Positions 1-64,000 of a DNA stretch of 64,000 bases are shown in pieces. Source of the DNA: Crenalkalicoccus roseus (GTDB lineage: Bacteria; Pseudomonadota; Alphaproteobacteria; Acetobacterales; Acetobacteraceae). The stretch lies in the NCBI RefSeq assembly GCF_004761865.1, contig NZ_SJDM01000018.1, positions 1 to 64,000 of the forward strand, given 5' to 3'. Position 1 is the first letter of the stretch. Every line of letters begins with the position of its first letter. A model generated the notes under the pieces. The model saw nothing but the letters and a program-made list of their open reading frames with translations. It was not told the DNA's origin and made no database searches. The position numbers were made by a program, and so were the translations under genes.

Positions 1-2469
<2,469 letters not shown>

Positions 2470-2489
2470 GCCGCGCCTCCATCCGAAGG

Positions 2490-2564
2490 CGCGGCGCCAG
2501 GCGCCGCGGTGCGGAGCGTGATCGCCGAAGGCCGCCCGGGCCGGAGGCCTGGATCGCGCTCCGC
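2490..2564. repeat. REP-like palindromes between infB and rbfA
   Basis: Two inverted repeats fill most of the 125-base infB-rbfA gap. The first has 8-bp arms at 2490-2497 and 2501-2508. The second pairs 2511-2523 with 2552-2564 (13 positions, one G-T wobble) and has an inner AGGCC/GGCCT pair. The left arm GCGGAGCGTGATC resembles a motif in the palindrome at 21357-21387, which suggests a dispersed element. Both could also fold in the mRNA and set the infB/rbfA ratio. Confidence 0.5.
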
Positions 2565-2594
2565 CATGCCTTGCTTCAGAGGGGTTCCAGTCCC

Positions 2595-3026
2595 ATGCCC
2601 AAGCGGCGCGCCGAACCCGGCGCCGGCCCGTCCCAACGCCAGCTTCGCGTCGCGGAGGAGGTGCGCCATGCCCTCGCCGCGCTGTTCGAACGGCGCGACT
2701 TCCGCGATCCCGAGCTGGCCAGCGCCCATGTAACGGTGACGGAGGTGCGTGCCTCCCCCGATCTCCGGCACATGACCGCCTTCGTCAGCGGCCTCGGCCA
2801 GGCCGTGCCGCCCGGACAATTCGCCGCGCTGCGGCGTGCCGCGCCCTTCCTGCGCACGCAGGTCGCGAAGGCCGTGCGGCTGAAATTCGCGCCCGAGCTG
2901 CACTTTCAGCCCGATACCGCCCTCGACCACGCCATGCGCATGGATGCGCTGCTGAAGCGGCCCGAGGTGCGGCGGGACATCGATCCCGGCCCGGAAACGC
3001 CGGAGAAGGAGGAGGGCGGGCCATGA
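2595..3026 (+). CDS. rbfA: Ribosome-binding factor A
   Basis: Small KH-fold protein needed for late 30S maturation and 16S rRNA 5' processing; it acts on the free 30S subunit. The frame is open further upstream, but the ATG at 2595 gives a 143-residue protein starting MPKRRAEPG. This matches the family length and places the RbfA core (about residues 18-115) correctly. The core shows the RVAEEVRHAL helix, the VTVTEVRASPDLRHMTAFVS strands and the LKFAPELHFQPD segment typical of the family. The stop overlaps the truB start in ATGA (3023-3026), so translation is probably coupled. Confidence 0.93.
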   Translation: MPKRRAEPGAGPSQRQLRVAEEVRHALAALFERRDFRDPELASAHVTVTEVRASPDLRHMTAFVSGLGQAVPPGQFAALRRAAPFLRTQVAKAVRLKFAPELHFQPDTALDHAMRMDALLKRPEVRRDIDPGPETPEKEEGGP

Positions 3027-3991
3027 CGCAGCGCCGCCACGCCCGGAGAAGGCCGCGCGGCCGTCCGCTTGATGGCTGGCTGATCGTGGACAAGCCCTCC
3101 GGCATCGGCTCGACCGATGTCGTCAACAAGGTGAAGCGTGCCTTCGACGCGCAGAAGGCCGGCCATGGCGGCACGCTCGATCCGCTCGCCACCGGGCTGC
3201 TGCCGGTCGCCTTCGGCGCCGCCACCAAGACCGTCCCTTATGTGATGGACGGCACGAAGACCTACCGCTTCACCCTCCGCTTCGGCGAGGCGCGCGACAC
3301 CGACGATGCCGACGGGCAGGTGACCGCGACCAGCGAGGCGCGTCCGACCGATGAGGAGATCCGCGCCGCCCTGCCGCGCTTCACCGGCGACATTATGCAG
3401 GTGCCGCCCGCCTATTCCGCCGTGAAGGTTGGCGGCGAACGCGCCTACGACCTGGCGCGCGAGGGGCAGGCGCCGGTGCTGGAGGCGCGCCCGGCGCGGG
3501 TGGACCGGTTCGAGCTGGTCGGGCGCCCCAATGCCGACCATGCCGTGTTCCTGGTGGAGAGCGGCAAGGGGGTCTACATGCGCAGCCTGGCGCGCGACCT
3601 TGCCCTTGCCCTCGGCACGGTCGGGCACATCAGCGCGCTCAGGCGCATGCGGGTCGGGCCGTTCCGCGAGGAGCACGCGATCCCCCTGGACAGGCTGCTG
3701 ATTTCGGGGGATATGCCGCCGCCTTCCCCGGACCTCCTGCTTCCGGTGACGACCGCGCTGGCCGACATCCCGGCGCTGGCCATCACGGAGGCGGAGGCCG
3801 CACGGCTCGGCTTCGGACAGGCGATCAGCCTGGTGGAGCTGATGGGCCGGGTTCCGGGCGCCGCCGACCCCGAAGGGGGGCTGGTGCGCGCCATGGCGGG
3901 GGGGCGGTTCGTGGGGCTCTGCCGTCTCGAATCCGGCTTGATGCGGCCGGAGCGGCTGATGGCGCAGGAGCCCGCGCGGGCCGGCGCGTGA
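3023..3991 (+). CDS. truB: tRNA pseudouridine(55) synthase
   Basis: Converts U55 in the T-loop of tRNAs to pseudouridine. The 322-residue protein has the TruB motif GGTLDPLATG with catalytic Asp53. The KPSGIGS segment near residue 24 and the Tyr-containing KTYRFTLRFG strand also fit the family. The C-terminal region carries a short PUA-like extension. A strong ribosome-binding sequence (GAAGGAGGAG) sits inside the end of rbfA, and the start overlaps the rbfA stop by four bases. Confidence 0.96.
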   Translation: MTQRRHARRRPRGRPLDGWLIVDKPSGIGSTDVVNKVKRAFDAQKAGHGGTLDPLATGLLPVAFGAATKTVPYVMDGTKTYRFTLRFGEARDTDDADGQVTATSEARPTDEEIRAALPRFTGDIMQVPPAYSAVKVGGERAYDLAREGQAPVLEARPARVDRFELVGRPNADHAVFLVESGKGVYMRSLARDLALALGTVGHISALRRMRVGPFREEHAIPLDRLLISGDMPPPSPDLLLPVTTALADIPALAITEAEAARLGFGQAISLVELMGRVPGAADPEGGLVRAMAGGRFVGLCRLESGLMRPERLMAQEPARAGA

Positions 3992-4036
3992 CCAGCCGGC
4001 GGCCCTGATCGGCCCGGCCAACAGGAGAACAACCCG

Positions 4037-4306
4037 ATGTCGATCACCGCGGAGCGCCGCACGGCGCTGATCCAGGAATACGCCACCAAGCCGGGCGACA
4101 CCGGCAGCCCGGAGGTGCAGGTGGCCCTGCTCTCCGAGCGGATTGCCAACCTGACCGAGCACCTGAAGACCCACGCCAAGGATTTCCACTCGCGGCGCGG
4201 CCTGCTGGTGCTGGTGGGGCAGCGGCGCAGCCTGCTCGACTACCTGAAGAGGAAGGATCAGGGCCGCTACGAGGCGCTGATCCAGCGGCTCGGCCTGCGG
4301 CGCTGA
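4037..4306 (+). CDS. rpsO: 30S ribosomal protein S15
   Basis: Primary 16S rRNA-binding protein of the platform of the 30S subunit. It has 89 residues, the normal S15 length. The conserved features [12 protein letters not shown], the [15 protein letters not shown] helix and the RRSLLDYLK segment are all present. CAGGAGAAC at 4021-4029 is the ribosome-binding site. It lies 45 bases after truB and is followed by a terminator-like hairpin (4314-4343) before the long pnp leader. Confidence 0.98.
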
Positions 4307-4313
4307 GCGGCCT

Positions 4314-4343
4314 GCCGGGGCGCCTGCCCCGGCCGCAGATTTT
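4314..4343 (+). terminator. Terminator-like hairpin after rpsO
   Basis: CCGGGGC (4315-4321) pairs with GCCCCGG (4326-4332) around a GCCT loop and extends by one G-C pair. A short T-run lies at 4340-4343. It is probably a partial terminator or 3' end-stabilising hairpin, because pnp is commonly co-transcribed with rpsO. Confidence 0.5.
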
Positions 4344-4650
4344 CGTGGAATTCCGAATCCGGCCGGGCCATATCTCCGGCTCGGAGCCGGCGGGCCAGTG
4401 AGGGCCGCCGGGTCACCGCCGCGAACGCGGCGGGCTGACAGACAGAGCCGCGCCAGCCTGGATCCATGGGAGGCGACGGCGTTTCCGGCCACATGGGCGG
4501 CCTTTCCGCAGCATTTCGTGCTGAGGCCGTTTCCCATGCCGCCCGAAGCGCCGAGCCTGCAATCCCGGCAGGACGTGAGGCCGAGACTGCCAACCCACCG
4601 CGTCGCACCGGATCGTCCGCGCGCCAGCATGCTGCCGCCTGGCGGTCCGG
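4344..4650. other. Distal part of rpsO-pnp intergenic region, no gene seen
   Basis: This part of the 417-base gap between rpsO and pnp contains no reading frame with a recognisable product. Open frames here are GC-driven extensions of pnp or antisense frames. No promoter resembling the sigma-70 consensus was convincing. It probably belongs to a long pnp leader transcript. Confidence 0.5.
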
Positions 4651-4717
4651 CCTGCCCACGACCCGCAGCCCGCCTTCCGGCGGGGCGGGCAGGGACCCCC
4701 GAGGGGTCCGCGAAGGA
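4651..4717 (+). promoter_or_regulatory. Structured pnp leader with stacked hairpins next to the ribosome-binding site
   Basis: An outer stem pairs CCTGCCC (4651-4657) with GGGCAGG (4687-4693). Inside it CCCGCC (4669-4674) pairs with GGCGGG (4679-4684) around a TTCC loop. Immediately after, GGACCCC (4693-4699) pairs with GGGGTCC (4703-4709) around CGA. The ribosome-binding site AAGGA is at 4713-4717 and the ATG at 4724. In E. coli, PNPase represses its own synthesis through an RNase III-cut leader stem-loop. The layout here suggests similar control, which is inference. Confidence 0.5.
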
Positions 4718-4723
4718 CGACGC

Positions 4724-6904
4724 ATGTTCGACAACTACTACCGCAAGGACATTGCCTGGGGCGGCCAGCTCCTGACGCTCGAAACGGGCAAGATCGCCCG
4801 CCAGGCGGATGGGGCCGTGATGGCCCGCCTTGGCGACACCATCGTGCTCTGCACCGCCGTCGGCGCCCGCGCCGCCAAGCCGGGCCAGGACTTCTTCCCC
4901 CTGACGGTGAACTACCAGGAGAAGGCCTTCGCCGCCGGCAAGATTCCGGGCGGCTTCTTCAAGCGCGAGGGACGCCCCTCGGAGCAGGAGACCCTGGTCT
5001 CCCGCCTGATCGACCGGCCGATCCGCCCGCTGTTCCCGGAAGGCTTCCGCAACGAGGTGCAGGTCATCGCGACCGTTCTCAGCCACGATCTTGAGAACGA
5101 TCCGGACATTGTGGCGATGGTCGGCTGCTCCGCCGCGCTGACCCTCTCCGGCATCCCGTTCTTCGGGCCGGTGGGCGCGGCGCGGGTCGGCTACATCGAC
5201 GGCCAGTACGTGCTGAACCCGACCGCGGCGCAGCGCCAGCAGTCGCAGCTCGACCTGGTGGTCGCCGGCACCGCCGAGGGCGTGCTGATGGTGGAATCCG
5301 AGGCGCAGGAGCTCTCCGAGGAAGTGATGCTCGGTGCCGTCGCGTTCGGCCACAAGGCGTTCCAGCCGGTGATCCAGGGCATCATCGAACTCGCCGAGGT
5401 GGCGGCGAAGGAGCCCTGGCCGCTGCCCGAGCCCTCGGAGGCGGAGCTCGCCCTGAAGGCCCGCATCGCTGAGCTTGGCCGCGAGCGCATGGCCGAGGCC
5501 TACCGCGAGACGCAGAAGCTCGCCCGCCACGAGAAGGTGGGGGCGGTGAAGAAGGCGGTGCTCGAGGCGCTGGAGGCCGAGGGCGCGGATGTCGCTCACG
5601 CCAAGGGGCTGCTGAAGGACCTGGAAGCCGAGGTGGTGCGCAACGCCATCCTCGACACCGGCATGCGCATCGACGGGCGCGACACCCGGACGGTGCGGCC
5701 GATCACCGCCGAGGTCGGCGTGCTGCCGCGTGCGCACGGCTCCGCCCTCTTCACCCGTGGCGAGACCCAGGCCTTCTGCGTGGCCACCCTCGGTACCGGG
5801 CAGGACGAGCAGATCATCGACGCGCTCACGGGCGAGTACCGGGAGCACTTCATGCTGCACTACAACTTCCCGCCCTACAGCGTGAATGAGACCGGACGCA
5901 TGGGCAGCCCGGGTCGGCGCGAGATCGGCCATGGCAAGCTCGCCTGGCGGGCGATCCACCCGCTGCTGCCGGAGAAGGAGAAGTTCCCCTACACTCTGCG
6001 CGTGGTAAGCGAGATCACGGAGAGCAACGGCTCCTCCTCGATGGCGACCGTCTGCGGCGCCTCGCTCGCGCTGATGGATGCCGGCGTGCCGCTGAAGCGC
6101 CCCTGCGCCGGCATCGCCATGGGGCTGATCAAGGAGGATCGCGGCTTCGCCGTGCTCTCCGACATCCTTGGCGACGAGGACCATCTCGGCGACATGGACT
6201 TCAAGGTGGCCGGGACGGAGCGGGGCGTGACCTCGCTGCAGATGGACATCAAGATCACCTCCATCACCTTCGACATCATGCGTCAGGCGCTTGAGCAGGC
6301 GAGGGATGGGCGGATGCACATCCTGGGCGAGATGGCGAAGGGTCTCTCCGGCCATCGGGTGGAGGTGGCGGCCACCGCGCCTCGCATCACCGTGATCACG
6401 GTGCCGAAGGACAAGATCCGCGACGTCATCGGCTCGGGCGGCAAGGTGATCCGCGAGATCACCGAGCAGACCGGCACCAAGATCGACATCGAGGATGACG
6501 GCACCATCAAGATCGCCGCCACCAGCATCGAACAGGCGCAGAGGGCGATCGACTGGATCCGCGGCATCGTCGCTGAGCCGGAGCTCGGCGTGATCTACAG
6601 CGGCAAGGTGGTGAAGACCGCCGATTTCGGCGCCTTCGTCAACTTCCTCGGCTCCCGCGACGGGCTCGTGCACATCTCCGAGCTGTCGAATGAGCGCGTC
6701 GCCAGAACAACCGATGTGGTCAATGTCGGCGACACGGTGAAGGTGAAGGTCATCGGCTTCGACGAGCGCGGCAAGGTGAAGCTGTCCATGCGCGTGGTGG
6801 ACCAGGCCACGGGCGCGGACATCACCGAACAGGTGGGCGCGCGCCGGCCCCGCCAGGAGGGCGAGCGCCGCGAGCGGCGGGAGCGCACTGAGGCCGCCGA
6901 GTAG
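4724..6904 (+). CDS. pnp: Polyribonucleotide nucleotidyltransferase (PNPase)
   Basis: Trimeric 3'-to-5' phosphorolytic exonuclease and degradosome partner in mRNA decay. The open frame begins at 4466, but the ATG at 4724, giving [10 protein letters not shown], follows AAGGA and matches the family N-terminus. The 726 residues comprise a first RNase PH domain, a helical linker, a second RNase PH domain with the acidic [12 protein letters not shown] motif, a KH domain ([11 protein letters not shown]) and an S1 domain ([13 protein letters not shown]). A charged Arg/Glu tail ends the protein. It has its own structured leader and a strong hairpin after the stop. Confidence 0.98.
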
Positions 6905-6913
6905 CGGCATGTT

Positions 6914-6947
6914 GCGCGGCCGGGGCTACTCTCCGCCCCGGCCGCGC
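6914..6947 (+). terminator. Strong hairpin after pnp
   Basis: A perfect 13-bp stem pairs 6914-6926 with 6935-6947 around an eight-base loop, starting ten bases after the pnp stop. No T-run follows. It is the most stable simple hairpin noticed near a gene end here. It probably terminates or 3'-protects the pnp message. Confidence 0.65.
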
Positions 6948-6993
6948 CCTATCTGCGGTACCTCTCATCCAAGGGCATCGGGAGCCTGCGTCC

Positions 6994-8394
6994 TTGAAGG
7001 CGATCAATGCGATCCGCATGGGCGGCGTGGACGTCCTGCCGCTGGTCGAAGGCGGGAAGGGCGTTTCCGTCTCGAACGGCGTCTCTGCCGGCTCCTGGGC
7101 CGCCCAGGGCGGGGTCGGCACCTTCTCCGCGGTCAACGCCGACAGCTACGACCGCGAAGGCAACCTTATTCCGCAGGTGTATCACGGCAGGACCCGGCGC
7201 GAGCGGCACGAGGAGCTGGTCGCCTACGGCATCGCCGGCGCCATCGCGCAGGCGAAGGAAGCCTATGAGCGCGCGGGCGGCAAGGGCCGCATCCACGCCA
7301 ACATCTTGTGGGAGATGGGCGGGGCCGAGCGTGTTGCCCGCGGCATGCTCGAGGGCGCGCGGGGGCTGATCCACGGCATCACCTGCGGCGCCGGCATGCC
7401 CTACCGCCTGTCCGAAATCGCGCGGGAATTCGGCGTCTACTACTATCCCATTGTGTCCTCGGCCCGCGCCTTCAACGCGCTGTGGCGGCGCGCCTACAAC
7501 AAGGCGCGCGAATGGCTCGGCGGCGTGGTGTACGAGGATCCCTGGCTCGCGGGCGGGCACAACGGCCTGTCGAACAGCGAGGACCCGAAGGTGCCCGAGC
7601 CGCCCTATCCGCGCGTCCTCAAGCTGCGCCAGCAGATGCGCGAATTCGGCCTTGGCGACGTGCCCATCATCATGGCCGGCGGCGTATGGTGGCTGGAGGA
7701 GTGGGAGGACTGGATCGATAACCCGGAGCTGGGCCCGATCGCCTTCCAGTTCGGCACCCGCCCGCTGGTGACGAAGGAGAGCCCGATTTCCGACGCCTGG
7801 AAGCAGAAGCTGCTGACGCTCAAGGCGGGGGATGTGCTGCTGCAGCCCTTCTCGCCGACCGGTTTCTATTCCTCGGCGGTGCGCAACGAGTTTTTGCGCG
7901 AGCTTGAGGAGCGGAACGAGCGCCAGGTGGCCTACACCACCGAGCCGGTGGGCGACCACGTGGCGGAGTACGGCGTCGGCCCGCGCAAGCGCAAGGTGTT
8001 CCTGACCCCTCAGGACCTGCTGCGGGTGGAGCAGTGGGAGGCGCAGGGCTTCACCGAGGCGATGCGCACCCCGGACAACACGCTGATCTTCGTGACGCCC
8101 GAGAAGTCGCGCGAGATCCTGAAGGACCAAGTGGACTGCATGGGCTGCCTTTCGGTCTGCCGGTTCAGCAACTGGAGCCAGCACGCGCCGGATTACAGCA
8201 CCGGAAAGAAGGCCGATCCGCGCAGCTTCTGCATCCAGAAGACGCTGCAGGACATCGCCCATGACGGGGCACTGGAGCGGAACCTGATGTTCGCCGGCCA
8301 CAACGCCTTCCGCTTCGGGCAGGATCCTTTCTACTCCAACGGCTTCATCCCGACGGTGAAGCAGCTTGTCGAGCGCATCCTGACCGGGCGCTGA
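6994..8394 (+). CDS. Nitronate monooxygenase-like flavoprotein with C-terminal Cys cluster
   Basis: 466-residue TIM-barrel flavoprotein of the nitronate monooxygenase/2-nitropropane dioxygenase/FabK superfamily. Evidence is the HGITCGAGMPYRLSEIA, VPIIMAGGVWW and PIAFQFGTRPL segments, which would form the FMN phosphate-binding part of the barrel. The TTG at 6994 is preceded by GGGAG at suitable distance; an ATG at 7018 is the alternative start. The C-terminal 90 residues are not part of a minimal family member. They carry Cys382, Cys385, Cys389 and Cys413 (CxxCxxxC plus one), suggestive of a metal or Fe-S site. The substrate is unknown. The gene ends in its own terminator. Confidence 0.8.
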   Translation: MKAINAIRMGGVDVLPLVEGGKGVSVSNGVSAGSWAAQGGVGTFSAVNADSYDREGNLIPQVYHGRTRRERHEELVAYGIAGAIAQAKEAYERAGGKGRIHANILWEMGGAERVARGMLEGARGLIHGITCGAGMPYRLSEIAREFGVYYYPIVSSARAFNALWRRAYNKAREWLGGVVYEDPWLAGGHNGLSNSEDPKVPEPPYPRVLKLRQQMREFGLGDVPIIMAGGVWWLEEWEDWIDNPELGPIAFQFGTRPLVTKESPISDAWKQKLLTLKAGDVLLQPFSPTGFYSSAVRNEFLRELEERNERQVAYTTEPVGDHVAEYGVGPRKRKVFLTPQDLLRVEQWEAQGFTEAMRTPDNTLIFVTPEKSREILKDQVDCMGCLSVCRFSNWSQHAPDYSTGKKADPRSFCIQKTLQDIAHDGALERNLMFAGHNAFRFGQDPFYSNGFIPTVKQLVERILTGR

Positions 8395-8415
8395 ACCGCC
8401 CGACGCCGGGCGGTT
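8394..8415 (+). terminator. Hairpin terminator after the nitronate monooxygenase-like gene
   Basis: AACCGCCCG (8394-8402) pairs perfectly with CGGGCGGTT (8407-8415) around a four-base loop, starting at the last base of the stop codon. It ends in TT but has no longer T-run. It separates this gene from the next. Confidence 0.6.
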
Positions 8416-8468
8416 GCGCGCCAGACGGGCCGTGCGACACTTCCCGTACGGAACGGGGAGGAGGACGC

Positions 8469-10178
8469 ATGCCGCTGCAGCCCATGGTTACCGGCCGCCG
8501 CTTCATGGTCTGCGCCGGACACTGGCTGGCCGCCGAGGCCGGCCATCAGGTGCTCGCCGCCGGCGGCAACGCGGTGGACGCGGCCGCCGCCGCGGGCATC
8601 GCCCTCGGCGTGGTGCATCCCGACCAGGTGCAGGTCTCGGGCGTCGCGCCGATGCTGATCTGGATGCGCGAGCAGGGGGAACCGGTGACCATCAGCGGCC
8701 TCGGCTGGTGGCCCCGCGCGGCGCGGCTTGAGCATTTCGAGCGGGAGCATGGCGGCGCCATCCCCCTTGGCATCCTGCGCACCGTAGTGCCGGCCGCGCC
8801 CGATGCCTGGATCCTCGCCCTTGAACGCTACGGCACCATGTCCTTCGGCGAGGTCGCGTGCTTCGCCATCCGCTACGCGCGGGAAGGGTTCTGCGTGCAT
8901 CCGGTGATGGCGCATTACATCGCGCAGTACGCCGACCAGTACCGGCTTTGGCCGCAGAACGCGGCGCAGTTCCTGCCGGGTGGCGCGCCGCCATGTGAGG
9001 GCGACCTGTTCGTGCAGGAGGACCTCGCCCGCAGCCTGCAGTACATGGCCGATGAGGAGGCGGCGGCGAGGCGCCATGGCGGCCGCGTGGCCGGGCTGCG
9101 GGCGGCGCGCGACGCCTTCTACCGCGGTGACCTTGCCGCCGCGATGGTGCGCTTCCACCGCGAGAATGGCGGCTGGCTGACGGCGGAGGATCTGGCGGAG
9201 TATCGCAGCGCCGTCGAGCCGCCGGTGCGGCGCGACATCCACGGCACCGAAATCTACTCCTGCGGTCCCTGGTGCCAGGGGCCGGTGCTGCTGCAATTCC
9301 TCGCGCTGCTGGAGGGGGTGGACCTGCACGGCCTCGGCCACAACTCCGCAGCCTATGTGCACATGCTGACCGAGGCGATGAAGCTCGGCTTCGCGGATCG
9401 GGACCGCTACTATGGCGATCCGCGCTTCGTGCGGGTGCCAATGGAGCGGCTGATCTCGGCCGAGTATGCCGCGGCGCAGCGACGCCGCATCAATTCTGAC
9501 CTTGCCACGCCAGGCATGCCATCGCCCGGTCTTGGAGAGGCGTTGCCACCGCCGGCCCCTTCTCCCTGGCGGCCGGGGGATCCGGCGCTGGCGGGCGACA
9601 CTTCCTATGTCTGCGCCGTGGACCGGTGGGGGAACGTCGTCTCCGCGACGCCGTCCGATACCTCCTATGAGAGTCCGCTGGTGCCCGGGCTCGGCTTCGT
9701 GCCTTCCTCGCGCGGATCGCAAAGCTGGGGCCGGCGCGGCCATGCCGCCTCGGTCGCGCCGGGCAAGCGACCGCGGCTCACGCCCAACCCCGCGCTGGCG
9801 ATCCGGCGTGGCGAGTGGGCGATGCCCTTTGGCGGTCCCGGCGGTGACCTGCAGCCGCAGGCGATGCTGCAGGTCTATCTGAACCGCACCGTGTTCGGCA
9901 TGAGCGTGCAGGAGGCGGTGGAGGCGCCGCGCTTCGTCACCCACAGCTTCCCCGGCAGCTTCGAGCCGCACCCCTACTACCCCGGGCGGCTGGACGTGGA
10001 GGAGCCGCTGGCGGAGCGGCTCGGCGCCACGCTGGCGGCCATGGGACATCGGGTGGAGCCCCGCCCGGCACTGTCGCTCAACACCGCCGGCGTCATGGCG
10101 ATCGAGCGGCGCGAGCGGGACGGGCTGCTGATGGGCGGCGCCGACCCCCGCCGCGCGGCGCGGGCGATGGGGTGGTAG
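8469..10178 (+). CDS. ggt: Gamma-glutamyltransferase family protein (copy 1)
   Basis: N-terminal nucleophile hydrolase that cleaves or transfers gamma-glutamyl groups, for example of glutathione, after self-cleavage into two chains. It has 569 residues. The AAGGNAVDAAAAAGIALGVVHP segment is the family N-terminal motif. The predicted processing site is GDTSYVCAVD, with nucleophile Thr378. The PGKRPRLTPNPAL and GGPGGDLQPQAMLQV segments line the small subunit. No clear signal peptide is visible, so it may be cytoplasmic, like YwrD-type members. GGGAGGA at about 8457-8463 is the ribosome-binding site. It converges on spoVR with only five bases between the stop codons. A second family member is at 31726. 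Confidence 0.9.
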   Translation: MPLQPMVTGRRFMVCAGHWLAAEAGHQVLAAGGNAVDAAAAAGIALGVVHPDQVQVSGVAPMLIWMREQGEPVTISGLGWWPRAARLEHFEREHGGAIPLGILRTVVPAAPDAWILALERYGTMSFGEVACFAIRYAREGFCVHPVMAHYIAQYADQYRLWPQNAAQFLPGGAPPCEGDLFVQEDLARSLQYMADEEAAARRHGGRVAGLRAARDAFYRGDLAAAMVRFHRENGGWLTAEDLAEYRSAVEPPVRRDIHGTEIYSCGPWCQGPVLLQFLALLEGVDLHGLGHNSAAYVHMLTEAMKLGFADRDRYYGDPRFVRVPMERLISAEYAAAQRRRINSDLATPGMPSPGLGEALPPPAPSPWRPGDPALAGDTSYVCAVDRWGNVVSATPSDTSYESPLVPGLGFVPSSRGSQSWGRRGHAASVAPGKRPRLTPNPALAIRRGEWAMPFGGPGGDLQPQAMLQVYLNRTVFGMSVQEAVEAPRFVTHSFPGSFEPHPYYPGRLDVEEPLAERLGATLAAMGHRVEPRPALSLNTAGVMAIERRERDGLLMGGADPRRAARAMGW

Positions 10179-10183
10179 GAGCG

Positions 10184-11725
10184 CTACAGCCGCGGCGGCG
10201 ACACGGCGTGCTGCTTCAGCACCGCCCCCGTTGCCGGATCTACCTCCTGCAGCAGCACGTCATAGCCCCAAAGCGAGGCGAGGTGGCGCAGCACCTGCCG
10301 GGCTTCGCCCTCTTCCAGCAGGCGGCCAGCGCTCACGCGGTGCTCCAGCACCAGCCGCCGGTCGCCGTCGAGATCCACATCCACCACCTGGATGTCGGCA
10401 TCCAGCCAGGCGGGATCGTATTGCCGGGCGAGGGCGCGTCGCAGCGCGCGATAGCCGACCTCGTCATGGATCGCTTCGACCCGCATCACCGGCTCGGCGC
10501 TGTCGTCCACCACGTGGAACAGCCGCAGCTTGCGCATCAAGTGCGGGCTGAGGAACTGCAGGATGAAGCTCTCGTCGCGGTACTCCGCCCAGGCCTCGCG
10601 CAGCACCGGCATGGGGTCGCCCGAGCCGGCGATGTCCGGGAACCAGGCGCGGTCCTCCTCGGTCGGCTCGCGGCAGATGCGCTCGATGTCCTGCATCATG
10701 GCGAAGCCGAGCGCATAGGGGTTGATGCCGCCGTAGCGCGCATCGTCGAATTCGGGCTGCAGGATGACGTTGCTGTGGGAGTGGATGATCTCGAGCCAGG
10801 CCCCGTCGCTGATCCGCCCCTGCTCGTGCAGCCGTCGCAGGATGCGATGGTGCACATAGGTGGCGCAACCCTCGTTCATCATCTTGGTCTGGCGCTGCGG
10901 GTGGAAGTACTGCGCGATGTTGCGCACGATGCGCAGGCATTCCCGCTGCCAGGGCTCCAGGCGCGGTGCCGTCTTCTCCAGGAAGTAGAGGATGTTCTCC
11001 TGCGGAAGCTGCAGCAAGGCGCGGCGCCGCTCGTCGGTCCCGCGCTCGGGTGTCGCGGCCTTCTTCTGCGGCAGGGTGCTCCACAGGACGTTGTACATCC
11101 GCTCGTCGTGCTGCCGGCGCTCCCGCTCCCGGTCCTTCTCGCGGCGGAGATCGGGAGCGCGGCGGCGGAGCTGGCGGTGCACGCCGTGACTCATCAGCGC
11201 ATGCGCGGAATCGAGGAGTCGTTCCACCGCCGCCTCGCCGTGGCGCTCTTCGCACTGCGCCACATAGGCGCGGGCGAACTCCAGATAGTCCAGGATGCCG
11301 CGGGCATCCGTCCAGTCGCGGAACAGGCGGTTGTTGCGGAAGAAGTGGTTGTGACCGAAGGCGGCGTGGGCGATGACCAGCGCCTGCATCGTCGCCGTGT
11401 TCTCCTCCATCACGTAGGAGAGGCACGGGTCGGAGTTGATGACGATCTCGTAGGCGAGGCCGCGCAGCCCCTTTCGGTACATCGCCTCGTGATGCGCGAA
11501 GTGCTTGCCGAACGACCAGTGACGATAGAAGAGCGGCAGGCCGGTGGAGGCGTAGGCGTCGAGCATCTGCTCGGCGCTGATCACCTCGATGCGGTTGGGG
11601 TAGATCTCGAGGCCAAGCTCGCCGAGCGCGACTTCCTCGCAGGCGTCGTGGATGGCGCGGAGGGTGCCGAAATCCCATTCGGCACCCTGGTAGAGCAGGC
11701 GGTCGCCGGGACAATCCAGGCTCAT
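10184..11725 (-). CDS. spoVR: SpoVR family protein
   Basis: 513-residue SpoVR/YcgB family protein. The family has no settled biochemical function; it is named for a Bacillus spore-cortex phenotype and is a stress-induced gene in enterobacteria. Family marks include GLEIYPNRIEVISAEQML, HWSFGKHF, YEIVINSDPCLSYVMEEN, GHNHFFRNN and the His-rich MNEGCATYVHHRIL segment. Several conserved His and Glu residues hint at a metal site. The ATG at 11725 overlaps the stop of the yeaH-type gene in ATGA, so it is the last gene of prkA-yeaH-spoVR. The open frame extends upstream into yeaH, but that part is a shadow. Confidence 0.95.
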   Translation of the reverse strand: MSLDCPGDRLLYQGAEWDFGTLRAIHDACEEVALGELGLEIYPNRIEVISAEQMLDAYASTGLPLFYRHWSFGKHFAHHEAMYRKGLRGLAYEIVINSDPCLSYVMEENTATMQALVIAHAAFGHNHFFRNNRLFRDWTDARGILDYLEFARAYVAQCEERHGEAAVERLLDSAHALMSHGVHRQLRRRAPDLRREKDRERERRQHDERMYNVLWSTLPQKKAATPERGTDERRRALLQLPQENILYFLEKTAPRLEPWQRECLRIVRNIAQYFHPQRQTKMMNEGCATYVHHRILRRLHEQGRISDGAWLEIIHSHSNVILQPEFDDARYGGINPYALGFAMMQDIERICREPTEEDRAWFPDIAGSGDPMPVLREAWAEYRDESFILQFLSPHLMRKLRLFHVVDDSAEPVMRVEAIHDEVGYRALRRALARQYDPAWLDADIQVVDVDLDGDRRLVLEHRVSAGRLLEEGEARQVLRHLASLWGYDVLLQEVDPATGAVLKQHAVSPPRL

Positions 11726-13026
11726 GCGTGTGCCTCCTCGCCCTGGGCGCGCTTGGCGAAGAGCTCGCGGAACACCGGGAAGATCTCCCGCCGGTGCCGC
11801 ACCTTTTTCATGGCCATCGGCGCGCCGGCGGCGACGAGCTGCTCGTAGGTGCGCCAGAGGTCGGTCGGGCCGCGGGGGAAGCCGGGCATGCCGTGCTCGC
11901 TCTCGCGCCCCACCTCGATATAGGCGTAGTACTGGCACACGGGCAGGATCACGTCGGTCAGCAGGCGCGCCGTCTTCTGGCTGTCGCCCGCCGCGTTGTC
12001 GCCATCCGAGGCCTGCGCGGCGTAGATGTTCCACTCCGCGGGGGGGTAGCGGTCGGCCACTACCCGCCGCATCTCCTCGAGCGCGGTGGAGACGAGGGTG
12101 CCGCCCGTCTCGCGCGAATGGAAGAAGGTCTCCTCATCCACCTCCGACGCCTCGTGGGTGTGGCGGATGAAGACGATCTCCACATGCTTGTAGCGGCGCT
12201 GCAGGAAAATGTAGAGCAGCGTGTAGAACCGCTTGGCCAAGTCCTTCATGTCCTCGGTCATCGAGCCCGAGACATCCATCAGGCAGAACATCACCGCCTG
12301 CGCGACCGGCCGCGGCATGGGCTCGAAGCGGCGATAGCGCACGTCGATCGGGTCGATCCAGGGCACGCGCTGGGTGCGCCGCAGCGCCTGCTCCAGCTCC
12401 AGCCGCAGCCTGGCCAGCCGCTCTGGATCGTCTCCCTCGGCCTCGAGGCGAGCGATCTCCTCCCGCAGCGTCTCAACCTGTTCCGGCTTGGGGCGGCGCA
12501 GCGCGATTCGCCGCGAGAGGCTGTTACGCATGGTGCGCGCCAGCGCCAAGTTGGCCGGGGAGCCGCTGACCTGATAGCCCGCGCGCTGCCAGCCAGGATC
12601 CGCCCCTTCCACCAGGCGCCGCTTGGCGAGGTCGGGCAGTTCCAGGTCGTCCAGGAACAGGTCCAGGAACTCCTCGCGCGAGAGCACGAAGCGGAAACTG
12701 TCCTCGCCGCTCCCGTCGGGGCTGCCCTCGCTCCCCCCGCCACCCTCTCCCCCGGGCGGGCGAGGGATCTCGTCCCCCGCGCGATACTCCTTGTTGCCCG
12801 GCAGGACATGGTCGCGTACCCCGCCCTGGCCGAGGTGGAAGCTCGGTTCCCGGATGCCATGCAGGGGGATGCTGATCTCGCCTCCCGCGTCGGCGCCGCG
12901 GATGTCCCGCTTGGCGGAGGCCTCCCGCACCGCTTCCTGCACCAGAGCCTTGGCGCGGCGCAGGAAGCGCTGCCTATTGGGGAGGCTTCTCCCGCGAGGG
13001 TTGAGACGTCGGTCGAGGATCTGCAT
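11722..13026 (-). CDS. yeaH: YeaH/DUF444 family protein
   Basis: 434-residue DUF444 protein, always seen with PrkA kinases. The N-terminal half is basic, with a Gly/Ser/Asp-rich linker near residues 85-110. The C-terminal half has a von Willebrand A-like fold with the MIDAS-type motif DVSGSMTED (near residue 240) and the later TGGTLVSTAL and SDGDN segments. It may couple metal-dependent binding to PrkA signalling, but its function is not established. It is the middle gene of the operon, with a 27-base gap to prkA and a four-base overlap with spoVR. Confidence 0.94.
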   Translation of the reverse strand: MQILDRRLNPRGRSLPNRQRFLRRAKALVQEAVREASAKRDIRGADAGGEISIPLHGIREPSFHLGQGGVRDHVLPGNKEYRAGDEIPRPPGGEGGGGSEGSPDGSGEDSFRFVLSREEFLDLFLDDLELPDLAKRRLVEGADPGWQRAGYQVSGSPANLALARTMRNSLSRRIALRRPKPEQVETLREEIARLEAEGDDPERLARLRLELEQALRRTQRVPWIDPIDVRYRRFEPMPRPVAQAVMFCLMDVSGSMTEDMKDLAKRFYTLLYIFLQRRYKHVEIVFIRHTHEASEVDEETFFHSRETGGTLVSTALEEMRRVVADRYPPAEWNIYAAQASDGDNAAGDSQKTARLLTDVILPVCQYYAYIEVGRESEHGMPGFPRGPTDLWRTYEQLVAAGAPMAMKKVRHRREIFPVFRELFAKRAQGEEAHA

Positions 13027-13053
13027 TTGCTGCCTTGCCTCGGGTCCGGTGGC

Positions 13054-15000
13054 CTAGCCCGACTGCTTGACCCGCATGTACCATTCAACGAGACGGCGCA
13101 CCTGTCGTTCAGTATAGCCGCGTGCGACCATGCGGCTCACGAATTCCGTATGCTTCTTTTCCGTCTCGCTGTCCTTTTTCGACCCGAAGCTGATCACCGG
13201 CAGAAGATCCTCTACCTGGGAGAACATCCGCTTTTCGATGACTTCCCGTATCTTCTCGTAGCTGGTCCAGGACGGGTTCTTCCCGCCGCGGTTCGCGCGG
13301 GCGCGCAGGGCGAACTTCACCACCTCGTTGCGGAAATCCTTCGGATTGGCGATGCCCGCGGGCTTCTCGACCTTGGTGAGTTCCTGGTTCAGCATGTCGC
13401 GCGACAGCATCTGCCCGGTATCCGGATCCTTGAAGTCGAGGTCCTCGATCCAGGCATCAGCATAGGCAACGTAACGGTCAAATAGATTCTGACCGTAATC
13501 ATGGTAACTCTCAAGGTAAGCTTTTTGAATTTCATTGCCGATGAACTCGGCGTAGCGAGGGGCAAGCTCCGCCTTGATGAATTCGAGGTAGCGCTTCTCC
13601 GTCTCGTCAGGGAATTGCTCCCGCCTGATCGCCTGTTCCAGCACGTACATCAGATGCACCGGGTCGGCGGCGATCTCGGTGGTGTCGTAGTTGAAGGTGG
13701 CCGCCAGCACCTTGAAGGCGAAGCGGGTCGAGGCGCCGTCCATGCCCTCATCCGGGCCCGCCGCGTCCCGGTACTCCTGCACCGTCTTGGCGCGCGGGTC
13801 GGTCTCCTTGAGGCTCTCCCCGTCGTAGACGCGCATCTTGGCGAAAAGGTTGGAGTTCTCGTGCTTCTTCAGCCGGGTCAGCACGCTGAAACGCGCCAGC
13901 ATCTCAAGCGTGCCGGGGGCGCAGGGGGAGGCCGCCAGCTCGCTGCCCCGCACCAGCTTCTCGTAGATCTTCTGCTCCTCGGTCACGCGCAGGCAGTAGG
14001 GGACCTTGATGACGTAGATGCGGTCTATGAAGGCCTCGTTGTTCTTGTTGTTCTTGAAGCTCTGCCACTCCGCCTCGTTGGAGTGGGCCATGATGATGCC
14101 GTGGAAGGGGATGGCACCGATGTTCTCGGACCCGATGTAATTCCCCTCCTGCGTCGCCGTCAGCAGCGGGTGCAGCATCTTGATCGGCGCCTTGAACATC
14201 TCGACGAATTCAAGGATGCCCTGATTGGCCCGGTTCAGGCCGCCGGAGAAGCTGTAGGCGTCCGGGTCGTTCTGCGCGAACATCTCGAGCTTGCGGATGT
14301 CCACCTTGCCGACCAGGCTCGAAATGTCCTGGTTGTTCTCGTCGCCCGGTTCGGTCTTGGCCACCGCGATCTGGCGCAGCCGCGAGGGGCGGATCCGCGC
14401 CACCTGGAAGCGGGTGATGTCGCCCCCAAACTCATCGAGGCGCTTCAGCGCCCAAGGACTCATCAGGCCCGTCAGCCGGCGGCGGGGTATGCCGTAGCGC
14501 TCCTCCAGCACCGGCCCCATCCGCTCCGGATCGAAGAGGCCGAGCGGGCTCTCGAACACGGGGGAGAGCTGGTCCCCGGCCCGGAGCACGTAGATCGGCT
14601 CCTGCTCCATCAGGGCCTTCAGCCGTTCCGCGAGCGAGGACTTGCCGCCCCCGACGGGCCCCAGCAGGTAGAGGATCTGCTTGCGCTCCTCGAGGCCCTG
14701 CGCGGCATGGCGGAAGAAGCCCACGATCCGCTCGATCGTGTCCTCCATGCCGTAGAATTCGGAGAAAGCGGGATAGATGCGGATGGTCCGGTTCAGGAAG
14801 ATGCGTCCGAGTCGCGGATCCTTGGCCGTGTCCACCACCTCCGGCTCGCCGATCGCCTTCAGGATCCTTTCGGGCGCGCTCGCATACATGGAGGGGTCGT
14901 TCCGGCACCCCTCGAGATACTCCCGGAGTGACATGTCGGACTCGCGCCGTGCCTCATAGGCCCGGGCATAGTCCGCGAAGATGTCGTGCATGGTGTCCAT
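13054..15000 (-). CDS. prkA: PrkA-type serine protein kinase (YeaG)
   Basis: 648-residue AAA-like ATPase of the PrkA family. These proteins are described as stress-related Ser/Thr kinases in E. coli (YeaG) and as sporulation-related in Bacillus. Walker A is GPVGGGKS at residues 114-121, followed by an AAA core with the GLNRANQGILEFVEMFK segment. The C-terminal PrkA domain covers roughly residues 410-640. The ATG at 15000 follows AGGGGCGG on the minus strand; a second Met at residue 4 is possible. It is the first gene of the stress operon, with 453 non-coding bases upstream. Confidence 0.96.
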   Translation of the reverse strand: MDTMHDIFADYARAYEARRESDMSLREYLEGCRNDPSMYASAPERILKAIGEPEVVDTAKDPRLGRIFLNRTIRIYPAFSEFYGMEDTIERIVGFFRHAAQGLEERKQILYLLGPVGGGKSSLAERLKALMEQEPIYVLRAGDQLSPVFESPLGLFDPERMGPVLEERYGIPRRRLTGLMSPWALKRLDEFGGDITRFQVARIRPSRLRQIAVAKTEPGDENNQDISSLVGKVDIRKLEMFAQNDPDAYSFSGGLNRANQGILEFVEMFKAPIKMLHPLLTATQEGNYIGSENIGAIPFHGIIMAHSNEAEWQSFKNNKNNEAFIDRIYVIKVPYCLRVTEEQKIYEKLVRGSELAASPCAPGTLEMLARFSVLTRLKKHENSNLFAKMRVYDGESLKETDPRAKTVQEYRDAAGPDEGMDGASTRFAFKVLAATFNYDTTEIAADPVHLMYVLEQAIRREQFPDETEKRYLEFIKAELAPRYAEFIGNEIQKAYLESYHDYGQNLFDRYVAYADAWIEDLDFKDPDTGQMLSRDMLNQELTKVEKPAGIANPKDFRNEVVKFALRARANRGGKNPSWTSYEKIREVIEKRMFSQVEDLLPVISFGSKKDSETEKKHTEFVSRMVARGYTERQVRRLVEWYMRVKQSG

Positions 15001-15453
15001 CAGCCGCCCCTGGAACCTGCGTCATCGCAGGCAACGCCAATAGGATGGTGATTGTCGGCGCGTCCTGCGGTAAACTTTTATTGCTGAGGCGGTCTGCAGC
15101 CCTGTAGAGTGGCACAGATATAGGGGGGTGCGGGCGCGGCATCTGGAGCGCGACCGCAAGGGGACGTCCAGAGACAATGTAACGGTGGGTGACAGACCGG
15201 GACGCGCCCGGAAGAGCGCGAAGCCGGCACTTGCCCTTTATTGCCTCCGCGATCCGGGGGGCGAGGTTTTTGACTGCCTGCAACGGTGGGGGACTGGCCC
15301 GTCTTGCTGATGGAGCCGGGGGGCGGACCACCTGTTCCCGATTCCAGGGCCGACACGATTCCTTGTCCGCGGCCTGGGCACCGCCTCCGGTTCCGGTTTC
15401 CGCGAGCGGGCCGGGCAGGACGCACCACGCCCGGGCCGCACCGTCCGCCTCCC
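15001..15453. other. Intergenic region upstream of prkA
   Basis: This 453-base stretch has no convincing gene and is visibly less GC-rich near 15060-15085 and 15160-15190. It must hold the prkA promoter and, at the other end, the 3' end of the adjacent SDR transcript. I looked for EcfG-type (GGAAC...CGTT), sigma-54 and sigma-70 patterns on the minus strand and found none good enough to call. Confidence 0.5.
15016..15031. promoter_or_regulatory. Inverted repeat just upstream of prkA
   Basis: CCTGCG (15016-15021) and CGCAGG (15026-15031) form a perfect 6-bp inverted repeat around TCAT. It lies 15 bases before the prkA start. It could be a 5' leader hairpin or an operator; the position next to the ribosome-binding site favours a leader structure. 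Confidence 0.35.
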
Positions 15454-16245
15454 TTACTCCTCGGCCCCGGCAGGGCTGCCGGCGAGGACGCCCCCGTCAA
15501 TGATGATGCTCTGGCCGGTCATGAAGCTGCCGGCGGGGGAGGCGAGGAACACCGCCGCGCCCGCGATCTCGTCCGGCTCGCCGATCCGCTTCAGCGGCGT
15601 CTCGCGCGTGCGCTTGCGGTAGTTCACCGGATCCTCCCACAGGGCGCGGGCGAAATCGGTGCGAATCAGGCCGGGGGCGATGCAGTTCACCCGGATGTTC
15701 TTCGGGCCCCATTCCACCGCCAGGTTGCGGGCAAGCTGCAGGTCCGCCGCCTTGGTGATCGCATAGGCGCCGAGATTGACCGAGCCTCGGTAGCCGCCGA
15801 TCGAGGAGATGATGATGATCGCCCCGCCGCCTCGCGCCTCCATGCTCGGGATGCACATGTGGGACAGCCAGAGGTTCGACTTGACGTTGGTCGCCATCAT
15901 CTTGTCGAAGATCTCGTCCGGCATGGTCATGGCCGGGCCGAAATGCGGGTTGATGGCGGCGTTGCAGACCAGGATGTCCACGCCCCCCCAGGCGGCCAGG
16001 GTCTGGTCCGTCAGCGCCTGAAGCTCCGGCTTGCGGCCGATGTTGCAGGCGACCGCCATCGCCTCGCCGCCCTTGGCCCTGATGGCGTCCACCACCACCT
16101 GGCACGCATCGAGCTTGCGCGACGATACGACGACCTTCGCGCCATGCTCCGCCATGCGCTCGGCGATGGCGCGGCCGATGCCGCGGGAGCCGCCGGTGAC
16201 GATGGCGACTTTGCCGGAAAGGTCGAACAGGGACGAGCCTGGCAT
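15454..16245 (-). CDS. SDR family oxidoreductase
   Basis: 263-residue classical short-chain dehydrogenase. The cofactor motif TGGSRGIG is near residue 20, NAAIN replaces NNAG, and the catalytic residues are Ser in IISSIGG and YAITK. The C-terminal IIIDGG segment is typical. The ATG at 16245 follows AGGAGGA, so the 11 upstream codons in the open frame are not used. Length and motifs fit the 3-oxoacyl-reductase/glucose-dehydrogenase-like group, and the substrate cannot be read from sequence. It is divergent from the phosphatase-like gene at 16393. Confidence 0.9.
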   Translation of the reverse strand: MPGSSLFDLSGKVAIVTGGSRGIGRAIAERMAEHGAKVVVSSRKLDACQVVVDAIRAKGGEAMAVACNIGRKPELQALTDQTLAAWGGVDILVCNAAINPHFGPAMTMPDEIFDKMMATNVKSNLWLSHMCIPSMEARGGGAIIIISSIGGYRGSVNLGAYAITKAADLQLARNLAVEWGPKNIRVNCIAPGLIRTDFARALWEDPVNYRKRTRETPLKRIGEPDEIAGAAVFLASPAGSFMTGQSIIIDGGVLAGSPAGAEE

Positions 16246-16392
16246 GGCAGCGGTTCCTCCTGCGTGGGGATGGCGCAAGGCCTGTGGCGGCAGGATGCTC
16301 GGCCGCGCCGCGCCGCAGCGTCAAGCCGCGGGGGACGATTTCCCGCGCGGCCCGCGCTACAAGGCGGCGCCGATCAGCGAGGAACGCCCGCC

Positions 16393-17151
16393 GTGAGACC
16401 AGCCGAACCGGACAGCCTGCCGCGCGCCGTCCCGCTGCGCGCCGCCTCCAACCTGCGCGATCTCGGCGGCTGGCGGGTCGCCGACGGGCGGCGGGTGCGC
16501 TACGGCCGGGTGTTCCGTTCCGCCTCTCTCGCCAGGCTGACCGAGGAGGATATGGCCACCCTCGCCGCGCTCGGCCTGCGCACCGTCTGCGACTTCCGCG
16601 GCGAGGAAGAGGCGGCGCGCGCGCCCTCGCGCCTGCCGCCGGGGGTGGAGCGCGTGGCCCTGCCCATCGAGCCCACCGTCGGCGCCTCGCTGCGGGACCT
16701 GCTGGCGCGCGAGGCGAGCACGGGCGAGGATGTGGTGCTGCTCCTCGGCCGCGCCTACACGGACTACGTCACGACGCACCTGCACCGCTATCGCCGCCTG
16801 TTCGAGCTGCTGCTGCAGCCGAAGCGGCACGCGCTGCTCTTCCACTGCTCCGCCGGCAAGGACCGCACCGGCCTCGGCGCGGCGCTGCTCCTGATGGCGC
16901 TCGGCGCCTCGCGCGAGACGGTGATGGCCGACTATGTCGCCACCGACCGGCTGTGGCGGCGCGAATACGCCCTGCCCGCGGGCACTCCCCGGCCGCTGGC
17001 GGAGGCGCTCTACGGCACCCATCCGCACCTTCTGGAAGCGGCGCTGGACGCTGCGGTCGAGCCTTTCGGCGACGAGGCGGGGCTGCTGGAGCACGGGCTC
17101 GGCCTCGATCCCCCGCGCCTCGAGGCGCTGCGCGAGCTGCTGCTGGAATGA
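16393..17151 (+). CDS. Tyrosine phosphatase family protein
   Basis: 252-residue protein of the Tyr/Ser phosphatase group that resembles Mycobacterium PtpB and fungal Siw14-like enzymes. The N-terminal NLRDLGGWRVADG motif and the P-loop HCSAGKDRTG (Cys152, Arg158) are diagnostic. Likely substrates are phosphotyrosine or phosphoinositide-type compounds. The GTG at 16393 is chosen because GAGGA precedes it; the frame is open far upstream, but there is no family similarity there. It overlaps no neighbour and starts 147 bases from the divergent SDR. Confidence 0.88.
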   Translation: MRPAEPDSLPRAVPLRAASNLRDLGGWRVADGRRVRYGRVFRSASLARLTEEDMATLAALGLRTVCDFRGEEEAARAPSRLPPGVERVALPIEPTVGASLRDLLAREASTGEDVVLLLGRAYTDYVTTHLHRYRRLFELLLQPKRHALLFHCSAGKDRTGLGAALLLMALGASRETVMADYVATDRLWRREYALPAGTPRPLAEALYGTHPHLLEAALDAAVEPFGDEAGLLEHGLGLDPPRLEALRELLLE

Positions 17152-17201
17152 GGGGCGGACGGGGGATGGGCGGCCCGGCCGGGAGCCTCTAGCCTTCCCC
17201 C

Positions 17202-17978
17202 ATGACCGACACTCCCGCCCTGCCCGAAACGCCCTCCTTCCGCCTCGATGGCCGGCGGGCGCTGGTCACCGGTGCCGGCCGCGGCATCGGCCTCGCCGCC
17301 GCGGCGGCCCTGGCCGGCGCGGGGGCGGCGGTGACGCTGGTGGCGCGCAGCACCGCAGAGGTCGAGCAGGCCGCGGCCGCCATCCGCGCCGCCGGCGGGC
17401 GGGCGGAGGCGCTGGCGCTCGACGTCACCGATCTTGGCGCCTTCGCCGGCGCCGTCGGCGCGCGGCCGGCCTTCCACGTCTTCGTCAACAACGCCGGCAC
17501 CAACCGCCCGGCGCCCTTCCACGAGGTGCGGGTGGAGGATTTCGACGCCGTGATGGACCTCAACCTCCGCGCCGCCTTCTTTGCCGCCCAGGCGGTGGTC
17601 CGGCGGATGATCGCGGAGGGCGTGCGCGGCTCGGTGATCAACGTCTCCTCCCAGATGGGCCATGTCGGCGGGCCGAACCGCGGCGTCTACTGCGCCTCGA
17701 AATGGGCGATGGAGGGCTGGACCAAGGCGATGGCGATCGACCTCGCCCCGCACGGCATCCGCGCCAACACCATCGGGCCCACCTTCGTCGAGACGCCGCT
17801 GACCAGGCCCTTCTTCGAGGATCCTCGCTTCCGCGATTGGGTGCTGTCCAAGATCAAGCTCGGCCGGCTGGGGCAGGTGCGGGACCTGATGGGGCCGGTG
17901 GTGTTCCTCGCCTCCGACGCCTCGGCGCTGATGACCGGGTCGGCGCTGGTGGTGGACGGCGGCTGGACCGCGGAGTAG
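17202..17978 (+). CDS. SDR family oxidoreductase, first gene of a catabolic cluster
   Basis: 258-residue classical SDR: cofactor motif TGAGRGIG (about residue 23), FVNNAGTN, catalytic Ser in NVSSQMG and [10 protein letters not shown], and C-terminal VVDGGW. It lies 34 bases before the HpsN-like dehydrogenase, and the two are likely co-transcribed. In dihydroxypropanesulfonate degradation an SDR (HpsO) partners HpsN, so this may oxidise the secondary alcohol of the same substrate. That assignment is inference from neighbourhood; a sugar-alcohol role is also possible. Confidence 0.88.
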
Positions 17979-18012
17979 CCAACCCCAAGGCACGAGGCTC
18001 AGGAGGATCGCC

Positions 18013-19338
18013 ATGGCGCGCTGGCTGAAGACGAGTATCCCCGCGACGGACAAGGCGGCGGCCGAGGCGAAGGTCCGCGCCGCGGTGGAGGGGCTGCTGG
18101 CCGACATCGCCGCACGCGGCGACGCGGCGGTGCGCGAGATGTCCGTCCGCTTCGATGGTTGGGACCGTGCCGACTACCGCCTGACCGACGCCGAGATCCG
18201 CGACTGCCTGAGCCAGCTCTCCCGCCAGGACCTCGAGGACATCCGCTTCGCCCAGGAGCAGGTGCGGACCTTCGCGCAGCACCAGAAGGAGGCGCTCCGC
18301 GACCTGGAGGTGGAGACGTTGCCGGGCGTGGTGCTCGGCCACCGCAACATCCCGGTGAACTCCGTCGGCTGCTACGTGCCGGGTGGCAAGTACCCGCTGC
18401 TCGCCTCGGCCCATATGTCGGTGGTCACCGCCAAGGTGGCGGGGGTGCCGCGCATCATCACCTGCGCGCCGCCCTACCAGGGCCGGCCGGCGCCCGCCAT
18501 CGTCGCGGCGCAGCACCTGGCGGGGGCGGACGTGATCTACTGCCTCGGCGGGGTGCAGGCGGTGGGTGCGATGGCGCTCGGCACCGAGAGCATCGCGCCG
18601 GTGGACATGCTGGTCGGCCCCGGCAACGCCTATGTCGCGGAGGCGAAGCGCCAGCTCTACGGCCGCGTCGGCATCGACCTCTTCGCCGGCCCGACCGAGA
18701 CGCTGGTGATCGCCGACGAGACGGTGGACGCCGAGCTCTGCGCCACCGACCTCCTCGGCCAGGCCGAGCACGGCCCGACCAGCCCGGCCATCCTGCTGAC
18801 GGACTCGGAAAAGCTTGCGCGCGAGACGATGGCCGAGGTGGAGCGGCTGCTCGGCATCCTGCCCACGGCGGAGATCGCGCGCCAGGCCTGGCGCGACTAC
18901 GGCGAGGTGATCCTCTGCGACGGTCTGGAGGAGATGGTGCGGGAGGCGGACCGCATCGCCAGCGAGCATGTGCAGGTGATGACGCGGGACGACGACCACT
19001 TCCTGCGCCACATGACCAATTACGGCGCGCTGTTCCTCGGCCCGCGCACCAACGTCTCCTACGGCGACAAGGTGATCGGTACCAACCACACCCTGCCGAC
19101 GCAGAAGGCGGCGCGCTACACCGGCGGCCTCTGGGTGGGGAAGTTCCTCAAGACCGTCACCTACCAGCGCGTGCTGACCGACGAGGCCAGCGCGCGGATC
19201 GGCGCCGTCTGCTCCCGCCTCTGCATGCTGGAGGGCTTCGCCGGCCATGCCGAGCAGGCGAACATCCGGGTGCGGCGCCATGGCGGGCGCAACGTGCCCT
19301 ACGCCGCCGCCGTGCCGCCGCTGGACGGACAGGGCTGA
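18013..19338 (+). CDS. Histidinol dehydrogenase-like protein, resembles sulfopropanediol 3-dehydrogenase (HpsN)
   Basis: 441-residue zinc-dependent, NAD-linked four-electron alcohol dehydrogenase of the HisD fold. Zn-site Gln250 and His253 lie in GQAEHGPTS. The catalytic Glu318-His319 pair is in SEHVQV, and a third Zn-ligand-like His is in EGFAGHAEQ. The [21 protein letters not shown] and [11 protein letters not shown] segments resemble the HpsN subfamily more than biosynthetic HisD, and the gene is not in a his operon. It probably oxidises a primary alcohol to a carboxylate; 2,3-dihydroxypropanesulfonate is one candidate. AGGAGG precedes the ATG. Confidence 0.82.
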
Positions 19339-19348
19339 GGGCGCCGCG

Positions 19349-20221
19349 ATGACCAGCGTGACGGAGCGCCGCCACCGCTTCCGCGCCGTGCTCGCCGGCG
19401 AGGCCTGCATCCACCCCGGCTCGGTCTTCGACCCGATGTCGGCGCGCATGGCCGAGGAGCTGGGCTTCGAGGCCGGGATGTTCGCCGGCTCCACCGCCTC
19501 GCTCGCCGTGCTCGGCGCGCCGGACCTGATCCTGCTGACGCTCACCGAGTTCGCCGAGCAGGCGCGGCGCATCTGCCGCGCGGCGCGGCGGCTGCCGCTG
19601 CTGGTGGATGCCGACCACGGCTACGGCAACGCGCTGAACGCCATGCGCACGGTCGAGGAGCTGGAGGCGGCCGGCGTCGCGGCGATGACGCTGGAGGACA
19701 CGGTCCTGCCGCGCCCCTATGGCGAGGGCGGGATGCGGCTGGTCCCGATCGAGGAGGGCCTCGGGCGGGTGAGGGCGGCGCTTGCCGCGCGCGACGACCC
19801 TTCCTTCGTCATCGTCGCCCGCACCGGCGCCGTTTCGGTGAACGGCATCGCGGACGCGGTGGAGCGGACGCGCGCCTACAGCGCCTCCGGCGCCGACGCG
19901 CTGTTCTATACCGGCATCCGCACCCGCGCCGAGCTGGACGCGGTCGCCGCCGCCGCCACCCTGCCCATCATCCTCGGCGGCATCGAGGGGACGGAGGTGG
20001 ACGACCGCGAATACCTCGCCGCGCGCGGCGTGCGCGTCGCGCTGCAGGGCCACCAGCCGATCATGGCGGCGCAGCGCGCCGTGTACGAGACGCTGAAGGC
20101 GCTGCGCGAGGGCACGCCGCCCTCGAGGCTGCCGGGGCTGCCGGAGGGCGGGCTGATGGCGCGCGTCACGCGCGAGGACGAGTACCGGCGCCGGACCAGG
20201 AACTTCCTCGGCGGCGCCTGA
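19349..20221 (+). CDS. Isocitrate lyase/PEP mutase superfamily protein, oxaloacetate decarboxylase-like
   Basis: 290-residue TIM-barrel enzyme of the PEP mutase/isocitrate lyase superfamily. The SVFDPMSARMAEELGFE and DADHGYGNALNAMRTVEELE segments closely resemble the Pseudomonas oxaloacetate decarboxylase PA4872. The substrate should be an alpha-keto acid bound through Mg. Only ten bases separate it from the dehydrogenase. In this cluster it could act on the keto acid produced by the FMN oxidase, such as oxaloacetate or an analogue. The lyase Cys loop (KKCGH in isocitrate lyase) is absent. Confidence 0.85.
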   Translation: MTSVTERRHRFRAVLAGEACIHPGSVFDPMSARMAEELGFEAGMFAGSTASLAVLGAPDLILLTLTEFAEQARRICRAARRLPLLVDADHGYGNALNAMRTVEELEAAGVAAMTLEDTVLPRPYGEGGMRLVPIEEGLGRVRAALAARDDPSFVIVARTGAVSVNGIADAVERTRAYSASGADALFYTGIRTRAELDAVAAAATLPIILGGIEGTEVDDREYLAARGVRVALQGHQPIMAAQRAVYETLKALREGTPPSRLPGLPEGGLMARVTREDEYRRRTRNFLGGA

Positions 20222-20241
20222 CGGCACAAGGGAACCCGACC

Positions 20242-21339
20242 ATGCTCAGCGAGACCGAGGGCGACTTCCTCACCCTCCACGAATTCGTCAAGGCGGCGAA
20301 GGCCAAGCTCAGCCCCGGTCACTGGGACTACCTGGTCGGCGCGACCGAGACCGAGACCACCATGCTGCGCAACCGGCTGGCGCTGGACAGCGTGGCCTTC
20401 CGCCCGCGCGTGCTGCGCGACGTCTCGAAGATCGACGTGACGGGCCGCTTCCTCGGCCGGCCCATAGCGCTGCCGGTGATGCTCGCCCCCGTCGGCGGCC
20501 TCGAGAGCTTCGACCCCGAGGGCGGCGCCCCGGCCGCGCGCGCCGCCGCCGCCTACGGCGTGCCGATCATGGTCTCCTCGGTCAGCGCGCCGGGCCTGGA
20601 GGCGATGGCGGAGGCGGCGGGGAAGGGGCCCAAGATCTTCCAGCTCTACGTCCGCGGCGACCGGCACTGGGTGGACGAGGTGGTGAAGCGCGCCGTGGAC
20701 GCCGGCTACGACGCCTTCTGCCTGACGGTGGACACCGCCATCTACAGCCGCCGCGAGCGCGACATCGCCAAGCGCTTCGTCAAGCCCTGGCGCGCCCGCG
20801 CCATGGGGCAGGACTTCCAGGCGGCGCTGAACTGGGACGACGTGAAGCACTTCAAGGACCGGCACCGGATCCCCCTCGTGCTCAAGGGCATCGCCACCGC
20901 CGAGGATGCGGCGCTTGCGGTGGAGCATGGCGTCGAGGCGGTCTATGTCTCCAACCATGGCGGGCGGCAGCTCGACCACGGCCGCGGCGCGCTGGAGGTG
21001 CTGCCGGAGGTGGTGAAGGCCGTGGGCGGCCGCGCCAAGGTGTGGATCGACGGCGGCTTCAGCCGCGGCAGCGACGTGGTGAAGGCGATGGCCATGGGCG
21101 CCGAGCTGGTCGGCCTCGGGCGCCTCTACTGCTATGCGCTCGCCGCCGCCGGCGAGGCCGGCATCACGCAGATGCTGCGGCTGCTGCAGGCGGAGATGCA
21201 CACCGTGCTCGGGCTGCTCGGCGTCACCGGTTACGGCCAGCTCGATGGCAGCTACCTGCACCCGGCGGCACCGGTCGTGCCGCCGGGCGTGCACAGCGCC
21301 TTCCCGCTGACCAACCTCGCGGATCCCGGCTACCGCTAG
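20242..21339 (+). CDS. FMN-dependent alpha-hydroxy-acid oxidase/dehydrogenase
   Basis: 365-residue enzyme of the L-lactate dehydrogenase/glycolate oxidase family. The catalytic His239 is in SNHGGRQLDHG, the usual FMN-barrel signature. An FMN-binding KIFQLYVRGD segment and the DGGFSRGSDVVKA, GLGRLYCY motifs follow. It oxidises a 2-hydroxy acid to a 2-oxo acid. It sits 20 bases after the PEP-mutase-like gene. With the SDR and HpsN-like enzymes it could form a route from a diol through a hydroxy acid to a keto acid. It has no visible membrane anchor. Confidence 0.9.
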   Translation: MLSETEGDFLTLHEFVKAAKAKLSPGHWDYLVGATETETTMLRNRLALDSVAFRPRVLRDVSKIDVTGRFLGRPIALPVMLAPVGGLESFDPEGGAPAARAAAAYGVPIMVSSVSAPGLEAMAEAAGKGPKIFQLYVRGDRHWVDEVVKRAVDAGYDAFCLTVDTAIYSRRERDIAKRFVKPWRARAMGQDFQAALNWDDVKHFKDRHRIPLVLKGIATAEDAALAVEHGVEAVYVSNHGGRQLDHGRGALEVLPEVVKAVGGRAKVWIDGGFSRGSDVVKAMAMGAELVGLGRLYCYALAAAGEAGITQMLRLLQAEMHTVLGLLGVTGYGQLDGSYLHPAAPVVPPGVHSAFPLTNLADPGYR

Positions 21340-21356
21340 CGCCCGATCCGCGAAGG

Positions 21357-21452
21357 CGGAAGCGTGATCCGCCAGGGCGGATCACGCCGCAGCGCGTCAT
21401 GCGTGGAGCGGATGGGCGTTTCCGGCCGCTGTCGCGCCTCCGGGATCCGCTC
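21357..21452. repeat. REP-like palindromic cluster downstream of the FMN oxidase gene
   Basis: GCGTGATCCGC (21362-21372) and GCGGATCACGC (21377-21387) form a perfect 11-bp inverted repeat around CAGG. A second, wider inverted repeat pairs GAGCGGAT (21406-21413) with ATCCGCTC (21445-21452). The second repeat reaches the stop codon of the facing gene. The first shares its GCGGA-GCGTGATC core with the element at 2511-2523. It lies between convergent genes, so it may also serve as a bidirectional terminator. Confidence 0.55.
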
Positions 21453-21856
21453 TAATGGGCGCGCAGTTCGGCCAGGGTGCAGCGTACCGCCTCGGCGACC
21501 GCGCGGCAGCCCTCGGCGCTGTTCCGGCGCTCCGCCGCGTCCCGCGCCCGCGCGATGTGGCGCAGCGTCGCCTCGTGGCGCTCCCGCGGCCCGCCGCCGC
21601 GGCTGATGGCGAGGCGGATCCGCGTCTCGGCCAGCTCCAGGTGGCGCGCCGCCGCGACGTAGCGGTCCTCGCGCATGTCGTGGTCGGCGGCGACGAAGAA
21701 ATCGATCAGCCCGCGCAGCTCGGGCTCCGTCAGTCCCTGCGGCAGCAGGCGCTCGACCGGAGGGGGGTCCCTCTCATGGCCGGCGCTGTGCAGCACATGC
21801 GTGGACAGGGCCGCGGCGAGCATGTCGAGGAAGGGGTGCTGGCTCTGCTTCGGCAT
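21452..21856 (-). CDS. Small hypothetical protein
   Basis: 134-residue, largely helical, His/Arg/Glu-rich protein, not recognised. There is no signal peptide or membrane segment. The start at 21856 (MPKQSQHPFLDML) is chosen because GGGAGGCCAGGA precedes it. The longer frame upstream has no family look. The AARHLELAETRIRLA and ERHEATLRHIARAR segments are amphipathic. It faces the FMN oxidase gene, from which a palindromic cluster separates it. Its codon use resembles its neighbours, so it is probably a real gene. Confidence 0.55.
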   Translation of the reverse strand: MPKQSQHPFLDMLAAALSTHVLHSAGHERDPPPVERLLPQGLTEPELRGLIDFFVAADHDMREDRYVAAARHLELAETRIRLAISRGGGPRERHEATLRHIARARDAAERRNSAEGCRAVAEAVRCTLAELRAH

Positions 21857-21891
21857 TCCTGGCCTCCCTGCGCAGTATCGCGCGGGCGCCC

Positions 21892-21911
21892 GGCCGCGAT
21901 CCCCCGCGGCC
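21892..21911 (-). terminator. Hairpin between the peptide-binding protein gene and the small hypothetical gene
   Basis: GGCCGCG (21892-21898) pairs with CGCGGCC (21905-21911) around ATCCCC. It lies about 100 bases downstream of the minus-strand solute-binding protein gene and has no T-run. A weak terminator or 3'-end structure is likely. Confidence 0.3.
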
Positions 21912-22009
21912 GGCGCGGCCGCACCCTGCAATCTAGGCATTCCCGCGGCGGCTTCCGCCAATGAATTCGAGAGCAGCTCTGCCGCGCGACCGTTCCCGGT
22001 CACCCCGCC

Positions 22010-23704
22010 CTACCGCGCCGTCCACTCCTCGGCCCAGAGCGAGCTCGGGTTCAGGTGCCCGGTCGGCCGCACCCCGTCGAGCCAGCGCGGCCAGACATGC
22101 GCGTCGGAGCGGAACCACAGCGGCAGCGCCGGCAGCTCCTCGGCGTAGATCGTCTGCAGCCGCGCCCAGAGCGCGCGCCGGCGCTCGCGGTCGAGCTCGG
22201 TCGGGATCGCCTCCAGCAGCGCATCGGTCTCCGCGTGGCGCCAGCCGCCGTAGTTCTGCCCGGACCAGTTGCGCGCCTCGGTCGGGATCTCCTCGGAGTG
22301 CAGGGGACCGCGCGGCACCCCCTCGGGCGCGCTGATCCAGGCGAAGAGGGCGAGCCCCTGGAAGCGCCGGCGCGACAGCGTCTCGGCGAACAGGACCCGC
22401 GGCGGCTCGTTGCGGATGCGCGTCTCGACCCCGACCTGGCGCCACATGCCCTGCAGCACCTGCTGCACCTGCTCGCGCGCGCGGTTGCCTGCCGTGGTCA
22501 TCAGCTCCAGGGCCAGGCGCTCGCCGGCGGCGTTGCGCCGGATGCCGTCCGGGCCCCGCCGCCAGCCCGCCTCGTCCAGCAGCGCCTCCGCCGCCGCGGG
22601 GTCGAAGCGCCATTGCGCGACGTCGGGGTGGTGCATCGGGTCGAGGGGGTTGAGGCTGGCGTGCGCCACCGTCTGCCGTCCCTCGAACAGCCGGGCGACG
22701 ATCTGCCCGCGGTCGAGCGCCTGCAGCAGGGCGCGGCGCACCCGCGCATCGGCCAGGGCCGGGTGGTCGTGCTGCACCGCCAGATGCTCGTAGATCAGGC
22801 CCGGCTTGTAGGTGACGCGGAAGCGGTCGCGGGTGCGCCGCTCCAGCGCCGCCGCCTGCTCCACGGGCAGGCCGAGCTCGCCCGCCACCATGTCGATCTG
22901 CCCGGCGAGGAGCTGCGCCTCGAGCGCCGCCGTGTTCTCGACGGTGCGGATCTGGATGCGGCGGAAGGCCGGGGCGCGGCCCTGCCAGGCCGGGTTGCGC
23001 TCCAGCGTGACGCCGGCGCCGGGCTGCACCGCGGCGATGCGCCATGGCCCGTTCCACAGGCCGGGATTGGTGGTCTCGGTGTCGTAGGCGGTGCGGTTGC
23101 GGTAGCCGCGCGGCTCCGCCTCCCAGCGCGCGCGCTCGATATGCGCGGGCAGGGGCTGGAAGTCGCCGGCGGCGGCGAACTGGAAGGTGACCTTGTCGAA
23201 GCGCAGCGTGACGGTGCGCGAATCCTCCACCCGGAGCTCGTAGGCGGAGCGGTAGAACTCCGCCGGGCCGAAGCCGGTGGCGGGATCCCGACCCGCCTCC
23301 CAGGCGAAGCGCAGATCCTCGGCCGAGACGGGCGTGCCGTCGCCCCAGCGCAGGTCCCCGCGCAGCCGGTAGGTGACGCGGATGCCCGGCTTGCCCTCCG
23401 GCGTCGTCTCGCGCACGGCGAGGCCGTTCTCCAGCGTCGGCAGCGTCTCGCAGGCGAGGCAGGTGAGCTCCCAGCCCGGGTCGTAGGCGGTCAGCGGCCG
23501 GCGGACGAAGCCGAGCACGTAGGATTTCGCCGCCATGGATTCGATGTTCGGGTGGAAGGTGGAGGGGAATTGCGTGATGCCGATGGTCAGGGTGTCGCGC
23601 GCCCAGGCCTCCGGCGCCAGCAGCAGGGCGAGGCCGAGGCCCGGCAGGAGTCGCCGCCGGGCATGGCGGCCGGCAGGGATGCATCGTGGCCCGGGAACGC
23701 CCAT
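22010..23704 (-). CDS. Peptide ABC transporter substrate-binding protein (SBP_bac_5 family), orphan
   Basis: 564-residue periplasmic binding protein of the DppA/OppA family. A signal peptide is visible (hydrophobic LLPGLGLALLLAPEAWA, likely cleaved near residue 36). SBP family features include TLTIGITQFPSTFHPNI, the GDGTPVSAEDLRFAWEAG strand-helix and DARVRRALLQALDRGQI. No permease or ATPase gene lies nearby, so it must share components encoded elsewhere. Substrates could be oligopeptides, opines or heme. The start at 23704 is the first Met before the signal peptide. Confidence 0.9.
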   Translation of the reverse strand: MGVPGPRCIPAGRHARRRLLPGLGLALLLAPEAWARDTLTIGITQFPSTFHPNIESMAAKSYVLGFVRRPLTAYDPGWELTCLACETLPTLENGLAVRETTPEGKPGIRVTYRLRGDLRWGDGTPVSAEDLRFAWEAGRDPATGFGPAEFYRSAYELRVEDSRTVTLRFDKVTFQFAAAGDFQPLPAHIERARWEAEPRGYRNRTAYDTETTNPGLWNGPWRIAAVQPGAGVTLERNPAWQGRAPAFRRIQIRTVENTAALEAQLLAGQIDMVAGELGLPVEQAAALERRTRDRFRVTYKPGLIYEHLAVQHDHPALADARVRRALLQALDRGQIVARLFEGRQTVAHASLNPLDPMHHPDVAQWRFDPAAAEALLDEAGWRRGPDGIRRNAAGERLALELMTTAGNRAREQVQQVLQGMWRQVGVETRIRNEPPRVLFAETLSRRRFQGLALFAWISAPEGVPRGPLHSEEIPTEARNWSGQNYGGWRHAETDALLEAIPTELDRERRRALWARLQTIYAEELPALPLWFRSDAHVWPRWLDGVRPTGHLNPSSLWAEEWTAR

Positions 23705-23869
23705 CGCAGCCTCCGCGGCGTGTTGCTGGCTCTCGCGCCGGGTCGTCGCGCCGTGCGGCCCGGCCTGCGCGGCGAGGCTACAGCGGACGGCCCCGCCGAT
23801 GCACGCCCGCGCCGCGCCGGGGTGAAGGTGCCTTGGCGGCCGCCGGGCGTGCAGCTATGCAGGCCCGCC

Positions 23870-25399
23870 GTGCGCTTCCTTCCCCTTCTGTTGCTCCTCC
23901 TCGGCGCATGTCTCCCGTCTTGCGGATCTGCCGCCGCTGGACCGGCCTTGCCCGTCGCAGCGCCCCTCGCCGCCGCCGAGCCGGCCCTGCTGCGGCTCGC
24001 CGAGCGCCTGCGGCGCCTCGGGGAGGACGGGCTCGACCCGGCCGCCTACGCCATTCCGGACGAGGCGCTGGCCCGGCGGGATGCCGCCGCCTGGCGCGCC
24101 GCCCTGGCCGAAGCGGCGCGCCGGGCGCTGGAGGACCTGCTGCACGGCCGTGTGCGGGCGCTGCCCGGACGCGCCGACCTGCGGCGCAGCCCCGAGACCA
24201 TCCCGCTCGACACCTGGCTCGCCGAGCTGGCGGCCACGGACGAGCCCGCCGCGGTGCTGGACCGGGCGGCGCTGCTGCATTCCGGAATGGTGCCGCTGAA
24301 GGCGGCCCTGGCCCGCGCCCGGGCCGCCGTCGCGGCGGGCGGATGGGGGGAGGTGCCGGGCACGGCCACCATCGAGCCCGGCGCCGAGGATCCGGTGCGG
24401 GTGCCGGCGCTGCGCGCGCGCCTGCTGGCGACCGATCCGGAGCTCGCCGCCGCCCCGGATGCGGGCCCGCTCTACGATCCTGCTCTGGTCGCCGCAGTGC
24501 GGCGCTTCCAGGCCGCGCGGGGGCTGGAGGCCGATGGCCGCGTCGGCCGGCACACCCTCGCCGCGCTCAACCGCCCGGCGGAGGCGGAACTCCGCCAGCT
24601 CCGTGTGGCGCTCGACATGCGCCGCGGCGCCCCGCCGCCGGAGCGGGGGCGGCGGATTGAGGTGAACATCCCCGATCAGCGCCTGCAGGTGATCGAGGAT
24701 GGCCGGCCGCTTCTGGAGATGGCGGTGATCGTCGGCAGGCCGTCCCGCCCCACGCCAACCCTGGTGGCGCGGCTGACGGCGGTGCAGTTCAACCCGCCCT
24801 GGGGGGTGCCGCAGCGCAACGCGCGGGAGGATCTGCTGCCACGCTTCCGCCAGGACCCGCGCGCCATGATGGAGAAGGGGTTCCGCATCTTCGGCATGGT
24901 GGACGGCCAGCGCGTCGAGCTCGACCCCATGGCGATCGACTGGAAGGCCGTCCGCGCCGACCACTTTCCCTATGTGGTCCGGCAGGACCCGGGGGAGGCC
25001 AACGCGCTCGGCCGGCTGAAATTCATCCTGCCGAACCGGGAGGACATCTTCCTGCACGACACGCCGGAGCGGCACCTGTTCCGCCGGGCGGAGCGCGCCT
25101 TCTCCTCGGGCTGCGTGCGGCTGGAGCGGCCGATGGAGCTGCTCGCGCTCGCGCTCGAGGGCACGCCGGGCTGGGATCCGGCGCAAGCGGCACGGCAGCT
25201 CGACAGCCGGGAGACGCGGATCGTCGCCCTTGCCCGCGACCTGCCGGTGCGGCTGCACTACACGACCGTGGTGATCGAGAGGGGGGAGATACGCATGCGG
25301 TCAGACCTCTACGGCCTCGACGAGGCCTATGCGCGGGCGCTGGACGCGCCCCGCCCCCGGCTTGCCGGGGGGCAGCGGCCGGATGGGGGGTGGCGCTGA
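23870..25399 (+). CDS. L,D-transpeptidase (YcbB/LdtD-like), probable lipoprotein
   Basis: 509-residue enzyme that makes 3-3 crosslinks in peptidoglycan. From the N-terminus: a signal segment with lipobox LGAC (Cys14), a helical scaffold, a peptidoglycan-binding domain (LYDPALVAAVRRFQAARGL, about residues 200-230), and a YkuD/L,D-transpeptidase domain. The catalytic motif is HDTPERH then SSGCVRL, with Cys415. The start is uncertain: GTG at 23870 fits the signal peptide, but GTG at 23849 is also open. The MepK-like gene follows after one base. Confidence 0.87.
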   Translation: MRFLPLLLLLLGACLPSCGSAAAGPALPVAAPLAAAEPALLRLAERLRRLGEDGLDPAAYAIPDEALARRDAAAWRAALAEAARRALEDLLHGRVRALPGRADLRRSPETIPLDTWLAELAATDEPAAVLDRAALLHSGMVPLKAALARARAAVAAGGWGEVPGTATIEPGAEDPVRVPALRARLLATDPELAAAPDAGPLYDPALVAAVRRFQAARGLEADGRVGRHTLAALNRPAEAELRQLRVALDMRRGAPPPERGRRIEVNIPDQRLQVIEDGRPLLEMAVIVGRPSRPTPTLVARLTAVQFNPPWGVPQRNAREDLLPRFRQDPRAMMEKGFRIFGMVDGQRVELDPMAIDWKAVRADHFPYVVRQDPGEANALGRLKFILPNREDIFLHDTPERHLFRRAERAFSSGCVRLERPMELLALALEGTPGWDPAQAARQLDSRETRIVALARDLPVRLHYTTVVIERGEIRMRSDLYGLDEAYARALDAPRPRLAGGQRPDGGWR

Positions 25400-25400
25400 G

Positions 25401-25973
25401 ATGCGGCGCCCGCTCTTCGCCTGCCCCTGCTGCGAGGGGAACGTCCATGGCCGCCGCGGCCTGCTGCGCGCCACGCTGGGCGTCGCGCTCGCCGGCCTCG
25501 CCGCGCCCGCCATCGCCGCGTCGGCGGGCGGCGCCCGCAGCCTGTCGGTCATCCGCGTGCAGACGGGGGAGACCTTCGAGGGCGTCTACTGGCGGGACGG
25601 CCGGCACGACCGAGAGGCCCTGGCACGCCTGGACTGGCTGTTCCGCGACCTTTCCCGCGATGAGGCGACGCCGATGGACCCGCGCCTCTTCGACGCCATG
25701 CACCACATCGCGGAGCGGCTCGACGCGGCCGGTCCCTTCGAGGTGATCAGCGGCTACCGCGCGCCGGAAACCAACGCGGCGCGGGCGCGCCAGTCCAGCC
25801 GCGTCTCGCGGGTCTCGCTGCACATGTCGGGCATGGCGGCCGATCTGCGCCTGCCGGGGCGGGACTCCATCGGCTTGGCGCGGCTCGCCGCCCAGATGCA
25901 GTTGGGCGGCGTCGGCCTCTACCGGAGCGACGGCTTCGTACACCTTGATTGCGGCCCCTCGCGTCGCTGGTAG
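25401..25973 (+). CDS. DUF882/MepK-like murein endopeptidase
   Basis: 190-residue YcbK family protein of the peptidase M15 fold. The Zn-binding motif is LHMSGMAAD (His141, Asp148) with VHLDCG near the end (His181, Asp183). A Tat-type signal is visible (GRRGLLRATLG then a hydrophobic stretch, AIAAS). In E. coli, MepK cleaves 3-3 crosslinks, and its gene lies next to the transpeptidase gene ycbB. The same pairing here, one base apart, supports a shared crosslink remodelling role. It is secreted to the periplasm. Confidence 0.87.
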   Translation: MRRPLFACPCCEGNVHGRRGLLRATLGVALAGLAAPAIAASAGGARSLSVIRVQTGETFEGVYWRDGRHDREALARLDWLFRDLSRDEATPMDPRLFDAMHHIAERLDAAGPFEVISGYRAPETNAARARQSSRVSRVSLHMSGMAADLRLPGRDSIGLARLAAQMQLGGVGLYRSDGFVHLDCGPSRRW

Positions 25974-26028
25974 CCGGAGGGCGGCGGCCGGGGGGGCACA
26001 GGCCCTGCGGGGACGGGCCGGCCCCCAC

Positions 26029-26099
26029 GGGGCGCGAAGAGGGCGCCCCCCACCGGCGGCTCGGGCCAAGGCCGTCACGCCAACCCGCGCGACGGGTTG
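26029..26099. terminator. Hairpins between convergent MepK-like and export genes
   Basis: GGGGCGC (26029-26035) pairs with GCGCCCC (26043-26049), and CAACCCG (26081-26087) pairs with CGGGTTG (26093-26099). They lie in the 139-base gap between two converging genes, as expected for a bidirectional terminator. No T-runs are present. Confidence 0.45.
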
Positions 26100-26112
26100 C
26101 CGCCGAGCCGTA

Positions 26113-26679
26113 TCAGAAGCGGCGCTCGAAGACGGTGATCACATCGCCCGGCAGCACCAGCGCGTCGCGGGGCGCGCGGAATTCCTGCGCGCGGCCGTCC
26201 GGCCCGATGCGGGTGATCGAGACGTAGTTCTGTATCGCGCGATAGTTGAAGCCGCCGGCCACCGCCACCGCGGTGAGAACGGTCATGCCGGGCTGGTAGG
26301 CAAACTGGCCGCCTCGCTCAACCATACCGAGCACGAAGATCGGCCGGTACTGCGTGACCTCGACGGCGACGTTGGGGTCCCTGAACAGGCCCCGCTGGCG
26401 CATCTCCTGCGCGATCGCGGCCTCGACTTCGCTCGTGGTGCGGCCGGCCGCCTGCACCGTGCCGACCAGCGGCAGGGCGAGGGTGCCGGCGTCGGAGACG
26501 CGGAACTCTCCCGTCAGCCTCGGGTCGTTGAAGACGGTCACGCGCACCCGGTCGTCCGGCCCCAGACGGTAGGTGGTGGGTGCCGTCGTCTCCGGCAGCG
26601 GCGGCAGATGGGCGCCGGGAGCGGCGCAGGCGGCGAGGCCGGTGAGCGCCAGGAGGCAGAGCAGGCGGCGTGATGGCAT
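26113..26679 (-). CDS. Polysaccharide export protein (Wza-like lipoprotein)
   Basis: 188-residue outer-membrane polysaccharide exporter of the Poly_export/SLBB type. The lipobox LAAC (Cys18) follows a short signal. The export domain begins YRLGPDDRVRVTVFNDPRLTG, then SDAGTLALPLVG, with a final SLBB segment ending in PGDVITVFERRF. Length is normal for short GumB-like members. The ATG at 26679 follows AGGGAG. It is divergent from the tyrosine autokinase gene; both partners of a Wza-Wzc machine are therefore encoded back to back. Confidence 0.9.
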   Translation of the reverse strand: MPSRRLLCLLALTGLAACAAPGAHLPPLPETTAPTTYRLGPDDRVRVTVFNDPRLTGEFRVSDAGTLALPLVGTVQAAGRTTSEVEAAIAQEMRQRGLFRDPNVAVEVTQYRPIFVLGMVERGGQFAYQPGMTVLTAVAVAGGFNYRAIQNYVSITRIGPDGRAQEFRAPRDALVLPGDVITVFERRF

Positions 26680-26927
26680 CGGAACTCCCTTCTGATCCTG
26701 AAGCGACTGCTTCCCTGCGTCGCGCGCGCAGGTTGCGGCGGCGACGTCGCACCCCCTCTTTGCCAGAGCGGGACCGTTCCGCACATTCGTTTTTCCTTGC
26801 GCGGCTGGTTCATCACACCGAGTTTTTCTGACTTGATGCTGTATCGCCCTACCGTTGATTGACCGCCGCGGCGCACGGCGCGTATTCGGCGCCCACTGCA
26901 GCATCGGCCAAGGGAAGAAGACCGCGC
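26680..26927. promoter_or_regulatory. Divergent promoter region of the export and tyrosine autokinase genes
   Basis: The 248-base region between the divergent genes is locally AT-rich at 26765-26860 (CGTTTTTCC, GAGTTTTTCTGAC, TTGATGCTGTATCG). It must drive both genes. I cannot assign -10 and -35 boxes with confidence. Confidence 0.45.
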
Positions 26928-29195
26928 ATGCTCGACAGGACGGTTGATGCTCGGCCACCGACGGACCGCCGGCCGCCTCCGCGCGCCCCGGTGCCGGGAA
27001 GCGCGCCGATCGAGCCGGAGGGGCTGACGGTCACCGCGCTGCTCGCCGCGCTGCGCCGCCGCCGCTGGGTGCTGATCCTCTGCGCCATCCTGTTCCCGCT
27101 CGCGGCCTACATCGCGGCGAAGCAGCTCACGCCGCGCTACACCGCCAACACCACGGTGATGTTCGAGCCGACCGAGTATTCGGTGCGCGAGCTGCAGAGC
27201 ATCCTGCGCGACGAGAACACGACCGATGCCGTGCTCGCGAGCCAGGTGGAGATCATCCGCAGCCTCTCCATCGCGCGCCGCGTGGTGCAGCGGTTCGGCC
27301 TCGAGCAGCGGCCCGAATTCGCCTGGTGGCTGCGCGACGCGCAGCGGGCCGAGGGGGCCTGGTACCGGATGCAGGACGGGCTCAGCCGCTGGCTCGGCTC
27401 CTTCGCGCCCTGGCTGGCCGAGCCGATCGCCCCGCGCCCGCCGGCGCGGGTGCCGCCGCCTGAGGCGGCCGAGATCATGGCGGCGGAGGCCATGATCAAC
27501 GCCCTGCAGGTGCAGGTGGTGCGCAACTCCCGCGTGCTGTCCATCCGCTTCACCTCGGAGGACCGCCACCTCGCGCGCGACGTCGCCAACTACGTGGCCG
27601 AGCTCTACATCGCCGACCAGCTCGAGGGGAAGTTCAACGCCGTCCGCCGCGCCAACGAGTGGCTGGAGGCGCGGGTCGCGCAGCTCCGCCAGGAGGTCGC
27701 CGTCACCGAGCAGCGGATCGCCGAGCTGCGCGCGGCCTCGGGGCTGACGCGCGGCGTCAGCGCCGTGCTGGCGACCGAGCAGATCAGCCGCATCAACGCG
27801 GACCTGCTGGAGGCGCGCAACCAGCTCGCCACCGCCGAGGCGCGGCTTGCCGCGGCACGCGGCGGCGGCGGCGGCGCCGACCTGACCGCGCTCGGCGCGG
27901 CCAACCTGACGGCGCAGCGCACCGCCCGCGACGCCGCCCGCCAGGAGCTGGAGCGCCTGCAGGCGACGCTCGGCGCCAACCATCCGGACGTGCGCGCGGC
28001 GCGCTCCCGCCTCGCCGAGGCCGAGCGGGCCGTGGGCGCCGAGACCACGCGGGTGGTGCAGGCGCTCGACGCCGAGGCGCGAGCGGCGCGGGCGCGGGTG
28101 CGCAGCCTGGAGGAGGCGCTGCGCCTGCAGGAGGACCGGGTCAACACCGGCCAGTCCGCCGAGATCCAGCTCGCCGCGCTGGAGCGGGAGGCGGAGGCCT
28201 CGCGCAGCCTGCTCCGCGCCGTGCTGGAGCGCTCGCAGCAGACCGTCGCCCAGACCGCGATCGAGCGGCCGGACGCCCGCGTGCTCTCCCCCGCTACCAC
28301 GCCGGCGCTGCCGAGCTTCCCCAAGGTCACCACCTTCGTGATGGCCGCCGTGGTGCTCGGCGTGCTGTTCGGCCTGCTGGTCATCTGGTTCCTCGAGCAG
28401 GCGGACAGCACCATCCGCAGCGGCGAGGAGGTGCGCAGCGCCCTCGGCCTGCCCTGCCTCGCCCTGGTGCCGATGCTGAAGCGCGGCCTGCTCGGCCGCC
28501 ACCGCGCCGAGGACTACGTGGTGCGCAAGCCGCTCTCGCCCTTCGCGGAAAGCATGCGCACGCTGCGCGCGGCGCTCTGGCTCGGCGCCGAGCCGCCGCG
28601 GGTGATCGTCATCACCGCCGCCCGCCCGGGCGAGGGCAAGACCACCACCGCCGTCGCCCTCGCCCGCTCCGCGGCGATGAACGGGGAGCGGGTGCTGCTG
28701 ATAGACTGCGACGTGCGCCAGCCCTCGCTCGGCCAGGTGTTCCGCTGCGAGGGCGCGGCGGGCGTGACCGACCTGCTGCTCGGCCAGGCGGTGCTCGAGC
28801 GCATCATCCGCCGCGACCACCTCTCCTCCCTCGACTACATCCCGGCCGGGGCGGCGGAGATCCACTCCCTCGGCCTGTTCATGTCCGAGGCGATGGCGGG
28901 GCTGCTCGATCGGGTGCGCCGGGATTACGACCTGATCGTGCTCGACGCCCCGCCGGCCCTTGCCATGGCCGATGCCCGCGTCGTCGCCCGCCTCGCCGAC
29001 GCCACGCTGCTCTGCGTGAAGTGGCGCGACACGCCGCGCTCGGTGGTGCGCAACTCCCTCGGCCTGCTCGAGGAGGCGCATGCGCGCGTGGTCGGCGCGG
29101 CGCTGACGCAGGTGGATGCCAAGGTGCACGGCCGCTCCGGCTACGCCGACGCGGAAGTCTACCACCCCCGCTACGGCGGCTACTTCCGGGAGTGA
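26928..29195 (+). CDS. Polysaccharide biosynthesis tyrosine autokinase (Wzc-like)
   Basis: 755-residue bacterial tyrosine kinase fused to its Wzz co-polymerase. A first membrane helix (VLILCAILFPLAAYIA) follows the short N-terminal tail. Next come the Wzz domain, a long periplasmic coiled coil (about residues 240-430) and a second membrane helix (FVMAAVVLGVLFGLLVIWF). The cytoplasmic kinase carries Walker A ARPGEGKTT (about 565-573), Walker A' LLIDCDVRQPS and Walker B LIVLDAPP. Four Tyr residues lie in the last 17 residues, the usual autophosphorylation cluster. The ATG at 26928 follows AAGGGAAGAAG. Confidence 0.92.
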   Translation: MLDRTVDARPPTDRRPPPRAPVPGSAPIEPEGLTVTALLAALRRRRWVLILCAILFPLAAYIAAKQLTPRYTANTTVMFEPTEYSVRELQSILRDENTTDAVLASQVEIIRSLSIARRVVQRFGLEQRPEFAWWLRDAQRAEGAWYRMQDGLSRWLGSFAPWLAEPIAPRPPARVPPPEAAEIMAAEAMINALQVQVVRNSRVLSIRFTSEDRHLARDVANYVAELYIADQLEGKFNAVRRANEWLEARVAQLRQEVAVTEQRIAELRAASGLTRGVSAVLATEQISRINADLLEARNQLATAEARLAAARGGGGGADLTALGAANLTAQRTARDAARQELERLQATLGANHPDVRAARSRLAEAERAVGAETTRVVQALDAEARAARARVRSLEEALRLQEDRVNTGQSAEIQLAALEREAEASRSLLRAVLERSQQTVAQTAIERPDARVLSPATTPALPSFPKVTTFVMAAVVLGVLFGLLVIWFLEQADSTIRSGEEVRSALGLPCLALVPMLKRGLLGRHRAEDYVVRKPLSPFAESMRTLRAALWLGAEPPRVIVITAARPGEGKTTTAVALARSAAMNGERVLLIDCDVRQPSLGQVFRCEGAAGVTDLLLGQAVLERIIRRDHLSSLDYIPAGAAEIHSLGLFMSEAMAGLLDRVRRDYDLIVLDAPPALAMADARVVARLADATLLCVKWRDTPRSVVRNSLGLLEEAHARVVGAALTQVDAKVHGRSGYADAEVYHPRYGGYFRE

Positions 29196-29198
29196 TCC

Positions 29199-30194
29199 TT
29201 GGCCCGATACCTGGTCACCGGCGGCGCCGGCTATGTCGGCAGCCACCTCGTGCTCGCCCTGATCGAGCGGGGGGAGGAGGTGGTGGTCCTAGACAACCTG
29301 CGCCAGGGCCATCGCGCCGCCGTGCCTCCCGAAGCCAGGCTCGTGGTCGGCGAGGTCGGCGAGCCCGCGCTGCTGCGGGAGGTGTTCTCCGGCCCGCGCT
29401 TCGACGCGGTGTTCCATTTCGCCGCCCTCTCGCTGGTCGGTGAGAGCATGCGCGAGCCGCTGCGCTACTGCGCCGAGAACGTCGCCAACAGCCTGCGCCT
29501 GGCCGAGGCGGCGGTGCGGGCGGGTTGCCGCAAATTCGTGCTCTCCTCCACCGCCGCGCTGTTCGGCGACCCCGAGCGGGTGCCGATCGATGAGGAGGCC
29601 CGCCTCGCCCCGACCAGCGCCTATGGCGAGAGCAAGCTGATGGTCGAGCGTGGCCTGGAATGGGCCGACCGCGTCCACGGCCTGCGCTCCGCCTGCCTGC
29701 GCTACTTCAACGCCGCCGGCGCCGACCCGGCCGGCCGGATCGGCGAGGACCACGAGCCCGAGACCCACCTCATTCCCCTCGCCATCGGCGCCGCTCTCGG
29801 CACCCGCCCCCCGCTCACCGTCTTCGGCGCCGACTACCCGACCCCGGACGGGACCTGCATCCGCGACTACGTGCATGTCTCCGACCTCGCCGATGCGCAC
29901 ATCCGCGTGCTCAACCTTCTGGAAGAGCGCAGCGTGCGCTACAATCTCGGCAACGGAACGGGATACTCGGTGAGGCAGGTGATCGAGACGGTGGAACGGA
30001 TCGGGGGGCGGCCGGTGCCGCACAGCTACGGCCCCCGGCGCGCCGGCGACCCGGCGGTGCTGGTGGCCTCCAGCGAGCGCATCCGGCGCGAGACCGGCTG
30101 GGCGCCTCGCTTCGGCGCGCTCGACGACATCGTGCGCACCGCCTGGGCGTGGCACGCGGCGCATCCGCGCGGCTTCGCCGACCGTTCAGCCTGA
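29199..30194 (+). CDS. galE: UDP-glucose 4-epimerase
   Basis: 331-residue NAD-dependent SDR epimerase interconverting UDP-glucose and UDP-galactose for polysaccharide precursors. The cofactor motif TGGAGYVGSH lies at residues 7-16. The catalytic residues are Ser in LSSTAALFG and YGESK. The RYFNAAGADP segment is conserved in GalE. The start is TTG at 29199, three bases after the previous stop and preceded by GGGAG. It is probably cotranscribed with the autokinase and supplies the exopolysaccharide route. Confidence 0.92.
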   Translation: MARYLVTGGAGYVGSHLVLALIERGEEVVVLDNLRQGHRAAVPPEARLVVGEVGEPALLREVFSGPRFDAVFHFAALSLVGESMREPLRYCAENVANSLRLAEAAVRAGCRKFVLSSTAALFGDPERVPIDEEARLAPTSAYGESKLMVERGLEWADRVHGLRSACLRYFNAAGADPAGRIGEDHEPETHLIPLAIGAALGTRPPLTVFGADYPTPDGTCIRDYVHVSDLADAHIRVLNLLEERSVRYNLGNGTGYSVRQVIETVERIGGRPVPHSYGPRRAGDPAVLVASSERIRRETGWAPRFGALDDIVRTAWAWHAAHPRGFADRSA

Positions 30195-30200
30195 CCCCCC

Positions 30201-31646
30201 ATGCCCGCGGAGGGCGCGGCCCCGCTGCCGCAGCCGGCGGAGCGGGCGCCCCGGCGCCCCGCCATGCGGACGGCAAGGCGCCTCGGCACCCTCTGCCTGT
30301 CCGCGCTGCTGCTGATCTGGCCCGCCGCCTGGAACGGTTACCCCCTGGTCTTTTCCGATACCGGCACCTATCTGGGCCAGGCGCTGATCGGCTATCTCGG
30401 CTGGGATCGCCCGGCCTTCTACAGCCTGTTCCTGCTGCTCACCCACTGGCGGCTCACCCTCTGGCTGTCCGTGCTGGCACAGGGGCTGATCACCGCCCAT
30501 CTGCTCTCCCTGGTGCTGCGCGCGCACGGGCTGCCGGGCAACCTGCCCCTGCTCCTGGCGGCGGCCGGGCTCGCGGTGCTGAGCGGGCTGCCATGGCTCG
30601 CCGCCCAGCTCATGCCGGACCTGTTCACCGGCCTGCTCGTCCTCGCGCTGTGGCTGCTCGGCTTCCGCGCCGCGGTGCTGAGCACGGGGGAGCGGGTCTG
30701 GGTGCTGCTGCTGGCCAGCGGAGGGGTGGCCGTGCATCTCAGCCACCTGCCGCTGGCCCTCGGCCTCGGCCTGCTGGGCAGCGCGCTGCTCTTCGCCTTT
30801 CGCGGCCGGCGGGAGGCGTATCTCGGCGCGGCGCGCATGCTGGCGCCGCCGCTGCTGGCTTCCCTTGCCATGATGGCGGCGAACGCCGCCGGCCATGGTC
30901 GGCTCGCGGTTTCCCCCTTCGGCTCCGTCTTCATGGCGGCGCGGGTCATCTATGACGGGCCCGGGATGGCGCATCTACGGCGCGCCTGCCCGGAGGCCGG
31001 CTATCGCATCTGCGGCGTGCTCGACCGTCTCGGCCCCTATCACAACGCCTTCCTCTGGTATCCGACGAGCCCCCTGCACAACGAACTCGGCGGGCCGAAG
31101 GCCTGGGCGCCGGAGGCCTCCGCCATCGTGCTCGGCACCCTGCGGGAGGCGCCGGCCGCGATGGGAGCCGCCGCCCTGGCCAACACCCTGCGCCAGCTCG
31201 CCCTGGTCGCCCCCGGCGACGGGCTTGAGCCCTGGCCCGGCGTGCCAGGGCCGGAGCCGCTGATCGCCCGCTTCTTCCCGCAGGAGCGGGAGCGCTTCCT
31301 GGCCTCGCGCCAGCAGCAGGGGCTTCTGCTCGACGACGTCCGGAGTCTGGCGCCGCTGCACCGCCTCCTGGCGCTGGCGGGGCTGCTCGGCGTGGCGCTG
31401 CTCGTGGTCCGCCACCGGCGCACGCTCGGCCTGCCCCGCTTCGCCCTCGCCGCCTTCGTGCTGGCGGCGGCGCTCGGCAACGCCGCGGTGACGGGAGGGC
31501 TCTCCGGCCCCGCGGAACGCTACCAGGCGCGGATCGCCTGGCTGTTCGTGCTGGCGCCCGCCCTGCTCGCGCTGCCGGCGCTGCGGGCGGATCGCCACCG
31601 GAGGGCGGCGCCATCGGGAAGCGCGGACCTGCTCTACAGGCCCTGA
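30201..31646 (+). CDS. Uncharacterised polytopic membrane protein (family member 1)
   Basis: 481-residue protein, not recognised, with about nine to eleven hydrophobic segments. An N-terminal hydrophobic helix precedes a conserved loop NGYPLVFSDTG, then HWRLTLWLSVLAQG, MPDLFTGLLVLAL, HLSHLPLAL, HGRLAVSPFGSVF, ANTLRQLA and NAAVTGGLSGPAERYQARIAWLF. The same blocks occur in the protein at 48049-49410, so the two are paralogues. The first-loop Asp and the polytopic layout recall GT-C glycosyltransferases; with galE and the autokinase upstream this is plausible but unproven. The start may instead be the ATG at 30264. Confidence 0.75.
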   Translation: MPAEGAAPLPQPAERAPRRPAMRTARRLGTLCLSALLLIWPAAWNGYPLVFSDTGTYLGQALIGYLGWDRPAFYSLFLLLTHWRLTLWLSVLAQGLITAHLLSLVLRAHGLPGNLPLLLAAAGLAVLSGLPWLAAQLMPDLFTGLLVLALWLLGFRAAVLSTGERVWVLLLASGGVAVHLSHLPLALGLGLLGSALLFAFRGRREAYLGAARMLAPPLLASLAMMAANAAGHGRLAVSPFGSVFMAARVIYDGPGMAHLRRACPEAGYRICGVLDRLGPYHNAFLWYPTSPLHNELGGPKAWAPEASAIVLGTLREAPAAMGAAALANTLRQLALVAPGDGLEPWPGVPGPEPLIARFFPQERERFLASRQQQGLLLDDVRSLAPLHRLLALAGLLGVALLVVRHRRTLGLPRFALAAFVLAAALGNAAVTGGLSGPAERYQARIAWLFVLAPALLALPALRADRHRRAAPSGSADLLYRP

Positions 31647-31725
31647 GCCGGGGCGCGGGCGGGCTTGCCGGCAGGGCCGCGCGGCGGGACGATGCGCCCC
31701 GCCTTCCACCGGAGAGTGCCAGCCC

Positions 31726-33303
31726 ATGACCCTCGCCTTCACCCCAGGCCCGCACGTCACCCAGCACTGGCACCTGCGCAAGCCCGCGGCGCGGGGGAGG
31801 GGCGGCATGGTGGCCTCGCAGGTCAAGGCGGCGGCGGAAGCCGGGGCGGCGATGCTGGAAGCGGGCGGCACCGCCGCCGATGCCGCCGTCGCCACCGCCT
31901 TCGCCCTCGCTGCGCTGGAGCCCTGGAACAGCGGCCTCGGCGGCATCGGCTTCGCGCAGGTGATGGCGCCCGGCGGCGCGGCCGAGACCTTCGATTTCGG
32001 CCCGGTCGCCCCCGCCGGCCTCGACCCCTCCGCCTTCCCCCTGACCGGGCGGATGAAGCAGGACCTCTTCGCCTGGCCGGAGGTGGAGGGCGACCGCAAC
32101 ATCCACGGGCCGCTCTCCTGCGTCGTCCCCTCCGCGGTGGCGGGCTACGCGCTGCTGCACGAGCGCCACGGCCGACTGCCGATCCGCGACGTGCTCGCCC
32201 CCGCCGTGGCGCTGGCCAGGCGCGGCCTGCCGCAGGACTGGTACACCACGCTGAAGATCGCGACCTCGGCCGCGGTGCTCCGCCTCTACCCGGAATCCGC
32301 GCGCATCTACCTGCCGGACGGGCTGCCGCCGGTGCCGCCCTATCAGGGCAGCCCCGGCTTCTTCACCCTCGGCAACCTGCCGGCGACGCTGGAGCGGCTG
32401 CAGCAGGCCGGGCTCGAGGATTTCTACAGGGGCGAGATCGCGGCGCAGATCGCCGCCGACATGCGGGAGATGGGCGGGGTGCTCTCCGCCGAGGACCTCG
32501 CCCGCTGCCGCGCCCGCGTGCTGCCCGCCCTCGCCGTGCCCTGGCGCGGACGCACGCTGATGCTCGCCAACGGCCTCACCGCCGCACCGACGCTTGCGCA
32601 GGTGCTGCGCGGCATGGAAGGGGCGGAGTTCGGCGCGGCGCCAGATGCCGCCTGGTATGCCCGCCTCGCCCGGGTGATGCGGGAGGCCTACGCCGACCGC
32701 CTCAGGGGCCTTGGCGACGCCGAGCCGCGGGCCGCCGAGTCCTGCACCACCCACCTCACCGTCTGCGACCGGGAGGGGATGATGGTGGCGATGACGACGA
32801 CGCTGCTCTCCTCCATGGGCAGCCGCATGGTGCTGCCGCGCTCGGGCGTGCTGATGAACAACGGGGTGATGTGGTTCGACCCGCAGCCCGGCACGCCGAA
32901 CGCCATCGCCCCCGGCAAGCGGCCGCTGACCAACATGTGCCCGGTGATCGCGGCGCGCGACGGCGCGCCGGAGATCGCCGCCGGCGCCTCCGGCGGGCGG
33001 CGGATCATGGCGAGCGTGTTCCAGCTTCTCTCCTTCGTGGCCGATTTCGGCATGGATCCGGAGGAGGCGGCGCACCACCCGCGCATCGACGTCTCGGGGC
33101 CGGAGGGCGTGACCGCCGACCGGCGCCTGGATGCGGCGACGCTCGCCGCGCTCGAGGCCGAGGCGCCGCTGACGGTGGTGGAGCACGCGGCGATGCCGAT
33201 CAACTTCGCCTGTCCCAACCTGATCCGCCGCGACGCGGAGGGGCGGGTGGTGGGGGTCAGCGACGCCGCCTCGCCCTGGAGCGCGGCGGTGGCGGCGGGC
33301 TGA
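31726..33303 (+). CDS. ggt: Gamma-glutamyltransferase family protein (copy 2)
   Basis: 525-residue N-terminal nucleophile hydrolase, distant from the copy at 8469. Family motifs include LEAGGTAADAAVATAFALAALEP, and the cleavage/nucleophile site SCTTHLTVCD with Thr341. The APGKRPLTNMCPVI and GASGGRRIM motifs are also visible. No signal peptide is seen. It follows the polytopic membrane gene after 79 bases and converges on a polysaccharide deacetylase-like gene. It could cleave gamma-glutamyl amides or act as an acylase; family membership alone does not settle it. Confidence 0.88.
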   Translation: MTLAFTPGPHVTQHWHLRKPAARGRGGMVASQVKAAAEAGAAMLEAGGTAADAAVATAFALAALEPWNSGLGGIGFAQVMAPGGAAETFDFGPVAPAGLDPSAFPLTGRMKQDLFAWPEVEGDRNIHGPLSCVVPSAVAGYALLHERHGRLPIRDVLAPAVALARRGLPQDWYTTLKIATSAAVLRLYPESARIYLPDGLPPVPPYQGSPGFFTLGNLPATLERLQQAGLEDFYRGEIAAQIAADMREMGGVLSAEDLARCRARVLPALAVPWRGRTLMLANGLTAAPTLAQVLRGMEGAEFGAAPDAAWYARLARVMREAYADRLRGLGDAEPRAAESCTTHLTVCDREGMMVAMTTTLLSSMGSRMVLPRSGVLMNNGVMWFDPQPGTPNAIAPGKRPLTNMCPVIAARDGAPEIAAGASGGRRIMASVFQLLSFVADFGMDPEEAAHHPRIDVSGPEGVTADRRLDAATLAALEAEAPLTVVEHAAMPINFACPNLIRRDAEGRVVGVSDAASPWSAAVAAG

Positions 33304-33317
33304 GCCGGCGCCGCGCT

Positions 33318-34220
33318 CTACGCCGCCTCGGCCCCCATCCGGTCGCGGCAGTAGCGCGCCACGTCCTCATGCGTGGCGAACCACACGCCGTCCTGCGCCT
33401 TCATGTGGTGGATCAGCCGCTCCAGCAGCGGCAGGCGGGAGCGGTGGCCGATGATGTGCGGGTGCAGGGTCAGCAGGAACAGCCCACCCTCGGCGAAGGC
33501 GCCGTCGAACTCGGCGCGGAAGATCTCCTCCACCGCCGAGGGCGGCGTATAGGGACGCAGCGCGCTGGCGTAGCGCATGGGGAAGTACACCGCGTCGTCG
33601 CGGATCCATTCCACCGGCAGTTCGACGATGCCGGTGGGCTCGCCGCCGTCGAGCAGCTCATAGGGCTCGTCATCGGCCATGAGGCTGGAATCGTAGAGCA
33701 GCCCCATCTCGCGGAGGATGCCGAGGGTTTCGGTGGAGAAGTCCCAGCTCGCGGTGCGCAGCCCCACGGGCCGGCGGCCCGCCAGCCTCTCCAGCACCTC
33801 GGCCGCGCGCAGGGTCAGTTCGCGCTCCGCGCCGGGCGGCAGGGTGGTGTTGGATTCGTGGATCCAGGAATGCAGGGCGATCTCGTGGCCCTCCGCGGCC
33901 AGGGCGCGCACCTCCTCCGGATGCAGCAGGGCGGAGACGGCTGGGTAGAAGAAGGTGGCGGCGATGCCGTGGCGCGCCAGCAGCGCGCGGATGCGCGGCA
34001 CGCCCCGGCGTGCGCCGTAATGGCCCTGGCTGAGGCGCATTGGGCTTTCGTCGGCATCGCGCAGCGGGATGGTCTCGTGGTCGGCGTCGAAGGAGAGCGC
34101 GACGGCGCAGCGCGCCCCGGCGGGCCAGGCGGGCGGCTTCAGGCTGCGCCCGGCACGGGCGCGGCCGATGATGCGGCGCCAGGTCGCCTCGGGCCATTCC
34201 CAGGGGGCGGCATCGGACAT
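33318..34220 (-). CDS. Polysaccharide deacetylase family protein
   Basis: 300-residue NodB-homology hydrolase. The metal site is suggested by SFDADHET (Asp-containing motif 1) and HEIALHSWIHE (HxxxH motif 2). The FDGAFAEGGLFLLTLHPHIIGHRSRL segment supplies later conserved His residues. It lies nearer to the PuuE-like/allantoinase-type branch than to chitin deacetylases, so the substrate may be a non-sugar amide. No signal peptide is present, suggesting a cytoplasmic enzyme. The ATG at 34220 follows AAGGAG. It converges on the second gamma-glutamyltransferase. Confidence 0.85.
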   Translation of the reverse strand: MSDAAPWEWPEATWRRIIGRARAGRSLKPPAWPAGARCAVALSFDADHETIPLRDADESPMRLSQGHYGARRGVPRIRALLARHGIAATFFYPAVSALLHPEEVRALAAEGHEIALHSWIHESNTTLPPGAERELTLRAAEVLERLAGRRPVGLRTASWDFSTETLGILREMGLLYDSSLMADDEPYELLDGGEPTGIVELPVEWIRDDAVYFPMRYASALRPYTPPSAVEEIFRAEFDGAFAEGGLFLLTLHPHIIGHRSRLPLLERLIHHMKAQDGVWFATHEDVARYCRDRMGAEAA

Positions 34221-34351
34221 CGGCGGCTCCTTCTCCAGTGTGCGCGCGGGCATTGCCGGCAAGCGGATTCCGCATGCTGCGCGCACCGCATGTTGCGGAG
34301 CGCTCCTCTCCTGGTTCAACCTTTCCTCACGGCCTGCCGGAGGAAACGGCG

Positions 34352-35275
34352 ATGCGCGAGAAGGTTGAAAGCCTTGGTTTGGCATTCGCCGTCGGTATCG
34401 CGGGCCTTGTCGCGGGGCTGGTGATCAGCCGCTTCCTTCTCCCGCACGCCTCGTTCCTGCAGGATCCGCCCGCGGCCGCGGCCCAGATCAACCAGGCGGT
34501 CTGGGCCTATCCGATGGATGCGAGCCGGCGGAACATCATCGCAACCGCTGGCGGTTCCGTCTGCGCCGAACCGCCGCCGGACACAGCCAGCACGGTGGCC
34601 GCGCAGCTTTCCGCCCAGCTCGCCGCTCGCCGCGGGAGTGACGCCGAAGGGTCCGGGCAGGTTGCACAGGAGCTCCGTTCCGCCGTCGAGAAGCTCTATG
34701 AGCGTTCGCAGGGCATCCAGGCCCTGCGCGACCTGATGTTCCGCCTCTGCGAGGCCAAGATCAACAACCTGATCAACGAGGAACAGTACCGCTCGATGAC
34801 GCGCCACGTGATCCTGACGCTGAATTTCGTGGTGCCCTTCGAGCAGTGCGCCGGCCTCGTGCGGACGGCGACCTCGCTGAGCCAGGGCGCCGGCGCGAGC
34901 ACCAGCCTCGCGCCGTTCTTCACGGGATGCTTCGAGCAGGTCAGCACCTATGCCAGGGCGATGAGCGAAAGGCTGAACCTGGAGAACGACGCGGTGGTGC
35001 GCGTCATATCCCTGGAGAACGAGATCGGCGAATACCAGGCGGCGCTACACTGGTTCATCGAATCGGGCCTGTCGTGGCACCCCAGCGTCCTGCCGGGTGC
35101 CTACCACAGGCGCCTCGCGGCCGATGAGGCCGCCAACCGGATCGTGGGTGGCCGCTACGAGGGCCTTCCCGACCCCTTGGGCTGGCAGGAGCGGTTCTGG
35201 CAGCGCGAATTGCGGCAGAACGAGGCGCTGCGGTTGCGCTTCGGGGTCACCATCGTTACCCACCAGGGCAACTGA
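34352..35275 (+). CDS. Membrane-anchored hypothetical protein
   Basis: 307-residue protein, not recognised. One N-terminal membrane anchor (about residues 8-28) is followed by a soluble, probably periplasmic, helical part. The segment SQGIQALRDLMFRLCEAKINNLI near residues 120-145 looks like a conserved core. The ATG at 34352 follows CCGGAGG. GC content and codon choice (GTTGAAAGCCTTGGTTTGGC at the start) look less GC-extreme than the neighbours, hinting at later acquisition. Its neighbours, a deacetylase and an amidase, give no clear clue. Confidence 0.7.
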   Translation: MREKVESLGLAFAVGIAGLVAGLVISRFLLPHASFLQDPPAAAAQINQAVWAYPMDASRRNIIATAGGSVCAEPPPDTASTVAAQLSAQLAARRGSDAEGSGQVAQELRSAVEKLYERSQGIQALRDLMFRLCEAKINNLINEEQYRSMTRHVILTLNFVVPFEQCAGLVRTATSLSQGAGASTSLAPFFTGCFEQVSTYARAMSERLNLENDAVVRVISLENEIGEYQAALHWFIESGLSWHPSVLPGAYHRRLAADEAANRIVGGRYEGLPDPLGWQERFWQRELRQNEALRLRFGVTIVTHQGN

Positions 35276-35310
35276 CGGACGCGTTTCCTTCCTTTCTCAA
35301 GAACCATCCG

Positions 35311-36708
35311 ATGAACCTGCCCACCGATCCCGCCCTGATGCCGGCCGAGACGCTGCTCGCCCTCTACGCCCGGCGCGCCCTCTCGCCGGTGGAGGCGCTG
35401 CAGGCGGTGACGGAGCGCATCGCCCGGCTGAACCCCTGGGTGAACGCCTTCGCCGCCATGAACCCCCGCGCCGTGCAGGCGGCGGGGGAGAGCGAGGCGC
35501 GCTGGGCGGCGGGGCGCCCCATCGGCCCGCTCGACGGCGTGCCGGCGACGGTGAAGGATCTGCTCGACCTCGCCGGCTTCCCGACCCGCCGCGGCAGCCG
35601 CACCACGGAGGCCGCGCCGGCGGCGCAGGACGCGCCCGCCGTGCTCGGGCTGAAGGCGGTGGGCGCCGTCATCCTCGGCAAGACCACCACCACCGAGTTC
35701 GGCTGGAAGTCGCCCGGCGACTGCCCGCTGCACGGCATCACCCGCAACCCCTGGAACCGGGAACGCACGCCGGGCGGCTCCTCCTCCGGCGCCGGGGCGG
35801 CGGGGGCGGCCGGCTTCGGGCCGCTGCACATCGGCACCGACGCCGGTGGCTCCATCCGCATTCCGGCCGCCTTCTGCGGCCTGGTGGGGGTGAAGCCGTC
35901 CTTCGGCCGCGTGCCGCAATGGCCGCTCGGCGCCTTCGCCCATGTCGCGGTGGCCGGGCCGATGACGCGCACGGTGCGCGACGCGGCGCTGATGCTCTCC
36001 GCCATGGCGCGGCACGATCTGCGCGACCCCTACTGCCTGCCGGACGAGCCGCGCGACTGGCGGCAGGGCATCGAGCAGGGCGTCGAGGGGCTGCGCGTGG
36101 CGCTGGTGCGCCGCCTCGGCTTCGACCCGCCGCTGGACGCGGAGGGCGAGGCGGCGCTCACGGCCGCCGCGCGGCTCCTGGAGGAGCAGGGCGCCATCGT
36201 GGAGGAGGCGGATCCCGACCTGCCCGACACCCGCGCCATCTTCGGCCGGGTCTGGGGCGTGGCGCTGGCGCGGCTGGTGGCGCAGATGCCGCCCGAGAAG
36301 CGCCGGCTTCTGGATCAGGGCCTCGAGGAGGTGGCGGAGCGCGAGGGCGGCATGTCCGCCGTGGATTATCTCGGTGCCGAGGCGCTGCGTCTGGAGGCCG
36401 CGCACGCCATGGCGCGCTTCCACCAGCGCTATGATGTGCTGCTGACGGCGGCGACGCCGACCGCGGCCTTCGCCGCCGACCAGCCGACGGTCCGCCCGAC
36501 CGAGGCGCTCTGGCGCGACTGGGCGCCCTGGACCTTCGCCTTCAACCTGACGCGCCAGCCGGCGATCGCGCTGCCCGTCGGCCTCGACGAGCAGGGGATG
36601 CCGCGCGCGGTGCAGGTGGCGGCCGCCCTTTACCGCGACGACCTCGCCTTCCGCGCGGCGCGGGCGATCGAACGCGCCGCGGCGGTGCCGCTGGCCGACC
36701 CGCGCTGA
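35311..36708 (+). CDS. Amidase signature family protein
   Basis: 465-residue Ser-cis-Ser-Lys amidase, of the GatA-like fold. The catalytic Lys is in TVKDLLD, the Ser-rich loop in TPGGSSSGAGA, and the nucleophile Ser in TDAGGSIRIPA. It hydrolyses amides; the substrate is unknown. It lacks the GatB partner nearby, so it is a stand-alone catabolic amidase rather than the tRNA amidotransferase. The ribosome-binding site is weak (AAGAA). VOC and split ThDP genes follow on the same strand. Confidence 0.9.
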   Translation: MNLPTDPALMPAETLLALYARRALSPVEALQAVTERIARLNPWVNAFAAMNPRAVQAAGESEARWAAGRPIGPLDGVPATVKDLLDLAGFPTRRGSRTTEAAPAAQDAPAVLGLKAVGAVILGKTTTTEFGWKSPGDCPLHGITRNPWNRERTPGGSSSGAGAAGAAGFGPLHIGTDAGGSIRIPAAFCGLVGVKPSFGRVPQWPLGAFAHVAVAGPMTRTVRDAALMLSAMARHDLRDPYCLPDEPRDWRQGIEQGVEGLRVALVRRLGFDPPLDAEGEAALTAAARLLEEQGAIVEEADPDLPDTRAIFGRVWGVALARLVAQMPPEKRRLLDQGLEEVAEREGGMSAVDYLGAEALRLEAAHAMARFHQRYDVLLTAATPTAAFAADQPTVRPTEALWRDWAPWTFAFNLTRQPAIALPVGLDEQGMPRAVQVAAALYRDDLAFRAARAIERAAAVPLADPR

Positions 36709-36811
36709 GGCCGCGCGAACCGGGTGGCCTCCCGCTGCCGGGGCGGGCCGGGGGCCTTGACGGGCCGCCTCCGCTCCCCTGAGCTTGGTGCCGCCGGGGG
36801 AGGAACGCCCG

Positions 36812-37213
36812 ATGGGCCTGCACGCGCTGAACCACTACACGATCCGCACCGCGGATCTGGAACGCACCAGGGATTTCTACGTGACCGTCCTCGGCCTCGA
36901 GGTCGGCCACCGCCCGCCGCTCGGCTTTCCGGGCTACTGGCTCTACTGCGGCGGCCAGCCGACGGTCCACCTCGTCGGCCCGCGCGAGCGCGACGCGCAC
37001 CTGCCGCGGGAGGCGGGCCCGACCGGCCTGCTCGACCACATCGCCTTCACTTGCACCGGCCTCGCCGAGATGCGCGAGCGGCTGAAGCGGCACGGCGTGC
37101 CGCATGAGGAGCGGGTGGTGCCGCGCGACCGGCAGACGCAGCTCTTCCTGCGCGACCCGGACGGCATCGCCGTCGAGCTGAACTTCCCGCCCGAGGAGAC
37201 GGACGCGGCCTGA
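36812..37213 (+). CDS. VOC (glyoxalase) superfamily protein
   Basis: 133-residue vicinal-oxygen-chelate protein: LNHYTIRTADLERTRDFYVTVLGLEVG then a second repeat with HIAFTCTGLAEMRERL and FLRDPDGIAVELNF. Likely metal ligands are His at LNHYTI, His in DHIAF and Glu in VELNF, as in glyoxalase/dioxygenase members. GGGGGAGGA lies upstream of the ATG. It precedes the split ThDP enzyme by 38 bases. It may act on the same pathway as a lyase or isomerase; the substrate is unknown. Confidence 0.85.
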   Translation: MGLHALNHYTIRTADLERTRDFYVTVLGLEVGHRPPLGFPGYWLYCGGQPTVHLVGPRERDAHLPREAGPTGLLDHIAFTCTGLAEMRERLKRHGVPHEERVVPRDRQTQLFLRDPDGIAVELNFPPEETDAA

Positions 37214-37251
37214 CCGACCCCGCGCCCCAGCAACCGGAAGGACCGTCAGGA

Positions 37252-37782
37252 ATGAACGAGGGCGCAGCGCAGCCCTGGCACGAGATCGTGCTCGAGGTGC
37301 TGAAGGCGAACGAGGTGCGCCTCGTCGCCTACGTGCCGGACAACGTGCTCAAGCCGCTGATCTCCGGCTGCCATGCCGATCCCTTCTTCACCACCCTCGC
37401 CGCCGCGCGCGAGGAGGAGGCGATCGGCATCCTCTGCGGCGCCTGGATGGCCGGTATGCGGGGCATCGCGCTGATGCAGACCAGCGGCTTCGCCACCCTC
37501 GCCAACGTGCTCGCCTCGCTGCCCTGCGCCTTCCAGATTCCGGCGCTGATGATGGTGAGCGAGCGCGGCACGCTCGGCGAGTTCAACATCGGCCAGGCGA
37601 TGGTCAACCGCACCATGCGCCCGGTGCTGGACAGCCTCGGCATCGAGCACCACACCATCACCCGGCGCGACGAATGCGGCTTCATCCTGGACCGCAGCAT
37701 CAGGCAGGCGGTGACGACCCAGGCGCCGGCCTGCCTGATCCTCTCCCCCCTGCTGACCGGCGGCAAGGTGCTGAAGGCATGA
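37252..37782 (+). CDS. ThDP-dependent decarboxylase alpha chain, sulfopyruvate decarboxylase-like
   Basis: 176-residue PYR-type domain of a ThDP enzyme encoded in two genes. The catalytic Glu lies in AREEEAIGILCGAWMAG, typical of the alpha subunit of sulfopyruvate decarboxylase (ComD) and of the N-terminal part of phosphonopyruvate decarboxylase. The VPDNVLKPLI start fits that group. The stop overlaps the next gene in ATGA, so the two chains are coupled. Sulfopyruvate, phosphonopyruvate or another 2-oxo acid could be the substrate. Confidence 0.8.
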   Translation: MNEGAAQPWHEIVLEVLKANEVRLVAYVPDNVLKPLISGCHADPFFTTLAAAREEEAIGILCGAWMAGMRGIALMQTSGFATLANVLASLPCAFQIPALMMVSERGTLGEFNIGQAMVNRTMRPVLDSLGIEHHTITRRDECGFILDRSIRQAVTTQAPACLILSPLLTGGKVLKA

Positions 37783-38402
37783 GCGCGTCCGTCACCACCG
37801 CCCACAACGCCAAGCGGATGAACCGCGCCGCGCTGGTGCGGCGCCTGGTCGCGCGCATCGGCGAGGATCCGGCCGTGATCGGCGGCATCGGCCATTCCAA
37901 TTTCGACCTCTGGGCCGCCGGGCACCGGGCGCGCAATTTCTACATGCTCGGCAGCATGGGGCTTGCCGTCCCGATCGGTCTCGGCGTCGCCCTGGCGCAG
38001 CCGCGGCGCAAGGTGTTCGTGCTGGAGGGCGACGGCTCGCTGCTGATGCAGCTCGGCTGCCTCTCGACCGTGGCGGCGCAGCGGCCGGCCAACCTGGCGA
38101 TCCTGCTGCTCGACAACGGCACCTACCAGATCACCGGCGGCCAGCGGACGCCGGCGGAGCTGGCGGGCACCGACCTGGTGGCGGTGGCGCGCGCCGCCGG
38201 CCTCCCCCAGGCCGCCTGGGCCGCCGACGAGGCGGATTTCGACCGGCTTGTCGCCCAGTGCCTCGATACCGAGGGGCCGCATGTGATCGGCCTCAAGCTC
38301 GACGACGCGCCGCCGGCCGGGCAGACCGAGCGCGATCCGGCGCAGATCCGCGACCGCTTCATGCGCGGCATGGGGGCGAAGCGGTCGGGCCTGCCGGGAT
38401 AG
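37779..38402 (+). CDS. ThDP-dependent decarboxylase beta chain, sulfopyruvate decarboxylase-like
   Basis: 207-residue PP-type domain that binds the ThDP diphosphate. The signature EGDGSLLMQLGCLST followed by LLLDNGTYQITGG is the GDG-N motif. The LGSMGLAVPIGLGVALA segment is typical of the family. With the alpha chain it forms a full enzyme like ComDE. The ATG at 37779 overlaps the alpha stop. It ends facing pcaB, with a short palindrome between. Confidence 0.82.
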   Translation: MSASVTTAHNAKRMNRAALVRRLVARIGEDPAVIGGIGHSNFDLWAAGHRARNFYMLGSMGLAVPIGLGVALAQPRRKVFVLEGDGSLLMQLGCLSTVAAQRPANLAILLLDNGTYQITGGQRTPAELAGTDLVAVARAAGLPQAAWAADEADFDRLVAQCLDTEGPHVIGLKLDDAPPAGQTERDPAQIRDRFMRGMGAKRSGLPG

Positions 38403-38415
38403 GGCGGGGCGCGGG

Positions 38416-38429
38416 GGCCGGAACCGGCC
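38416..38429. terminator. Short palindrome between convergent decarboxylase and pcaB genes
   Basis: GGCCGG (38416-38421) and CCGGCC (38424-38429) form a near-contiguous palindrome in the 43-base gap between two converging stop codons. It is a weak bidirectional terminator candidate. Confidence 0.3.
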
Positions 38430-38445
38430 GGCGGCGTGGCGCGGA

Positions 38446-39795
38446 TCAGCCCCGCAGCCGCGCCAGCACCCGGCCGATGAAGGCGTTCGCCGATCCGAGA
38501 TAGGCGGCCGGATCGGTCAGCCGCGCCACCTCCTCCGCCGAAAGCCGCTCGGCGACGCGCGGCTCGCGCAGCAGCGCATCGGCGAGCGGCACGCCCTCCT
38601 CCCGCGCCACGTCGCAGGCGCGGTTGACGACATGGTGCGCCTCGCCGCGGCCGAGCGCCGGGGCGAGGCCCATCATCACCGCCTCGGCCACGATCAGCCC
38701 GCCGGTGGCGTCGAGGTTCCGGCGCATCCGCGCCGCGTCCACGACCAGACCCTCGGCGATGGTCCGCGCCTGCGCGAGCGCGCCATGCGTCAGCAGGAAG
38801 GCCTGGCCGAGCGCCAGAGGCTCGGCCTGCCAGGGGCCGGTGCCGCGCTCCAGATCCTGCGCCATGGCGGAGAGCACCTGCGGCACCAGCGCGTGCACGC
38901 CCCGCGCCTGGGCGAGCACGTATTCGCAGGCGATCGGGTTGCGCTTCTGCGGCATGGTGGAGGAGCCGCCGCGCCCCTCCTGGTGCGGTTCCGCCACCTC
39001 GGCCAGCTCGGTCTGCATCAGCAGCATGACGTCCGTGGCGAGTTTCGAGAGGCAGCCGCAGAGCAGGCCGAGCCAGCACACCGCCTCGGCGAGGCCGTCG
39101 CGCGCCACGTGCCAGGTGATGTCCGGCACCGCGAGGCCGAGCTCGCGCGCGAGCTCGGCCTGCACCGCCTCGCCCTGCGCGCCGAGCGAGGCGAGGGTGC
39201 CGGCGGCGCCGCCGAATTGCAGCCTCTCGACGCGCGGACGGAGCTGCGCGAGCCGCTCCCGCATCGTCAGCAGCGGCGAGAGCCAGACCGCGGCCTTGTA
39301 GCCGAAGGTGACGGGCAGGGCGTGCTGCAGATGCGTCCGCCCCGCCATCACCGTGCCGCGATGCGCCTGCGCGAGCCGCCCGAGCGCCGCGTTGAGGGAG
39401 GCGAGATCCTCGTCGAGCAGCGTCAGCGCCTCGCGCATCTGCAGCACCACGGCGGTGTCCATGATGTCCTGCGTGGTCGCGCCCCAATGCGTCCACCGCC
39501 CCGCCTCCGGCCCGGCGAGGGCGGAGAGCTGCCGCACCAGCCCGACCACCGGATAGCCGGTGTTGCGGGTGGCCGCGGCGAGCGCGGCGAGGTCCAGCCG
39601 CTCCACCCGCGCCGCCTCGGCGATGGCGCGTGCCGCCGCCTCGGGCACGATGCCGAGCCGCGCCTGGGCGCGGGCGAGCGCCGCCTCCACATCCAGCATG
39701 CGCTGCAGGAAGGCGCGCTCGCCCATCACCGCGCGCATCGCGTCGGTGCCGTAGAGGGCGCCGAGCACCGGCGCGTCGGCGGGGTTCACCGGCAT
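38446..39795 (-). CDS. pcaB: 3-carboxy-cis,cis-muconate cycloisomerase
   Basis: 449-residue member of the fumarase/aspartase superfamily. It cyclises 3-carboxymuconate to 4-carboxymuconolactone in the protocatechuate branch. The signature GSSTMPQKRNP is present, with WTHWGATTQDIMDT and GRTHLQHALPVTFG typical of PcaB. The ATG at 39795 follows GGAGGT lying at the end of pcaG. It is the last gene of the pcaL-pcaH-pcaG-pcaB run; pcaG ends only four bases before its start. Confidence 0.93.
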   Translation of the reverse strand: MPVNPADAPVLGALYGTDAMRAVMGERAFLQRMLDVEAALARAQARLGIVPEAAARAIAEAARVERLDLAALAAATRNTGYPVVGLVRQLSALAGPEAGRWTHWGATTQDIMDTAVVLQMREALTLLDEDLASLNAALGRLAQAHRGTVMAGRTHLQHALPVTFGYKAAVWLSPLLTMRERLAQLRPRVERLQFGGAAGTLASLGAQGEAVQAELARELGLAVPDITWHVARDGLAEAVCWLGLLCGCLSKLATDVMLLMQTELAEVAEPHQEGRGGSSTMPQKRNPIACEYVLAQARGVHALVPQVLSAMAQDLERGTGPWQAEPLALGQAFLLTHGALAQARTIAEGLVVDAARMRRNLDATGGLIVAEAVMMGLAPALGRGEAHHVVNRACDVAREEGVPLADALLREPRVAERLSAEEVARLTDPAAYLGSANAFIGRVLARLRG

Positions 39796-39799
39796 GGGC

Positions 39800-40339
39800 T
39801 CAGACCTCCAGGAACACCGTCTCGCCCTCGCCCTGCAGGCGGATGTCGAGGCGCCATTCCCCGCCGCCCGCGGGCTGCGCGATCAGCGTGGCGCGGCGTT
39901 CCGGCTCGGCGGCGGAGAGCACCGGATCGGTCTCGTTCAGCGGCTCTCCCGCGAAGTAGAGGCGGGTGACGAGCTGCCTCAGCAGCCCGCGGGCGAAGAG
40001 GCTGAGCGTGACGTGCGGCGCCTGCACGGCGTTGCCGCGGCCGCGCACCGGGCCCGGCCTGAGGGTGACGAAGCGGAACCGCCCCTCCGCGTCGGTGGCG
40101 CAGCGGCCGAAGCCGTGGAAGGCGCCGCCATACTCCCCATCCGGCCCGGCCTGCCACAGCTCCACCATCACGTCGGGGCAGGGGGCGCCGTCGCCGTCGG
40201 TGACGCGGCCGGTCAGCAGGATGCGCTCCCCCGCGAGGCCGGCATTGGGGCCGTCCTCGCGCAGCAGGTCGGCCCATTCGGGAAAGTCGATCAGGTGCCA
40301 GTAGGGGCCGGCGGTCTGGCTCGGCGTCGCGGCGCTCAT
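39800..40339 (-). CDS. pcaG: Protocatechuate 3,4-dioxygenase alpha subunit
   Basis: 179-residue non-catalytic alpha chain of the Fe(III) intradiol dioxygenase that opens protocatechuate. It starts MSAATPSQTAGPYWHLIDFP, the normal alpha N-terminus, and shows GRVTDGDGAPCPDVMVELWQ and HVTLSLFARGLLRQLVTRLYF. It lacks the iron-ligand residues of the beta chain, as expected. The ATG at 40339 overlaps the pcaH stop in ATGA. The upstream frame continuation is inside pcaH and is a shadow. Confidence 0.94.
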   Translation of the reverse strand: MSAATPSQTAGPYWHLIDFPEWADLLREDGPNAGLAGERILLTGRVTDGDGAPCPDVMVELWQAGPDGEYGGAFHGFGRCATDAEGRFRFVTLRPGPVRGRGNAVQAPHVTLSLFARGLLRQLVTRLYFAGEPLNETDPVLSAAEPERRATLIAQPAGGGEWRLDIRLQGEGETVFLEV

Positions 40340-41043
40340 GCCGCGTCCTCCATCGGCGTCGCCTCGCGCCCGCGCAGCACGATGTCGAAGCGGTAGCCGA
40401 GCGCCCATTCCGGCTCGGTGACGTCGAGGTCGAAGCGCGCCACCAGGCGCTGCCGCGCCGCCGGGTCGGGGATGCTGTTGAAGATCGGGTCGAGCGGCAG
40501 CAGCGGGTCGCCGGGGAAGTACATCTGCGTGATCAGCCGCTGCGCGAAGCCGGCGCCGAACAGGCTGAAATGGATGTGCACCGGCCGCCAGGCGTTGTGG
40601 TGGTTGCGCCAGGGATAGGCGCCGGGGCGGATGGTGGTGAAGCGGTACCGGCCCTCCGCGTCGGCGAAGACGCGGCCCTGGCCGCGGAAATTGGGGTCGA
40701 GCGGCGCGTCGTGCGTGTCGCCGGGGTGGTGGTAGCGGCCGGCGGCGTTGGCCTGCCAGACCTCCACCATCGCCCCGCGCACCGGGCGGCCCTCCTCGTC
40801 GAGGACGCGGCCGGCGACGATGATGCGCTCGCCCAGCCCCTCCCGCCCCTCCAGCTTCGAGAGGTCGGCGTGGGGCGGGTAGCGGGCGGGGTCCATCCGC
40901 GGCGCGCTCACCTCCGTCGGCGTGTGCGGGACGCGCAGCAGCGGACGCGTCGGATGGCGCCGGCGCGTGCTGCCATAGTCCGGCGCGTCGTAGGGCGGCT
41001 GGGTGCCGGGGGCGGGAAGGCGGTAGCCGGCCGGGTCGCTCAT
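40336..41043 (-). CDS. pcaH: Protocatechuate 3,4-dioxygenase beta subunit
   Basis: 235-residue catalytic chain. The iron ligands are apparent: Tyr in GRYHHPGD, Tyr in AYPWRNH, and the two His of VHIHFS. The typical beta N-terminus (YDAPDYGSTRRRHPTRPL) is present, and the size is normal. It converts protocatechuate plus oxygen to 3-carboxy-cis,cis-muconate. The ATG at 41043 overlaps the pcaL stop, and its stop overlaps pcaG, so three genes are coupled. The substrate supply route is not encoded in the window. Confidence 0.95.
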   Translation of the reverse strand: MSDPAGYRLPAPGTQPPYDAPDYGSTRRRHPTRPLLRVPHTPTEVSAPRMDPARYPPHADLSKLEGREGLGERIIVAGRVLDEEGRPVRGAMVEVWQANAAGRYHHPGDTHDAPLDPNFRGQGRVFADAEGRYRFTTIRPGAYPWRNHHNAWRPVHIHFSLFGAGFAQRLITQMYFPGDPLLPLDPIFNSIPDPAARQRLVARFDLDVTEPEWALGYRFDIVLRGREATPMEDAA

Positions 41044-42194
41044 GCGTCCTCCATCTCCCGAAGCGTGTCCTTGGCCACGCGCAGCGCGGCGTTCGCCGCC
41101 GGAACGCCGGCATAGGCGGCGACCTGCAGCAGCGCCTCGCCCATCTCCTCCACCGTCACGCCGGTGTTGCGCGTGGCGCGCACATGCAGGCGAAGCTCCT
41201 CGTGGTGGCCGAGCGCGGCCAGCATCGCGAGGCAGAGCAGGCTGCGGTCGCGGTGCGACAGGCCCGGGCGCGTCCACACCCTTCCCCAGACGCCTTCCAG
41301 GATGAAGTCGCGGAACGGCGCGTCGAGCGCGGTGACCGCGGCGTCGGACCGCTCGACATGCGCCGCGCCGAGCACCTGCCGCCGCACCGCCATGCCGGCC
41401 TCGGCGGTGTCGGCGGGCAGGGCGGTGACCAGCTTCATGTGCGCGAGGATGGCGGCGGTGAAGGCCTGCTCACGCTCGAAATTCGGGATGTGCGCCGCCT
41501 CCGCGATGGTGACCAGGCGGCTGTCCGGGATCGCCTCGTGGATCGCCTGCGCCGCGGAGGGGGGCGTGGAAACGTCGCGGTCCCCGACGACGATGGTGGT
41601 GGGGCAGCGGATCCGCCCCAGGATCTCCTCCTTGCGGCAGTCGCGCAGCGCCGCGGCGCAGCCGAGCCAGCCGACGGGATCGGTGCGGAGCAGCATGCGC
41701 CGCAGTCCGTGCGAGGAGGCGAGGGACTGGTCCAGCACCCAGCGGCCCATGGTGGCCTCCGCGATCGCGGGAATGCCGCCCCGCTCCACCGCCGCGATGC
41801 GTTCCTGCCAGGTCTCGGCCGGCTGGAACTCCAGCGCCGTGTCGCAGGGCATCAGCGAGAGCACGCGGCTCGGCGCCCGCGCCGCCATTCCCATGGCGAT
41901 GCGCCCGCCGATCGAGACGCCACCGACATGCGCCTCCCGCACCCCGAGCGCGTCCAGCAGGCCGAGCGCGTCCTGGACCAGCTGCTCCATGCGGTAGGGG
42001 CCGGGCGGCGCGTCGGTCAGGCCGTGGCCGCGCATGTCCATGCGGATCACCCGGAAGCGCCTGCTCAGGGCCGCCGCCTGCGGGTCCCACATGTGCAGCG
42101 TGGTGCCGAGCGAGTGCAGCAGCAGCACCGCCGGCGCGGTCGCCGGCCCCTCGACCTGGGCGTGGATCACGATGTCGCCGACATGGCAGAACAT
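41040..42194 (-). CDS. pcaL: Fused 3-oxoadipate enol-lactonase/4-carboxymuconolactone decarboxylase (PcaD-PcaC)
   Basis: 384-residue two-domain protein. Residues about 1-255 are an alpha/beta hydrolase (PcaD) with the nucleophile elbow GGVSIGG and the final His in EAAHIPNFE. Residues about 285-384 are a carboxymuconolactone decarboxylase (PcaC), with LGHHEELRLHVRATRNTGV. It performs the two last steps to 3-oxoadipate. Such fusions are called PcaL. The ATG at 42194 (MFCHVG) follows GGGGAGA. It is the first gene of the pca run and is divergent from the amidohydrolases. Confidence 0.92.
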   Translation of the reverse strand: MFCHVGDIVIHAQVEGPATAPAVLLLHSLGTTLHMWDPQAAALSRRFRVIRMDMRGHGLTDAPPGPYRMEQLVQDALGLLDALGVREAHVGGVSIGGRIAMGMAARAPSRVLSLMPCDTALEFQPAETWQERIAAVERGGIPAIAEATMGRWVLDQSLASSHGLRRMLLRTDPVGWLGCAAALRDCRKEEILGRIRCPTTIVVGDRDVSTPPSAAQAIHEAIPDSRLVTIAEAAHIPNFEREQAFTAAILAHMKLVTALPADTAEAGMAVRRQVLGAAHVERSDAAVTALDAPFRDFILEGVWGRVWTRPGLSHRDRSLLCLAMLAALGHHEELRLHVRATRNTGVTVEEMGEALLQVAAYAGVPAANAALRVAKDTLREMEDA

Positions 42195-42418
42195 GGACAA
42201 TGCTTCTCCCCGCGCGCGCCTGCGGCCGCGGGGCCGGGGCGGCGCGCCTGACCTGGCCTTTCGCCGGACACTCGCGCGGCGTGCCGCGGCGGTCAACGGC
42301 TTCGCCGCGGCCGCCTCGGGCCTCCGCCGCCGGGCGGCTGCGGGTTGACCGTGTCCGGCCCCGGGGGCAGGCTCGACCACTGGCGGCCCCGCCGCGCACC
42401 GGCGCGAGGAGACAGCGC
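42195..42418. promoter_or_regulatory. Divergent region between pcaL and the amidohydrolase genes
   Basis: The 224-base gap must hold both promoters. Imperfect inverted repeats are visible around 42282-42312 (GCCGCGGCGG ... GCCGCGGCC). No LysR-type or IclR-type site can be assigned, and no pcaQ-like regulator gene is in the window. Confidence 0.35.
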
Positions 42419-43528
42419 ATGGCCCCCTTTGGCATGGCGCCGATCGACTGCGACCTGCACCCGGCCCTTCCCGGCTGCATGGCGTTGCTCCCCTACCTCG
42501 ACGACCACTGGCGGGAGGTGATCACGGGCCGTGGCCTTGACGATCTCGACCTGGCGCTGTGGCCGCGCGGCGCGCCGCTGACGGCGCGGCCCGACTGGCG
42601 GCCGGAGAAGGGGTTGGCAGGCGGCACGCTGGAGGCGCTGCGGCGCCAGGCGCTGGAGCCCTTCGGCTCCGAGATCGCCATCTGCAACTCCCTGTTCGGC
42701 GCGCCCGCCCTGCACAACGTGGACATGGCCGCCGCACTCTGCCGCGCCGCCAACGACTGGCTGGCCGCCGAATGGCTGGACCGCGAGCCGCGCCTGCGCG
42801 CCGGCATCCTGGTGCCGGTGGACAGCCCCGAACTGGCGGTGGAGGAGATCGAGCGCTTGGCGCCGGACCGCCGCTTCGTGCAGGTGCTGATGCTCGGCGC
42901 GGGGGAGACGCTGCTCGGCCGGCGCGCGAACTGGCCGATCTACGCCGCGGCGGAGCGGCATGGGCTGCCCATCGCCCTGCAGGTGAGCAGCGGTACGCGC
43001 TTCTCGCCCACCGCCAATGGCTGGCCCACCTATCTGATCGAGGACCACGTCGCCTTCGCCCAGACCTTCCAGAGCCAGCTCCTCAGCCTGATCGCGGAGG
43101 GGGCGTTCACCAAATTTCCCCGGCTGAAGGTGGTGCTGCTCGGCGCCGGCATCGGCTGGGTGCCGAATTTCCTCTGGCGCGGGGTGAAGATGTGGCGCGC
43201 CCTGCGCAAGGAGATCCCCTGGGTGGACCGCAGCCCGGCGGAGATCTTCCGCGAGCAGGTGCGCCTCTCCATCCAGCCCGCCGACGCGCCGGAGGAGCCG
43301 GACGACCTCGCCGCGCTGCTCGACATGATCGGCAGCGAGGAGGTGCTGCTCTTCGCCACCGACTGGCCGCACTGGCGCTTCGACGGCACGGAGGCGCTGC
43401 CGCGCGGCCTGCCGGAGCGGCTGCTGCCGCGCCTGCTGCGCGGCAATGCGCTGGATACCTATCCGAGGCTGCGCCCGCCCGAGGGCGCGTCCCGGCCGGC
43501 CCCAACCGCGAGGGAGACGGTGCAGTGA
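42419..43528 (+). CDS. Amidohydrolase family protein (tandem copy 1)
   Basis: 369-residue metal-dependent TIM-barrel hydrolase/decarboxylase of the amidohydrolase-2 (ACMSD-like) group. It shows the metal motif DCDLHPA near the start and the LLFATDWPHW Asp near the C-terminus. The closest look is to ring-carboxylate decarboxylases or hydrolases near aromatic catabolism, but function cannot be read. The ATG at 42419 follows CGAGGAGAC. It overlaps the next gene in GTGA. Copy 2 shares layout and motifs, so the pair arose by duplication. Confidence 0.85.
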   Translation: MAPFGMAPIDCDLHPALPGCMALLPYLDDHWREVITGRGLDDLDLALWPRGAPLTARPDWRPEKGLAGGTLEALRRQALEPFGSEIAICNSLFGAPALHNVDMAAALCRAANDWLAAEWLDREPRLRAGILVPVDSPELAVEEIERLAPDRRFVQVLMLGAGETLLGRRANWPIYAAAERHGLPIALQVSSGTRFSPTANGWPTYLIEDHVAFAQTFQSQLLSLIAEGAFTKFPRLKVVLLGAGIGWVPNFLWRGVKMWRALRKEIPWVDRSPAEIFREQVRLSIQPADAPEEPDDLAALLDMIGSEEVLLFATDWPHWRFDGTEALPRGLPERLLPRLLRGNALDTYPRLRPPEGASRPAPTARETVQ

Positions 43529-44631
43529 GCGCGACGACTCTTCCCCGGCCCGAGACCGCGGCGCAGGCGAGGCTGCGCCTGGTGGACTGCGACATCCATC
43601 CGGCCATGCGCTCCGGCGCCGAGCTCGACCGCTGGCTGCCGGAGCGCTGGCGGCGGCACCGGCGCGAGTACGGGCTGCGGCTGCGCCAGCCCTTCACCGC
43701 CACCTACCCCTATCCGAAGGCGACGCCGGCGCTGTCGCGGCGCGACAGCTGGCCGCCGAATGGCGGGCCGCCCGGCAGCGACCTAGACTTCATGCGCGCC
43801 CAGCACCTCGACCCGCACGATATCGAGTACGGGATGCTGCAGCCGCTCTCGGTACGCGGCATGGATGAGCGCGTGCCGGGCTTCGCCGAGGCCGTCTCGC
43901 GCGCCGTCAACGAGTGGCAGCGCGAGGACTGGACCAGCCGCGACCCGCGCCTCAGGGGCACCATCGCCGTCCCGGGCGAGGACGCGGCGGCGGCGGTGCG
44001 GGAGATCGAGCGCTGGGCCGGGCAGCCGGACTTCGTGCAGGTCTCCCTGGTGACGCGGGCGCTAGAGCCGCTCGGGCGGCAGCGCTACTGGCCGATCTAC
44101 GAGGCGGCGGAGCATCACGGCCTGCCGCTCGGCCTGCACACCCTCGGCACCAGCGGGCATTCGGTGGCCGGCGGCGGCTGGCCCTCCTTCTACTTCGAGG
44201 AGCACCAGGCGGTGGCCATGTCGCTCGCCGCCATGTGCGCGAGCTTCATCCTGGAAGGCGTGGCGGAGCGCTTCCCGAGGCTGAAATTCGTCATCATCGA
44301 GGGCGGCTTCGGATGGGTGCCCTCGCTCGGCTGGCGCATGGACAGCCACTGGAAGGCGCTGCGCTCCGAGGTGCCGCACCTGCGCAGGAAGCCCTCCGAA
44401 TACCTGAAGTCGCAATTCTGGTTCACCACCCAGCCCGTGGAGGAGCCGGAGAACCCGGAGCACCTGCGCCGGCTGATCGGCTGGATCGGCTGGGACCGGC
44501 TGCTCTTCGCCTCGGACTACCCGCACTGGGATTCCGACGATCCCCGCTACGCCTTCAAGTGCCGGATGAGCGAGGCCGAGCGCCGGGCCATCCTTTCCGC
44601 AAACGCGCGGGCGGTGTACGGGCTCGCCTGA
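43525..44631 (+). CDS. Amidohydrolase family protein (tandem copy 2)
   Basis: 368-residue paralogue of copy 1: DCDIHPAM near the N-terminus, LGLHTLGTSGHS, RLKFVIIEGGFGWVPSLGWRMDSHW and FASDYPHWDSDD. The GTG at 43525 overlaps the previous stop (GTGA) and gives MSATTLPR. The two proteins could form a heteromer or act in sequence. A CaiB-type CoA-transferase follows 26 bases later. A catabolic role in ring or carboxylate chemistry is likely but unproven. Confidence 0.85.
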   Translation: MSATTLPRPETAAQARLRLVDCDIHPAMRSGAELDRWLPERWRRHRREYGLRLRQPFTATYPYPKATPALSRRDSWPPNGGPPGSDLDFMRAQHLDPHDIEYGMLQPLSVRGMDERVPGFAEAVSRAVNEWQREDWTSRDPRLRGTIAVPGEDAAAAVREIERWAGQPDFVQVSLVTRALEPLGRQRYWPIYEAAEHHGLPLGLHTLGTSGHSVAGGGWPSFYFEEHQAVAMSLAAMCASFILEGVAERFPRLKFVIIEGGFGWVPSLGWRMDSHWKALRSEVPHLRRKPSEYLKSQFWFTTQPVEEPENPEHLRRLIGWIGWDRLLFASDYPHWDSDDPRYAFKCRMSEAERRAILSANARAVYGLA

Positions 44632-44657
44632 CGCGCCGCCACCGAAGGGAAGACGGA

Positions 44658-45860
44658 ATGCCGGGACCGCTCGCGGGCATCCGCGTGCTCGACCTCACCA
44701 CCGTGCTGGTCGGGCCCTACTGCACCCAGCTTCTCGCCGAGATGGGCGCCGAGGTGACGAAGGTGGAGCCGCCCGAGGGCGACGTGGTCCGTCTGATCGG
44801 GCCGGAACGGCACCCCGGCATGGGCGGCATGTTCCTCACCATCAACCGCGGCAAGCGCAGCATCGCCCTCGACCTCAAGCGCCCGGAGGGGCGGGAGGTG
44901 CTGCTGCGCCTCGCCCGCGGCGCGGACGTGCTGGTGACCAACATCCGTCCGAAGGCGATGGCGCGGCTCGGCCTCGACTACGAGGCGGTGCGGCAGGCCA
45001 ATCCGCGGATCGTCTATGCGGCCGTGCTCGGCTACGGCCAGGATGGCCCCTATGCCCCGAAGCCGGCCTATGACGACCTGATGCAGGGCGCGGCGCTGAT
45101 CGCCGGCCTCTTCGCCCGCGCCACGGATGGCGAGCCGCGCTACGCGCCCCTGGCCATGGCGGACCGCATCACCGGCCTGATGATGGCCAACGCCATCAAT
45201 GCCGCGCTGCTGTGGCGGGAGCGCCATGGCGAGGGGCAGCTCGTCGAGGTCCCGATGTTCGAGACGATGCTGACCTTCGTCCTCGGCGACCACCTGGGCG
45301 GCAAGGTGTACGACCCGCCGCTCGACGGCGGTGGGTACCAGCGCCACCTCTCGCCGGACCGGAAGCCGTACCGCACCAGGGACGGCTACATCTGCACCAT
45401 GATCTACAACGACCGGCAGTGGCGGAATTTCTGCAAGGCCGTCGGCTGGCCGGACCTGGTCAGCGAGGATCCCCGCTTCGCGAGCCACGCCACCCGCACG
45501 CGGCACATCGACGAGATCCTGGCTTTGCTGTCCGACCTGTTCCTGACGCGCACCACGGCGGAGTGGATGGAGATCCTCGAACAGGCCGACCTGCCGGTGA
45601 CGCCGGTGCACACGCTGGACAGCATCTTCGACGACCCGCATGTGCGGGCCACCGGCTTCTTCGAGACGGAGGAGCACCCGACCGAGGGCCGCCTCCGCCG
45701 CATGGCGGTACCGATGCGCTTCTCCGCCAGCACGCCAGGCGAGCGCCGCCCCGCGCCGCGCCTCGGCGAGCAGAGCGCCGAGATCCTGCGCGAGGCGGGC
45801 TATGCGGAGGCGGAGATCGCGGCGCTGCTCGCCGGCGGGGCGGTGCGCGGACCCGGCTGA
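44658..45860 (+). CDS. CaiB/BaiF family CoA-transferase
   Basis: 400-residue family III CoA-transferase. It starts LAGIRVLDLTTVLVGPYCTQLLAEMGAEVTKVE and carries the catalytic Asp in KPAYDDLMQG. It moves CoA between acids, often to activate a catabolic substrate. GAAGGGAAGAC precedes the ATG. It is probably the third gene of the amidohydrolase-amidohydrolase-CoA transferase transcript. Which acid is activated is not apparent from the sequence. Confidence 0.92.
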   Translation: MPGPLAGIRVLDLTTVLVGPYCTQLLAEMGAEVTKVEPPEGDVVRLIGPERHPGMGGMFLTINRGKRSIALDLKRPEGREVLLRLARGADVLVTNIRPKAMARLGLDYEAVRQANPRIVYAAVLGYGQDGPYAPKPAYDDLMQGAALIAGLFARATDGEPRYAPLAMADRITGLMMANAINAALLWRERHGEGQLVEVPMFETMLTFVLGDHLGGKVYDPPLDGGGYQRHLSPDRKPYRTRDGYICTMIYNDRQWRNFCKAVGWPDLVSEDPRFASHATRTRHIDEILALLSDLFLTRTTAEWMEILEQADLPVTPVHTLDSIFDDPHVRATGFFETEEHPTEGRLRRMAVPMRFSASTPGERRPAPRLGEQSAEILREAGYAEAEIAALLAGGAVRGPG

Positions 45861-45924
45861 GCGGGAACCCCGCGGTCGCCGGCCCGTAGTAGCTGCGAAA
45901 CTTCCGGGACGGCAGGGGGCGGCA

Positions 45925-47208
45925 ATGGCGCGGCGATGGCGATGGCTGGGCTGGGTGCTGGGCACCGCGCTGGCCTCCGTCGTGGCGACGCTGCTCGTCC
46001 TCAACATCCTGCCCGCGCGACGCGACCTGCAATACCTGCTGGACCACCGCCACGGCGCGGCGGAGGAGGCGTTCCGCCGCCAGATGAGCGGCGTGCTCTC
46101 CGCCGCGATCCTGGAAGGCAACCGGGTCGAGACCCTGGTGAACGGCGACCGCATCTTCCCCGCCATGCTGGGGGCGATCGGCGCCGCCTCGGACTCCATC
46201 AACTTCGAGACCTATGTCTACTGGTCCGGCGAGATCGCGGGGCGCTTCGCCGAGGCGCTGGCGGAGCGTGCCCGGGCCGGCGTCGCCGTGCGCGTGCTGC
46301 TCGACTGGCAGGGCAGCGTGCCGATGGACCGCGACCTGCTCGCGCTGATGCGCGAGGCCGGCGCCGATGTGCGGCGCTTCCGCCGCCCGCGCTGGTACAC
46401 GCTCGACCGCATGAACAACCGCACCCACCGCAAGCTGCTGATCGTGGACGGGGCCGTGGGCTTCACCGGCGGCGTCGGCATCGCCGACAAGTGGCTGGGC
46501 GACGCGCGCCACGAGGGGGAGTGGCGGGAGAACCACTACCGCATCACCGGGCCGGTGGTGGCGCAGCTCCAGGCCGCCTTCATCGAGAACTGGCTGGAGG
46601 CGGTCGGGAGGTTGCCCGCCGAGGCCAGCCAGTTCCCGCCGCTCGGTCCGGTCGGGGACTCACCCGCGCATGTGATGAAGAGCGCGCCGCTCGGCGGCAG
46701 CACGGCGATGCACCTGATGTTCATGATGGCGATCGCCGCGGCGGAGCGCCACATCCGCATCGGCATGCCCTACTTCGTGCCGGACGATCTTTCCATCCGC
46801 CACCTCGTCGCGGCGCGGGCGCGCGGGGTGGAGGTGGACGTGATCGTGCCGGGGGAACACATGGACAAGGAGTTCGTCCGCCGCGCCTCGCGCCACTTCT
46901 GGGGGGCGATGCTGGAAGCCGGGGTGCGGATCCACGAATACCAGCCGACCATGTACCACCTGAAGCTGCTGGTCGTCGACGAGGCCTGGGCCTCGGTCGG
47001 CTCCGTCAATTTCGACGAGCGCTCCTTCCGCCTGAACGACGAGGCCAACCTGAACGTCTATGATCCTGCCTTCGTGCGGGAGCAGATCGCGCTGTTCGAG
47101 CAGGACCTCGCCAGGTCCCGGCGCATCACGCTGGAGGAGTGGCGCAACCGCGGCTGGCGCAAGAAAGTATCGGATTGGGTGCTGAGCTTCCTCAGGCCGC
47201 AGCTTTAG
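45925..47208 (+). CDS. Cardiolipin synthase-like phospholipase D family protein
   Basis: 427-residue PLD-superfamily phosphatidyltransferase. A single N-terminal membrane helix (WLGWVLGTALASVVATLLVLNIL) anchors it. Two HKD motifs are intact: THRKLLIVD (His168) and YHLKLLVVD (His345), each followed by a Gly/Ser-rich segment (FTGG; SVGSVNFDERS). It makes cardiolipin from phosphatidylglycerol or acts on related phospholipids. AGGGGG lies upstream of the ATG at 45925. It converges on the TauE gene, with two hairpins between. Confidence 0.9.
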   Translation: MARRWRWLGWVLGTALASVVATLLVLNILPARRDLQYLLDHRHGAAEEAFRRQMSGVLSAAILEGNRVETLVNGDRIFPAMLGAIGAASDSINFETYVYWSGEIAGRFAEALAERARAGVAVRVLLDWQGSVPMDRDLLALMREAGADVRRFRRPRWYTLDRMNNRTHRKLLIVDGAVGFTGGVGIADKWLGDARHEGEWRENHYRITGPVVAQLQAAFIENWLEAVGRLPAEASQFPPLGPVGDSPAHVMKSAPLGGSTAMHLMFMMAIAAAERHIRIGMPYFVPDDLSIRHLVAARARGVEVDVIVPGEHMDKEFVRRASRHFWGAMLEAGVRIHEYQPTMYHLKLLVVDEAWASVGSVNFDERSFRLNDEANLNVYDPAFVREQIALFEQDLARSRRITLEEWRNRGWRKKVSDWVLSFLRPQL

Positions 47209-47222
47209 AGCAGATCGCAGAG

Positions 47223-47255
47223 GGCCGAATCGGCCGGGAGCGTGCCTCCGCTCCC
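47223..47255. terminator. Paired hairpins between the PLD-family and TauE genes
   Basis: GGCCGA (47223-47228) pairs with TCGGCC (47230-47235), and GGGAGCG (47236-47242) pairs with CGCTCCC (47249-47255). They begin 15 bases after the PLD gene stop, in the 79-base gap between converging genes. A bidirectional terminator or repeat-derived structure is likely; no T-run follows. Confidence 0.5.
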
Positions 47256-47287
47256 CAGGCAACGGGCCGGAGGCACCGGCGGCCGCC

Positions 47288-48037
47288 TCACGCCAGGTTG
47301 CGCGCCACCAGATACAGGCCGAGCACCAGCAGGCACACCTGCACCACCCGCCGGAACGCCGCCTCCGACAGCGCCCCGCGCACCCGCCGCCCCACCGCCA
47401 TGCCGAGGAAGGCGGGCGCCATCACCGCCACCGAGGCGAGGCCGAGCTCCGGCGGCAGCAGCCCCTGCCCGGCCATGCTCACCGCCAGCACCAGTGTCGC
47501 CACCACCGCCCCCAGCGCGAAGGCCTGCACGAACATGTCGGGGGAGAGGCGCAGCGCCGCCAGCCAGGGCGCGGCCGGCACCATGAAGCTGCCGGTCAGC
47601 CCCGCCACCGCGCCCGAGGCGCCGCCCATCACCGGCGACAGCCAGCGCTCCGCCCGCGGCGGCGGCATCGGCCAGCGCGGCCCGAGCAGCGCCAGCAGCG
47701 AGGAGGCGGCCAGCAGCAGGCCAAGGAACCCGGCGAGCAGCGCCGCATCGGCGCGCGCGAGCTGCCCCGCCGCGGCGAAGGTGCAGACCGCCGCCGCCAG
47801 CAAAAAGCCGCCGAAGCGCCGCAGCGTCGGGCCGAGTGCGCCGCTGCCGAAGGCCTGCCAGATGTTGGTGGCGAGCGTCGGCAGCAGCACGAGGGGGATC
47901 GCCTCCGGCAGCGGCCGGGTCAGCGCCAGCAGGCCGAGGCTCACCGTCGGCAGGCCGAAGCCGGCGATGCCCTTGATCAGCCCCGCCAGGGTGAAGATGC
48001 CGAACACCAGCGCGGCGTCGAGGAGGTCGAGGCCCAT
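47288..48037 (-). CDS. TauE/SafE family membrane transporter
   Basis: 249-residue polytopic protein with about seven to eight membrane segments and the two-fold TauE/SafE layout. The start GLIKGIAGFGLPTVSLGLLAL and the second-half GGASGAVAGLTGSFMVPAAPW repeat are diagnostic. Members export sulfite, sulfoacetate or other anions; some are of unknown role. It is the last gene of the long minus-strand run from uvrC. It ends facing the PLD-family gene. Confidence 0.85.
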   Translation of the reverse strand: MGLDLLDAALVFGIFTLAGLIKGIAGFGLPTVSLGLLALTRPLPEAIPLVLLPTLATNIWQAFGSGALGPTLRRFGGFLLAAAVCTFAAAGQLARADAALLAGFLGLLLAASSLLALLGPRWPMPPPRAERWLSPVMGGASGAVAGLTGSFMVPAAPWLAALRLSPDMFVQAFALGAVVATLVLAVSMAGQGLLPPELGLASVAVMAPAFLGMAVGRRVRGALSEAAFRRVVQVCLLVLGLYLVARNLA

Positions 48038-48048
48038 GCGGCGCCCTC

Positions 48049-49410
48049 CTACCGCGCCGCGCGCGGCGATGGTGCGGCGCGGAACGAAACGGCGCGGCGC
48101 GGGGTCCAGGCGAGCAGGGCGGCGAGCGGCAGCAGCCAGGCGATGCGCGCCCCGTAGCGGTCGTGCGGTCCGCTCAGCGCGCCGGTGACGGCGGCGTTGG
48201 CGAGGAGGCCAGCCAGCACGCAGAGCGCCAGGCCGAGGCGCCGTCCATCCCCCGCCCGCGCCGCCCGCCAGGCGGCAAGCAGGGTGCCGAGCGCGCCGAG
48301 CAGCAGCGCCGGCCCATGCGGCGCGAGGAAGAGCGCCGCCGTCTGCGGCAGCGCTCCGCGCGCCTGCAGCGAGGCGGCGAAGCGCCGCCGCTCCGCCTCG
48401 GGGAAGCCGCGCGCGAGCTGCCCGCCCACCTGCACCGCCAGGTGGTCCGGCACCAGCGTATCCCCCACCCGCGCCATGGCGAGCTGGCGCAGCGTGTTCG
48501 CCGCCGCGGCGCGCAGCACGGCGAGCGGCTCGCGCCGCAGCGTCTCGGCGACGATGGCCCGCGCCTCCGGGGCGAGGCTGATCGGCCCACCGGGCCGCGC
48601 GTCATCCGCGCGCGGCGCCCAGACCGGGCCGTCGCCGTCCCAGAGGAAGGCGTCGGAATCCGTCGGCAGCCGTCCCGTCCAGCGGCAGAGGTGCCAGCCC
48701 GCCTCCGGGCAGCGCGCCTCGATGGTGCGCGCGGCTGGCCCGTCCGCCACCAGCCGCGCCAGGGCGAAGACCGCGCCATAGGGGGAGATGGCGAGGCGCC
48801 CGTGTACGGCGAGGTTGGTCGCCAGCAGCACGGCCACGCCGGCCAGCACGGGCACCGCCGCGGCCAGCGCCGGCCGCCAGGCGCGGCGCAGCGCCAGCAC
48901 CACCGCCACCAGCGCCACCGCCACCGGCAGGTGGGAGAGATGCGCCGAGACCGAGAGCGCCGCCACCGCGCCGAGGCCGAGCCGCTCCCACCGCGAGAGG
49001 CGCTCCTCTGCGAAGCCGAGCAGGAACAGCGCCAGCACCAGGGCCGGCGCCAGCAGGTCCGGCATCAGCAGCGCCGCGAACCAGGGGGCGGCGGTGAGGG
49101 CGGCGAGCCCGGCGCAGAGCAGAAGATGGCGCCCCGGCTCCGCCTCTCCCCGGAGCGCCCGCTGCGCCAGCCACAGCAGCCAGGAGAGCAGCATCCCCTG
49201 CGCCAGCGCTGGCAGCCACAAGGTCAGGCGCCAGTGGAAGGCGTGCAGCACCGGGCCGTAGACATAGGGCTTGTCCCAGATCGGCCAGGCCATCAGGGTC
49301 TGCGCGAGGAAGGCGCCGGTGTCGCTGAACAGCAGCGGGTAGCCGTTCAGCGCTGCGGGCCAGAGCAGCAGCGCCGCCCCCCCGAGGAGCGCCAGCAGGC
49401 GGCGGATCAT
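48049..49410 (-). CDS. Uncharacterised polytopic membrane protein (family member 2)
   Basis: 453-residue paralogue of the protein at 30201-31646. Shared blocks in the same order are NGYPLLFSDTG, HWRLTLWLPALAQG, MPDLLAPALVLALFLLGF, HLSHLPVAV, HGRLAISPYGAVF, CPEAGWHLC, ANTLRQLA, FPEAERRRFAAS and NAAVTGALSGPHDRYGARIAWL. It has about nine to eleven membrane segments. Function is unknown. The first conserved Asp lies in what looks like the first external loop, as in GT-C enzymes. It sits between a VOC gene and TauE. Confidence 0.75.
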   Translation of the reverse strand: MIRRLLALLGGAALLLWPAALNGYPLLFSDTGAFLAQTLMAWPIWDKPYVYGPVLHAFHWRLTLWLPALAQGMLLSWLLWLAQRALRGEAEPGRHLLLCAGLAALTAAPWFAALLMPDLLAPALVLALFLLGFAEERLSRWERLGLGAVAALSVSAHLSHLPVAVALVAVVLALRRAWRPALAAAVPVLAGVAVLLATNLAVHGRLAISPYGAVFALARLVADGPAARTIEARCPEAGWHLCRWTGRLPTDSDAFLWDGDGPVWAPRADDARPGGPISLAPEARAIVAETLRREPLAVLRAAAANTLRQLAMARVGDTLVPDHLAVQVGGQLARGFPEAERRRFAASLQARGALPQTAALFLAPHGPALLLGALGTLLAAWRAARAGDGRRLGLALCVLAGLLANAAVTGALSGPHDRYGARIAWLLPLAALLAWTPRRAVSFRAAPSPRAAR

Positions 49411-49420
49411 GGTGCGCGGG

Positions 49421-49783
49421 TCACGGCGCGGCGAAGAGTTCGAGCACGTTGCCCTCCGGGTCGGCGACGCGCAGGCGCCGCGGCGGCGTTCCGCCCGGCC
49501 CCGGCGCCTCCAGCACCGCGACGCGGGTCGTCATCATCCGCCGGTGCCAGCGGTCCAGCTCCTCCTCCGGCACGGGCAGGGCCAGCAGCACCCCACCGCC
49601 GCCCGAAGGGGCGGAGAGGGGAAACAGCGCGTCGCCCCGTGCCCGCAGCACCAGCTCCACCGCGCCGAGCAGGAAGCCATAGGGTCCCGCGGGCGGCAGG
49701 CCCAGGATGCGGCCGTAGAAGTCGTGCAGCCGGGGCGGGTCGTGGCAGGGCAGCTCCACCCGCGCAAGGGCGCCGGGGTTCAC
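49421..49783 (-). CDS. VOC family protein
   Basis: 120-residue glyoxalase-fold protein. It shows RVELPCHDPPRLHDFYGRILGL and the second-half RRLRVADPEGNVLELF, the usual dioxygenase/glyoxalase marks. It starts with GTG at 49783, overlapping the moaE stop (GTGA). This tight coupling suggests co-translation with moaE, though no molybdenum role is known for the family. It may instead belong with the membrane protein just downstream. Confidence 0.75.
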   Translation of the reverse strand: MNPGALARVELPCHDPPRLHDFYGRILGLPPAGPYGFLLGAVELVLRARGDALFPLSAPSGGGGVLLALPVPEEELDRWHRRMMTTRVAVLEAPGPGGTPPRRLRVADPEGNVLELFAAP

Positions 49784-50256
49784 GCCGGGGCAGCCGGGCG
49801 GCTCTCCTCCCAGCGGGCGGCGGAGACCTCGTCCTCGGCCTTCGCCTCCACCCAGCGGGTCTCGCCGGAGGCGAATTCCTCCCGCTTCCAGAAGGGGGCC
49901 CTGGTCTTCAGCCAGTCGATCAGGAAGGCGCAGCTCTCAAGCGCGGCGGCACGGTGCGAGGAGGCGGTGAGCACGAGCACGATCGGCTCGCCCGGGCGCA
50001 GCCGGCCGTGGCGGTGGATCACGGTGCAGCCGGCGAGCGGCCAGCGGGCACAGGCCTCGGCGGCGATGCGGGCGATGGCGCGCTCCGTCATGCCGGGATA
50101 GTGCTCGAGCACCATCGCCTCCAGCCCGTCATCGGCGCGGCACACGCCGAGGAAGCTGGCGATGCCGCCGATGTCGGTGCGCCCGCCGAGCAGCGCCGCG
50201 GTCTCCGCGGCCGGGTCGAAGGGCGCCTCCTGCACCCGCACGCGCGGCGCGGTCAT
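49780..50256 (-). CDS. moaE: Molybdopterin synthase catalytic subunit
   Basis: 158-residue large subunit that uses sulfur carried by MoaD to convert precursor Z to molybdopterin. The family segment GRLRPGEPIVLVLTASSHRAAALESCAFLIDWLKTRAPFWKRE contains the active-site Lys residues, given here only as motif. It overlaps moaD in ATGA (50253-50256) and the VOC gene in GTGA. The length is normal. Confidence 0.95.
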   Translation of the reverse strand: MTAPRVRVQEAPFDPAAETAALLGGRTDIGGIASFLGVCRADDGLEAMVLEHYPGMTERAIARIAAEACARWPLAGCTVIHRHGRLRPGEPIVLVLTASSHRAAALESCAFLIDWLKTRAPFWKREEFASGETRWVEAKAEDEVSAARWEESRPAAPA

Positions 50257-50504
50257 CCGCCGGTCACCGGGGGGAAGAAGGCGACCTCGTCGCCCGGGCC
50301 GACGTGCCGGTCCGGTGTGGCGAAGTCCTGGTTGACCGCGGCGCGGATGGCGCGCGCCTCGGCGAAAGCGGCGGCATGGCCGGGGCTGCGGCCGGCGAGC
50401 CAGCGCATCAGCCCGGCGACGTCCGTCACCTCCGGGGGCGGCGCCACCTCCTCCTCGGCCACGCCGACCTTCTGCCGCACCCAGGAGAAATAGAGCACCC
50501 GCAT
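50253..50504 (-). CDS. moaD: Molybdopterin synthase sulfur carrier subunit
   Basis: 83-residue ubiquitin-like protein ending in the Gly-Gly tail (PPVTGG) that forms the thiocarboxylate. Start MRVLYFSWVRQKVG and the AVNQDF segment match MoaD. GAGGAGG precedes the ATG. It partners moaE, with which it overlaps. It follows the lipoprotein gene after 13 bases. Confidence 0.95.
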   Translation of the reverse strand: MRVLYFSWVRQKVGVAEEEVAPPPEVTDVAGLMRWLAGRSPGHAAAFAEARAIRAAVNQDFATPDRHVGPGDEVAFFPPVTGG

Positions 50505-50517
50505 CCGTCCGGCCTCC

Positions 50518-51192
50518 TCAGCGCGCCGGCACCGCCGGCTCGGGCGGGCGGTCCGGCGGGAAGGCGACGGCGCGCTCGCCGTCGCGGTGGATCACGCCGG
50601 TGCGACCCTGCGGATCCACGTAGCTCTGCACCCGATCCGTGCCGCCGGTGGTCACCACGGGCCCGTTCGGGGTCATCAGCACCCGCCCGTCGGCCCGCGG
50701 CGGCGGCCGCTCCGGCAGCGGCGCGGGCGGCGGCAGCGGGGCGACCGCGCGCGGCGGCAGAGGCTGGTCCGGCGGCGGCGGGGGCAGGGAGGAGCTGCCG
50801 CGCACCTGGCCGGGCCGGCGAGGCGGGGGCGGCTCCAGGGGCGGCAGCGGGTCGCGCTGCGCCGGCCGGTAGTCCGGGATGCCGCGCAGCGCCGCGTCCG
50901 GGTTGGCGAGGGTGGCGCGCGGCGGCAGCTCGCCCGGCCAGACATCGCCCGGCTCGGGCAGCAGCGGCGCGAGCGCCACCGGCTCGCCGCGCAGCCGCGC
51001 GACGGTGGTGCTGGCGGAGAGGATCTCGGGCGGGCTTCCGCCCCAGGCAGGGCCGAAGACGCCGCCCGCCCGCAGGTGGTTGGCCGAGGTGGTGAACGGC
51101 CCCTCTCCCCCCTGACAGCCGCCGAGCAGCACCAGCAGGCCGAGCGCCGCCACGCCCCCCGCCATGCTCCGGCCACTCCGAGTCCGTTCCAT
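50518..51192 (-). CDS. Proline-rich putative lipoprotein
   Basis: 224-residue protein, not recognised. A signal with lipobox LGGC gives Cys26 as lipidation site. The middle (about residues 115-165) is rich in Pro and Arg, with runs such as LEPPPPRR and SLPPPPPDQPLPPRA, likely an extended spacer across the periplasm or a protein-binding segment. A short C-terminal part has QSYVDPQGRTGVIHRDGERAV. GGGAGCAGG precedes the ATG at 51192; an inner Met (residue 10) is also possible. It is in the pgsA-moaD gap. Confidence 0.65.
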   Translation of the reverse strand: MERTRSGRSMAGGVAALGLLVLLGGCQGGEGPFTTSANHLRAGGVFGPAWGGSPPEILSASTTVARLRGEPVALAPLLPEPGDVWPGELPPRATLANPDAALRGIPDYRPAQRDPLPPLEPPPPRRPGQVRGSSSLPPPPPDQPLPPRAVAPLPPPAPLPERPPPRADGRVLMTPNGPVVTTGGTDRVQSYVDPQGRTGVIHRDGERAVAFPPDRPPEPAVPAR

Positions 51193-51242
51193 CGCCTGCT
51201 CCCGCGAAGCTGCTTGGAAGATGCGCCGCCCGGTGGCGCGGC

Positions 51243-51857
51243 TCAAGGCCGCACCGCCGGGTGGGACCGGGTGCCGGGCTTGCCGGTGTCGTGCCCGGCA
51301 TGCCGCAGCCCCGCCTGCAGGTAGTCCCAGCCGGTGATCAGGGTCAGCACCGCCGCGATCCAGAGCATCGCCTCGCCGATGAAGGATACGGGCAGGAAGG
51401 GGAGGCCGAGCGCCGCCGCCGCCGTGTCGCCGGCGAGCAGCGTGCCGAGCGCGCCCATCTGGAAGCCGGTCTTCCACTTGGCCAGCCGTGTCACCGGCAG
51501 GCTCACCTTCAGCCCGGCGAGATATTCGCGCAGGCCCGAGACCAGGATCTCGCGCAGCAGGATGACGATGGCGGGGTAGAGCGCGGCGGCGGAGAGGCGC
51601 TCCATCCCCGCCAGCAGCATCAGCGCCGCCCCGACCAGCAGCTTGTCCGCGATCGGGTCCAGCATGCGGCCGAAGCCGCTGACCATCTGGCGCTCGCGCG
51701 CGATCTTGCCGTCGAAGTAGTCGGTGATGGCGGCGGCGGAGAACACCGCGCAGGCCGCGACATCCGCCCAGGGATGGCGCAGCGCCACCAGCGCCACCAG
51801 CAGCGGGATGGCAGCGATGCGCGAGAGGGTGAGCAGGTTGGGCAGGTCGGTCGGCAT
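51243..51857 (-). CDS. pgsA: CDP-diacylglycerol-glycerol-3-phosphate 3-phosphatidyltransferase
   Basis: 204-residue inner-membrane enzyme that makes phosphatidylglycerol phosphate, the first step to phosphatidylglycerol and cardiolipin. The CDP-alcohol phosphotransferase motif is complete: Asp46, Asp49, Gly50, Ala53, Arg54, Gly63, Asp67, Asp71. About four to six membrane segments are seen. It fits the uvrC-pgsA-moaD-moaE order that is common in alphaproteobacteria. It provides the precursor for the PLD-family gene at 45925. Confidence 0.94.
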   Translation of the reverse strand: MPTDLPNLLTLSRIAAIPLLVALVALRHPWADVAACAVFSAAAITDYFDGKIARERQMVSGFGRMLDPIADKLLVGAALMLLAGMERLSAAALYPAIVILLREILVSGLREYLAGLKVSLPVTRLAKWKTGFQMGALGTLLAGDTAAAALGLPFLPVSFIGEAMLWIAAVLTLITGWDYLQAGLRHAGHDTGKPGTRSHPAVRP

Positions 51858-52002
51858 TGTCTCGGGCGAAGGGGGTCCCTGGTTCGGACCCCCAACCTAC
51901 AGCACTTCGGGGGATCATGCTTCCGCCCCTTGCTGAGGGGGTGGCTGATCCGCCGCCCGGGTGCCAGGGGAGGTTCCGGCCGGGAGGGCCCGGCGCCCGG
52001 CG

Positions 52003-53898
52003 TCACTCCTGCGAGGGGAGGGCGCCGGGGTGGAAATGCTCGTGGATGCGCCGGGCGAGGCCCCGGCCGATGCCGGGGCAGTTCTCCAGATCCTCGATCC
52101 CCGCCTGGCGCACGCCGCGGGCGGAGCCGAAATGGTGCAGCAGGCGCCGCTTGGTGGCGGCGCCGACGCCTGGGATGTCGTCCAGCTCCGAGCGCGTCAG
52201 CGTCTTCGACCGCCCGGCGCGGTGGGCGGAGACGGCGAAGCGGTGCGCCTCGTCGCGCAGCCGTTGCAGGTAGTAGAGCACCGGGTCGCGTGGCGGGAGC
52301 TGGAAGGGCTCGCGGCCGGCGCGGTGGAACCACTCCCGCCCCGCGTCGCGGTCCGGCCCCTTGGCGACGGCGACCAGCGGGATGTCATCGCAGCCGAGCT
52401 CGGCCAGCACCTCCCGCGCGGCGTTGAGCTGCCCGGCGCCGCCGTCGATCAGCACGAGGTCGGGCCAGGTGCCGCTCTCCCGCTCCGGATCCTCGCGCAG
52501 CGCGCGGCCGAAGCGGCGCTCGAACACCTCGCGCATCATGGCGAAATCGTCCCCGGGGGCGACCGGGCCGCGGATGGCGAATTTGCGGTAGGCCTGCCTG
52601 AGGAAGCCGGAGGGTCCGGCGGCGATCATCACCCCATAGGGGCTGGCGCCCTGGATGTGGCTGTTGTCATAGACCTCGATCCGCTCCGGGGGCGCGGGCA
52701 GGTCGAGGAGGCGGGCCACGCCCTGCAACAGCGCCTGCTGCGCCGTGCCCTCGGCGAGCTTCCGCTCCAGCGCCTCGCGCGCATTGGTCTCGGCGTGCTC
52801 CACCGCCGCCCGCTTGTCGCCGCGCTGCGGGCGGTGGATCTCCACCCTGCGCCCGGCCTTGAGGGAGAGCGCCTGCGCGATCAGCTCGCGCTGCGGCGGA
52901 TCGTGGCTGACCAGGATGAGGGGCGGCGGCGGCAGGTCGTCGTAGAGCTGGGCGAGGAAGGCGCCGAGCACCTGCTCCGGCCCCTGCTCCTGGCGCGCAT
53001 GGCTGAGGAAGAAGGGGCGGTTGCCGTTGTTGCGCCCGCCGCGGAAGAAGAACACCTGCACGCAGGACTGGCCGGCGGCCTGATGCAGCGCCACCACGTC
53101 GGCATCGCCGAGCCCCTCGATGTTGATGCGGTCGCGGCCCTGCACATGGGTCAGCCCCCTGATGCGGTCCCGCAGCGCCGCGGCGCGCTCGAATTCCAGC
53201 CGCTCCGCCGCCGCCTCCATCTCCCGCGCCAGGTCCTTCTGGATGGAGGGCGTCTCTCCGGAGAGGAACTGCTTCGCCTGGGCGACCAGCCCGGCATAGT
53301 CCTCCCGCGAGATGCGGCCGACGCAGGGGGCGGAGCAGCGCCTGATCTGGTAGAGCAGGCAGGGACGGTCGCGGCTGTCGAACACCGTGTCGCGGCAGGA
53401 GCGGAGCAGGAACACGCGCTGCAGCGCCGTCAGCGTCTGGTTCACCGCCCAGGCGGAGGCGAAGGGCCCCCAGTAGCTCGCACCCCTGCGCCGCTCCCCG
53501 CGATGCTTGGCGATCTGCGGGAAGGGGTGATCCTCCGTCAGCACCAGCCAGGGATAGGATTTGTCGTCGCGCAGGACGATGTTGTAGCGCGGGCGCAGGC
53601 GCTTGATCAGATTGGCCTCGAGCAGCAGCGCCTCGGCCTCGTTCGCGGTGGTGATGACCTCGAGGCTGCGCGTCTCGTGCACCATGCGGCGCAGCCGCTC
53701 GGGCAGGCGGGCGGGGCGGGTGTAGGTGGCGACGCGCCGCTTGAGCGCCCGGGCCTTGCCGACGTAGAGGGCATCTCCCTTGGCGTCGAGCATGCGGTAG
53801 ACGCCGGGCGAGAGGGGGAGGGTCGCCAGCGCACGCTCGATCACGCGCGCGCCCTCCATGGCCGGGACGCCGGCGGCCTCGGTCTCGGCTTCGCTCAT
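52003..53898 (-). CDS. uvrC: UvrABC system protein C
   Basis: 631-residue nuclease subunit making the 3' and 5' incisions in excision repair. The N-terminal GIY-YIG domain shows SPGVYRM and LYVGKA; a central UvrBC domain ([12 protein letters not shown]) is near residue 230. The RNase H-like nuclease includes VYDNSHIQG and [10 protein letters not shown]. Two helix-hairpin-helix units end it ([33 protein letters not shown]). The start at 53898 is the first Met. It faces the AT-richer region downstream of folB. Confidence 0.96.
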
Positions 53899-54261
53899 GA
53901 CCAGGGAATTAGGGCCGATCGGGGGTGGCTGGAATCAGGCCGGCCCGGAAATCCGCGGCGGAAGGGACGTGGCCTATCCCCCGCGGAACGTTGCCGCCGG
54001 GAGGGCGGCGCCCTCCGGAAGCTTGGCCGGCTTTGCTGCAAACCCTGTGGACAAGTCTGTGGAAGGACTGCGCCGTGGAGGGGGAAAACCGCTGACGCTG
54101 GCGGGCATCCGCCGTCCCGCGCGCCCCGCGCTGCCCTTCATGGCTTTGATTAAGAAAGGATTTTTGCGTGCTTCGGACATTCGCCGGGGGAGGGTGCAGG
54201 AGATGCGTCACGTCCTCTCAAAATCGTGATGGCGGTGGACAAAGTAAACGACGAAACCATT
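53899..54261. other. Non-coding stretch with AT-richer part and DnaA-box-like sites
   Basis: This 363-base gap lies upstream of uvrC and downstream of folB, both on the minus strand. No convincing gene was seen. It is unusually AT-rich for this window at 54145-54175 and 54215-54260. It holds the sites described at 54046-54242 and must carry the uvrC promoter. Confidence 0.5.
54046..54242. promoter_or_regulatory. DnaA-box-like cluster
   Basis: TGTGGACAA at 54046-54054 is the reverse complement of TTGTCCACA, the DnaA box form favoured in high-GC bacteria. TGTGGAAGG at 54058-54066 and GGTGGACAA at 54234-54242 are weaker copies. GATTAAGAAAGGATTTTTGC at about 54148-54167 is an AT-rich stretch between them. 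It could be a DnaA-controlled uvrC promoter or chance; an origin is possible but not supported by neighbours. Confidence 0.3.
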
Positions 54262-54654
54262 TCAGCGCCGTGTCCGTTCGATGACGACCCCGACGCTCGT
54301 CGCATCCGGGAAGGCGTCCGGCTTCTCCACCGTCACCCGCACCCGCTGCACCCGCGGATCGGCCAGCTCGGCCTCCGCGATCCGTTCGGCCAGCGTCTCG
54401 ACCAGCAGCGTGTGGCCCGCCGCCGCCACCGCCCGCGCCGTGCGCACCGTCCGCTCGTAATCCACGACGCGGCGCAGGTCGTCGCGGCCGATGCCGTGCG
54501 GCGCCGCCTCGTCCTCCACCGCCAGCTCCACGCTCAGGATCACCCGCTGCGGCCTGGCCTTCTCGTGCGGATGCACGCCGAGCCGCGCCTCGACCACGAG
54601 ACCGCGCACGAAGACCAGCCGCAGCCGCCGCTCGGCATCCGGGGCGAGGCTCAT
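54262..54654 (-). CDS. folB: Dihydroneopterin aldolase
   Basis: 130-residue folate enzyme that splits dihydroneopterin into 6-hydroxymethyl-dihydropterin and glycolaldehyde. The family LGVHPHEKARPQ segment (Glu) and the conserved Lys in VTVEKPDAFPD are visible. The T-fold length is normal. It overlaps the SDR upstream in ATGA (54651-54654). The pair probably forms a small folate or pterin operon. Its 3' side meets the AT-richer non-coding region. Confidence 0.9.
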   Translation of the reverse strand: MSLAPDAERRLRLVFVRGLVVEARLGVHPHEKARPQRVILSVELAVEDEAAPHGIGRDDLRRVVDYERTVRTARAVAAAGHTLLVETLAERIAEAELADPRVQRVRVTVEKPDAFPDATSVGVVIERTRR

Positions 54655-55436
54655 TCGGCGAGCGGCTCCCCGCCGCGGGCGGGCGACCATTGCAGATGCT
54701 GGCCGCCGTCGAGCGCGATCATCTGCCCCGTCATGGAGGGAAGGGCGAGGATGGCGAGCGCGGCGCGCGCCACCTCCTCCGGCCCCGTGCCGCGCCGCAG
54801 CGGCACCGAGGCGCATTGCCGGGCGAACTGCTCCGCGCTCTGCCGCGCGCTCGGCAGCGCCGGGCCGGGGCCGATGCCGCAGACCCGGATGCGCGGCGCG
54901 AGCGCCAGCGCCAGGCTCCGCGTCAGCGCCCAGAGCCCCGCCTTGGCGACGGTGTAGGAGACGAAATGCGGCGTCAGCGACCAGACCCGCTGGTCGAGCA
55001 TGTTGATCACCACCCCCTCCGCCGCCTCGGGCAGGTGCCGGGCGAAGGCCTGGGTCAGCACGAAGGGGGCGCGCAGGTTCGGCTCGATATGCCGGTCCCA
55101 GCTTTCCCGCGTGGCGTCGTGCCATTCGTCGCGCTCGAAGCGCGAGGCATTGTTCACCAGCACCCCGAGCGGCCCGAGCGCCGCCGTCGCCGCCGGCAGC
55201 AGCGCCGCCGTCTCGGACTCCCGCCCGAGATCGGCGCGCAGGGGAACGGCGCGCCGCCCGAGGGCGCGGATGGCCTGCGCCGTCTCCTCGGCCTCCGCCG
55301 CGCTGTCGCCGTAATGCACGGCGAGATCGAACCCGGCCTCCGCCAGCGCCAGGGCGATGGCGCGGCCGAGCCGCTTCGCCCCCCCGGTGACGAGGGCGGC
55401 GCGGGGGATGGAGGCGGGGATCGGCGGCTCCGGCAT
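54651..55436 (-). CDS. SDR family, FolM/pteridine reductase-like
   Basis: 261-residue SDR with the motif TGGAKRLG (Arg/Lys at the third position typical of pteridine reductases) near residue 17, VLVNNASRFE, and YTVAKAGLWAL as catalytic Tyr-Lys. It resembles FolM, the dihydromonapterin reductase or alternative dihydrofolate reductase of E. coli. The ATG overlap with folB strengthens a pterin role. An N-terminal extension of a few residues (MPEPPIPASIP) is of no known function. Gene symbol withheld because the substrate is inferred. Confidence 0.85.
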   Translation of the reverse strand: MPEPPIPASIPRAALVTGGAKRLGRAIALALAEAGFDLAVHYGDSAAEAEETAQAIRALGRRAVPLRADLGRESETAALLPAATAALGPLGVLVNNASRFERDEWHDATRESWDRHIEPNLRAPFVLTQAFARHLPEAAEGVVINMLDQRVWSLTPHFVSYTVAKAGLWALTRSLALALAPRIRVCGIGPGPALPSARQSAEQFARQCASVPLRRGTGPEEVARAALAILALPSMTGQMIALDGGQHLQWSPARGGEPLAE

Positions 55437-55632
55437 GCGGGCGGTCTAGACGCCGCCGCCGCCGCCGTCCACCGGGCTGGCACCCCCGCCGGCCGGGTCG
55501 CGCTCCGCCAGGCGAATCCGGCCCGCCGGCGGAAGCAAGGTTGCCTGCGGGGGAGGATGCAACCTATGGTGGCTCTGCCTCCGCTGGCCTTCGCCCGGAT
55601 GCGGGATTCGCGCGCGGTATTTCAGGGTGGAC

Positions 55633-56502
55633 ATGAGCCTCACACATCGCCTCGACATCGTCACCACCGCCCAGCTCCGCGACCTCAGGGACCGCGTGGC
55701 GGCCGAGGGGCTGATGCGGGCGCGCTGCATGGTCGTGCCGGTGGACGCGCAGACGGCGCTCTGCCGGGTCCTCGGCCGCTACAAGATGTATGTGGACCTG
55801 CGGGACACCGGCTTCGTCCCGCACCTGATGTTCGAGGGCTACTGGGAATACTGGCTGACCGACTTCATGTGGCGGAACGTGAGGCCGGGCCAGGTGGCGC
55901 TCGACCTCGGCGCCAACCACGGATACTACACCATCCTGCTGGCCGACCTGGTGGGGGCGGAGGGCGCGGTGCACGCCTTCGAGCCGAATCCGCGCCTGGC
56001 CGAGCTCCTGCGGCTGAACGTCTCGGTGAACGGCTTCTGGCACGTGGCGCGGGTGCATGCCGCCGCGGTGGCGGACCGGGCGGGCGTGCTGCCCTTCCTG
56101 GTGCCGCTGCGCGATCCCAAGAACGCCTGCCTGGTCGAGCCGGGCCAGGCTGCGCGGGAGCTCGACCCGGCGCTCTTCGCGCGGCACGAGGTTCCGGCTC
56201 TCACCCTCGACGAGGCCGTCCCGGGCCGCGCGGATTTCGTGAAGATCGACGTCGAGGGCGCTGAGGAGGCGGTGTGGCGCGGGATGCAGCGGCTCATCGC
56301 CCGCAGTCCCGGCATCGGCATCCTGATGGAGTTCAACCCGCACCGCTGTCGCGATCCGCGCGCCATCCTGGCCGAAATGGCGGCCCGTTTCCCGCTGCGC
56401 GAGGTGGGCTTCGACGGCCTCGCCGTGCCCTGCGACCCGGCGCAGGTGCTGGAACGGCGGGAGGACACGATCCTCTACCTCTCCGAAGACGATCCCGCCT
56501 GA
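55633..56502 (+). CDS. FkbM family methyltransferase
   Basis: 289-residue SAM-dependent methyltransferase of the FkbM type. The SAM-binding motif is VALDLGANHGYYTILLADLVG (approximately residues 94-114), then AFEPNP and the VKIDVEGAEEAVWRG motif, which is the FkbM signature. These enzymes methylate sugar hydroxyls of glycans or polyketides. The ATG at 55633 follows AGGGTGG; an in-frame GTG at 55627 is the alternative. A TTGCCT box (55541-55546) and TATGGT (55565-55570), 18 bases apart, are a weak promoter candidate. It forms a pair with the sulfotransferase-like gene. Confidence 0.88.
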   Translation: MSLTHRLDIVTTAQLRDLRDRVAAEGLMRARCMVVPVDAQTALCRVLGRYKMYVDLRDTGFVPHLMFEGYWEYWLTDFMWRNVRPGQVALDLGANHGYYTILLADLVGAEGAVHAFEPNPRLAELLRLNVSVNGFWHVARVHAAAVADRAGVLPFLVPLRDPKNACLVEPGQAARELDPALFARHEVPALTLDEAVPGRADFVKIDVEGAEEAVWRGMQRLIARSPGIGILMEFNPHRCRDPRAILAEMAARFPLREVGFDGLAVPCDPAQVLERREDTILYLSEDDPA

Positions 56503-56513
56503 GGCCGGCGCCC

Positions 56514-57656
56514 ATGCTCTACCTGCTGCACATCCCCAAGACCGGGGGGCAGACCCTGGCGACGCGCCTGGCCAGCGCCTTCGCGCCGGGCCGCACCAGC
56601 ATCATGCAGGCCGACATCCACAGCGCGGAAGAACTGGCGGAGCTCGCGGCCTCCTTCGACTTCTTCGAGGGGCACCCGGCGGGCTCCGTCCTCGCCAAGC
56701 GCCCGGCCGGGCTCAAGGTGATCTCGGCGGTGCGCGACCCGGTGGAGCAGGTGATCTCGCATTACCGCCACATCCTGCGCGCGCCGGCCCTGCCCCTGCA
56801 CAAGGCAGCACAGGCGCTTTCCCCCACCGCCTTCATGGACAGATTCTCCCATGTGATGTTCAACTTCCAGTCCCGCTGCCTGATCCGAGCCTTCCACGGC
56901 GCCTCGCCGCAGGAGCGGATCCGTGGCGAGGAGCTGTGGCTGCTCCGCCACCTTGAGACGGTGGCAGAGCAGGTGGACCGGCTGCTGCCGACCGAGCGGA
57001 TCGACGAGTTCTGCCTGCTCTGGAGCCTGGAGACGGGGCGGGCGCTGCGTGGCGCCGACATTCGGATCAACGAGGGCAGGAGCGACGAGGTGGACATGGC
57101 GGCGCTGCGTGCCTGGCTGCGCGCCCGGCCCGAGCGCTTCGCCGTGGACAGCCTGCTGTGGCAGCTCGCGCAGCGGCGCTACGCCGAATGGCGCGAGCGC
57201 CTGCTCGGCGCCGACCGGACGAGCGGCGAGCCTGCGCCCGCCACCCTCGCCTGGTCGGAGGGCGAGGCCGCGATCTGGCTGACGCGGGATTGGCACCCGC
57301 CGGCCCGGCGCGCCGATGGCGTGGTGGAGTGGTGGGCGGGGCCGGGATTCGCCCCCGAGATCCGCCTCCGCCCCGCTGGCCGGCGCCTGCTGCGCTTCGA
57401 GGCGCTGACCTTCCTCGGCGTGCGCTGGGACCGCATCCGCCTGCTGCGCCGGCCCGACCTCGCGGCGCTGCGCATCGCCGGCAAGCCGGACCCGGCGGCC
57501 AAGGTGGTCCGCTTCGAGGCCGAGCTTCCCGCCGACGCCAAGGGGGTGGAGCTTTGCCTGTTCTCGCCCGAGGACACGCAGGTGCTGCCGCCCGTGCCGC
57601 TCGCCTTCCAGGTTCCGCGCCGCGGCTTCGCCACGCAGAATTGGGGGCTGGCATGA
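56514..57656 (+). CDS. Sulfotransferase family protein
   Basis: 380-residue protein. The N-terminal HIPKTGGQTL motif is a PAPS-binding P-loop of the Sulfotransfer_2 type, and VRDPVEQVISHY near residue 73 fits the 3'-phosphate motif. It would put a sulfate on a carbohydrate or protein. The C-terminal 130 residues (about 250-380) look like a separate beta-rich domain that I do not recognise. Only 11 bases after the FkbM gene, so a joint glycan decoration is likely. It converges on uvrB. Confidence 0.75.
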   Translation: MLYLLHIPKTGGQTLATRLASAFAPGRTSIMQADIHSAEELAELAASFDFFEGHPAGSVLAKRPAGLKVISAVRDPVEQVISHYRHILRAPALPLHKAAQALSPTAFMDRFSHVMFNFQSRCLIRAFHGASPQERIRGEELWLLRHLETVAEQVDRLLPTERIDEFCLLWSLETGRALRGADIRINEGRSDEVDMAALRAWLRARPERFAVDSLLWQLAQRRYAEWRERLLGADRTSGEPAPATLAWSEGEAAIWLTRDWHPPARRADGVVEWWAGPGFAPEIRLRPAGRRLLRFEALTFLGVRWDRIRLLRRPDLAALRIAGKPDPAAKVVRFEAELPADAKGVELCLFSPEDTQVLPPVPLAFQVPRRGFATQNWGLA

Positions 57657-57666
57657 CGGCGCGGCC

Positions 57667-59874
<2,208 letters not shown>

Positions 59875-59930
59875 CGCAGCCGCCTATGTGGGGCCGCCCG
59901 GTGCCGGCGTCGAGCGGCCCCGGCGCGGGG

Positions 59931-60932
59931 TCAGACCGGCGCCACGGCGGTGACGTTCATCGGCGCCGGCACCCAGGCGAAGCCCTCGCCCTCCCGCACC
60001 ACATGGCCGAGGCCCGGCCAGGGGAAGTGGTAGGAGAGCACCGCGTGCCGGTCGGCGGCCAGCCGGTCCAGCATGCGCATCCGCGTCTGCGCCGACTGCT
60101 TGGGATCGGTGTCGTAGGCGAACTCCCAGGCCGGGCGGCGCAGCAGCAGGATGTGGTGATGGGCGAGGTCCCCGGTGTTCACCATCACCCGCCCACCGGA
60201 GGAGATGGCATAGACCATGTGGCCCACGGTGTGGCCCGGCGTGGCGATGGCGGTGACGCCGGGCGCCACCTCCTGCCCGTCGCGCGCCATCACCAGGCGG
60301 TCGCGATAGGCGCCGAGGTTCTTCTTGGCGCCGTCGATGAAGGGGCCCATGAAGTCCGGGCCGCGCTTGTTGGCGTCGTCGGTCCAGAAGTTCAGGTCGG
60401 CCTCGCTGATCGCCACCTGGGCGTTGGGGAAGACGCGGTTGCCCTGCGCGTCCACGAGCCCCCAGCAATGGTCGCAATGGGCGTGGGTCAGCGCCACCAG
60501 GTCCACCTGTTCGGGCTGGTAGCCGGCGGCGCGCAGGTTCGCCACCAGCCGCCCGGTCTGCGGGCCGAACATCCGGCTCGCCGGGCCCATGCTCTCGCCC
60601 ATGCCGGTGTCGAACAGGATGAGCTGGCGGCCGGTGTTCACCACCAGCGCATTCTGCTCGAGGTTGGCGGCATCCGGCGGCAGGAAGGCGCCGCGCATCA
60701 GGCTGGCGATCTCCTCGGGCGGGGCGGTGGGGAAGGCGGGCTCCGGCCGGCCGAGGGGCAGCAGCCCGTCCGAGATCGCCGTGGCCTCGAACTCGCCGAC
60801 GCGGAAGCGATGCCAGGCGGGCGGCAGGTCGTCCCGCATCGGGGCGGCGGCCCGCGCCGCGCCGCCCGGCAGCAGCGGCAGGGCGGCCGCGGCAGCGCCC
60901 GCGCGCAGCAGCATCCGACGATCGAGCTTCAT
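59931..60932 (-). CDS. MBL-fold metallo-hydrolase, Tat-type signal
   Basis: 333-residue metallo-beta-lactamase-fold hydrolase. The metal motif THAHCDHCWG (HxHxDH) is followed by TPGHTVGHMV and VNTGDLAHHH. A twin-arginine signal is suggested by LDRRMLLRAGAAAAALPLLPG. The start at 60932 is chosen because GGAGGAG lies upstream; the ATG five codons earlier is not. Substrate unknown; several close family groups are lactonases or quorum-quenching-like. It is on the minus strand between the small helical protein and uvrB. Confidence 0.88.
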   Translation of the reverse strand: MKLDRRMLLRAGAAAAALPLLPGGAARAAAPMRDDLPPAWHRFRVGEFEATAISDGLLPLGRPEPAFPTAPPEEIASLMRGAFLPPDAANLEQNALVVNTGRQLILFDTGMGESMGPASRMFGPQTGRLVANLRAAGYQPEQVDLVALTHAHCDHCWGLVDAQGNRVFPNAQVAISEADLNFWTDDANKRGPDFMGPFIDGAKKNLGAYRDRLVMARDGQEVAPGVTAIATPGHTVGHMVYAISSGGRVMVNTGDLAHHHILLLRRPAWEFAYDTDPKQSAQTRMRMLDRLAADRHAVLSYHFPWPGLGHVVREGEGFAWVPAPMNVTAVAPV

Positions 60933-61033
60933 GGCAGTCTCCTCCATCCCGGCCGCCTGGCGCGGCCGGGGCGGAGGCTAGCAGCGTCGGGCGGCAGCGG
61001 GCATGACAAGATGCTCACGCCGCCCGCGCAACG

Positions 61034-61396
61034 TCACCGCCGGCGGCTCAGCAGGCTGATCACGGCAATGGTGGCGAGGGTGGCGATCCCGAGCGCGAGC
61101 AGCGGCCGCGCCCGCGCCGATTCGCGCAGGTAGTCGGCGGCGTGGATCGCCCGCTCCCGTCCCTCCTCGGCGTAGTCGCGCGCCGTGTCGCCGATCCGGT
61201 GGGCATAGCGCCGGCCGCGCGGGGCGATGTCCCGCTCCACCAGGTCCTCGAGCTGCGACCACAGGCGGCGCAGCTCGCGCCGCGTGTCGCGGCCGGTGCG
61301 GCGCAGCCGCCGCGAGGCGGCGTGCCCGTAGTCCTCGGCCGTGTCGTGCAGATCTTCCACATGCCGGCGCAGCGTCGCCAGGAACCCATCCGCCAT
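61034..61396 (-). CDS. Small helical membrane protein (DUF883-like)
   Basis: 120-residue protein with a long, charged helix and one C-terminal membrane segment (about residues 97-115), ending LLSRRR. This resembles ElaB/YqjD-type (DUF883) proteins that tether ribosomes to the membrane in stationary phase, but the family link is only by layout. AGGGAGAC precedes the ATG. It is divergent from no gene and follows the TRAP binding protein gene on the same strand. Confidence 0.65.
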   Translation of the reverse strand: MADGFLATLRRHVEDLHDTAEDYGHAASRRLRRTGRDTRRELRRLWSQLEDLVERDIAPRGRRYAHRIGDTARDYAEEGRERAIHAADYLRESARARPLLALGIATLATIAVISLLSRRR

Positions 61397-61473
61397 GGCA
61401 CCGTCTCCCTCGCTGGTGTCGCCGCCTCAACGACCGGCGGGGCCGGCGGTTCTCGCCGCCCCGCCCTGGCCGC

Positions 61474-62559
61474 TCAGCGCTGGGCGGCGGCGGTGAAGGC
61501 GAAATTGGCGTAGCTCGCCTCGGCGATGCGGAACCACTGGAACTGGTCGTCCCGGAACGGCCGGTAGCTTTCCCAGACCTTGCGGAAGCGGGCGCTGCGG
61601 GAGGCGTGCTCCTCCAGCAGCTCGTGCCCGACGCGCCAGGCGGCCTGCATCACCTCCCGCGGCCAGGCGCGGAGCTGCGCGCCCGCCCCGACCAGGCGGC
61701 GCAGCGCCTGCGGGTTGGCCGCGTCGTAGCGGGCGACCATCTCGATCTCGACCTCGGCGCAGGCCACCTGCAGCGCGGCGCGGTACGCATCGGGCAGCGC
61801 GTCCCAGGCGCGCCGGTTGACCAGCAGGTGCCCGCGCGCGCAGGGCTCCCAGAAGCCCGGCGCGTAGTAGTAGCGGGCGACGCGGTGGAAGCCGAGCTTC
61901 TCGTCGTCATAGGGGCCGACCCACTCGGCGGCGTCGATCACCCCGCGCTCCAGTGCCGGATAGACGTCCGAGCCGGCGATCAGGGCGGGGGAGGCGCCGA
62001 GGCGCTGGAAGATCTGCCCGCCCATGCCGGCGATGCGGAATTTCAGGCCCCCGACATCGGCCAGGCTGCGGATCTCGCCGCGGAACCAGCCGCCCATCTG
62101 CGCGCCGGTGTCGCCGCAGGGCAGGCCGACGCAGTTGAACTCGGCGAGGATCTCGGCGCAGAGCTCGTTGCCGCCGCCGCGCCGCATCCAGGCGGTCTGC
62201 TGGCGGAAATTGCCGCCGAAGGGGATGGAGGTGAAGAAGGTCAGCGCCGGCTCCTTGCCGATGTACCAGTAGAGCGGCGTCTGCCCGCACTCGATGGTGC
62301 CGTTCTGCACCGCGTCCAGCACCTGCAGCGCCGGCACGATCTCCCCGGCTGGGAAGGCGCGGATCTGGAAGCGGCCCTCGGTCAGCTCGGCCGCCCGCCG
62401 CGCCACGTGCTCGGCGCCGAAGAACAGGATGTCGAGGGGGCGGGGGAAGCTGCTCGCCAGGCGCCAGCGCACCTCCGGGCTCTGGGTCTGCGCGATGGCC
62501 GGCGCGGCCAGGGCCACGGGCGCGGCGGCGGCCGCCCCCATCAGCTGCCTTCGGTGCAT
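61474..62559 (-). CDS. TRAP transporter solute-binding protein (DctP family)
   Basis: 361-residue periplasmic binding protein. A signal (GAAAAAPVALAAPAIA) is cleaved near residue 23. The family strands WRLASSFPRPLDILFFGAE, the conserved Arg in GLKFRIAGMGGQIFQRLG and the EWVGPYDDEKLGF segment are typical. TRAP members bind carboxylates, often sugar acids. No TRAP membrane subunits lie in the window. GAGGA precedes the ATG. It is divergent from the uronate dehydrogenase gene, which suggests a uronate ligand. Confidence 0.9.
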   Translation of the reverse strand: MHRRQLMGAAAAAPVALAAPAIAQTQSPEVRWRLASSFPRPLDILFFGAEHVARRAAELTEGRFQIRAFPAGEIVPALQVLDAVQNGTIECGQTPLYWYIGKEPALTFFTSIPFGGNFRQQTAWMRRGGGNELCAEILAEFNCVGLPCGDTGAQMGGWFRGEIRSLADVGGLKFRIAGMGGQIFQRLGASPALIAGSDVYPALERGVIDAAEWVGPYDDEKLGFHRVARYYYAPGFWEPCARGHLLVNRRAWDALPDAYRAALQVACAEVEIEMVARYDAANPQALRRLVGAGAQLRAWPREVMQAAWRVGHELLEEHASRSARFRKVWESYRPFRDDQFQWFRIAEASYANFAFTAAAQR

Positions 62560-62690
62560 GGGTTTCCTCACCCCTGTGGTTGGTTGGCGCCAGGATGCGC
62601 AAGGCGGCGGGGGCGGGCAACCGGTCCCGCGCCCTTCCCGGGGCGGGCCCGGCTGCGCCACACTTGCGCCATGGCAGGGAGGATACCCGC
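62560..62690. promoter_or_regulatory. Divergent region between the TRAP binding protein and udh
   Basis: The 131-base gap must drive both genes. A TGGCGCCA palindrome is near 62585-62592. No regulator gene or defined site is seen. Shared control would fit co-induction by a uronate. Confidence 0.35.
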
Positions 62691-63536
62691 ATGCCCGACA
62701 TCCCGGCGAAGCCCGTGCTGCTGACCGGCGCCTCGGGCGCCCTCGGCCGCGTGCTGGCGCGCGAGCTCGCCGCCGCGGGCTGGACGCTGCGGCTGACCGA
62801 CATCGCCCCCTTCCCCGATCCGCTGCCGCCGCGCGCCCGCTTCGTCCGCGCCGACCTCGAGGACGGGGTGGCCATCCTCCGCCAGGCCGAGGGATGCGGG
62901 GCCATCCTGCATTTCGGGGGCACGAGCGTGGAGCAGCCCTTCGAGGCGGTGGCCGGCCCCAACCTGCGCGGCCTCTACCATATCTATGAGGCGGCGCGGC
63001 GCGAGCGGGCCAGGGTGGTGTTCGCCAGCAGCAACCACGCCATCGGCTTCCATGAGCGGCCCGGCGAGGGCGAGGCGCGGCTCGACGCCGACTGCGCCTT
63101 CCGCCCCGACGGCTATTACGGCCTGTCCAAGGCCTATGGCGAGCTGATGGGCCGGCTCTACTGGGACAAGCACGGGGTGGAGAACGTGAACCTCCGCATC
63201 GGCTCCTGCTTCCCCCGGCCGAGCAACGCGCGGATGCTGGCCACCTGGCTCTCCTACGCCGACCTGGTGCGGCTCTGCGCCGCGGCGGTGATGGCGCCGC
63301 GCACCGGGCATTGCGTGATCTGGGCCTGCTCGGCCAACCCCGCGAGCTTCTGGGGGCGCGACCACCGCGAGCGCATCGGCTGGCAGCCCCGGGATTCCGC
63401 CGAGCCCTTCCGCGCCGAGCTCGCGGGCGCGGTCTCCGGCGATCCGGTGGAGGAGCGCTACCAGGGCGGCAGCTACTGCGCCATGGAGTACTCGCGCGAC
63501 CGTCCCTCGCCGCGCGACCCCTTCGCGCCCGACTGA
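62691..63536 (+). CDS. udh: NAD-dependent uronate dehydrogenase
   Basis: 281-residue extended-type SDR that oxidises glucuronate or galacturonate to the aldarolactone. The cofactor motif TGASGALGRVL is at residues 12-22. FASSNHAIGF and YGLSKAYGE (catalytic Ser, Tyr, Lys) match Agrobacterium Udh, as do VRIGSC-like NLRIGSCFP and the VEERYQGG end. GGGAGGA precedes the ATG. It is followed by an aldose 1-epimerase-like gene, which would handle the anomer or lactone. Confidence 0.88.
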   Translation: MPDIPAKPVLLTGASGALGRVLARELAAAGWTLRLTDIAPFPDPLPPRARFVRADLEDGVAILRQAEGCGAILHFGGTSVEQPFEAVAGPNLRGLYHIYEAARRERARVVFASSNHAIGFHERPGEGEARLDADCAFRPDGYYGLSKAYGELMGRLYWDKHGVENVNLRIGSCFPRPSNARMLATWLSYADLVRLCAAAVMAPRTGHCVIWACSANPASFWGRDHRERIGWQPRDSAEPFRAELAGAVSGDPVEERYQGGSYCAMEYSRDRPSPRDPFAPD

Positions 63537-63618
63537 GCGCGGGCTCCGGCCGCCAAAATGCGGTCATGCTGTTCGGCCATTGCTCGTCGCCGATCCCGCG
63601 GGGGAAGGAGGGCGCGCC

Positions 63619-64000
63619 TTGGACCTGCCCGTCGCCGAACAGCACATGGTCGAACTCGCCGCCGGCGACTGGGCGGCGCGCCTGCTGCCCGCGCAGGGCG
63701 GCGCCTGCGCGCGCCTCGCCTGGCGGGGGCATGAGCTGCTGGCGCCGCTGCCCGAGGGCGCGGACCCGAACCTCGCCTTCTGCGGCGCCTTCGTCATGGC
63801 GCCCTGGGCCAACCGGCTGGATGAGGGAAGGGTGCCGGTCGCCGGCGCGATGCACCGCGTGCCGGTCAATCGCCCGGAGGATGGCACGGCGATCCATGGC
63901 CTCGCGCGCGACCGGCCGTGGCGGGTCGCGCACCTCGCGGCCGGGGAGGCGGAGCTCGTGCAGGCGCTCGACGGCCCGGCCTGCGCGCCGCCGCTGCCCT
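63619..64000 (+). CDS. Aldose 1-epimerase family protein, 3'-truncated by window edge
   Basis: Partial gene; 127 residues are visible. It shows APWANRLDEGRV and AIHGLARDRPW, the sugar-binding Arg and His motifs of galactose mutarotase. It interconverts alpha and beta anomers. The start is TTG at 63619, chosen because GGAAGGAGG (63603-63611) lies ahead; ATG at 63646 is the alternative. It follows udh after 82 bases and is probably part of the uronate or sugar-acid locus. Confidence 0.8.
   Translation, partial: MDLPVAEQHMVELAAGDWAARLLPAQGGACARLAWRGHELLAPLPEGADPNLAFCGAFVMAPWANRLDEGRVPVAGAMHRVPVNRPEDGTAIHGLARDRPWRVAHLAAGEAELVQALDGPACAPPLP

Follow-up and report, generated by a model that had tools for sequence, protein, structure and literature searches.

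A membrane protein family with a predicted GT-C_A fold, encoded twice on a Crenalkalicoccus roseus contig

Two related membrane proteins of Crenalkalicoccus roseus, both encoded in the window (the whole stretch of 64,000 nucleotides that was analysed), are likely to be integral-membrane glycosyltransferases of the GT-C_A type, in a family that is unnamed in Pfam and NCBIfam. The first of these GT-C_A-like membrane proteins, P0001 (30201..31646, forward strand, 481 aa), is the EPS-linked paralogue and would go with a Wzc-type exopolysaccharide (EPS) system, and the second, P0002 (48049..49410, reverse strand, 453 aa), is the moa-linked paralogue. The sequence family is new, within a known fold class. 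Its homology, predicted fold, invariant residues and recurrent gene neighbourhoods are demonstrated below, and from these we infer an activity, a donor, an acceptor and the roles of individual residues.

Copies, relatives and sequence searches

In a BLASTP comparison P0001 and P0002 are identical at 185/411 positions (45%, 200 bits, E 3e-63). The first-pass annotation of the window had seen the family twice; both reading frames are indeed present, and the sequence blocks that it had named are collinear in the alignment. A search of the C. roseus assembly (4,431,246 bases, 127 contigs) returned only these two proteins at E <= 0.01. Neither of them is matched by Pfam or NCBIfam at E <= 1, in agreement with the same annotation, which had recognised no family name.

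Scanning 96 members against Pfam brought up 22 families, each in three members at most and with a best E of 0.0065. PMT, PMT_2 and GT87 were absent among the Pfam families matched by these members at E <= 1, as was MFS, and Glucos_trans_II (GtrII) was matched by one of the 96 at E 0.39, missing its curated cut-off. Among 48 members scanned against NCBIfam the sole match was LptF, in one member at E 0.0015; this match and that of one of the 96 members to Pfam LptF_LptG (E 0.0065) are weak and were judged to be due to chance. A sequence search of the PDB with a first profile gave nothing at E <= 1, and a second, distant profile gave seven rows (best E 0.15, worst 0.48), six of them from a GPCR and one from a mannosyltransferase (9s6t, E 0.29), all of which were discarded. 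Neither protein had a match in a plasmid collection at E <= 1e-5, no usable match came from a viral library, and a search of the open-licence literature, made without any family name, surfaced no paper on the family.

A profile-profile comparison with GT-C families, which had been proposed as a check of the GT-C guess, was negative. The hhalign probabilities of the family were 0.5 against PMT_2, 4.6 against PMT and 14.9 against GT87, and 1.8 against MFS and 0.2 against Wzy_C; L172 and L216, with frames of less than 300 aa, were kept out of the sets, and for GtrII two sequences only were found for profile building. The GT87 match aligns family columns 57-206 with GT87 258-407, which is a non-equivalent register, and the PMT match (60-228 on 73-247) has the expected register but too weak a score, so that both were rejected. 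Because the comparison with PMT, PMT_2 and GT87 is negative, the GT-C placement guessed in the first-pass annotation is supported structurally and positionally, by the fold matches of both proteins, the residue pattern and the position of a conserved Asp, and not by sequence.

A scan of genome contigs found 102 relatives. The best 80 of the 102 loci were retained, and 94 reading frames together with P0001 and P0002 make up an alignment (A1) of 96 rows. Adding 17 distant frames, a set from which L099 was excluded, gives 113 rows including L098, and this frame, which ends early, was left out of the tree and of the counts on 112 rows. Judged by their titles, the retained loci stem largely from Acetobacteraceae, Roseomonas-like genera and Rhodospirillales; one clade of 12 loci (L025, L037, L042, L047-L051, L054, L059, L067 and L071) is titled mostly Betaproteobacteria. 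Two of these, L051 and L067, are metagenome bins titled Bordetella parapertussis group, which the family tree places beside bins of freshwater Alcaligenaceae, and their titles may be mislabelled. Profile searches, with the C. roseus genome included, found family members in 16 of the 398 genomes sampled across the phylum and in 63 of the 150 sampled within the Acetobacteraceae.

In the tree of 112 rows a branch separates the ten P0001-type rows from the P0002-type rows; the EPS label of the former had been assigned in advance of the tree, from their likeness to P0001 and from their surroundings. This branch has an SH-aLRT value of 89, below the 95 mark, and its two halves have values of 100 each; the root is a midpoint root only. 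The P0001 and P0002 types are two old clades. One metagenome-assembled genome (RH59_bin.032) carries both types, at L007 and L060.

Predicted fold and conserved residues

The AlphaFold2 models of the two proteins have a pLDDT of 93.9 and a pTM of 0.91 (P0001) and of 95.6 and 0.94 (P0002). The P0002 model was computed from a separate 48-row alignment that includes distant members; since the two input alignments share members, the models are not fully independent. In the P0001 model there are ten transmembrane (TM) helices, and the chain ends after TM10. TM1 (20-38) is followed by two loop helices (52-63 and 73-82), by TM2 (88-108) and by TM3-TM7 (up to 232). This topology puts a long first loop (39-87) in the periplasm, together with the loop that TM3 leads into and the large one behind TM7 (233-375). 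According to the passages cited here, GT-C_A enzymes have in common TM1-7 and two juxtamembrane helices, JM1 and JM2, between TM1 and TM2, and in all of them the JM1 tip carries an Asp that is essential for catalysis (PMC12041299, PMC12041525). This core of seven TM helices and two juxtamembrane helices is present in the P0001 model, and the P0002 model agrees.

The structure comparison with VIA-align was run on Foldseek's candidates, and its Z-scores are to be read with the caveat that unrelated helical folds may score up to Z 13. For P0001 ranks 1-38 are all GT-C entries (Z 14.9 down to 6.4), with Pmt4 at Z 14.9 (4.4 A, 326 aligned), AglB at 14.8, AftA at 13.1 and ArnT at 13.0; these rows cover residues 17-472, and the next row (rank 39, Z 5.8) belongs to a CAND1-SCF chain. 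For P0002 ranks 1-40 are all GT-C (Z 15.1 down to 6.4), with Pmt4 at 15.1 (4.2 A, 315 aligned), ArnT at 12.9 and PimE at 11.6, and the next rows are the GT-C_B proteins FtsW (5.5 and 5.2) and WaaL (5.2), far under the GT-C_A rows. Over both lists the GT-C entries comprise Pmt, AglB, STT3, PglB, AftA, ArnT, ALG3/9/12, Emb, DPY19, AftD, AftB and PimE, where the rows 9n9j_I, 6ftg_5 and 8b6l_I were taken as STT3 from complex title and length; the GT-C type that they represent is that of Pmt, STT3 and ArnT. Another of the listed rows is an ESX-5 secretion protein, with Z 5.4 across 94 residues. Foldseek itself found nothing in the PDB for P0001 at E <= 0.001; among the 50 rows listed it was GT-C entries that had high probabilities, with 0.97 for 9n9j_I, 0.93 and 0.92 for OST-A, 0.84 for ArnT and 0.82 for 6ftg_5.

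The top fold match of both proteins is thus to the protein O-mannosyltransferases Pmt1/Pmt2/Pmt4 (GT39), but the structural alignments have only 8-10% identity, and neither a Pfam PMT match nor a positive hhalign comparison goes with them. In Pmt proteins, too, the first luminal loop carries an acidic residue, but they contain a MIR domain that P0001 and P0002 lack. ArnT (GT83), the bacterial aminoarabinose transferase, is bacterial like the family and has a polyprenyl-phosphate donor, but there is no PMT_2 match, and the ArnT chain is longer, with more TM helices. The oligosaccharyltransferases AglB, STT3 and PglB (GT66) match at Z 10.5-14.8, and PglB has a first-loop Asp as well as an Asp after TM3; their large soluble C-terminal domain, however, is missing in the family, and a sequence match is absent. 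Both proteins also match the mycobacterial GT-C enzymes PimE, AftA, AftB and EmbB in fold, without a PDB sequence match at E <= 0.1, and these enzymes serve actinobacterial envelope acceptors. The passages cited describe the essential Asp at the JM1 tip for the mycobacterial enzymes and, for AftB, a pair of Arg that contact the phosphate of the donor (PMC12041525, PMC12041299).

Three residues, D53, D140 and W447 in P0001 numbering, are kept in 113/113 aligned rows, and R440, R444, C263 and C271 each in 112/113; the equivalents of D53 and D140 in P0002 are D30 and D118. The first-pass annotation had asked whether the Asp of the first loop is universal, and no aligned row lacks it. The first long helix that the model has in the first periplasmic loop is helix 52-63. 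D53 belongs to the first turn of this helix, and its placement by secondary structure supports its assignment to the position of the GT-C_A catalytic Asp at the JM1 tip. D140 comes after TM3, where PglB and also ArnT have an acidic residue. The large loop after TM7 contains both Cys263 and Cys271, between which a periplasmic disulfide is possible.

The presumed active-site side of the protein faces outward, as judged from the positive-inside count and the location of the conserved columns. The fraction of Lys and Arg is 0.196 in the cytoplasmic segments (N terminus excluded) versus 0.079 in the periplasmic ones, with the same direction in 107/112 rows, and the 30 columns that are at least 95% conserved in the 112 rows are distributed over periplasmic loops (19), TM helices (11) and cytoplasmic segments (0). 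Both counts take their topology from the helices of the P0001 model and amount to a statistical test.

Gene neighbourhoods of the two types

The two very different neighbourhoods that had been described for the copies, one with polysaccharide genes (Poly_export, Wzc-like BY-kinase, galE) and one with molybdopterin and phospholipid genes (moaE, ThiS/MoaD-like, pgsA, uvrC), are confirmed and recur in relatives. P0001 is preceded on the forward strand by a gene for a Wzc-like polysaccharide co-polymerase with a BY-type tyrosine autokinase (26859..29195; Pfam Wzz and AAA_31), which passes the cut-off of NCBIfam TIGR01007, and by galE, encoding UDP-glucose 4-epimerase (29199..30194; TIGR01179, 393.1 bits versus a cut-off of 262.3), with gaps of 3 bp between kinase and galE and of 6 bp between galE and P0001. 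A polysaccharide export protein (Poly_export, Wza-like) is encoded divergently (26113..26958, reverse strand); its start codon is unsure because the listed frame overlaps the start of the kinase gene. A polysaccharide-deacetylase-domain gene lies nearby, with allantoinase as its best NCBIfam row, under the cut-off. The frames scanned between 26113 and 36708 include these export, co-polymerase/kinase, galE, GT-C-like and deacetylase-domain genes but none that was recognised as a polymerase, as a flippase or as a glycosyltransferase of the cytoplasm, and among the scanned neighbours no polyprenyl-phosphate-sugar synthase was recognised. The gene directly after P0001 (31726-33303) is gamma-glutamyltranspeptidase-like; it passes the Pfam cut-off and stays under the NCBIfam cut-off for gamma-glutamyltransferase.

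Neighbours in the other sources were counted by tblastn, since the initial gene calls followed a rough codon-position G+C rule by which some genes were missed or mis-extended (the L001 family gene, moaE in the window); L081, L082, L083 and L099, second copies of window genes, were excluded from the neighbour set. In the 100 sources searched, a Wzc-like homologue was found in exactly the ten of the P0001 type and in 0/90 others, and in 10/10 loci of the P0001 clade it lies immediately upstream of the family gene. As source length is limited (21/100 are shorter than 4.5 kb), a missing Wzc-like gene says little for some of the sources. A galE gene lies between the kinase and the family gene in 7/10 (the window, L001-L004, L006 and L007) and not in the other 3/10 (L008, L032 and L038), and 5/10 sources of the clade have a Poly_export homologue. 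The L007 locus has in addition two acyltransferases, a GH5-like protein, a GT2, an HlyD and a Wzy_C protein.

Around P0002 all listed genes are on the reverse strand. A glyoxalase-like gene, moaE and a ThiS/MoaD-like gene (49421..50504) are directly upstream, pgsA and uvrC (51243..53898), which recur in moa-type loci, are farther upstream, and a TauE/SafE-type permease (47288..48037), with a homologue in 16/100 sources when the window is counted, is encoded directly downstream. Homologues of moaE, the MoaD-like gene, pgsA and uvrC are found in 43, 42, 37 and 28 of the 100 sources, respectively, and in 0/10 of the P0001-type sources; a spot check of moaE homology on one pair gave 60% identity. 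As clues to the function of P0002 the moa, pgsA and uvrC neighbours yielded nothing and were set aside.

Proposed function and alternative readings

In the glycosyltransferase reading D53 is the probable catalytic residue, and the residues around the active site are probably D140, H179, R248, E305 and, near the C terminus, R440/R444. The donor would be a polyprenyl-linked sugar held at its phosphate by the arginines R440/R444 or R248, and D53 would act on the acceptor or on the donor. Precedents for the two modes are PimE, with D58 as base, and AftB, with D62 as nucleophile and two Arg on the phosphate, as given in the passages cited (PMC12041299 / PMC12041525); by analogy either mechanism may apply to D53.

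The P0001 enzyme would be a partner of the Wzc-type exopolysaccharide system and would attach a sugar, on the periplasmic side, to the lipid-linked or growing exopolysaccharide. The presence of galE suggests galactose, which stays a guess since 3/10 clade sources are without galE between kinase and family gene. The P0002 enzyme would be an old paralogue for another envelope acceptor. A role model is found in the Gtr-type and GT136 three-component systems, where a GT-C enzyme decorates a surface polysaccharide in the periplasm from a polyprenyl-phosphate sugar (PMC11127046). In contrast to those systems, an adjacent donor synthase or flippase is not recognised at the P0001 locus, which has a Wzc-like partner instead. 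The proteins of the family are candidate periplasmic glycosyltransferases, and the Wzc-galE-GT-C trio offers a direct genetic entry point to the exopolysaccharide.

GT-C_A families include, in the passage cited, some with lipid-P-monosaccharide and some with lipid-PP-oligosaccharide donors (PMC10920833), and therefore the fold alone cannot pick between decoration and polymerisation. P0001-type proteins might be EPS polymerases or ligases, that is, GT-C_A enzymes that, like STT3 and PglB, use a lipid-diphosphate-linked oligosaccharide and are direct partners of the Wzc-like co-polymerase. The constant position of the Wzc-like gene, also where galE does not intervene, would suit such a role, as would the oligosaccharyltransferases AglB, STT3 and PglB among the top fold matches and the absence of Wzy_C at E <= 1e-12 from the window's contig, the two of the genome being on other contigs. 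We nevertheless consider it unlikely: the monosaccharide users Pmt and ArnT fit the fold equally well, and in L007 the Wzy_C protein is encoded slightly downstream of the family gene, and proteins of the same ORF cluster are also present in L001 and L002. Moreover, none of the frames scanned near P0001 was recognised as a further biosynthetic glycosyltransferase, so that the window locus is not the whole pathway. Wzy sequences are highly diverse, and a divergent Wzy might escape detection. That the P0001 type is an unrecognised EPS polymerase or transfer enzyme of the GT-C_A (Pmt/STT3-like) fold and an obligate partner of the Wzc-like tyrosine-kinase co-polymerase seems distinctly improbable; if true, P0001-type enzymes fill a role until now held by Wzy proteins.

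A polytopic membrane protein within a polysaccharide locus could also serve to transport or flip lipid-linked sugars, and not as a transferase, and the two best E-values of Foldseek do belong to transporters, but with low probabilities (0.21 at most among the 50 rows listed). We hold this to be very unlikely, as GT-C entries fill the top 38 and the top 40 rows of VIA-align, whereas among the rows listed neither the solute transporters nor the flippase MurJ exceed Z 4.3 (4.3 for the MFS-type OCT1 against P0001) and MprF has 4.5, and as the strongly conserved columns keep to periplasmic loops and helices. A match to a known transporter would have spoken against the first-pass guess; in the VIA-align lists of both proteins the GT-C entries outrank all other folds. 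Just as improbable is a GT-C-fold protein without catalysis, such as a scaffold subunit like PIGU, which is a published case of this fold without glycosyl transfer according to the passage cited (PMC12041525); a polar site as conserved as that formed by D53 and D140, with W447 and the nearly invariant R440 and R444, argues for catalysis and against a scaffold.

Two further observations touch on surface glycans. The one GtrA-type match of the genome, L225, lies on another contig (C40, about 227445); a frame near it resembles, by eye, an initiating phosphoglycosyl transferase, and the region is perhaps a second surface-polysaccharide locus. Tandem family frames are present in 14 loci (L005, L010, L013, L034, L040, L044, L052, L053, L060, L062, L070, L075, L077 and L078), with the equivalents of D53 and D140 kept in both copies. 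Since the downstream copies of the 14 loci make up, with L063, a single tree group (15 rows, SH-aLRT 99), the tandem duplication looks old. This duplication of the moa-linked paralogue hints at a further surface glycan or glycolipid, in which the tandem copies perhaps make two linkages of one glycan, or act as a heterodimer as in Pmt1-Pmt2.
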